DNA from: a virus | Strand: one strand, 5' to 3' | Virus record (IMG/VR): IMGVR_UViG_3300034072_001030 | Span: 1-26,810 of that record | Length of the DNA: 26,810 bases | Shown here: positions 1-26,810 of the stretch, in pieces | How positions within the stretch are numbered: the first letter of the stretch is position 1 | How the letters are laid out: every line of letters starts with the position of its first letter | Made by a program: the position numbers and the translations under genes | Notes under the pieces: model-generated | Database searches by the model: none | The model's input: the letters and a program-made list of their open reading frames with translations, nothing else | Told to the model about the DNA's origin: nothing

Positions 1-438
1 TGGGCGGCGGCGCGGTTTGCGGCGCTGGCGGCGGACCCGGACCCGCGCTGCAGCATGCAGCCGACGCGGATGCAGCAGCAGATGATTGCGGCGGGGACGC
101 TGTCGGCGGACGAGGTGCGGCGGGCGAAACTTGCGGCGGGTGGCTGGTCGCGCGTCAACACGCTGGACGACAATGCGCTCAACCGGGCGCGCGGCACGAC
201 GGTTGACGCGGGCGTGCTGGCGCTGGCCGAGCGGACCGAGCAGGTGCACCGGGGCTCGGCCCTGTGGCGGGCGTGGGCGGAGCTGCACAGCCAGCGCGGC
301 TGGCCGTGGTTTGCCGATGCGGGCCGCTGTGCCGAGTGGGTGTATTTCCCGGCGCGTGAGGCCGGTGCGGGCGAGACCGTCGCGGATGTTGCGGCGGCGG
401 CGGATGCGTTTCTCGACACTGTGAGGGGGCGGGCATGA
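1..438 (+). CDS. Unrecognised phage protein, C-terminal part (5' end outside window)
   Basis: The reading frame is open from the first base, so the gene probably starts to the left. The first internal ATG is at 55, but the codons before it read well too (WAAARFAALAADPDP...). I do not recognise the family. The visible 145 residues are mainly Ala/Arg/Glu-rich and probably helical, with an aromatic patch (QRGWPWFADAGRCAEWVYFP) near the C-terminus and no membrane segment. Its stop codon overlaps the ATG of the NusG-like gene (ATGA at 435-438), so the two are translationally coupled. By position it is the last or second-last gene before the late operon, perhaps a replication or regulatory gene, but nothing in the sequence fixes a function. 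Confidence 0.6.
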   Translation, partial: WAAARFAALAADPDPRCSMQPTRMQQQMIAAGTLSADEVRRAKLAAGGWSRVNTLDDNALNRARGTTVDAGVLALAERTEQVHRGSALWRAWAELHSQRGWPWFADAGRCAEWVYFPAREAGAGETVADVAAAADAFLDTVRGRA

Positions 439-1025
439 CACCGGCAACATATGCGATGATCCAGCAGCTGGAGCTGATGATGGCGCTGGTGCGGCATGTG
501 CCGCTCGAGTGGGTGGTGGCCTGGTGCAATCCGCGTTGCGAGCAGCGGGCGGCAACGGCGCTGGGTGACCGGGGCGTGCTGACCTATCTGCCCATGGTGG
601 CCGAGCGGCGGCAGACCGGGCGTGACAAGCGATGGGTGGAGACCTATCGCCCGATGATGGTGCGGTATCTGTTCGTGGGGCTCGATGTGGCCGGCGGCGA
701 GACGGTTGACCTGGTGCGGGCAACGGACGGCGTCGAAGGGCTGTTGTCGGTGGAGCGCGGCGGGCGGGCCGTGCGGGTGCCGGTGCGCGATCTGACGCGG
801 GTGATTGCGACGTCGATTGCCTCGTTCAAGGGGCGCGAGATCGAGGTTGGTCACAGGTTTAAGCTGGGCGATGTGGTGCTCGTTGTGGATGGTCCGTTTG
901 CCGGGCAACAGGTTGTTGTTAAAGGCGTTGCGGCGGGCGGTGAGGCGGTGCGGGCGGATGTTTCGGCGTTTGGCGGCGACGTGCCGGCAACGCTGCCTGT
1001 TGACAGCCTCAAGGCCTCGGCGTAA
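435..1025 (+). CDS. NusG/RfaH-family transcription antitermination protein
   Basis: A 196-residue protein with the two-part layout of NusG paralogues. An NGN-like domain spans about residues 25-125, starting EWVVAWCNPRCEQRA. It carries the core strand RPMMVRYLFVGLDV (72-85), equivalent to the family's 'P-x-FPGY-x-FV' segment. A C-terminal KOW motif (142-164, FKLGDVVLVVDGPFAGQQVV) follows. Family members bind RNA polymerase and suppress pausing or termination. The length suits a specialised paralogue. The gene is coupled to the upstream gene by ATGA, and an intrinsic terminator follows 150 bp downstream, just before the late genes. I infer it is the phage late antiterminator. The first 24 residues are an extension of unclear role, and a later start is possible. 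Confidence 0.85.
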   Translation: MTPATYAMIQQLELMMALVRHVPLEWVVAWCNPRCEQRAATALGDRGVLTYLPMVAERRQTGRDKRWVETYRPMMVRYLFVGLDVAGGETVDLVRATDGVEGLLSVERGGRAVRVPVRDLTRVIATSIASFKGREIEVGHRFKLGDVVLVVDGPFAGQQVVVKGVAAGGEAVRADVSAFGGDVPATLPVDSLKASA

Positions 1026-1176
1026 CTCTGCGGTTAGGACAACTCGTCGGATCCCCCGGGGCTGCGCGGACAACGCGAACAACAGACCGACCGGGGCGGC
1101 GGACCCGGCCAGCATAGACACCGGAGCGGTGGAGCTGGCGCGGCGGGTTTCTATTGAGATCAGGATGACGGCAGCA

Positions 1177-1201
1177 GGCTCGCGGATCGCGGGCCTTTTT
1201 T
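1177..1201 (+). terminator. Strong intrinsic terminator between the NusG-like gene and the late operon
   Basis: An 8-bp GC-rich stem (GGCTCGCG at 1177-1184 with CGCGGGCC at 1188-1195, one G-T pair) has a 3-nt loop and is followed by six T (1196-1201). It lies 19 bp before the HNH gene ATG. Transcripts from the left would stop here unless modified, which fits a target for the NusG-like protein encoded immediately upstream. Confidence 0.85.
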
Positions 1202-1220
1202 GCGTTTTGGGGTGCGGGCG

Positions 1221-1601
1221 ATGGCAGGCCGCCGGGATGATCGCAGCGCCGAGGCGGCTGAGTACCGGCGCTGGTACAACACCGCGCGGTGGAGGCGGCG
1301 GCGTCTCGCGCAACTCGAGGCAAGCCCGGTCTGTGAGTTTTGCCTCAAGCGCGGGATCGTCAATGACGGGTCGCGCAAGATGGACGGCAGCGTCCAAACC
1401 AATCCTCGGCGGCGCTTTCTCGTCGCTGACCACATCGTGGCGCATCGCGGCGACCCTGAGCTGTTCTGGTCTGGCGCGCTGCAGACGCTGTGCCCGGATC
1501 ACCACGACAGCGTCAAGCAGGCAGAAGAAGTGCGCGGCTACTCGACCGAGGTCGGCATCGACGGCTGGCCGGTCGACCCTCGGCATCCCTCGGCGGGGTA
1601 G
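1221..1601 (+). CDS. HNH endonuclease, terminase-associated
   Basis: 126 residues from the ATG at 1221; an in-frame TTG at 1200 lies in the terminator T-tract and is unlikely. HNH elements are visible: a zinc knuckle CEFC (38-41), the catalytic-type DHI (70-72), and LCPDHHDSVK (C91, H94, H95), where the usual second C-x2-C is C-x2-H. The basic N-terminal helix (YRRWYNTARWRRRRLAQLE) is typical of phage HNH proteins encoded next to terminases, such as HK97 gp74, which stimulate terminase cleavage at cos. Its position directly before the small terminase supports that role here. The gene ends at a run of ten G (1601-1610), with the G of the TAG stop being the first. Confidence 0.88.
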   Translation: MAGRRDDRSAEAAEYRRWYNTARWRRRRLAQLEASPVCEFCLKRGIVNDGSRKMDGSVQTNPRRRFLVADHIVAHRGDPELFWSGALQTLCPDHHDSVKQAEEVRGYSTEVGIDGWPVDPRHPSAG

Positions 1602-1623
1602 GGGGGGGGGCAAAAGGCTGAGC

Positions 1624-1657
1624 GCCTCGCCCCGGATACCGGCGGAAGAGGCTTTTT
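1624..1657 (+). terminator. Terminator-like hairpin in the HNH-terminase gap
   Basis: GCCTC (1624-1628) pairs with GAGGC (1648-1652). An inner CCGG/CCGG pair closes an ATA loop, with small internal loops between the stems, and five T follow (1653-1657). It is imperfect and weaker than the other late-operon terminators. The rest of the 105-bp gap holds a G10 run (1601-1610) and the ribosome-binding region of the small terminase. No gene is visible in it. Confidence 0.5.
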
Positions 1658-1706
1658 GTGTAGCGGGTGGGAATTGGAGGCAAAAAGCCACCAGTGAGAG
1701 GGTGAG

Positions 1707-2180
1707 ATGAAAGGCCGGAAGCCGAGCGAGGAGACCGTTGTCCCGTTTACCGGCGACGGTGGCAACGATGAGCGGATGCGGGAGCGCGGGCGGCAGATCG
1801 CGGCCGAGCTGAAACCCGACTATCTGAGCCCAGGTGCGGCCGCGATCTATGACCGGCTCGCGCCGATTCTGTGCAATCCGACGATCAACCGCCTGCGCGA
1901 GCCGATGCTCGAGACGTTCGTCCTGTTGTGCGAGGCGCGGGCGCGGCATGAACAGCTGCGACGGTTCATGGCGACGCCGGGTGTCGGCGAGACCTATGTG
2001 ACAAAGACGCGGAACGGCGAGCAGATCAAATGCCGGCCTGAGGTCGGGCAGCTCAATGAAACATTCCGCCAGTTCCTGACGCTCGCCCGTGATTTCGGGC
2101 TGACACCGGCAGCAGAGCGCGGGCTCAAGGGCGCCGGGCCGAGCGCTGAGGCGGATCTGTTCGAGGACGATTTTACCTGA
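1707..2180 (+). CDS. terS: Small terminase subunit, P27 family
   Basis: 157 residues. The N-terminus MKGRKP...VPF, followed by an 'AAELKPDYLSPGAAAIYDRLAPIL' region and 'FVLLCEARARHEQLRRFM', follows the pattern of phage terminase small subunits of the P27 type. Their helical domain recognises packaging-site DNA and loads the large subunit. The C-terminus is acidic (EADLFEDDFT), as expected for a tail that contacts the large subunit. It starts after a purine-rich leader (GAGAGGGTGAG) and is followed with a 1-nt gap by the large subunit. The downstream order (large terminase, portal, protease, capsid) is the standard HK97-type packaging and head order. Confidence 0.88.
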   Translation: MKGRKPSEETVVPFTGDGGNDERMRERGRQIAAELKPDYLSPGAAAIYDRLAPILCNPTINRLREPMLETFVLLCEARARHEQLRRFMATPGVGETYVTKTRNGEQIKCRPEVGQLNETFRQFLTLARDFGLTPAAERGLKGAGPSAEADLFEDDFT

Positions 2181-2181
2181 C

Positions 2182-3969
2182 ATGCGCACGGACCCGGACG
2201 TTGATCCGGTGACGGCCTGGGCCGAGGATGTCGACGCGGGCCGGGTCGTTGCCGGTCCACATATCCGCGCTGCCGCCCGGCGGCATCTGACCGACCTTGA
2301 GGAGGCGGGCAAGCGGGGCCTGGTGTTCGACCGGGAAACAGCGCTGCGGGCGGTGGAGTATTTCCCGCGCCGGTTCCGGCTCAATGGCGGTCAGTTCGAG
2401 GGCAGGCCGTTCCACCTGCATCCGAGCCAGCAGTTTCGCATCGGATCGCTGTTCGGCTGGCTCAACAAGGACACGAAGCTGCGCCGGTTCCGGCGCTTTT
2501 ATGACGAAGAGGGCAAGGGCAACGGCAAGAGCCCGATGCTTGCCGGCATCGGACTTTACGGCCTCGTCGCCGATGGTGAGCCTCGCGCCGAGATCTACGC
2601 CGCCGCATCAAAAAAGGACCAGGCGATGGTCTTGTTTAAAGATGCGGTTGCCATGGTGCAGCAGTCGCGCGACCTTGCCCGACGCGTCCGGCAACACGGC
2701 GTCGACCCGGTCTGGGCGCTGTCCTATCAGGGCAAGGCGGGTGACCGGCGCGAGTTCAAGCCGATCTCGTCGGATGACGGCCAGTCCGGGCCGCGCCCGC
2801 ACATGGCGCTGACCGACGAGGTGCATGAGCATCGCAACCGCGACGTGATCGACATGCTCGAGCGCGGGTTCAAATTCCGCCGGCAGCCGCTCCTCTGCAT
2901 GGCGACGAACGCGGGAACGGATCGAAAGAGCGTCTGCTTCGAGGAGCATACGCACGCGATCAATGTCGCGCATGGCCGCGTCGAGGATGACACGACTTTT
3001 GCTTTTGTCTGCTCCCTCGATGAGGGGGATGACTGGGAGCTAGATCCGTCCTGCTGGGGCAAACCCAACCCGCTGCTCGGCTCGATCCTGTCTCAGAAGT
3101 ATCTCGCGCTGCAGGTCGACCAGGCGGTCAAGATGCCGGGCAAGCGCAACGGCATCGCGAGGTTGCATTTCTGCGAATGGACGGACGCGGTGACGGCCGC
3201 CTTCAAGCACCAGACCTGGTCGGCCTGTCTGGGCGAGGCTGATGTCGACGCGCTGATTGCTGCCGGGCATCCCTGCTACGGCGGTCTCGACCTGTCGCAG
3301 TCGAGGGATTTCACGGCGTTCACGCTGACCTGGGTGCTGGACGCGACCAAAGACGCCGAACGGTTTGTCAGCAAGACCTGGTTCTGGACGCCGGGCGACA
3401 CGCTGCGCGAGCGCGCGGCGGCGGACAAGGCGCCCTATGAGGTCTGGGCGCGCGACGGGTTCATAGAGCCGGTGGACGGTGACCGCATCCGCTATGCCTG
3501 GGTGGCCGACGCGCTGCAGCGCATTTGCGCGAGGGCGCGACCGCGCGAGGTTGCGGCGGATCAGTACGGGCTGGAGCGGCTGCGCGAACACATGCTCGAC
3601 GGCGGCCAGTCCATCCCGTTCGTGATCCACCCCCAGGGGTTCAACCGGCGGGTATTGGAGACCGACAAGGACCTGCCCGAGGGCGAGCAGGAAATCTATC
3701 TCTGGATGCCTGACAGCATCAACAAGATGGAAGCGGCGGTCCTCGAGGGCCGCATCGTGATCGAGCGCAACCCGATGATGACGAGCTGCGCTGCGCATAC
3801 GGCCTACACCCAAAACCGGACCGGACACCGGATGCTGGACAAGCAGAAGGCGACGGGGCGCATCGACGGCATGGTCACTCTGACCATGTCCATCGGTGTT
3901 GCCACGTGCCGCACGCGCGCAGCTCCGCCGCCCTCGGTCTATGAGACACGCGGGATCTTGATGCTGTGA
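2182..3969 (+). CDS. terL: Large terminase subunit (packaging ATPase/nuclease)
   Basis: 595 residues, a normal length for the HK97/Terminase_1 type. The ATPase domain shows a Walker A-like motif GKGNGKS (111-117) after FYDEEGKGN and a Walker B MALTDEVHEH (208 onward, D212/E213). The nuclease domain begins around GGLDLSQSRDFTAF with the metal-binding Asp at 370. The family cuts concatemeric DNA and pumps it into the prohead through the portal. The start is 1 nt after the small subunit stop. The stop overlaps the GTG start of the portal gene (GTGA). No damage is seen, so packaging looks intact. Confidence 0.95.
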   Translation: MRTDPDVDPVTAWAEDVDAGRVVAGPHIRAAARRHLTDLEEAGKRGLVFDRETALRAVEYFPRRFRLNGGQFEGRPFHLHPSQQFRIGSLFGWLNKDTKLRRFRRFYDEEGKGNGKSPMLAGIGLYGLVADGEPRAEIYAAASKKDQAMVLFKDAVAMVQQSRDLARRVRQHGVDPVWALSYQGKAGDRREFKPISSDDGQSGPRPHMALTDEVHEHRNRDVIDMLERGFKFRRQPLLCMATNAGTDRKSVCFEEHTHAINVAHGRVEDDTTFAFVCSLDEGDDWELDPSCWGKPNPLLGSILSQKYLALQVDQAVKMPGKRNGIARLHFCEWTDAVTAAFKHQTWSACLGEADVDALIAAGHPCYGGLDLSQSRDFTAFTLTWVLDATKDAERFVSKTWFWTPGDTLRERAAADKAPYEVWARDGFIEPVDGDRIRYAWVADALQRICARARPREVAADQYGLERLREHMLDGGQSIPFVIHPQGFNRRVLETDKDLPEGEQEIYLWMPDSINKMEAAVLEGRIVIERNPMMTSCAAHTAYTQNRTGHRMLDKQKATGRIDGMVTLTMSIGVATCRTRAAPPPSVYETRGILML

Positions 3970-5168
3970 AGCGCTTGCTTGACCTCTTTCGCCGGGACCC
4001 GGCGCCGCGTGCCGAGGGTGGCCTGTCGCTCACGTCGCCGGAGCTGTATGCGCTGATCGTCGACGCGCTCGGCCAGCGGACAACGCAGTCCGGGCTGACG
4101 GTGACGCCGGCGGTTGCGCTTCGCAACCCGGCCGTCTTGCGAAGCGTCAGCCTGATCGCTTTCGCAGTCGCGCAGCTGCCGCTGCATCTGATCCGCATGG
4201 CGGACAGGACCAAGCAGCGGGACCATCCGCTGTTCAAGATCCTGCACCGGCGGCCAAACCCCTGGCAGACCGCTTTCGAGTTTCGCGCCCTGATGCAGCA
4301 GCGGGCGCTGACGCAGGGCAGCGCCTATGCGCGGGTGATCCGCTCGCGCGGCAATGTGGTGGCTCTGGTTCCACTTGCGTCGGTGACGCCGCGACAGCGC
4401 GATGACTGGCGGCTTGAGTATCTCGTCAGCAACCGCAATGGCTCGCAGACGGTGCTGCCACAGAGCGAGATTTTCCACGTCCGGTTTGGCCTGTCGGCTG
4501 ACGGAATCACTGGCCTGTCGCTGGTGCAGCAGGCGGCGGAAGCCATCGCGCTGGCGATGCAGACCGAGCGGGCGGCGGCAAGCCTGTTCAAGCGCGGGGT
4601 GATGGCGGGTTTGGTGCTCGAGACCAAGGGGCAGGTGACGCCCGAGGCATTCGCTCGCCTCAAGGCAAGCCTTGATGAGCGCGAGGGTGCCGAGAACGCT
4701 TATCGCACGCTGATCCTTGAAGAGGGGATGACGCTCAATGCAGCGCCGACGACGGGCCGCGATGCCCAGGCGCTGGAGCAGCGGGCGCACCAGATCGAGG
4801 AGATCGGTCGCGTGTTCGGCGTGCCTAGACCGCTGCTCGGCATGGCCGATACGTCCTGGGGGTCAGGGATCGACGTTCTCGGTCAGATGTTCGTGCTCTA
4901 CGGGCTCAACCCGTGGTTCGAGGCCTGGGAGCAGGCTATCGCCCGCGATCTGCTGACGGATGCCGAGGCGGACGAGCTGGAGGCCAAGTTCAACGCGGGC
5001 GGGTTGCTGCGCGGGAACATGAAAGACCAGGCCGAGTTTTTCGCGCGCGGCCTCGGCTCCGGCGGGCATCACCCGTGGCTGGAAATCGACGAGGTGCGCG
5101 AGTTCATGGACCTGCCGGAGGCGAGCAACCTGCCGCCGATGCCCGGCCAGAAGGAGACAGCACAATGA
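3966..5168 (+). CDS. Portal protein, HK97 family
   Basis: 400 residues from a GTG start that overlaps the terminase stop (GTGA, 3966-3969). Family features are an N-terminal segment MKRLLDLFRR, then 'ALRNPAVLRSVSLIAFAVAQLPLHLIR', 'HPLFKILHRRPNPWQTAFEFR', and a central 'IFHVRFG...GITGLSLVQQAAEAI' followed by 'LGMADTSWGSGIDV'. These form the dodecameric portal ring through which DNA enters and leaves the head. A later conserved stretch (EEIGRVFGVPRPLLGM) is also present. The gene is coupled to the protease gene by ATGA (5165-5168). The length is typical. Confidence 0.94.
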   Translation: MKRLLDLFRRDPAPRAEGGLSLTSPELYALIVDALGQRTTQSGLTVTPAVALRNPAVLRSVSLIAFAVAQLPLHLIRMADRTKQRDHPLFKILHRRPNPWQTAFEFRALMQQRALTQGSAYARVIRSRGNVVALVPLASVTPRQRDDWRLEYLVSNRNGSQTVLPQSEIFHVRFGLSADGITGLSLVQQAAEAIALAMQTERAAASLFKRGVMAGLVLETKGQVTPEAFARLKASLDEREGAENAYRTLILEEGMTLNAAPTTGRDAQALEQRAHQIEEIGRVFGVPRPLLGMADTSWGSGIDVLGQMFVLYGLNPWFEAWEQAIARDLLTDAEADELEAKFNAGGLLRGNMKDQAEFFARGLGSGGHHPWLEIDEVREFMDLPEASNLPPMPGQKETAQ

Positions 5169-5989
5169 GCCTGCGCACCTTGCCGAGCGTGCAGATCGAG
5201 CGGCCTCGGGCCTATGTCGGCGAGCCCGCATCCGGGGCACTGGAACGCTGGACGCCGCTGGCTGCCGAGGGCGACGAGACGCCGACCATCTCGATTTATG
5301 ACGTGATCGGTCAGGACTGGTGGACCGGCGAGGGCGTGACGGCCAAGCGGGTTGCGGGTGCGTTGCGGCAGCTCGGCCCGGTCGACGTGACGGTCAACAT
5401 CAACAGCCCCGGCGGCGACATGTTCGAGGGCGTCAGCATCTACAACCTGCTCGCCGAGCATCCGGCACAGGTGACCGTGCGGGTGATGGGGCTCGCGGCC
5501 TCTGCGGCCTCGATCATCGCCATGGCGGGCGACACGGTGCAGATGGGGCTCGGCTCGTTCCTGATGATCCATAACAGCTGGGGCGGGGTCGTTGGCAATC
5601 ACGCCGATTTCGCCAGTGCGGCGGAAACGTTCCGGGCGTTCGACGAGGCGATGGCCAGGATCTATGCCGCCCGAACAGGCCGCGATCAGGCCGAGATCCG
5701 CGCCATGATGGAGGCGGAGACGTGGCTCTCGCCCGAGCGTGCCATCGAGCTGGCCTTTGCCGACGAGACATTCACCGCGCCGGACCTCAGTCCGACGACG
5801 GACACGCAGAAAGCCGCACGCTCGCGGCTCGACATGCAGCTTGCCAAGGCGGGGGTGCCGCGTTCCGAGCGGCGCGCCCTGATGCGGCAGGCCTTCCCCG
5901 GCACGCCTGGCGCTGCCGATGAGACCATGCCCGGCGCTGGTCTGACCGTTGGCGCCGTGCAGCGCCTGATTGCCACCCTGAAAAAGTGA
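5165..5989 (+). CDS. Head maturation protease, ClpP-like (S14)
   Basis: 274 residues from the ATG at 5165, which overlaps the portal stop; the frame is open further upstream but that part is shadow. The ClpP fold is recognisable: INSPGGDMFEG, then GLAASAASIIAMAGD with the likely catalytic Ser113, then FLMIHNSWG with His136. It replaces the unrelated U35-type prohead protease of HK97 itself but does the same job: cutting the scaffolding part of the capsid protein during prohead maturation. The C-terminal tail (about residues 200-274) is not part of the protease core and may act in scaffolding or be self-cleaved. The capsid gene follows after 10 bp. Confidence 0.93.
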   Translation: MSLRTLPSVQIERPRAYVGEPASGALERWTPLAAEGDETPTISIYDVIGQDWWTGEGVTAKRVAGALRQLGPVDVTVNINSPGGDMFEGVSIYNLLAEHPAQVTVRVMGLAASAASIIAMAGDTVQMGLGSFLMIHNSWGGVVGNHADFASAAETFRAFDEAMARIYAARTGRDQAEIRAMMEAETWLSPERAIELAFADETFTAPDLSPTTDTQKAARSRLDMQLAKAGVPRSERRALMRQAFPGTPGAADETMPGAGLTVGAVQRLIATLKK

Positions 5990-5999
5990 GACAGAAATC

Positions 6000-7289
6000 A
6001 TGACTATTCATACCAGCGCCGCCGGGCAGCGCGGCATCCTTTTCGCTCGCGCGCAGGGCAATGGCCCTGATGCGGTCCTGACCCAGCTGGGTCAGGCGTT
6101 CGAGGAGTTCAAGCGGGCGCATGCCGAGGAGTTGGCCGGCATCAAGGCGCAGTATGCCGACGTGGTGACGACCGAGAAACTCGAGCGCATCAACGCCCAG
6201 GTCGGCGAGCTGCAGGCGGCGCTCGATCAGCAGGCGATCCGTGCGGCTGCCCGCGATCACGGGCCGGGTGCGCCGGCTGTGATGAGTGAGGCTGACCGCG
6301 CCTATGCCCAGGCGTTCGACGGGTTCGTGCGCGGCCGTCTCGACGAAAACGCGGTGAAGGCGGCGATGCGCGTGCAGGGGGTCTCGGCGGCCTATTCGGT
6401 CGGCTCGGACTCGGACGGCGGCTACACCGCGCCGGTCGAGTGGGATCGCACGATCACGGACCGGCTGGTGCAGGTCTCGCCGATGCGCCAGTTTGCAACC
6501 GTCCAGTCCGTCACCGGACGCGGGTTCAAACGGCTCTACAACATCGGCGGCACGGCCTCGGGCTGGGTCGGCGAAACCGCCACCCGTCCCGAGACCAACA
6601 GCAGCCAGCTGGCGGACTATGCGTTCGCGTTCGGGGAGATCTATGCCCAGCCGGCGGCAACCAACCAGATCCTCGAGGACAGCGCGATCAACATCGCTGC
6701 GTGGCTCGCGAGCGAGGTCAACACCGAGTTCGCCCGGCAGGAGGGGATCGCGTTCATCTCCGGCGACGGTGTCAACAAACCGACCGGGCTGCTCAACTAC
6801 GACGCTGCCGCTGAGGCCGCGCGCCCGGTTGCGCAGCGGCATCCGCTCGGCGCGGTCGAGGAGGTGCGGACCGGTGCGGCTGCCGCGCTGACGGCAGATG
6901 GCCTGATCGACCTGACGACCAGCCTGCCGGCGGAGCGGCGTGCCGGTGCAGCCCTCTATGCCAACCGGCTGACGTATCGCGCGATCCGCAAGCTCAAGGA
7001 CGGCGACGGCAACTACCTGTGGCAGCCGAGTTTCCAGGCGGGCCAGCCGGCCACGCTCAACGGCGAGCCTGTGTTTGAGCTGTCGGGTCTGCCGAATGTC
7101 GCCGCAAATGCGATCCCTGTCGTCTACGGCAACCTCGCCGAGGCGTACCGCATTTTTGACCGGGTGGGGATCTCCGTGCTCCGCGATGCCTACACGCGCA
7201 AGCCCTACGTCCTGTTCTACACGACCAAACGCGTCGGCGGCGGGCTCTGGAATCCGGAGTGGATCCGCTATCACCGCGTGGCGGCCTGA
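6000..7289 (+). CDS. Major capsid protein, HK97 fold
   Basis: 429 residues. The first ~110 residues contain a predicted coiled-coil (LGQAFEEFKRAHAEELAGIKAQ...), which matches the delta domain that scaffolds prohead assembly and is removed by the adjacent protease. The mature region begins near 'AMRVQGVSAAYSVGSDSDGGYTAP', a typical cleavage neighbourhood. It runs through FAISGDG-like 'IAFISGDGVNKPTGLL' and ends with 'YVLFYTTKRVGGGLWNPEWIRYHRVA', both hallmarks of HK97-type phage capsids. It is followed by an intrinsic terminator-like hairpin (7299-7328), consistent with separate mRNA 3' end formation for an abundant structural protein. Confidence 0.95.
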   Translation: MTIHTSAAGQRGILFARAQGNGPDAVLTQLGQAFEEFKRAHAEELAGIKAQYADVVTTEKLERINAQVGELQAALDQQAIRAAARDHGPGAPAVMSEADRAYAQAFDGFVRGRLDENAVKAAMRVQGVSAAYSVGSDSDGGYTAPVEWDRTITDRLVQVSPMRQFATVQSVTGRGFKRLYNIGGTASGWVGETATRPETNSSQLADYAFAFGEIYAQPAATNQILEDSAINIAAWLASEVNTEFARQEGIAFISGDGVNKPTGLLNYDAAAEAARPVAQRHPLGAVEEVRTGAAAALTADGLIDLTTSLPAERRAGAALYANRLTYRAIRKLKDGDGNYLWQPSFQAGQPATLNGEPVFELSGLPNVAANAIPVVYGNLAEAYRIFDRVGISVLRDAYTRKPYVLFYTTKRVGGGLWNPEWIRYHRVAA

Positions 7290-7298
7290 CGCTGATCC

Positions 7299-7328
7299 CG
7301 GCGGGCGCTGTGTGCGCTCGCCGCTTTT
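7299..7328 (+). terminator. Terminator-like hairpin after the capsid gene
   Basis: A 10-bp stem (7299-7308 with 7314-7323, one G-T pair), a TGTGT loop, then C and four T (7325-7328). It lies 9 bp past the capsid stop and just before the ribosome-binding site of the next gene. Confidence 0.7.
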
Positions 7329-7343
7329 CCAAGGAGATGAGCG

Positions 7344-7574
7344 ATGCCGATTGTGACCAGGCCTTTCGAGGGCGTCCGCGCGGGGGAAATCTATCCCGTG
7401 GTGATCGAGGCGGGCGAGGAGTGCCCGTCCGAGCTGCTGGCGGCTGCCATCGCGCTCAGTTGTGTGGATGTGGCGACTGACCAGGGTGCTGGTGAGGCGG
7501 GGGCCACGGACGAGGGCGAGCCGGACGATGCAGCGGAGCAGTCGCCCAAGCGCACGCGGAGGGCGGCTGTCTGA
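7344..7574 (+). CDS. Small unknown protein of the head-tail region
   Basis: 76 residues, preceded by a clear ribosome-binding site (AAGGAGATGAGCG). The N-terminal 45 residues are compact (MPIVTRPFEGVRAGEIYPVV...). The C-terminal third is low complexity: acidic and Gly/Ala-rich, then a basic tail ending KRTRRAAV. It overlaps the connector gene by one base (TGATG), so it belongs to the operon. Small proteins at this place, between capsid and connector, are common in siphoviruses. Some are capsid decoration or connector accessory factors, but no function can be assigned from the sequence. Confidence 0.75.
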   Translation: MPIVTRPFEGVRAGEIYPVVIEAGEECPSELLAAAIALSCVDVATDQGAGEAGATDEGEPDDAAEQSPKRTRRAAV

Positions 7575-8122
7575 TGCCTGCGATCCGGATCGAGGCTCCG
7601 GCCGGGCCGGTCGTCAGCGTGGCCGAGTTGCGCGAGCATCTGCGGTATGAGCCGGGCGACAATGACGCAACGCTGGCAGCGCTCGAGGCCTCGGTTGTCT
7701 CCGAGCTGGAGGGACCGGGCGGGGCGCTCGGCCGGGTGATCCTGCCGCAGCGCTGGCGGGAGGAGTTTGCCGAGGCTGGCCTGCTGCGTCTGGCGTTGCC
7801 TGACGTGACCGAGGTCATCCTGCACGTGATCGAGGGGGCAACCGCAACGCCGGTGGCTGGTCCTGCCTGGGGACGTGATGCGCGCGGGGCCTGGGTCGAT
7901 CTGCCGAGCCTCGGGGCGTATCAGCCCGGGGCGCGGTGGCGCGTCGACTATCTCTGTGCCCTGCCGGAGGAGCGGCTGCCAGCGGCGCGGCTGCTGGTCA
8001 AATTGCGGGTGGGGGCGCTCGACATGCTGCGCGAGGGGGTTGTCGTGGGGACGCTGCCGCCCGGTGAAATGCCGGGAGGCGCATCGGCGCTGATCCGTCA
8101 GCTGCGTTGGAGGAGCCTCTGA
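7574..8122 (+). CDS. Head-tail connector, HK97 gp6-like
   Basis: 182 residues. The N-terminal helices (VVSVAELREHLRYEPGDNDATLAALEASV), the conserved 'G RVILPQRWREEF' segment and the C-terminal 'LLVKLRVGALDMLREG' match the gp6-like/phiE125 gp8-type connectors. These form a ring below the portal and close the head after packaging. The gene starts by TGATG overlap and ends by TGATG overlap with the next joining protein, which keeps stoichiometry through coupling. Confidence 0.82.
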   Translation: MPAIRIEAPAGPVVSVAELREHLRYEPGDNDATLAALEASVVSELEGPGGALGRVILPQRWREEFAEAGLLRLALPDVTEVILHVIEGATATPVAGPAWGRDARGAWVDLPSLGAYQPGARWRVDYLCALPEERLPAARLLVKLRVGALDMLREGVVVGTLPPGEMPGGASALIRQLRWRSL

Positions 8123-8451
8123 TGCGTGCGGGGCAGATGGACCAGCGCGTTGTGATCAGTCGCCTGGACCGGGTGCCGGATGGTCTCGGCGGTGCGACCG
8201 AGGTGCCGGTGCAGATCTGCGCCTGTGCAGCCCATGTGGTCTTCGAGACCACACGGGAGCGGCGCGAGGCGGGTCGGATCACCGATCCGCTGCGCGGCGA
8301 GGTGCGTGTCAGGCGGGGTGCCAGCACGCTTGGGCTTGTTGTCAATGACCGCGTCGTGATTGCGGGAGCGTCCTACCGCGTCATATCGGTGACGGATCGG
8401 GGGCGGGCGGTTGCGGAAATCTCGCTTGGTGTGGAGCGTGTGACCACATGA
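8122..8451 (+). CDS. Head-tail adaptor (SPP1 gp16-like, Phage_H_T_join)
   Basis: 109 residues from the ATG at 8122. Its TGATG overlap and an AGGAG at 8111 choose this start over an upstream in-frame TTG. The pattern 'MDQRVVISRLDRVPDGLGGATEV...ARVVFETTRERREAGR...VNDRVVIAGASYRVISV' is the beta-rich stopper/joining family that plugs the portal channel and docks the tail. It ends by ATGA overlap with the gp10-like gene. The family assignment rests on length, position and the 'G..Y.I..V' ending. Confidence 0.8.
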   Translation: MRAGQMDQRVVISRLDRVPDGLGGATEVPVQICACAAHVVFETTRERREAGRITDPLRGEVRVRRGASTLGLVVNDRVVIAGASYRVISVTDRGRAVAEISLGVERVTT

Positions 8452-8879
8452 CCAAGTCGCAGATCAGGGGTGTTGCCGGGGTACGCGCTGCGGTGCGGGG
8501 GATGCCGGGGCGGGTGCGGGTGGCGGTGGCGCGGGAGATCGAGGCCGGGGCGCAGGATGTGCTCGACACGATGCGCGGGCTGGCGCCGGTGCGCACGGGT
8601 GATCTGGCGGCGGCGCTGAGTGCCAAGGTCGACGGCGACGGCTTGCGGGCGCGGATCGGGCTCCTGTCAAAGACGGCTGCGCGCGAGCAGTTCTACTGGC
8701 AATTCATCGAGTTCGGGACCAAGGGCTCGTCCGAGCGTAACATTCCGCCGATGCCGGCCAGCCCGTTCATGGGGCCGGCGCTGGATCTCAACGCGCCGGG
8801 CATCGCGGCGCGGATCGGCCGGGCGACCGGCGGCGTGCTGTCCGCCGGGGCGGCGCTCAAATCACGGACCAGAAAATGA
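8448..8879 (+). CDS. HK97 gp10-like head-tail protein
   Basis: 143 residues. The family signature is visible: 'VRVAVAREIEAGAQDVLDTMRGLAPVRTGDLAAALS' (tail completion helix followed by the P-V-R-T-G-L/D-L motif), then 'FYWQFIEFGTKG...PPMPASPFMGPALD', the strongly conserved E-F-G-T / P-x-x-F-x-x-P-A pair. Proteins of this family act at the head-tail joint or tail terminator. It is coupled to its neighbours on both sides by ATGA. Confidence 0.88.
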   Translation: MTKSQIRGVAGVRAAVRGMPGRVRVAVAREIEAGAQDVLDTMRGLAPVRTGDLAAALSAKVDGDGLRARIGLLSKTAAREQFYWQFIEFGTKGSSERNIPPMPASPFMGPALDLNAPGIAARIGRATGGVLSAGAALKSRTRK

Positions 8880-9292
8880 CAACCGAGGTCAATCGCTGGG
8901 TTTTCCAGCGGCTCACGGCAGCGCTCGCGGCGGTGCCGCCGCTGCCGGCTGTGCCGGTCTTCGATGTGGCGCGAACCGGCCAGGCTCTGCCCTATGTGCA
9001 GATCAGCCGGGTGATCGCCGCGAAACAGGATCGGCTGACGGATCTCAAGCGGCGCTGGCTGGTGACGCTGTCGGTCTGGTCTGCCTACAGCGGACAGGCT
9101 GAGTGCCTGCGGATCATGGGCCGCATCCGTGGCGGGCTGCACCGGCGGCGCGGCGACCTGACCGACGACAGCGGCAACCTCTCGGGCCGGGTGGTGCTGT
9201 GCACGGTACTGACCGAGGCGACGAGCCCGGAGCCGGATGGGCTCACGTTCATGGGGCAGGTGAGCCTCGAGATCCTGACCGAGCAACTCTGA
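8876..9292 (+). CDS. Tail completion/terminator protein, DUF3168-like
   Basis: 138 residues. It opens with a helix then 'LPAVPVFDVARTGQALPYVQISRV', continues with 'RRWLVTLSVWSAYSGQAECLRIMGRIRGGL' and ends 'GLTFMGQVSLEILTEQL'. This is the DUF3168/gp17-like layout of proteins that cap the tail tube and fix its length at the head side. The start overlaps the gp10-like stop (ATGA). A terminator-like hairpin follows (9339-9360), before the tail tube gene. Confidence 0.82.
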   Translation: MTTEVNRWVFQRLTAALAAVPPLPAVPVFDVARTGQALPYVQISRVIAAKQDRLTDLKRRWLVTLSVWSAYSGQAECLRIMGRIRGGLHRRRGDLTDDSGNLSGRVVLCTVLTEATSPEPDGLTFMGQVSLEILTEQL

Positions 9293-9338
9293 CATACGCG
9301 GCGCCTGCCGCTGACCGATCCTCCAGCTGGAGGTTTCT

Positions 9339-9360
9339 GCCGCCCGCGAGGCGGCTTTTT
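9339..9360 (+). terminator. Terminator-like hairpin before the tail tube gene
   Basis: A 6-bp perfect stem (GCCGCC 9339-9344 with GGCGGC 9350-9355), loop CGCGA and five T (9356-9360). A 14-bp perfect palindrome (9320-9333, CCTCCAGCTGGAGG) lies just upstream. Confidence 0.7.
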
Positions 9361-9383
9361 CGTGTCCACAGGAGACCACGACA

Positions 9384-9854
9384 ATGGCAGTACAGACTGG
9401 CGCAGGGACGCGCATTTCCATCGGCCCGACCACGGCCGCAACCACGCCGACCGCGTATGCCGCGCTGACGCCCTGGACCGAGATCGGCGAGGTCGAGGAT
9501 CTCGGCGAGTTCGGCGACAATGTGGGGCTCGCGAATTTCACGGCGCTGAACAATCGGCGCGTCCGCAAGTTCAAGACCTCGTTCGACGCGGGTGACCTGC
9601 AGCTCACGCTGGGCCGTGATCCGGCGGATGCTGGCCAGGTGGCGCTGGCGGCAGCGGTGGCGGCCGATGCCGACTACGCGATCCGGATCGAGCTGGACGA
9701 CAAGCCGACGCCGACCGGCAAGAACACGGTCTTCTACTTCCACGCGGCGGTGACGAAACTGACGACGCAGGTCGGCAATGCCGATGCCATCGTCAAGGGC
9801 TCGGTCAACATGGCCATCAACACGACGGTTCTGATCGTCCCGGCTGCCGCCTGA
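9384..9854 (+). CDS. Major tail tube protein
   Basis: 156 residues, preceded by AGGAG. The sequence 'AYAALTPWTEIGEVEDLGEFGDNVGLANFTAL...RKFKTSFDAGDLQLTLGRD' and the later 'YFHAAVTKLTTQVGNADAIVKGSVNMAINT' is the phage lambda V/TTP-like tail tube pattern. The protein stacks as hexameric rings to make the non-contractile tail. It is the only gene in the window with terminator-like hairpins on both sides (9339-9360 and 9871-9901), which suits a highly expressed structural protein. No sheath gene follows, so the tail is siphovirus-type. Confidence 0.88.
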   Translation: MAVQTGAGTRISIGPTTAATTPTAYAALTPWTEIGEVEDLGEFGDNVGLANFTALNNRRVRKFKTSFDAGDLQLTLGRDPADAGQVALAAAVAADADYAIRIELDDKPTPTGKNTVFYFHAAVTKLTTQVGNADAIVKGSVNMAINTTVLIVPAAA

Positions 9855-9870
9855 CGGTCGGCAGCCAACT

Positions 9871-9901
9871 GGCCGGCGGCGAGGGTGCCGCCGGTCCTTT
9901 T
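9871..9901 (+). terminator. Terminator-like hairpin after the tail tube gene
   Basis: A 10-bp stem (9871-9880 with 9887-9896, one G-T pair), loop GAGGGT, then C and four T (9898-9901). It lies 16 bp past the tail tube stop. Confidence 0.7.
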
Positions 9902-9930
9902 CTTCAACGCACATAACAGGAGCAAATCCA

Positions 9931-10293
9931 ATGACCGACCGTCTCAGTTCGGGTGAGGTGACCATCACCCTCGGCGGGCGCGAGCGCGTGCTGCGCCCGA
10001 CGCTCGATGCTGCGCGCAAAATCAATTCCAAGTTCGGCGGCTTTACCCAAGTCTACCAGCACTTCGTGCAGCAGGACTTCGCGGCGCTGACCTATGTCCT
10101 GGCGGCCGGGCTCAACGCCAAGCGGCTGCAAGAGACGATTGACGAGATCGAGCCGCAGGTGTTCGCCGGTGGCCTGTTTACCGGGTATGGCGAGGCCGCA
10201 ATCAAGTTCCTGCGCAACCTGACCGCAGGCGGACGCGACGCGGATGCTGTGGCTGAGGCCGACGCGCCGGACGGCGACGCCGACCCGGAGTGA
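9931..10293 (+). CDS. Tail assembly chaperone, GTA gp10-like
   Basis: 120 residues with a good ribosome-binding site (AGGAGC). 'GEVTITLGGRERVLRPTLDAARKINSKFGGFTQVYQHF' followed by 'FAALTYVLAAGLNAKR' is the pattern of the small alphaproteobacterial phage/GTA tail protein family placed between tail tube and tape measure. These are taken to be tail chaperones that coat the tape measure. The last ~20 residues are an acidic Asp/Ala tail. It is coupled to the next gene through GTGA (10290-10293). Confidence 0.82.
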   Translation: MTDRLSSGEVTITLGGRERVLRPTLDAARKINSKFGGFTQVYQHFVQQDFAALTYVLAAGLNAKRLQETIDEIEPQVFAGGLFTGYGEAAIKFLRNLTAGGRDADAVAEADAPDGDADPE

Positions 10294-10565
10294 GGGCGGC
10301 CGCCTTCGCCGAGTATCTCGACCGGTTGTTCGACCTCGGCACCGGTCACCTCGGCTGGACTGCGGCCGAAACCCTCGACACCAACCTCGACCATATCCGC
10401 CGGGCGGCTGACGCCCGGCATGAGCTGATCTCGTCGGTGCTCAGGGCGGTGTTTCCGCCCGCGCCGACGCCGCCTGGCGGCGACGGTGTGGCTGGCAAAC
10501 TCATGCGGTTTGCCAGCTCGCATAACGGGATGATCGCGGCGCGGGCCGCATCGGAGACGACATGA
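10290..10565 (+). CDS. Second small tail chaperone candidate
   Basis: 91 residues from a GTG start that overlaps the previous stop (GTGA). It ends by ATGA overlap with the tape measure gene. The first half is helical (LDRLFDLGTGHLGWTAAETLDTNLDHIRRAADARHELI), with the 'LGWT..E..' pattern common in short proteins encoded just before phage tape measures. In lambda the equivalent is made by -1 frameshifting. Here it has its own start and there is a stop (10254-10256) in its frame upstream, so it is probably translated separately by coupling. Confidence 0.72.
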   Translation: MRAAAFAEYLDRLFDLGTGHLGWTAAETLDTNLDHIRRAADARHELISSVLRAVFPPAPTPPGGDGVAGKLMRFASSHNGMIAARAASETT

Positions 10566-13500
10566 CCGGTGATTCTGATCGTTCGATGGAGGTTGTGCTC
10601 GCGGCGAATATTGCCGGGTTTGAGCGCGAGCTGCGCCGGGCGGATGCCGAGATTAGCGCGTTCTCGCGAAAGGCGGAGCGTGGGCTTGCCCAGGTCGACC
10701 GGGCAACGGGCGATTTCAATCGCTCGTCGGCACAGTCGGCCCGGGTGTGGGCGGCGAACATGCGGGCAATGCAGCAGCAGCAGCAGGCGCTGGCGGGGCT
10801 GAAAGGCGCGCTCGTCGGCGTCTCTGCGGCGATGGCGGCGCTTGGCTCGACGCAGCTGATCAACGGGGTCGTCCAGACCTCGGCCTCGTTTGAAAAGCTG
10901 CGAGCCTCGCTCAAGACGGTGACCGGATCTGCCGAGGCCGGGGCGGCAGCGTTCGAAGATATCAAGCGCTTTGCCGGGACGACGCCGTTCTCTGTTGCGC
11001 AGGCGACCGAGGCTTTCATCAAGTTGAAGGCGCTCGGGCTCGAGCCGTCGATGGCGGCGATGGAGAGTTATGGCAACACGGCCTCTGCCATGGGCAAAGA
11101 CCTTATGCAGTGGGTCGAGGCCATTGCGGATGCCACAACTGGTGAGTTCGAGCGGCTGAAGGAATTTGGTGTCAAGGCGAGCAAATCCGGCGACGAGGTG
11201 GCGTTTACGTTCCGGGGCGTGACGACAACCGTGCGCAACAGCGCTGACGAGGTCGAGCGCTATCTGCGGCGGATCGGGACGGACACGTTTGCCGGGGCCA
11301 TGCGCGAGCAGATGCAGGGGCTGAACGGGGCTCTGTCTGCGCTCGATGACCAGATCCAACTGACGGCCGATGCCATCGGACGCGGCGGGCTGTCGGACGC
11401 GATTGCCAATCTGGCCAATGATGCGGCGTCGGCGCTCGAGGGAAGCCGGGCTTCGTTCGAGGGGTTTGGCGGCGCGCTGGGATCGGCGCTCGAGGGCGCG
11501 GCCGGTGCCATGGTGCCGCTCGCTCGCAATGCGGATCTCGCGGCAATCGCGTTGGCGGCGGTGTTCGCCGGGCGGACCATCGGCGCGGTGACGGACTATG
11601 TCCAGGGCACGATGCAGGCGGTGGCGGCATCGCGGGCCAATGCAGCGGCGGCGCTCGAGGATGCGCGGGCGCAGGGCGTCAACGCGGTGGCGACGCTTCG
11701 CGCGGCGCAGGCGCGGCGGGATCTCGCTCTCGCCAACGGGGCCACGGCAGGGACGCTGGCGCGGCTCAGCCGTGACGTGGGGGCTGCCGAGCGTGCGGTC
11801 GACGGGGCGACGGCCAGCATGGCGCGCTGGTCGGACGAGCTGGCGCAGAGCACGGTGCGGGCGCGGGCGGCCAATGCGACGATGTCGGCCCTGCGCGGCA
11901 CGCTGGCGTTTTTTGGCGGGCCGATCGGTCTCGGCATTACCGCCATCACGGCGGGTGTGGCGATCTGGGCGACTCGGACGAGCGAGACGGAAACCGCGAC
12001 GCAGAGCCTCGAGGCGGCGGTGCGCCGGCTGCGGGAGGCCTATGGCCAGACCGGTGCCGAGGTCGAAAAACTGTCGCAGGCCTCGCGGGACATGGCGGCA
12101 TTCGAGGTTGGCGAGGCGCTCAAGGAACAGCGCGGCCAGCTGGAGACGGCCAAGGCGGAGCTGGACGCGGCGCTCGATGTGTGGCGCAACGCGATGGGCC
12201 GCAAGGCGGACCGGCGGGTGCAGCTCGGGATCGACGATCCGCTCAACGAATTTCTCAAGCAGGGCGGCGCGCTGCGTCAGCTCGCCGATGATTTTGACCA
12301 GGGCCGGATCGGGGTTGACCAGTTCCGCGACGCGCTGGCGCGGCTCGGCTCGGAAAACAGCGGCAATGCGGCGCTCGTTGCGCTGGTCGAGCAGGCGCTG
12401 CGCACGACGACGCAGGTCGCCGATCTGGAGCGCAGTGTCCGCGATGGCGAGGCTGCGCTCAATTCAGTGCAGGGCGCGGCGGGCGGGGCTGGCGGGGCCA
12501 TTGCCGGGGCGGGCAATGCGGCGGCAGGGGCGGCAGGGCAGTTTGCCGGGGCGGCGGCAGCGGTCGACACCTATGCTGCCTCGATGCGCAGCCTGGCAGC
12601 GGCGCTGCCTGGGATGCAGGCGGCGTTGGCGGCGCAGGACAAACTGACCGAGGCGCAGGCCGCGTATAACAGGGCGGTCGAGGCGGCCTATCAGACGCCG
12701 GACCCGACCAGCGCGATCCTTGAGGCGCAGCAGGCGCTGGCTGCATCGCGGCGCGAGATCACGGGTGTGGCTGAGGCGACGCGCGAGCTGCAGCGCATCG
12801 AGAAGGACACGCATATCGACGCGCTGCCGGCGCGCGAGCGGGCGGCGGCGCAGATCCGGCGGCAGTATGAGGAGCGCGAGGAGAGCATCCGGGCGCTGGT
12901 CAAATCGGGCGCGCAACAGGCCGAGGTTGACGAGCTGCTGGCAAAAAACAGCCGGGCGCTCGAGCGTGCGCTCGGCAACAGTGCGGCGGCGTTTGAGGCA
13001 AGCGGTCGCAAGGCTGGCGGCTCCGGCAAGCGGGTGTCTGAGGCCGCAAAATCCGTCGATGACTATCGCCGGATTGTGGAGCGGACGGCGCAGCAGGAGA
13101 TGCCCTGGCTGCGCGCGGCGGAGGAAGCGCAGGAGCTGCGCGAGGCGCTGGCGGCGCTGATTGCCACGGGCGAGGATCTGCCGCCCGAGTATGTGATTGC
13201 GGTACGCACGCGGATCGCTGAGCTGGAGCAGGGCGGCTCGATTGCCGACCTCGGCGCCGGCATGGGCCGGGATTTCGGCGACGCGTTTTCGAGCGGGTTT
13301 GGGGATGTGTTCCGCGACCTGATGGAGGGTGGGTTCGACTCGTTCGACGAGCTGCTCGACAAGGTGACGAGCAAGTTTGCCGATATCGGCTATCAGAACA
13401 TTGACCGGCTGTTCTCGGGCGAGGCGTTCAAGGATATGGGCTCGGCGCTGAGGGGCTCGCCGGGGGCGGCGCTGACCGATGCTGTCGAGGCCGGGGCTAT

Positions 13501-16252
13501 GCGCGGCACGCGCACCGGATCGGCGGCAGGTGTCATCGGGGCGCTGACGCAGGGCGGGGCGGCCGGGCTCATGTCGGCTGGAGGCCAGGCGCTTGGCGGG
13601 GCGCTTGGCGCGTTCAGCATGGGCTATCAGTCCGGCTCGCCGCTCATGGGCGGGCTGGGCGGTGCGCTGTCCGGCCTGTCGGCGGGTCTTGCCTTCGGCC
13701 CGGTGGGCGGGGCGATTGGAGCGCTGGTCGGTGGTGGGCTCGGGCTGTTCGGCGGCATCCTCGGCGGCAATGCGCAAGCCAAGCAAAAACGGCTCGCGGC
13801 ACAGCGCGAGCTGGCGACCTCGATGGGCGCCATCAACCAGTTCAAGCAGTTGTCGGCGGGCCGGGGCATCGGCGAGTTCCGCGACGGGTTTACGGAGTAT
13901 TCTGACCAGTCGGTCAAATACCAGATCCTCGCGCGCGATGCGGGCAACAAGGGGCTGCAGCGCGAGCTGGAGCAGCTGCACAGCCAGTATTTCGCGCTGC
14001 TGGAAAAGACTTTCCGCAAGGAACGCGACGTTGCGCTCGGTAATCTCAATCTGGGGTTCGGGTTTGATACCGCGTTCTTCGATGCAGTCGACAATATGGA
14101 GCAGGCGCGCGACCAGCTGACCGGCTGGGTCGATGACGCGCGCTACATGTTCGACCGTCTTCGGGACTATGGCAACGATCTCGATCCGGAGGCGGTGAAC
14201 ACCTACATCTCCGAAATGGAGCATGCTGCGCAGCGCTATGCCATCTCGCTGGTGACCGGCGTCGAGCCGATGAGCGATGTCGCCGAGCGGATCAACGAGA
14301 TCAAAGGCGCGGCGGTCGGCCTCGAGGAGACACTGATCCGGCTGGCGATGTCGGCGGACGAGGCCGCGGCCTCGGTGGACCAGGCGGTCAAGACCGCGAT
14401 GGACAAGCTCCGCGGTGAGTTCGCCGACGAGATCCGGCGCTCGATCAATGACCTCACGGACAGGGGCTACATCAACCAGCTCAATGACGCGGTCAAGACG
14501 CTCGGCGAGCGGCTGGCGGACACAAAGCTCCTCGGCCTCGACAGCGCGCTTGCGCTCGATGAGTTCGACGCGGCCATCGCCTCGATCACCCAGGGCGCGG
14601 CGGACAGCCTGCCGGCGGCGGAGCGGGCTGAGGTCTATCGCAATGCGCTCAAGGCCGTCTCCTCGGCGAGCGGCGAGGCGGCCGGGGTTGTGGACGGGCT
14701 GCTCAAGCGGGCGCTGGAAAGCCTGACCGAGGCGGCGGCCGAGGCTGCTACGCAGCTGGGCGAGGGCGCGCGGGGGCTCTATGCCGGCATCCGGGGCAGC
14801 ATCTCCGGGGCCATGGGGATCGGCTATTACAGCGAGATCGAGGAGGCGCTGACGCTCTACAACGAGCGGCTGAAAACGGCGGCGGATCTGGGGTTTGAGG
14901 CGACCGGGGCGCTGCGGGCGCTGGAGCTGTCGCTCGGCCAGATCGCGGCGACCTCGGGTCTGACCGAGTCGCAGCTCGAGGCGCTGGCCGAGGTGTTCCC
15001 CGCGATCTCCGACACGCTGCGCGGGTTGATCGGCGCGGGCGGATCGAACCAGGTGGCGGATGCGCGCTCGGCGGCGGATCAGGCGCGGGCTGCGCTGCGC
15101 GCGGCCTATGAGGCCGAGCGCTCGGAGCTGGAACAGACAATCTCGACGCTCGGCGGATTTGCCGAGCAGATCAGGGCATTCCGGACGCAGTTGCGGCTGG
15201 ACGCGCAGCTCTCGCCCCTGTCGCCGCTGGAAAAACTGCAGGAGGCGGCTCGGGTCTATCAGGAGACGCTCGCCAAGGTCGGACAGGGCGACAAGGACGC
15301 GCTCGGCCGGCTTGAGCAGGTCAGCCGCGATTACCTCAACGAGGCGCGGGCCTATTACGGCTCGACCGAGGCCTACACGACAATCTGGCAGTCGGTTGAC
15401 CAGCAGCTCGCAGCGGCGCTGGCCAGCGCGGAAACGCAGGTCTCGGCAGCGGAGCAGCAGCTGGCGGCGCTCAAAACGCAGGTCGGCGCGCTGATTGATA
15501 TCAATGACAGCGTCTTGTCGGTCGGGGCGGCGATCACCGGGCTCAATGCGGCGATGGCGGCGCTGGCGAGTGCAGAGGGTGCGCAGGCCGCTGCGATCCG
15601 CGAGCTGGCGGCGATGCAGGCCGCGCAGAATACCGCGACGATCCAGGCGCTGTATCAATCGCTGCTCGGGCGGCAGGCGGACGCGGGCGGGCTGGCGGGC
15701 TGGCAGCAGCATCTGGCCGGCGGCGGCTCGATCAAGGACGTGGCGAGCGGGATCGCCAACTCGCGCGAGGCGGCGATCCGTAATCTCTATCTGTCGGTGC
15801 TGGGCCGCGAGCCGGACAGTGCGGGCCTCGCAGGCTGGCTGGATTATCTCGCCAAGGGCGGCGACATAGCCGGGGTGCAGGCCGGCATTGTCAATTCGCC
15901 GGAGGCGGCGCGGTTGCGCTTGCCGGGCATGGCGGCGGGCGGGCTTGTCAGTGGCGGCGTTGCCGGCGTCGACAGCGTGCCGCGCATGCTGATGCCGGGC
16001 GAGTTTGTCATGCCGGTGCTGGCAACGCGCAACTATGCCAGCGAGCTGGCGCAGATGCGGGCCGGGACCTATCAGGCCAATGACAACTCGGGTGCCGTGG
16101 CTGCCGAGATCCGGGGGCTGCGGCAGGATGTGGACCGGCTGGCCGGGGTTGTGGCGGCCGGGGCGAGGGCCAATGTCGACGCGGTGCAGGAGACGACGCG
16201 CGCGGTGCAGGATCAGCAGCGGCTGGCGGGCATGGGCAGGGCGGCGCGATGA
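10562..16252 (+). CDS. Tape measure protein with C-terminal DUF4214-like repeats
   Basis: 1896 residues. The N-terminus (about 1-230) has the phage tape measure pattern 'ANIAGFERELRRADAEISAFSRKAERG...FEKLRASLKTVTGS...FKRFAGTTPFSV-like...TEAFIKLKALGL'. Long helical Ala/Gln-rich stretches follow, with hydrophobic segments near 450 (GPIGLGITAITAGVAIWA) and 1045 (GPVGGAIGALVGGGLGLFGG) that could insert in the host membrane at DNA entry. Around 1690-1785 are two tandem units of the type 'ALYQSLLGRQADAGGLAGW' and 'NLYLSVLGREPDSAGLAGW', matching DUF4214. Near 1790 comes the tape-measure ending 'GVDSVPRMLMPGEFVMP'. At about 0.15 nm per residue (known rule) the tail would be near 280 nm. The gene is coupled to both neighbours by ATGA. 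Confidence 0.93.
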   Translation: MTGDSDRSMEVVLAANIAGFERELRRADAEISAFSRKAERGLAQVDRATGDFNRSSAQSARVWAANMRAMQQQQQALAGLKGALVGVSAAMAALGSTQLINGVVQTSASFEKLRASLKTVTGSAEAGAAAFEDIKRFAGTTPFSVAQATEAFIKLKALGLEPSMAAMESYGNTASAMGKDLMQWVEAIADATTGEFERLKEFGVKASKSGDEVAFTFRGVTTTVRNSADEVERYLRRIGTDTFAGAMREQMQGLNGALSALDDQIQLTADAIGRGGLSDAIANLANDAASALEGSRASFEGFGGALGSALEGAAGAMVPLARNADLAAIALAAVFAGRTIGAVTDYVQGTMQAVAASRANAAAALEDARAQGVNAVATLRAAQARRDLALANGATAGTLARLSRDVGAAERAVDGATASMARWSDELAQSTVRARAANATMSALRGTLAFFGGPIGLGITAITAGVAIWATRTSETETATQSLEAAVRRLREAYGQTGAEVEKLSQASRDMAAFEVGEALKEQRGQLETAKAELDAALDVWRNAMGRKADRRVQLGIDDPLNEFLKQGGALRQLADDFDQGRIGVDQFRDALARLGSENSGNAALVALVEQALRTTTQVADLERSVRDGEAALNSVQGAAGGAGGAIAGAGNAAAGAAGQFAGAAAAVDTYAASMRSLAAALPGMQAALAAQDKLTEAQAAYNRAVEAAYQTPDPTSAILEAQQALAASRREITGVAEATRELQRIEKDTHIDALPARERAAAQIRRQYEEREESIRALVKSGAQQAEVDELLAKNSRALERALGNSAAAFEASGRKAGGSGKRVSEAAKSVDDYRRIVERTAQQEMPWLRAAEEAQELREALAALIATGEDLPPEYVIAVRTRIAELEQGGSIADLGAGMGRDFGDAFSSGFGDVFRDLMEGGFDSFDELLDKVTSKFADIGYQNIDRLFSGEAFKDMGSALRGSPGAALTDAVEAGAMRGTRTGSAAGVIGALTQGGAAGLMSAGGQALGGALGAFSMGYQSGSPLMGGLGGALSGLSAGLAFGPVGGAIGALVGGGLGLFGGILGGNAQAKQKRLAAQRELATSMGAINQFKQLSAGRGIGEFRDGFTEYSDQSVKYQILARDAGNKGLQRELEQLHSQYFALLEKTFRKERDVALGNLNLGFGFDTAFFDAVDNMEQARDQLTGWVDDARYMFDRLRDYGNDLDPEAVNTYISEMEHAAQRYAISLVTGVEPMSDVAERINEIKGAAVGLEETLIRLAMSADEAAASVDQAVKTAMDKLRGEFADEIRRSINDLTDRGYINQLNDAVKTLGERLADTKLLGLDSALALDEFDAAIASITQGAADSLPAAERAEVYRNALKAVSSASGEAAGVVDGLLKRALESLTEAAAEAATQLGEGARGLYAGIRGSISGAMGIGYYSEIEEALTLYNERLKTAADLGFEATGALRALELSLGQIAATSGLTESQLEALAEVFPAISDTLRGLIGAGGSNQVADARSAADQARAALRAAYEAERSELEQTISTLGGFAEQIRAFRTQLRLDAQLSPLSPLEKLQEAARVYQETLAKVGQGDKDALGRLEQVSRDYLNEARAYYGSTEAYTTIWQSVDQQLAAALASAETQVSAAEQQLAALKTQVGALIDINDSVLSVGAAITGLNAAMAALASAEGAQAAAIRELAAMQAAQNTATIQALYQSLLGRQADAGGLAGWQQHLAGGGSIKDVASGIANSREAAIRNLYLSVLGREPDSAGLAGWLDYLAKGGDIAGVQAGIVNSPEAARLRLPGMAAGGLVSGGVAGVDSVPRMLMPGEFVMPVLATRNYASELAQMRAGTYQANDNSGAVAAEIRGLRQDVDRLAGVVAAGARANVDAVQETTRAVQDQQRLAGMGRAAR

Positions 16253-17793
16253 GCGAGTATCTGATCACGCTGGACGCCTGGTCCGGTCCCCTCGTCGGGG
16301 GCGGTCTCGTCGCCCGCTATCTGTCCACTCATGGCCGGGCGAGCGGTCCTGCCGAGGTGCCGGCCAATACGCTCTATGATGCGCGGATCTCCGATCCCGG
16401 CTTTATCGAGGCGAGCCTGTTCGGCGCAGGGCGGACCTATGGCGCAGGCTCGGTGACGGCGGGCGAGGTGGTGCTGTCCAATGCGGATGGCGCGCTTGAC
16501 GGCTGGCTCGATGACGGGTTCGACGGGCGGGCGATCCGGATTGACCGGGTCGCCGATCCGCGTCTCGGGCTTGCAGCGGCCGAGCGGCTGTTTACCGGCA
16601 CGATGGAGGCGGTGGACGCGACGAGCGATGCGCTGACCAGCCTGCGCCTGCGGCTCTATGACCGGCGGCTGGATCTGGATCAGCCGATCCAGACCGCGCG
16701 CTACGGCGGCACGACGGCGGCGGCGGGGGCGAGTGCGGACGGCGGGCCGGACCTGAAGGGCAAGGTCAAGCCGCTGGTGTTCGGGCGGGTGTTCAAGGTG
16801 CCGGCTGTCTCTGTCAACCCTCATAATCTCATCTATCAGGTGCATTCCGGGGCGGTGTCCTCGATCAGCGTTTTTGACGCGGGGGTGCCGCTGACCGATG
16901 ACGGCGACGTGGCGAGCCTCGCCGCGCTGGCGGCGGCGGTGATCCCTGGCGGGCGCTATCGCACGTGTCGCGCGCTCGGCCTGTTCCGGCTGGGGGCGAG
17001 CCCGTACCGGACGGTGACGGCGGATGTGATCGAGGGTGCGGGGCTGGCTGACCGGTCGGCGGCGCGGGTGGTGGAGCGGATGCTCGCCCGCATGGGGCTG
17101 GCTGCATCGGTGGACGCGGCGTCGGTGGCGGCGCTGGCGGCGGCGGCACCTAGCGAGGTCGGGATCTATATCGGCGACGAGCGGTCGGGACTGGCGGCGA
17201 TGCAGGACGTGCTGGCGAGTGTCGGCGGGTGGCTGCTGACCGCGCCGACCGGGGCAATTCAGGTCGGGCGGCTGGCAGCGCCCGGTGTGCCTGTGCTGGA
17301 GATCGGCGAGGGGCAGATCGAGGCGCGCTCGCTGCGGCTGCTGCGGGTCAGCGATCCGGGCGAGGGGCTGCCGGCGTGGCGGGTGGTGCTGCGGCACCGG
17401 CGGCAATGGCACCAGTACCAGGCGGGCGATGTGGCCGAGATGCTGTCGGCGGACGTGCGGGCGGATCTGGCGCGCGATGCACTGGACGTGATCGCTGAGG
17501 CGCCTGCTGTGCGCAGCCGGCATCCGCTGGCGCCGGAGCTGACCTTTGACGCCCTCCTGACCGATGGGACGGCGGCGGCGGCAGAGGCGGCACGGCGGCT
17601 GGCGCTCTACAGTGTGCGGCGCGATCTGGTCGCGGTCGACGTGCCGGCCGAGCTGGCCGGGGCGGCGCGGCTGGGGTTGACCGTGCGGCTCGTCCTGTCG
17701 CGGCTCGGCTATCAGGCCGGGCGCGACATGGTTGTGATCGGGCGGCGCGAGCAATGGCGCGACGGGCTCGTGACGCTGACGCTGTGGGGCTGA
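16249..17793 (+). CDS. Tail tip/hub protein candidate
   Basis: 514 residues, starting by ATGA overlap with the tape measure. The first part (to about 230) is beta-rich with 'FTGTMEAVDATSDALTSLRLRLYDRR' and 'KPLVFGRVFKVPAVSVNPHNLIYQVHSGAV'. The second part contains 'VVERMLARMGLAASVDAASV' and 'GIYIGDERSGLAAMQDVLASVGGWLL', then a beta-rich end (MVVIGRREQWRDGLVTLTLWG). The 'D..S..DVL..V..SVGG.l' region and place after the tape measure resemble tail-hub proteins that assemble the tip and hold the fibre. I cannot name a specific family, so the call rests on position and general architecture. Confidence 0.65.
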   Translation: MSEYLITLDAWSGPLVGGGLVARYLSTHGRASGPAEVPANTLYDARISDPGFIEASLFGAGRTYGAGSVTAGEVVLSNADGALDGWLDDGFDGRAIRIDRVADPRLGLAAAERLFTGTMEAVDATSDALTSLRLRLYDRRLDLDQPIQTARYGGTTAAAGASADGGPDLKGKVKPLVFGRVFKVPAVSVNPHNLIYQVHSGAVSSISVFDAGVPLTDDGDVASLAALAAAVIPGGRYRTCRALGLFRLGASPYRTVTADVIEGAGLADRSAARVVERMLARMGLAASVDAASVAALAAAAPSEVGIYIGDERSGLAAMQDVLASVGGWLLTAPTGAIQVGRLAAPGVPVLEIGEGQIEARSLRLLRVSDPGEGLPAWRVVLRHRRQWHQYQAGDVAEMLSADVRADLARDALDVIAEAPAVRSRHPLAPELTFDALLTDGTAAAAEAARRLALYSVRRDLVAVDVPAELAGAARLGLTVRLVLSRLGYQAGRDMVVIGRREQWRDGLVTLTLWG

Positions 17794-17794
17794 C

Positions 17795-19159
17795 ATGCCG
17801 GATATCTTGATAACGAGTCTGACGGCCACCGGCGGGGCGCAGCAGATCACGCTGGCGGTGGCGGTCAGTGACGGCAACGTGCTGCCCTATCTGCAGCTCG
17901 CCGCTGTCGAGATCTGGGCTGCGTCGGCGAATGACCGGGCGAGCGCGGCGAAAGTTGGCGAGGGGCCGGCGGGGCAGCTGACGCATACGGGCCTGCCGAC
18001 CTCCACGACGCGCTGGTATTGGGCACGGGCGCGGGACCGCAGCGGCAATCTCGGGCCGTGGTTTCCCGCCTCGGCAACGGCGGGGGTGAGCGCGGCGACA
18101 ACCTCGACCGCGCTGGCGCCGGGCTCTGTCGGCAATGCCGAGCTGGCCAATGGCGCGGTGACGGGCGCAAAAATCGCGGCGGCGTCGGTGACGGCGGACA
18201 AGATGCAGGTGGGCTCACTGTCGGCGGTGTCGGCCAATCTCGGCACGGTCACGGCGGGCTCGCTGACCGGCGTCACGATCACCGGTGCCACGGTGCAGAC
18301 CGCGACGAGTGGCCGGCGCGTGACGATGACGGCGAGCGACAATTATCTGCGGGTGATCAATGCTTCCGGCTCGCAAGTGGCGGCCATCGGCGAGACCTAT
18401 TCCGGCGATGTGGTCATGTCCGTCGCGCGCGAATCCGGCACGCCAGCGGTGCGGCTGCAGAACAGCTCCTCCGGCGGGGCGTTGCAGCTGAGCGGATTTG
18501 CCGACATCTCCTCGAGCTACGCGTATCAACCGGCGCTGATCGTGACCGGCTCCAGTGGCTCGGGCAACAATCACGGCATTCGCGGGCGGGCGAGTGGCGG
18601 CGGGTCGGGCCTGATCGGCGTTCCGGCGGCCTCTGGCGGGTTTGCTGTTTATGGCGAGGTGGGCAGCATCGCGCCGTTTACCGGCTCGCACGACGGGCTG
18701 ATCGAGCGGGATGCGCCGGGCGGTCCGGGCGACATCGTGATCGACACGGGGCGCATCCTCATGCGCAGCGGGATGGATGATGCGGTCGGCGTCAATGCGC
18801 TGGCCGAAACGGTGGCCGATCCGCGTGTTTATGGCGTGATCAGCCGGCGCGTGGCGTTTGAGGCGGGGGCGCTGATGGCAGCCTTCGGGCCGCAGGCGGC
18901 GGCGCTGCGCGACTATTGTGCCGAGCGGTTTGACCGGCTGGTGATCAACTCGCTTGGCGAGGGGCTGATCAATGTCTGTGGCCGGGGCGGGGACATCGCG
19001 GCGGGTGATCTCCTCTGCGCGTCGAGCCTGCCCGGTGCCGGCCAGCGGCAGGGCGACGGGGTGATGCGGGCCTCGACCGTGGCCAAAGCCCGGGAGGCTG
19101 CGACGTTTTCCGATCCGGACGAGGTGCGGCGCATCGCCTGTACCTACCACTGCGGGTGA
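17795..19159 (+). CDS. Tail fibre with FnIII-like start and conserved fibre C-terminal domain
   Basis: 454 residues. Residues 1-105 look like a beta-sandwich (YLQLAAVEIWAASAND...TRWYWARARDRSGNLGPW), as in tip proteins with FnIII repeats. Then comes 'GSVGNAELANGAVTGAKIAAASVTADKM', the repeat-rich linker of central fibres, and a Gly/Ser-rich beta-structured shaft. The C-terminal part, from 'RLVINSLGEGLINVCGRGGD' through GDLLCASSLPGAGQRQ to 'STVAKAREAATF', resembles the C-terminal domain of many tail fibres that is linked to self-cleavage or chaperoning (Peptidase_G2-like). It is probably adsorption apparatus. Start ATG is one base after the previous stop. Confidence 0.75.
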   Translation: MPDILITSLTATGGAQQITLAVAVSDGNVLPYLQLAAVEIWAASANDRASAAKVGEGPAGQLTHTGLPTSTTRWYWARARDRSGNLGPWFPASATAGVSAATTSTALAPGSVGNAELANGAVTGAKIAAASVTADKMQVGSLSAVSANLGTVTAGSLTGVTITGATVQTATSGRRVTMTASDNYLRVINASGSQVAAIGETYSGDVVMSVARESGTPAVRLQNSSSGGALQLSGFADISSSYAYQPALIVTGSSGSGNNHGIRGRASGGGSGLIGVPAASGGFAVYGEVGSIAPFTGSHDGLIERDAPGGPGDIVIDTGRILMRSGMDDAVGVNALAETVADPRVYGVISRRVAFEAGALMAAFGPQAAALRDYCAERFDRLVINSLGEGLINVCGRGGDIAAGDLLCASSLPGAGQRQGDGVMRASTVAKAREAATFSDPDEVRRIACTYHCG

Positions 19160-19162
19160 CCC

Positions 19163-20005
19163 ATGATCCTGACTTATGATCCCTGGTCGGACGGCGCGAC
19201 GCTGGCCGGCGGTGCCTGGGCGGCCGGGCTGCCGCTCGCCAACCTGCAGCGGTTGCCGCTGGCGGCGGTCGCGCGCAGCACCTCGGCGGCCGAGGCGGCG
19301 ACGCAGATGACGGTCGATCTCGGGCGCCCGCGTAAACTGTCGGCGTTTCTGCTCGGTCCGACCAACCTCACGGCGGGGTATCGCTACCGGCTGCGGGGCT
19401 ATGCTGGGGCGCTGACGGACGAGGTGTTTGACAGCGGCTGGCGGCAGCCGATGGCGGCGGACCGTGCGACGCTCGGATGGGATGCGCTGCGCTACTGGTC
19501 CGGGCTGACGGACACCTCGGCGCTGCCGCCGCTCTGGCTGGTGCATGTGTTTGCCGCGCGGATCAATGCCCGCAGCTGGCGGCTTGAGCTGTCGGACACC
19601 GGCAACCCGGCGGGCTATGTCGAGGCCGGGCGGCTGTTCCTCGGGCGATCCTGGCGGCCATCCACCGGGATCGCGGTGCAGGGCAACGGGCATGAGATCG
19701 AGGATGCGACGTGGCGCTCGCCGCTGCTCGGCGGCGGACAGCATGTGCGGGCGCGGCGTGGCGCGCGGGTCTGCCGTTTCGGGTTTGATCATCTGCCCGA
19801 CGATGAGGCGTTTGGCGATGTGCTCGATGTGATGGCGCGGGCGGGCTATGCCGGCGAGGTGCATGTGATCCCCGATCCGGCGGACGGGCCGGTGCGGATG
19901 CAGCGCCGGGCGATCCTCGGCCGCATCACGCGGATGGACGCGCTGACGCTGGCGCACTGGCGCCGCGCGGCGACCGGCTTTGAAATACAGGAGATCCTGG
20001 CATGA
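19163..20005 (+). CDS. Tail fibre-associated structural protein
   Basis: 280 residues. The N-terminal half resembles beta-sandwich, possibly carbohydrate-binding modules in phage tails (ATQMTVDLGRPRKLSAFLLGPTNL, followed by 'YRYRLRGYAGA' and later 'ARSWRLELSDTGNPAGYVEAGRLFLG'). The second half has 'VRARRGARVCRFGFDHLPDDEAFGDVLDVM'. No catalytic motif is visible. Position between fibre and fibre-tip genes, and ATGA overlap with the next gene, support a tail-tip or fibre role. I do not recognise a named family with certainty. Confidence 0.65.
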   Translation: MILTYDPWSDGATLAGGAWAAGLPLANLQRLPLAAVARSTSAAEAATQMTVDLGRPRKLSAFLLGPTNLTAGYRYRLRGYAGALTDEVFDSGWRQPMAADRATLGWDALRYWSGLTDTSALPPLWLVHVFAARINARSWRLELSDTGNPAGYVEAGRLFLGRSWRPSTGIAVQGNGHEIEDATWRSPLLGGGQHVRARRGARVCRFGFDHLPDDEAFGDVLDVMARAGYAGEVHVIPDPADGPVRMQRRAILGRITRMDALTLAHWRRAATGFEIQEILA

Positions 20006-20490
20006 CCACACCTGCAGCCGTGGCGGGCGCTCTGGCGCGCCTCGCTGAGTACAATTCCGGCGACTATGAGCCGGCGAGCAACCCGCGCGGCCTCGATGAC
20101 GGCGGGCACGTGGTCAATTTCCCGGCGGCGCTCACCGACATGGTGACCGTGTCGAACTGGATTGCCGGCACGTTTGCGCCGGTCACCGTGACCGAGGGGC
20201 CTGCGGTGACGCTGGACTTATCCTCGGGTCTCAACTTCGCGCTTACACTGACCGGGTCCCGGGCCGTGATGGACCCGACCGGGGCGGCGCTGGGGCAGTC
20301 TGGCCTGTTGATCCTGACGCAGGGCGTGGCGGGTGGGCATCAGCTGAGCTGGTCCGGCGCGTGGCGGTTTGCCGGCGGGGCGCCGATCCTGTCGCCTGCG
20401 GCCGGGGCCATCGACGCCGTGTCGTTTTTCGTCGTCTCGGTCGCGCCGCTGGTGATCCTGGCCGCGACCACATTTGATTTTCGCACCTGA
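20002..20490 (+). CDS. Tail fibre tip/appendage-like beta protein
   Basis: 162 residues. The core 'LDLSSGLNFALTLTGSRAVMDPTGAALGQSGLLILTQGVAGGHQLSWSGAWRFAGGAPILSPAAGAIDAVSFFVVS' is the repeated 'S-x-NF-x-x-TLTGNR-x-x-xPTG...GQSG-x-x-x-x-TQ...LSW...W-F-GG...LS...GA-D-x-x-S' pattern found at the end of many phage tail fibres. It is therefore probably a stand-alone fibre-tip or fibre-attached domain. The start overlaps the previous stop (ATGA). Confidence 0.72.
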   Translation: MTTPAAVAGALARLAEYNSGDYEPASNPRGLDDGGHVVNFPAALTDMVTVSNWIAGTFAPVTVTEGPAVTLDLSSGLNFALTLTGSRAVMDPTGAALGQSGLLILTQGVAGGHQLSWSGAWRFAGGAPILSPAAGAIDAVSFFVVSVAPLVILAATTFDFRT

Positions 20491-20501
20491 GGAGTTGAGC
20501 C

Positions 20502-20759
20502 ATGAGTGATCCTTTCGAGACCTACGCGCTGGCGCCGGACAGCCCGGCGACCAATGCGGCGGCGGTGGTGCCGCATGACGCAAACAATCTGGCCGTGCCG
20601 TCGCGCGCGCTGTGGGTCGGATCGGCCGGTGACCTGGTGGTGACCATGCTGGGCGGGCAGACGGTGACACTGGCCGGGGCAAGCGGGCTGTTGCCGATCC
20701 GGGTGCGGCAGGTGCGGGCGACCGGCACGACGGCGGCCGCCATCGTGGCGCTGTGGTGA
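20502..20759 (+). CDS. Spike base protein, related to the R. capsulatus GTA head-spike base family
   Basis: 85 residues with a GAGGAG ribosome-binding site. 'AVVPHDANNLAVPSRALWVGSAGDLVVTMLGGQTVTLAGASGLLPIRVRQVRATGTTAAAIVALW' follows the family pattern 'P-x-D-x-x-x-L-x-x-x-xRALYVG-x-AGD-x-V...LPxRVxxVxATGTTA..I.ALW' known from the spike base protein beside the gene-transfer-agent head spike. It is thought to anchor a receptor-binding spike to the particle. The GTGA overlap with the next gene fits a base/spike pair. In a phage it may sit on head or tail; this cannot be told from the sequence. Confidence 0.78.
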   Translation: MSDPFETYALAPDSPATNAAAVVPHDANNLAVPSRALWVGSAGDLVVTMLGGQTVTLAGASGLLPIRVRQVRATGTTAAAIVALW

Positions 20760-22099
20760 GCGGCATGGGCGCGATTAAACTGGGGCTGGGGCCGCTGGCG
20801 GTGACGCGGCAGGCTCCTGCCTGGATGAGCCCGTTTCAGCTGGCGCTGGATTTCCGGGCTGGGCGCTATCAGCTCAACCGTCAGCAGGTGGGTCTGTCGC
20901 GGATCGACAGCCTGTATCATTCGCGGGCCTCTGCCCGCCGCGCCGAGGATGGTCGGGGCGTCTCGCGCGAGGTTGGGAATGGTGTGATGGCCGTGACGGA
21001 TCGCGGATACGACGCGCGCGAGGGGTGGACCAATCTTGTGGGCTCAGCCGATTTCGCGACGGCCACGGTCGGCGTGCTGGGTGCTGGTGGCACATTGCCG
21101 GGGTGGGTGGCGACCGCTGTGCCTACGGCCGGTCTGACGACTGAGGTTGTCGAGCTGCTGACGTACCGGGGTCTGCCGGCGGCGCGCGTCCGCGTCTATG
21201 GCCCTTGGAATGGGACATTCTGGGAGTTGCGTCCGGGCGAGCAGCAGGGCCTCACGGAAGGTGTGACGTACACGTCGTCGATGGTCATCGCAGAGCGTCA
21301 GTGCCCGGGTGCTGCTGCGCCTCAATTGGAGGTGTCGTGGCGTTCGGCTCCGTCCAGCGCATTCGTGTCTGCGGCAACGATCTCGACGCCCGCGCAGTAC
21401 ATCGACACGGCCACGCCTGATCTTAGGTTTGCGTCGCTGGTCTGCCCGGTGGGTGCCAGCCGTATTCGGTTGCGGTTGACGTCCGGCGGTGCGGCCGGCT
21501 GGGTTGCCGGAAACGTTATCGATTTCACGTTCATCGTCGCAGCTCCGCAGGTCACCGCAACGCCGTATCTGATGCCGTTCGGCTCAAACACGGTCGCATC
21601 GGACGTGCTGGTCGTCCCGGCGGCAGATGCGGGGCTGGCGATCAATCCAACGTCAACTGGACTGACGATGGTTTGGCGCGGGCGCGACTTTCAATCGGCC
21701 AACGCATTTTCGCGCTTCATCGAGGCGCGCGCGGACAGCAACAACAGGTTCACTTTGTTTCGGCGGTTGTCCGGTGGAGGGCTGGGCAGCACCTTGGGGT
21801 CGGGTGGCCCGACGTCCGGACCGGACCTTGCGACGCTGACGCAGGTGCCGCGCGATGCTGAATTCACGGCTGTTGCAACGTGGCGAGCTGATGGAACGTT
21901 CTGGGGTAGAGCTGGGGCGCAGTCTCCTGTCACAATCTCTGGCAGGCCAATGCTGATCGGGTCGCTCACCGGTATCGGTTTGAGCTGCGGCGGCGATAGC
22001 GGCGCAATCCTCAACGCACAAACGCGGTTGGCGGCGGTAGGGGCGTTTTCTTTGTCCGACGCCGATGCGCTCGCCTTGTTTAGCCGGGTGGCATCATGA
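20756..22099 (+). CDS. Receptor-binding spike/tail fibre candidate
   Basis: 447 residues from the GTG at 20756, chosen because it forms a GTGA overlap like others in this operon; a GTG at 20753 or ATG at 20765 are alternatives. The first ~90 residues (through LDFRAGRYQLNRQQVGLSRIDSLYHSRAS) look like an attachment region. The rest is beta-rich with two likely jelly-roll parts, the last ending 'AVGAFSLSDADALALFSRVA'. Its last part (about 21,000 onward) has visibly more A/T at third codon positions than its neighbours, as often seen in swapped host-recognition domains. It is coupled to the spike base before and to the next gene by ATGA. Host sugar binding is inferred. Confidence 0.65.
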   Translation: MSGMGAIKLGLGPLAVTRQAPAWMSPFQLALDFRAGRYQLNRQQVGLSRIDSLYHSRASARRAEDGRGVSREVGNGVMAVTDRGYDAREGWTNLVGSADFATATVGVLGAGGTLPGWVATAVPTAGLTTEVVELLTYRGLPAARVRVYGPWNGTFWELRPGEQQGLTEGVTYTSSMVIAERQCPGAAAPQLEVSWRSAPSSAFVSAATISTPAQYIDTATPDLRFASLVCPVGASRIRLRLTSGGAAGWVAGNVIDFTFIVAAPQVTATPYLMPFGSNTVASDVLVVPAADAGLAINPTSTGLTMVWRGRDFQSANAFSRFIEARADSNNRFTLFRRLSGGGLGSTLGSGGPTSGPDLATLTQVPRDAEFTAVATWRADGTFWGRAGAQSPVTISGRPMLIGSLTGIGLSCGGDSGAILNAQTRLAAVGAFSLSDADALALFSRVAS

Positions 22100-22560
22100 G
22101 CAAAATGACCATTGACCACATCCTGCACTATCTGCGAGCCGAGGACGCCGACCTGTCGGCGCTGGGGGTGCCAGCCGAGGAGGGCGGGGCTCTGGCACTG
22201 CCAGCCGTCGCGCAGCAATTCTCGGGCGCGTTCGCAGGCCAGCGCTATGCCGGCCTGCGTTGCGACGTGATCGCCGCCGAGGCGGTGTTTGACGGTGACG
22301 GCAACGAGATCTCGCCTGCCGTTCGGGAGGCCGGAATCTGGCTCACGATCCGTTCTGCGGTGCCGCTGGAGTTGCCGGCGCTGGTGGCGGTGGCGGATGT
22401 CGAGCTGGCGAGTGCCGCGCCGCGCGGGCCGTTTGTCCTGTGGCTCAACCCGGCCTATCCGCTCACCAGCCTGCGCAAACGCGTGTGGCCGATGTGGAGC
22501 GGCTCGGAGGTTTACGCCGAGCGGTTGCTCGGCTTGACCGAGGCGGACATCGTCGCCTGA
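22096..22560 (+). CDS. Unknown protein, end of the tail/spike module
   Basis: 154 residues, starting by ATGA overlap with the spike candidate. It has no membrane segment or catalytic motif that I recognise. Features are a short N-terminal helical region (MTIDHILHYLRAEDADLSALGV), a middle with 'DVIAAEAVFDGDGNEISPAVREAGIWLTIRSAVPLEL', and a C-terminal 'FVLWLNPAYPLTSLRKRVWPMWSG'. Composition returns to the operon average. Position after the spike gene suggests an accessory or assembly factor for it. An intrinsic terminator begins 26 bp past its stop. Confidence 0.6.
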   Translation: MSKMTIDHILHYLRAEDADLSALGVPAEEGGALALPAVAQQFSGAFAGQRYAGLRCDVIAAEAVFDGDGNEISPAVREAGIWLTIRSAVPLELPALVAVADVELASAAPRGPFVLWLNPAYPLTSLRKRVWPMWSGSEVYAERLLGLTEADIVA

Positions 22561-22586
22561 TCATCCCGCACACAACCTGACCTTCT

Positions 22587-22611
22587 GGCTCGCTTTGGCG
22601 GGCCTTTTTTT
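22587..22611 (+). terminator. Strong intrinsic terminator at the structure/lysis boundary
   Basis: A 7-bp stem (GGCTCGC 22587-22593 with GCGGGCC 22598-22604, one G-T pair), loop TTTG, and seven T (22605-22611). It ends 12 bp before the endolysin ATG, so the lysis genes can only be transcribed by reading through it or from a promoter inside the hairpin region, which is not visible. Stem arms match those of the terminator at 1177-1201. Confidence 0.85.
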
Positions 22612-22623
22612 ATGGAGATCGAG

Positions 22624-23301
22624 ATGGACTGGAAAGAGATCCAGCGGGCGCTGGAGACCAAGGGCTTTCGGCCCGGCGCGATTGACGGCATCCCTGGGCG
22701 GCGCACGCGCGCGGCTGTCGTGCGGTTTCAGGCAGCGAACAACCTGACGCCGGACGGGATCGTCGGGCCGGTGACGCGGCGGGCGCTGCTTGGCGCGGTG
22801 TCCGGTGATCTGGAGCCGTCCTGGCTGACCATCGCGCGGTCCAAAATGGGGCTGCATGAGCGGCGCAACCGGGGCGGGCTGCTGGCCTGGCTGCGCAGTG
22901 ACGGCAAGACGCTCGGCGATCCGGCGCGGCTGCCCTGGTGCGGGGATTTTGTCGAGACGTCGGTGGCGCTGGCGCTGACAAACGAGGTGCTGCCGACCAA
23001 TCCGTATCTTGCGCGCAGCTGGCTCCAGTTCGGCGTGCGGCTGGCGCGGCCGTCGCTCGGCGCGGTGGCGGTGTTCTGGCGCGGCTCGCGGACGGGCTCG
23101 TCCGGACACGTGGGGTTCTATGTCGGCGAGGATGCGACGCACTATCACATTCTCGGCGGCAATCAATCGAACATGGTGAGCATTGCCCGCATCGCGCGCG
23201 AGCGGCTGCTCGGGGTCCGCTGGCCGGCCTCGGTGCCGCTGCCGCTGACCGGTCCTGTCACCCTGACCGCTGAGGGTCAGGTGACCACAAACGAGGCGTG
23301 A
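22624..23301 (+). CDS. Endolysin: peptidoglycan-binding plus CHAP-like (TIGR02594-type) domain
   Basis: 225 residues from ATG 22624, chosen over the in-frame ATG at 22612 because a GGAG (22615-22618) is correctly spaced for 22624 and the earlier ATG abuts the terminator T-tract. The N-terminal domain (about 3-55) has the peptidoglycan-binding pattern 'IQRALETKGFRPGAIDGIPG...FQAANNLTPDGIVGPVTRRAL'. The catalytic domain shows PWCGDFV (Cys106), GHVGFYVG (His162) and LGGNQSN, a Cys/His peptidase or amidase arrangement. There is no signal peptide, so it needs the holin to reach the wall. Substrate is host peptidoglycan; exact bond unknown. Confidence 0.88.
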   Translation: MDWKEIQRALETKGFRPGAIDGIPGRRTRAAVVRFQAANNLTPDGIVGPVTRRALLGAVSGDLEPSWLTIARSKMGLHERRNRGGLLAWLRSDGKTLGDPARLPWCGDFVETSVALALTNEVLPTNPYLARSWLQFGVRLARPSLGAVAVFWRGSRTGSSGHVGFYVGEDATHYHILGGNQSNMVSIARIARERLLGVRWPASVPLPLTGPVTLTAEGQVTTNEA

Positions 23302-23308
23302 CGCCTCG
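23292..23308 (+). other. Perfect hairpin over the endolysin stop codon
   Basis: Seven base pairs (23292-23298 with 23302-23308) flank the TGA stop codon, which forms the loop. No T-run follows, so it is not a normal terminator. It could affect translation of the holin gene 19 bp downstream or mRNA decay. Confidence 0.4.
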
Positions 23309-23326
23309 CAATCCCAGGAGACTGAC

Positions 23327-23794
23327 ATGCGCATGATGATGACGCTGGCGCTCGGCGCTGGCCTGCTTTTGCTCGCCCTCAACCCGGCGGCGGCCTCGAC
23401 CGTTGTCGACCTGTCGCCAGTGGCGGCGCCCGTGATCGAGATCGGCCTGACGCTGCTGGCCGGCGGCCTGCTCTGGCTGCTGCGCCGGGCAATTGCCGTG
23501 TTTGAGGATCGCGCCGACATGCAGCTCGACGAGCAGATGCGGGCGCGGCTGCAGGACGCGCTCTACTACGCGGTGGACTTTGCCCGGGCCAAGGTTGGCG
23601 GGGTGACTAGCGGGCCGCTGACGGTCGACGTCAAGAGCCAGCTGGTGGCCGAGGCCGCGCGCTATGCGATGGCGGCGGTGCCGCAGGCGCTGACGTATTT
23701 CGGGATCGACCGGGCGCGGCTTGTCGAGATGATCGAGGCGCGGCTGGGCACTGACCTTAACGGCGACGGTGTTGTTGGGCGGTCTCAGGGCTGA
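23327..23794 (+). CDS. Holin, LLH-type candidate
   Basis: 155 residues with a CCAGGAG ribosome-binding site. A hydrophobic N-terminus (MRMMMTLALGAGLLLLALNP) ending AAAS looks like a signal-peptide/first membrane segment. A second segment follows (VIEIGLTLLAGGLLWLLRRAI), then a soluble helical region (RADMQLDEQMRARLQDALYYAVDFARAKV...). Two membrane segments followed by a soluble helical tail, next to an endolysin, match the LLH-like phage holins, which make membrane lesions that release the endolysin. The C-terminus has an EF-loop-like DLNGDGVVG, an unusual detail that may bind calcium. Confidence 0.75.
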   Translation: MRMMMTLALGAGLLLLALNPAAASTVVDLSPVAAPVIEIGLTLLAGGLLWLLRRAIAVFEDRADMQLDEQMRARLQDALYYAVDFARAKVGGVTSGPLTVDVKSQLVAEAARYAMAAVPQALTYFGIDRARLVEMIEARLGTDLNGDGVVGRSQG

Positions 23795-23798
23795 GCCG

Positions 23799-24047
23799 AT
23801 GGCTACGGTCTGGACGATTCTAGCCGAGGTGCTGGCCGCGTTTGCCGGTCAGCTCCTCGACCGGTGGCGGCTCGTCCGTCTCACCCGGGCCGAGGGCCGG
23901 GGGCAGGCCGCGCAGGCTGTGCGCGAGGAGGTGCGGGATGCGAGACGGACGGTTGATCAGATGGTGGCTGGTGGCGGCTCTGACGCTCTGCGCCAGCGGC
24001 TGCGCGAGCGGGCCGCCGCTCGTCAGCACGGCAGCCGGCGGCGCTGA
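23799..24047 (+). CDS. Inner-membrane spanin (Rz-like) candidate
   Basis: 82 residues from ATG 23799, four bases after the holin stop; an upstream in-frame start is inside the holin gene and is less likely. A moderate hydrophobic N-terminus (VWTILAEVLAAFAGQLL) precedes a highly charged helical body (RAEGRGQAAQAVREEVRDARRTVDQMV). It ends basic. The lipoprotein gene is embedded out of frame in its 3' part (23938 onward), in the +1 frame as for lambda Rz/Rz1. The name rests mainly on that arrangement, since the membrane helix is weak. Confidence 0.68.
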   Translation: MATVWTILAEVLAAFAGQLLDRWRLVRLTRAEGRGQAAQAVREEVRDARRTVDQMVAGGGSDALRQRLRERAAARQHGSRRR

Positions 24048-24192
24048 CCGGGCGCTGGCCTGCGAGCAGCTGCGGCCATTGCTGGCGGAGGTGAGCTGGG
24101 AGCCGGAGGATATGGACCACGCAAGCGACCGGCTGGTGCTGTCGCTGGCGCGAATTGACACTTTACAGGAGCGATGCGGTGAAACTGATTGA
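23938..24192 (+). CDS. Outer-membrane spanin (Rz1-like) lipoprotein
   Basis: 84 residues from ATG 23938, inside the Rz-like gene in another frame (110 bp shared). A basic N-terminus (MRDGRLIRWW), a hydrophobic core (LVAALTL) and a lipobox-like CASGC with Cys22 indicate a lipoprotein. The mature part has 'CEQLRPLLAEVSWEPEDMDHAS' and ends LQERCG, with the spaced Cys pair and the 'SW..eD...' stretch seen in alphaproteobacterial phage o-spanins. It would join the inner spanin to fuse the membranes after wall digestion. Its stop lies inside the next gene. Confidence 0.76.
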   Translation: MRDGRLIRWWLVAALTLCASGCASGPPLVSTAAGGADRALACEQLRPLLAEVSWEPEDMDHASDRLVLSLARIDTLQERCGETD

Positions 24193-24517
24193 TCTGATCG
24201 GGCAATGGCTTGCCCACGCGTCGCTCACCAAATGGCTGATGATCCTTGCCTTTGCCGTTCTCGGCGCGTTGATGCAGCGGGACCTGTCCCTGTGGGGGCG
24301 GCTGCTGGCGGTGGCGGCAGGGCTCGGCGCGGCGGTGACGTTCGCCGAGCCGATCCGGCAATTCCTGTCGCTCGATCCGACGTGGAGCGATGCTGTGGCG
24401 GCGGGGCTGGCGCTGACGGGCCGCAACTGGGCAGCGTTTGCGCTGCGGGCGAGCCGTGATCCGTTGGCGACAGCGCGGGACGTGTTGGGGATCTGGCGGG
24501 GCAAGGGCGGGGGGTGA
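24179..24517 (+). CDS. Small membrane protein of the lysis cassette
   Basis: 112 residues from GTG 24179, chosen because AGGAG at 24167-24171 is well spaced; it overlaps the lipoprotein end by 14 bp. Two membrane segments are likely: SLTKWLMILAFAVLGALMQ and LWGRLLAVAAGLGAAVTFA. The C-terminal half (SLDPTWSDAVAAGLALTGRNWAAFALRASRDP) is amphipathic and ends basic with Gly. By size and place it could be a second holin or an antiholin. No family is recognised with certainty. It is the last + strand gene, followed by the converging minus-strand XRE gene. Confidence 0.65.
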   Translation: MKLIDLIGQWLAHASLTKWLMILAFAVLGALMQRDLSLWGRLLAVAAGLGAAVTFAEPIRQFLSLDPTWSDAVAAGLALTGRNWAAFALRASRDPLATARDVLGIWRGKGGG

Positions 24518-24524
24518 TCCCCGC
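24507..24524. terminator. Weak hairpin between converging genes
   Basis: A six-bp stem (24507-24512 with 24519-24524) with loop GGTGAT covers the end of the last + strand gene and abuts the stop codon of the - strand XRE gene. It lacks a T-run on either strand, so termination here is only weakly supported. Confidence 0.35.
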
Positions 24525-24794
24525 TTACCGGAACGCTTGAATCGCCAGAGCCAGCAAGTGCGGGTATGCAAAGCCTCGTCCTTGCTCAATGCCTTCGTAA
24601 GTCCGGGCCGGGATGCCCAAAACCTCGGCGGCGCGGCTGGCTGTCAAGCCAGCCGCAGCGCGCCATTCACGGCACATCTTCGCCGTCTCCGTCGCCTGCT
24701 GGGCTTTGTATTCCTTCGTCCGTGTCATCTTCTGGGTTTCCGCTGTCGCCTGATCCAGCTGCATCTCGATCAATTCTCGCGCGTCTCCAGTCAT
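24525..24794 (-). CDS. Small XRE-type helix-turn-helix regulator
   Basis: 89 residues from the ATG at 24794, which has GGAGA about 10 nt upstream; an alternative ATG at 24677 would give only 50 residues. The C-terminal half carries the HTH (MCREWRAAAGLTASRAAEVLG...RTYEGIEQGRGFAYPHLLALAI), with the XRE family's 'GLT...AA..LG...RTY..IEQGR' signature. The N-terminal 38 residues are helical and charged. It overlaps the preceding 130-residue frame by 128 bp. It lies last in a - strand set whose promoter holds two palindromic operators, so it could be the repressor binding there or a Cro/Arc-like partner. That is inference. Confidence 0.72.
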   Translation of the reverse strand: MTGDARELIEMQLDQATAETQKMTRTKEYKAQQATETAKMCREWRAAAGLTASRAAEVLGIPARTYEGIEQGRGFAYPHLLALAIQAFR

Positions 24795-25059
24795 GATCCG
24801 TGGTCTCCAAATAGTGCATATAACTCAGGGCCGCCGCGGCCTTGCGCTGGTCGAGTATCTTCAGGCCGCCGCCGACCCATGCACAGAGGCGACCGGTGCG
24901 GTTGACTTCAACCAAAACCCCGAACGGAACCATCGGGAAAAACTCGTAAAGGTACGCTTTGGCGGTGATAGTGTGGGGAATGCCCGACAGCAGCCCATGG
25001 ATCGGGCGGCTGTTGAGCGGGGCGCAATTGATGCGCCCCCTCGGTCTGTAGGAGGTCAT
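24667..25059 (-). CDS. Unknown protein of the lysogeny-side operon
   Basis: 130 residues. It starts with a TGATG overlap of the preceding gene, so its 5' part is probably genuine. The first ~88 residues are well structured ('HTITAKAYLYEFFPMVPFGVLVEVNRTGRLCAWVGGGLKILDQRKAAAALSYMHYLETTDHD'). The last ~40 residues are low complexity and acidic, and share 128 bp out of frame with the XRE gene. Either the overlap is real or the true C-terminus is shorter through a frameshift. No family is recognised. Confidence 0.55.
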   Translation of the reverse strand: MTSYRPRGRINCAPLNSRPIHGLLSGIPHTITAKAYLYEFFPMVPFGVLVEVNRTGRLCAWVGGGLKILDQRKAAAALSYMHYLETTDHDWRRARIDRDAAGSGDSGNPEDDTDEGIQSPAGDGDGEDVP

Positions 25060-25346
25060 CAGCGGTTGGACGCGGGCTGCAGGATCACCTGGTGATCGGG
25101 GCGCCCGATCAGCACCGGGTTGCCGGTGTCCGTGATCGAAACATCGTAATGGGTGCCGATGTTGTCGTACACAGCGGGGCGCCCCAGCATGTCTTCGCCA
25201 AGCGCGAGGCTGGGCGGCAACACGAAATCGGCTTGAAAATCACCGTTGGTGTCAATGGCCAGGTGGTGGTTGAACGTCCAGACATCTGGAAGATTGCGAA
25301 AGCCGCTGTGGAGCTTGGTCAGGGTGATGATGGTCATCTTCGTCAT
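25059..25346 (-). CDS. Unknown protein, first gene behind the operator promoter
   Basis: 95 residues, preceded by GAGGGGCGG. Sequence features are a hydrophobic, beta-looking start (MTKMTIITLTKLHSGF), 'DVWTFNHHLAIDTNGDFQADFVLPPSL' and 'YDNIGTHYDVSITDTGNPVLIGRPDHQVIL', which reads as a small beta protein. I do not recognise the family. It begins about 50 bp after the putative promoter/operator (25397-25452) and is coupled to the next gene by TGATG. It has A/T-richer codons than the late genes, suggesting separate origin. Confidence 0.6.
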   Translation of the reverse strand: MTKMTIITLTKLHSGFRNLPDVWTFNHHLAIDTNGDFQADFVLPPSLALGEDMLGRPAVYDNIGTHYDVSITDTGNPVLIGRPDHQVILQPASNR

Positions 25347-25396
25347 CCGCCCCTCATTGCCGGGAGGCGCCGGGTCAACGCTCTGTTGATGGCTGA

Positions 25397-25425
25397 GATG
25401 TACGCAATCTGCGTATCCCCGTCAA
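25397..25425 (-). promoter_or_regulatory. Promoter for the minus-strand operon 25346-24525
   Basis: A -35 TTGACG (25425-25420) and a weaker -10 TACATC (25402-25397) are separated by 17 bp. The start codon at 25346 lies about 50 bp downstream. One operator palindrome fills the spacer. Confidence 0.5.
25401..25415. promoter_or_regulatory. Operator 1, palindrome TACGC-N5-GCGTA
   Basis: Perfect 5-bp arms (25401-25405 and 25411-25415) with a 5-bp spacer AATCT. It lies between the -35 and -10 of the minus-strand promoter, so binding would block it. Confidence 0.65.
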
Positions 25426-25429
25426 CTGA

Positions 25430-25452
25430 AAAATACGCAAACAGCGTATTTT
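25430..25452. promoter_or_regulatory. Operator 2, palindrome with the same core
   Basis: 9-bp perfect arms (25430-25438 and 25444-25452) around AAACA. The inner core is TACGC-N5-GCGTA as in operator 1. The centres are 33 bp apart, about three helix turns, so both can be bound on one face and could cooperate. It lies just upstream of the -35. Confidence 0.68.
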
Positions 25453-25473
25453 CGCCGGATCGCCGGCGTCGCC

Positions 25474-25698
25474 TCATCTGCGGGAGGCAAGCGGGTCAAC
25501 GGCGGGGCACCGGGCAATGATCCTGGCTCGCTCCCTGACCATCAGCTCAACGCTCTGGCGGCATGGCTTTGCGGCTTCGAATGCCCCCAGGGCGACGGTC
25601 AGGTTGCAGCAGCGTGCGATTACTTCGACGATTCGCCCGGTCTCGTCACGCGCTTCGACCGTGAATGGCAGGCTTTCCGGCAGGACTGGGTTCGGCAT
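25474..25698 (-). CDS. Small protein behind a LexA-boxed promoter
   Basis: 74 residues: 'LPFTVEARDETGRIVEVIARCCNLTVALGAFEAAKPCRQSVELMVRERARII', a compact domain with a beta start and helical middle. Similar short proteins with the 'F.VE..D..g...E......N...A..A(F/Y)EAA....' pattern are frequent in alphaproteobacterial prophages, with unknown function. The promoter just upstream (25731-25759) has a GTTC-N7-GTTC site over its start, so expression should be induced by DNA damage. An antirepressor or SOS-linked role is a possibility only. The ribosome-binding site is poor. Confidence 0.62.
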   Translation of the reverse strand: MPNPVLPESLPFTVEARDETGRIVEVIARCCNLTVALGAFEAAKPCRQSVELMVRERARIIARCPAVDPLASRR

Positions 25699-25713
25699 GT
25701 GGCGCGGCTCTTT

Positions 25714-25728
25714 GTTCTATCAATGTTC
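25714..25728. promoter_or_regulatory. LexA (SOS) box, GTTC-N7-GTTC
   Basis: GTTC at 25714-25717 and 25725-25728 are separated by exactly 7 bp (TATCAAT), which is the direct-repeat operator of alphaproteobacterial LexA (established for Rhodobacter and rhizobia). It covers the expected start of transcription of the promoter for the 74-residue gene. The match is exact at all eight fixed positions. Confidence 0.75.
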
Positions 25729-25730
25729 TC

Positions 25731-25759
25731 ATTCTCGATAGCCAGCCCGGTCGCGTCAA
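25731..25759 (-). promoter_or_regulatory. Promoter of the 74-residue gene
   Basis: -35 TTGACG (25759-25754), spacer of 17 bp, -10 GAGAAT (25736-25731, 4 of 6 consensus). The start would be near 25724, inside the LexA box, and the gene begins at 25698. Confidence 0.55.
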
Positions 25760-25764
25760 GCCCG

Positions 25765-26145
25765 TCAGATCGGGTTGCCGAACAGGTCGAACTTGAGCCT
25801 GTCCGGCCCGGACGGCGCGGGGGCCGGCGAGGCCGGTGGCGGGGTCTGCCGCTGCTCCTGGTACTCGCGCCATGACCGCGCGGCGGGGGTCTCCGTGCCC
25901 TCGCGGCGGTGCTGCTCGAGCGCGGCGAACAGCGCCTTGGCCTCGGTCTTGTCACGTGGGAGTGAGTGTCTCGAGATGCACGAAACCAGTGTGCCGTTGC
26001 GCTCGGCCACGTCCTCGGCCCGGAATGTGAGGTGTCCGCGATCCCATGCGAACAGCACTGGCTGCAACTGCCCGAGCGCAGGCACGTGATAACAGGCATG
26101 GCCACGCCGCTCGCGGCGGCACATTCTGAGGATGCGTGTGTTCAT
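25765..26145 (-). CDS. Unknown 126-residue protein
   Basis: Start ATG has GGGAAG upstream. The protein opens 'NTRILRMCRRERRGHACYHVPALGQLQPVLFAWDRGHL' with Cys/His and basic residues, continues 'DVAERNGTLVSCISRHSLPRDKTEAKALFAALEQHRR' and has a Pro/Ala-rich linker before a short C-terminal FDLFGNPI. No family is recognised. A free C-terminal DLF-type motif after a flexible linker resembles sliding-clamp binding peptides, but this is weak evidence. The gene is followed 6 bp on by the LexA-boxed promoter of the next gene. Confidence 0.55.
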   Translation of the reverse strand: MNTRILRMCRRERRGHACYHVPALGQLQPVLFAWDRGHLTFRAEDVAERNGTLVSCISRHSLPRDKTEAKALFAALEQHRREGTETPAARSWREYQEQRQTPPPASPAPAPSGPDRLKFDLFGNPI

Positions 26146-26199
26146 GGCAGTCTTCCCGGGCGAGCCCGGCGGCGCCGTGAGGTGCCGCCGGGGCTGGTG

Positions 26200-26568
26200 T
26201 CAGGCTGCGTCGTGGTGCCAGCCGACCAGATTTGCGTACTCAGCGGACAGGGCAAATCCGGCGAGCGCGTCGCCCATATCGGCGCGTCCAGTGTAGAGGA
26301 GGTCCAGCCAGGCGCTGGACTCCTCGACGCTGCCGGCGCGGTTGAGCGCATTGCTGTAGAGCCGTTGCACGATGACCGATGGCGTGCCGCCAAGGCCGGT
26401 GCCGGCGGCAAACTCCGCGCTGGCGGCAAACGCGTCGGCGACGCTGTAGAGGTCCAGCTGGCCGGATGTGAGCAGGTCGATGTGATGGGCGAGGCCTGCC
26501 GCGTCGGGCGGGCGGTTGAATGCCGCGTCATAGAGTGCGGTGATTTGCTGCTGCAGGGTCAATGCCAT
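26200..26568 (-). CDS. DUF4214-type protein
   Basis: 122 residues from ATG 26568, which has a strong AGGAG; an in-frame ATG at 26658 lacks a good site and is less likely. The protein is two DUF4214-like units: 'ITALYDAAFNRPPDAAGLAHHIDLL...SVADAFAASAEF' and 'VQRLYSNALNRAGSVEESSAWLDLLYTG...GFALSAEY'. DUF4214 occurs in RTX-like secreted and surface proteins; its role is poorly known. The same unit occurs twice near the end of this phage's tape measure. It lies at the far right end and has a LexA-like box upstream, so it is probably an accessory (moron-type) gene expressed separately from the late operon. Confidence 0.75.
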   Translation of the reverse strand: MALTLQQQITALYDAAFNRPPDAAGLAHHIDLLTSGQLDLYSVADAFAASAEFAAGTGLGGTPSVIVQRLYSNALNRAGSVEESSAWLDLLYTGRADMGDALAGFALSAEYANLVGWHHDAA

Positions 26569-26588
26569 GTGGCTCTCCTGTTTGGAGG

Positions 26589-26645
26589 GCCTGTGCGACG
26601 CGGAATCAGCCAGCCCGGCGCGGGGATGGGCGGAGCCGCACAGGC
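26589..26645. repeat. Inverted repeat in the leader of the DUF4214 gene
   Basis: Nine-bp perfect arms GCCTGTGCG (26589-26597) and CGCACAGGC (26637-26645) enclose 39 bp. It may form a stem in the - strand leader RNA 20 bp ahead of the start codon, or be a protein site. The rest of 26569-26690 shows no gene. Confidence 0.4.
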
Positions 26646-26691
26646 GGTCTCCAGTCATGCGCCGGGATGGGGAATTGCAGGTCGTGCCCGG

Positions 26692-26706
26692 GAACGGCGG
26701 GCGAAC
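26692..26706. promoter_or_regulatory. Second LexA-type box, GAAC-N7-GAAC
   Basis: GAAC at 26692-26695 and 26703-26706 with exactly seven bp between (GGCGGGC): the reverse reading of the alphaproteobacterial LexA site. It lies 124 bp upstream of the DUF4214 start. No clear -10/-35 pair was found nearby, so its target promoter is uncertain. Confidence 0.6.
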
Positions 26707-26746
26707 AAAAAAGTCCCACCTTTTCCGGCATGGAAAAAGGTGGGAC
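26707..26746 (-). terminator. Intrinsic terminator reading leftward
   Basis: A 12-bp perfect stem (26713-26724 with 26735-26746). On the - strand it is followed by a T-run (26712-26707). It would end transcripts entering from the right, as expected for the tRNA-Cys-like gene at the window edge. Confidence 0.75.
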
Positions 26747-26750
26747 CAAA

Positions 26751-26774
26751 AAAGGCGAAAAAGCCTTTGTTTTC
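26751..26774. terminator. Second hairpin next to the terminator, possibly bidirectional
   Basis: AAAGGC (26751-26756) pairs with GCCTTT (26763-26768), loop GAAAAA. T-rich bases follow on the + strand (GTTTTC), and three more A lie upstream on that strand, giving a T-run on the - strand. Together with the preceding stem it forms a tandem terminator. Confidence 0.5.
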
Positions 26775-26793
26775 AATATCAGTAAGGGAAGGC

Positions 26794-26810
26794 TGGAGGC
26801 CTCGCCCGGA
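26794..26810 (-). tRNA. 3' end of a tRNA gene, probably tRNA-Cys (cut by window edge)
   Basis: Read on the - strand, the last bases give a T-stem half CCGGG, an acceptor half CGAGGCC, then T and an encoded CCA (26796-26794). The discriminator base T (position 73) is characteristic of bacterial tRNA-Cys. Only 17 bp are visible, so the anticodon cannot be checked. Its 3' end faces the phage, the usual geometry for an attachment site. Confidence 0.6.

Follow-up and report, generated by a model that had tools for sequence, protein, structure and literature searches.

Why would a phage carry its own NusG paralogue, and what is this gene doing directly in front of an intrinsic terminator and the late genes? 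The window (the whole stretch analysed here, a virus record of 26,810 nt) raises both questions. Its NusG-like gene (435–1025) is followed by a terminator (1176–1201) and then, according to Pfam and PHROG matches, by genes for an HNH endonuclease, the small and large terminase subunits and the head–tail proteins. This is the order known from the late switch of phage lambda, Q–pR'–tR', in which the antiterminator gene precedes the late promoter, an early terminator and the late genes; a terminated leader RNA is among lambda's products too. In the window the promoter of this series is deduced from conservation. A first-pass annotation had described an NGN and KOW protein, then an intrinsic terminator, then the late unit, and the Pfam matches, PHROG matches and terminator scan agree with that accurate description of the layout, which had overlooked a conserved RNA at 1034–1161 and promoter-like boxes at 1000–1005 and 1023–1028. 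The explanation that fits best, and that sequence comparison makes quite probable, is a NusG-type late antiterminator guided by a leader RNA in a lambda-Q-like layout. The arrangement looks like an on-switch for virus particle production, in which a NusG paralogue, an RNA and a stop signal stand before the late genes.

What kind of protein is encoded? The ORF at 435–1025 (plus strand, 196 aa) is a NusG paralogue made up of an N-terminal helix, an NGN domain and a β-barrel KOW domain. It matches the Pfam models NusG (4.6e-11, 43.5 bits against a cut-off of 22.2) and KOW (1.2e-4, 22.3 bits against 22.3), which together with the fold matches gives it the NGN plus KOW composition of the NusG/Spt5 superfamily, and it also matches PHROG 6386, ‘transcription antiterminator’ (2.5e-18). 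Its top NCBIfam scores come from RfaH (48.2 of 144.5 bits, a third of the cut-off) and UpxY (47 of 100 bits); neither cut-off is reached, nor is that of housekeeping nusG (27.6 of 135.7 bits). The NCBIfam LoaP model gave no match to the window protein at E 0.001 and weakly matched 7 of 16 of its relatives. All its matches in Pfam, PHROG and NCBIfam are to the NusG family, and homology to Q was not found in these collections. A structural comparison with NusG and RfaH, suggested by the first-pass annotation, bears out the family: an AlphaFold model computed with 18 family members (pLDDT 82.9) has an NGN domain, the extra N-terminal helix and a C-terminal domain of β strands, the latter resting on one template-free model with which a second fold (an α hairpin) would be compatible, and Foldseek matches the predicted protein to NusG, RfaH and a NusG–RNA complex. 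A Pannonibacter carrier genome has two near-identical nusG-like copies (L026, L034) and, separately, a weaker NusG-family match (L041); the ORF directly after the latter is, in our reading, ribosomal protein L11, which is where a host nusG usually lies.

What lies between the gene and the terminator? An alignment of 17 loci delimits an element of about 130 nt (1034–1161, plus strand), and compensatory changes strongly support it as a structured RNA. The consensus has three helices (1044–1049 with 1097–1102, 1054–1059 with 1091–1096, and 1108–1113 with 1134–1139), with compensatory changes at 11 of the 18 pairs. This training alignment has 97.7% of its cells paired and a covariation score of 0.579; sliding the partners lowers the score to at most 0.115. 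An alignment of 27 sequences gave 97.1% and 0.629 (at most 0.127 in slid controls) and sequences retrieved solely with a short DNA pattern gave 96.7% and 0.558, values to be read knowing that fitting both alignments to the RNA model favours the structure and that a few pattern-fetched sequences are apparently training-set phages, judged by identical scores. G-U cells number 55 and A-C cells 4, so it is the plus strand that folds. The window's leader scores 113.5 bits with the RNA model, R1, in whose training set it is included. None of the 4227 models of Rfam 15 matches the element in the window or in three relatives (L052, L058, L003). A further pairing, ACCC with GGGU (1103–1106 with 1145–1148), is largely retained, with little covariation, and we do not claim it.

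Does this RNA belong to the gene? A profile was needed to find relatives, since a single-sequence search of viral contigs returned one only; the profile search recovered NusG-like genes in IMG/VR and GTDB genomes, and 24 matches in 17 of the 87 genomes of the Pannonibacter family. In the same 87 genomes the RNA model found 28 elements (19 genomes), 23 of them directly 3' of a NusG-like ORF. Of the others, one lies 3' of a decayed NusG-like copy (L068), two are confident orphans (L084 and L087, the second of which is probably a decayed copy as well) and two are weak orphans (L085, L090). When viral contigs were scanned for the RNA-core pattern, blind to the gene, 18 contigs were retrieved and all 18 have a NusG-like ORF directly upstream, ending 91–119 nt before the pattern. 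Across the order, 2 of 347 genomes match the RNA model, both within the family, under strict filters that may lose weak matches. The Labrenzia phage vB_LagS-V1 encodes a NusG-like protein only ~30% identical to that of the window, and yet past the gene its DNA can be clearly aligned with the window's through the end of the terminator. The pair of nusG and RNA is followed by three unrelated packaging modules, and in one contig (L109) a Labrenzia-type terminase accompanies a nusG that shares 92% identity with that of the window, so it is nusG, and not the packaging genes, that the RNA element travels with. Often the upstream replication gene is shared as well; synteny therefore contributes to the pairing, which in related phages may come partly from shared descent.

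Some loci depart from this order. The orphan L084 (L103:5376-5512) has a terminator about 115 nt further on and lies in a 14 kb contig with plasmid genes (RepA, MobA/MobL, ParA-like) and an integrase; such an element could respond in trans to the NusG of a phage. In L095 and L099 the HNH/terminase genes are separated from the RNA element by inserted extra genes of unknown function, cargo that may also depend on the proposed switch.

Where would transcription of the RNA begin? All 17 lineages examined have the motif TTGAC 34–36 nt upstream of the element, where it overlaps the last part of the nusG-like gene. In the window it forms the proposed −35 box TTGACA (1000–1005, plus strand), followed after a 17-nt spacer by a proposed weak −10 box, TAACTC (1023–1028, plus strand), which overlaps the stop codon and matches TATAAT at 2 of 6 positions. 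Is TTGAC kept as coding sequence or as DNA? Where the stop codon precedes the element it moves between about −6 and −15 while the distance of TTGAC stays fixed; one lineage has Leu (CTT) at the site and nonetheless keeps TTGAC, and GTT makes up 22% of the Val codons elsewhere in the NusG-like genes. In the orphan L087, where the corresponding DNA is non-coding, TTGACA stands at an unchanged distance. Over the 17 lineages the −10 region has 56 matches to TATAAT, where shuffles give 40.5 ± 3.6. TTGAC is absent from the L083/L138 lineage, which is not among these 17. A generic promoter scan of the window found no site, and the argument for a promoter rests on conservation. Transcription would begin with the element's first bases, so that the late message would open with this RNA; on this conservation, the leader element is probably its 5' end.

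How is the leader followed? Past it, a 9-bp stem (1176–1196) and a T run form an intrinsic terminator (1176–1201, plus strand; −14.7 kcal/mol). A hairpin-terminator lies within 150 nt past the leader in 15 of 21 related lineages, against a rate of 9.2% in background stretches of 150 nt (P about 8e-12, treating lineages grouped by eye as independent); in the other 6 it is missing or undetected, and some of these are decayed or rearranged. The first gene beyond the terminator encodes the HNH endonuclease (1221–1601, plus strand; PHROG 2323, 1.8e-22), whose probable start, ATG 1221, we chose within the listed ORF 1200–1601. The terminase subunits come next on the same strand, TerS at 1707–2180 (Pfam Terminase_4, 8.6e-13) and TerL at 2182–3969 (Pfam TerL_ATPase and TerL_nuclease). 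Between HNH and terS there is a poly-G tract (about 1600–1611), with GGGGGGGTGGGTC in the same region of the relatives L003 and L057; it could be a cos site. The late unit itself had been said to hold at least five further terminator-like hairpins. A relaxed scan is far too permissive, so a strict one was used, and four of these plus-strand hairpins pass it, all between listed ORFs: 7299–7323 (−20.7 kcal/mol), 9339–9355 and 9871–9896 (−21.6 kcal/mol), the last two recurring in L111 and L109, and 22587–22604, 5' of the lysin gene. The fifth, a weaker hairpin in the gap between HNH and terS (1624–1652, plus strand), appears under relaxed rules only. The strict scan also reports a site inside terL (2481–2496) and four sites on the opposite strand. 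The Labrenzia phage has terminators just 5' of its major tail protein gene (7129) and its endolysin gene (17007), the second corresponding to the window's site before the lysin gene.

How could these parts work together? The protein family, the terminator, the RNA fold, its pairing with the gene and the evenly spaced boxes come from sequence comparison; promoter activity, RNA binding, antitermination and processivity are what we infer. The upstream gene run would provide the NusG paralogue. A sigma-70-type promoter, with its −35 box in the final stretch of the nusG-like gene, would start a transcript at about 1034–1036, whose first ~130 nt would adopt the conserved fold. If the protein is absent, polymerase would stop at about 1196–1201 and release a short RNA of ~165 nt. 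With the protein present, the latter would join the elongation complex through its NGN domain, using the leader RNA as a guide and displacing the host NusG, and the polymerase so modified would pass the leader terminator and the terminators inside the late operon. A NusG-type late antiterminator had been proposed already by the first-pass annotation; it remains the best explanation of the putative function, and is strengthened by the recurrence of the layout in many phages.

Is the protein needed at all? The leader RNA could antiterminate on its own, like HK022 put, leaving the NusG paralogue another or an accessory role only. The RNA is highly structured, conserved and placed at the predicted transcript start, the confident elements L084 and L087 have no adjoining NusG gene, and put RNA acts without phage proteins, according to the part of the source available to us (PMC9378689). 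However, the gene is directly upstream in every pattern-fetched contig and in the large majority of model matches, L068 and probably L087 are decayed copies, and an idle NusG paralogue would not be expected to remain paired with the RNA across several packaging modules, which makes action of the RNA alone unlikely. Could the block act as DNA instead, for example as a packaging site (cos/pac) with no role in transcription? It does lie near the terminase genes, where cos sites occur, with an HNH gene downstream. The compensatory changes and the excess of G-U over A-C point to a plus-strand RNA, though, and the block is common to three unrelated packaging modules; on this covariation and exchange of modules a packaging site was rejected, and we regard it as largely excluded.

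The same anatomy of promoter, structured RNA and terminator would also fit a gene for a trans-acting small RNA of ~165 nt, to which the adjoining NusG paralogue would be unrelated, and the leaders of two Bradyrhizobium-type phages (L131, L125) pass the Rfam mmgR/suhB score. Such a gene would leave unexplained why the RNA constantly travels with a NusG paralogue and sits before late genes; moreover, the Stappiaceae-type elements match no Rfam family, and lambda's terminated leader RNA is likewise made without being the point. We consider a small RNA gene improbable. About equally improbable is a factor acting like RfaH, mainly against Rho and by recruiting ribosomes, with the intrinsic terminator secondary. 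The ranking of RfaH and UpxY among NCBIfam scores and the ops-like GCGGTAGC shortly 3' of the gene in some distant phage members (L025, L029) speak for it. Against it stand the size of those scores, the C-terminal domain, predicted by the single template-free model as a β barrel and not an α hairpin, and the strong intrinsic terminator past the element in most lineages, RfaH being rather inefficient at intrinsic terminators according to the part of a review that we consulted (PMC7819879).

Which known system does the proposed RNA-guided antiterminator resemble most? LoaP, a NusG paralogue of Bacillus velezensis, needs a leader hairpin, overcomes an intrinsic terminator and acts on long operons (PMC12691694). 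A NusG paralogue and a structured leader RNA followed by an intrinsic terminator are both present in the window. LoaP, however, serves antibiotic operons through one small UNCG hairpin, whereas here a phage late operon is preceded by a multi-helix RNA of ~130 nt; its RNA binding has been shown experimentally, while that of the window protein is deduced, and the host here is alphaproteobacterial. RfaH, ActX, UpxY and TaA belong to the same superfamily and have operon-specific roles, some being encoded beside their targets (PMC7819879, in part). The window protein differs from RfaH and UpxY in its distance from their cut-offs and in having no fold-switching α C-terminal domain in the predicted model. 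The comparison with RfaH made by the first-pass annotation was thus too narrow: the likely partner is the structured leader RNA and not ops DNA, which places the protein closer to LoaP. Is it then a different solution from Q, as had also been claimed? The protein is different: Q does not belong to the NusG paralogues, and its loading takes a site in the DNA and a sigma-dependent pause (PMC7171158, in part), whereas the conserved signal here is an RNA fold. The proposed circuit, however, is that of lambda, which makes it less a different solution. HK022 put is likewise a nascent phage RNA element that suppresses termination, but it acts on early genes, whereas this RNA accompanies a NusG paralogue and late genes. 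In the gene transfer agent of Caulobacter, GafZ works with host NusA, NusG and NusE (PMC11150451). It is a dedicated antiterminator that overcomes a terminator near the start of an alphaproteobacterial phage-derived late cluster, and thus shows that an early terminator can be the control point of such a cluster; it uses the host NusG, while here the phage brings its own paralogue. Have phage NusG antiterminators been described? Genes like rfaH have been noted on prophages (PMC7593976), and a review of specialised NusG paralogues names no phage member in the part available to us (PMC7819879). The first-pass annotation knew of no experimental account, and the literature searched, mostly without subscription papers, yielded no description of a NusG-type late antiterminator in phages, an absence that is not proof.

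Is the switch confined to these phages? NusG-like genes occur in Bradyrhizobium-type phages too; the conserved block that comes after them is another one, CGGCCGGT...TTTCACCCGCCGGGyGGCTTGTG, and in many cases a terminator follows as well. A scan for this pattern gave 19 contigs, 15 with a NusG-like ORF upstream; in three of the other four the pattern lies within 300 nt of the contig end. Many of the distant NusG-like loci have genes for terminases or portals, of several types, on their downstream side. We think it somewhat probable that phages have repeatedly recruited NusG paralogues as late-gene antiterminators, each with its own cis leader element, the ~130-nt RNA in the Pannonibacter/Labrenzia group and another element in the Bradyrhizobium-type phages. 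Rfam suhB/mmgR (RF00519) matches occur in three contigs of the latter (L131:7723-7806 and L125:8131-8215 on the minus strand, L133:4864-4939 on the plus strand), and in L131 and L125 they overlap or adjoin the NusG-linked leader and its terminator. The ops-like GCGGTAGC, which resembles the RfaH loading site and was spotted by eye with no chance estimate, is found just downstream of a third distant NusG-like gene, L038, as well. A large terminase gene in a Bradyrhizobium prophage (L030:7032-9299) contains an intein (Pfam Intein_splicing, 2.1e-15).

What would such a switch mean? It would add a previously unlisted RNA family with strong covariation and would suggest a function for proteins annotated as ‘hypothetical’ in phages such as vB_LagS-V1. 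If the proposal is true, it would provide a compact RNA–protein pair in which to study how NusG paralogues are recruited and how intrinsic terminators are passed in Alphaproteobacteria, and the two groups of phages would represent a widespread and undescribed counterpart of the lambda Q switch. Gene control has one of its founding models in phage antitermination, by N, Q and put; a NusG paralogue of the phage's own with a dedicated leader RNA would join this line to that of RfaH and LoaP.

Follow-up and report, generated by a model that had tools for sequence, protein, structure and literature searches.

The best-known LexA-driven prophage switches are those of enterobacteria and Bacillus, and an alphaproteobacterial LexA-driven switch would widen the known range, the more so as its gene is conserved and open to testing. 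In Gifsy and 186, the terminal operon of the prophage is LexA-controlled and codes for a DinI homologue together with an antirepressor (PMC3121763). For Alphaproteobacteria, the published LexA motif is the direct repeat GTTC-N7-GTTC (PMC3323433), and a LexA direct repeat is described for Caulobacter as well (PMC12907096).

We analysed an IMG/VR virus record of 26,810 nucleotides (the window), a Pannonibacter-type prophage that carries at its end the gene of a 74-residue protein. This gene lies in a right-end module beside the attachment site and is transcribed inwards, against the late genes. It resembles the antirepressor operons of Gifsy, 186 (Tum) and N15 (AntC) in its small size, in its place away from the early region at an end of the prophage, and in having a LexA box in its promoter, the regulation being predicted in our case; in the complete sister prophage of G011, the repressor candidate has no self-cleaving domain. 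The differences are that the box is alphaproteobacterial, that the protein is unrelated and any antirepressor activity putative, and that relatives of the 74-residue protein occur mostly outside recognisable phages. The features of the region, with reference to the related prophages of G011 and of Pannonibacter sp. SL95, are as follows.

25474–25698, minus strand: gene of the 74-residue protein, a member of an unnamed SOS-associated family (open reading frame; codon-position substitutions).
25714–25728, minus strand: LexA box, an exact GTTC-N7-GTTC match, kept in G011 and, with another spacer, in SL95.
25731–25759, minus strand: sigma-70-like promoter TTGACG-17-GAGAAT, predicted start inside the LexA box.
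25765–26145, minus strand: gene of a 126-residue protein, upstream neighbour of the 74-residue gene; region conserved in G011.
26200–26568, minus strand: gene of a DUF4214-domain protein (Pfam PF13946, E 6e-17), the first gene inside the attachment end.
26692–26706, minus strand: second exact GTTC-N7-GTTC, lying 124 bp before the DUF4214 gene; a weaker candidate.
26712–26747, minus strand: intrinsic terminator that separates the attachment end from the right-end module.
26794–26810, unstranded: 3' end of tRNA-Cys (17 nt) at the window edge, the likely attachment core.

An earlier note on this DNA had placed GTTC-N7-GTTC at 25714–25728, overlapping the start predicted by a TTGACG-17-GAGAAT promoter. 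The box is present at exactly those positions (GTTCTATCAATGTTC on the plus strand, GAACATTGATAGAAC on the gene strand), with the ATG of the 74-residue gene 15 bp downstream, and the promoter is found at 25759–25731 on the minus strand with its predicted start overlapping the box; the stop of the 126-residue gene falls just before its −35 hexamer. In a scan of positions 24400–26810, this promoter was the single sigma-70-like match (0.2 expected). The note had also put the number of chance matches in the noncoding DNA of the window at well under one, which our calculation bears out: approximately 0.025 exact matches are expected in the ~1254 noncoding bases and 0.54 over the whole window, and a local Markov model gives a 0.5% chance of an exact match in the 66-nt intergenic segment of the box. 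Since the window has another exact, GC-rich, intergenic match at 26692–26706, which the note does not mention, the box match by itself is suggestive rather than decisive, and the predicted LexA control draws its main weight from comparative evidence.

The window shares ~90% nucleotide identity over most late genes with two prophages of Pannonibacter sp. SL95, which are nearly identical to each other (L002, L003), and with one prophage of G011. The latter is complete (~42 kb, G011:C1 2325115–2367438) and lies between 49-bp direct repeats that include the 3' part of a tRNA-Thr gene, with a tyrosine integrase adjoining one repeat copy. A gene similar to the DNA polymerase III beta clamp (Pfam DNA_pol3_beta) was seen in its early region, at approximately G011:C1 2355746–2356945. 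The identity between the window and SL95 stops within the SL95 tRNA-Cys. The two SL95 copies (G001:C5 and C6) are 99.8% identical, each at the end of a contig; next to one is a complete tRNA-Cys gene, and next to the other, beyond the same 17-bp core, is unrelated DNA, which reflects either a second insertion site or an assembly effect.

The box is found in G011 at L006:1471–1485 and in SL95 at L002/L003:4972–4986. Between G011 and the window, ~1 of 46 positions of the promoter and box differs, the −35 and −10 hexamers are identical, and the arm is 84.5% identical. In SL95, the TTGACT-like −35 is the one promoter element kept, and the DNA upstream of the box is unrelated to that of the window and belongs to a methylase gene; nevertheless, GAACAAAAAGCGAAC stands 14 bp before the ATG with both GAAC half-sites in place and a different spacer. 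The half-sites and their place are therefore conserved, and the spacer is not. The prophage relative L044, from IMG/VR, has GCACATTGATAGAAC, that is, GCAC-N7-GAAC, one half-site carrying one mismatch. GAAC-N7-GAAC also lies upstream of lexA and recA in both G011 and SL95, so that the 74-residue gene has the same box, in the same genomes and likewise upstream of the start codon, as the alphaproteobacterial SOS regulon (recA, lexA and others). The genes behind the 74-residue gene are not the same among the three prophages (window, G011, SL95). Substitutions in the gene itself by codon position number 8/4/28 against G011 and 16/5/33 against SL95, which indicates constraint at the protein level.

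A family profile was built from the three prophage proteins and extended to 13 and then 25 members. Profile searches gave diverged relatives in 29 of 397 Hyphomicrobiales genomes and in 13 of 87 genomes of the Pannonibacter family, and a class-wide search with a broader profile, in which at most 16 candidates per genome were scored, gave them in at least 3 of 385 genomes drawn from the class. Within that scope, the family looks concentrated in Hyphomicrobiales. A plasmid of Cereibacter sphaeroides has a weak tblastn match. In IMG/VR, a scan with the single protein gave no relative, and a scan with the alignment gave one, L044. Candidates L007–L009, antisense to an amidase gene, were rejected as spurious, as were L029, L030, L040, L041 and L043, which were left out of the counts.

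The family motif is approximately F-x-V-E-x-W-D ... E-x-x-A ... A-A-[FY]-x-A-A ... L-R-x-G-x-R-V-I. The 74-residue protein gave no significant family in Pfam, PHROGs, NCBIfam, PADLOC or PDB sequences, and a search of solved structures by sequence gave none for the family. A DUF3331 match (E 0.02) was rejected, being below the DUF3331 cut-off and present in 1 of 13 members. The family was not found among the named alphaproteobacterial SOS genes that we consulted; a member may have been mentioned earlier in the survey of Erill et al. 2004, reportedly the main one of alphaproteobacterial LexA regulons. Chromosomal and plasmid relatives are often extended at the N- or C-terminus, in some cases with zinc-ribbon-like cysteines; a segment of this cysteine type is fused in L032, L039, L042, L053, L064 and L065, at the C-terminus in the MGGK group and at the N-terminus in L064/L065.

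We counted exact GTTC-N7-GTTC or GAAC-N7-GAAC upstream of the family domain at 44 loci, namely 31 that also served for control segments, later matches and the prophages, all picked by protein similarity only, with evident false matches removed. Of the 44, 37 have an exact box in the 600 bp upstream. As closely related loci cannot count as independent, we also give the number for clusters at 50% identity, 21 of 22 of which have an exact upstream box. At the 31 loci with control segments, a box occurs within 600 bp upstream in 27, in the next 600 bp upstream in one and in the 600 bp downstream in none. The later-found set from the Pannonibacter family, with a box at 7 of 9 new loci, is the cleaner test, because the boxes of some training members were already in view when those members were accepted as genuine. 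The exact box is missing at seven family loci, L044 among them. Box spacers vary between clusters, with a T-rich consensus, and the box is farthest away where the protein has an additional N-terminal segment or where a small ORF intervenes. At L023 and L026, the LexA box and the family gene are separated by a small ORF of the EFGGDAREAIRALLxDI...GYVR type, which suggests a two-gene SOS operon. A search of IMG/VR with the exact box pattern gave four sites, all unrelated.

The analysis shows that the box is present, that independent prophages conserve it and that it accompanies the family in chromosomes and on a plasmid. The suggestion of the earlier note that the 74-residue gene is under direct SOS control gains strong support from a conserved box that is nearly universal upstream of the gene family; this control is well supported as a prediction, and we infer that LexA binds the box and that the gene is induced. 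With a box at 21 of 22 clusters and no entry in Pfam, NCBIfam or PHROGs, the family ranks as a strong candidate for an SOS gene that has so far been overlooked, and its loci make a clear gene list for tests in culturable strains.

As the best explanation that we can offer, the 74-residue gene probably represents, in the prophage, an undescribed family of small proteins within the Hyphomicrobiales SOS regulon, and it would be silenced by LexA and released by damage. Host LexA bound over the transcription start would block RNA polymerase and keep the gene silent in the lysogen; DNA damage would lead to RecA-stimulated LexA cleavage and release of the promoter, and the 74-residue protein would be made early, perhaps with whatever module follows on the same strand. 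As a looser suggestion, the protein may be a soluble accessory factor of the SOS response that the phage employs in the manner of the DinI homologues in the LexA-controlled end operons of 186 and Gifsy; it would time induction, with RecA, LexA, repair or the phage switch as its target. Like those homologues (that of 186 being fused in Tum), it is a small, putatively SOS-regulated protein found both in host chromosomes and in a LexA-controlled operon, here a predicted one, at a prophage end; unlike them, it belongs to another bacterial class, and none of the 13 members compared with Pfam-A has a DinI match at E ≤ 1. The family looks like a conserved, undescribed part of the DNA-damage response common to phages and hosts. 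That this new Hyphomicrobiales family is a general modulator of SOS or prophage induction, the counterpart in Alphaproteobacteria of DinI and the small antirepressors, is a possibility that we put forward tentatively.

It should be noted that the G011 prophage (2325115–2367438) has no S24 peptidase match, that its regulators, the repressor candidate included, are HTH-only, and that the window itself is without an early region or repressor. Cleavage of a lambda-type repressor is accordingly not an obvious route to induction in G011, and a LexA-controlled gene becomes a plausible route from damage to induction. The same observation favours the strongest rival, in which the 74-residue protein is a LexA-controlled antirepressor. 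After damage it would bind the prophage's HTH repressor and so set off lytic growth, as Tum, GfoA/GftA of Gifsy or AntC do. The gene comes first after the LexA box and lies outside the early region, with the integrase at the other end of the prophage, and the same logic has been demonstrated for Gifsy, 186 and N15 (PMC3121763). However, the family is scattered and mostly outside recognisable prophages, a poor fit for the partner of one repressor, and with different genes behind it in the three prophages, the effector could be one of those genes. A comparison of the neighbours of family loci gave none that is conserved; a minority belong to phages or mobile elements (integrase, portal, transposase), and a mobile location is therefore still possible for some of the chromosomal members. 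The many relatives outside recognisable prophages and the lack of a conserved neighbour favour a host-type SOS function, which is at least as likely as an antirepressor role; the latter is only possible, and we consider it rather unlikely.

A less probable alternative still, and one that we doubt, is that the gene is SOS-inducible cargo that helps the damaged host or the lytic phage, for instance by slowing division or protecting DNA, with no role in the lysis-lysogeny decision. The terminal extensions of chromosomal and plasmid relatives, a number of them with zinc-ribbon-like cysteines, would suit it, as would the SOS-response-associated peptidase gene near the relative on the Cereibacter plasmid; but the gene stays persistently beside the attachment site in prophages that are otherwise variable there, and its product has no hydrophobic stretch, in contrast to SidA of Caulobacter, a membrane division inhibitor. 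Lastly, a box that matches by chance, with the gene outside LexA control, is very improbable, for all that the window has another exact match and L044 has lost one half-site, given exact upstream boxes at 37 of 44 family loci against 1 of 31 in control segments and the SL95 half-sites conserved despite a changed spacer.

The entire end module may be under SOS control. The second box (26692–26706) comes after the terminator and is also present in SL95, and in G011, where the DNA is unrelated, two boxes (L006:535–549 and 583–597) precede the DUF4214 gene. The case is weaker, because the second box has a GC-rich spacer and its DNA hardly differs between the window and SL95. Scans for DUF4214 and holin genes gave no additional right-end modules with boxes, and L116 has no box.

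Elsewhere in the window, two palindromes (TACGCAATCTGCGTA and ATACGCAAACAGCGTAT) at 25401–25449 surround a TTGACG-17-TACATC promoter, which precedes genes for a 95-residue, a 130-residue and an XRE-type HTH protein (24525–25346, minus strand) and looks like that of a self-regulated HTH operon. Positions 10562–16252 encode a tape-measure-like protein of 1896 residues, whose C-terminal part in the related SL95 phage appears DUF4214-like by eye.
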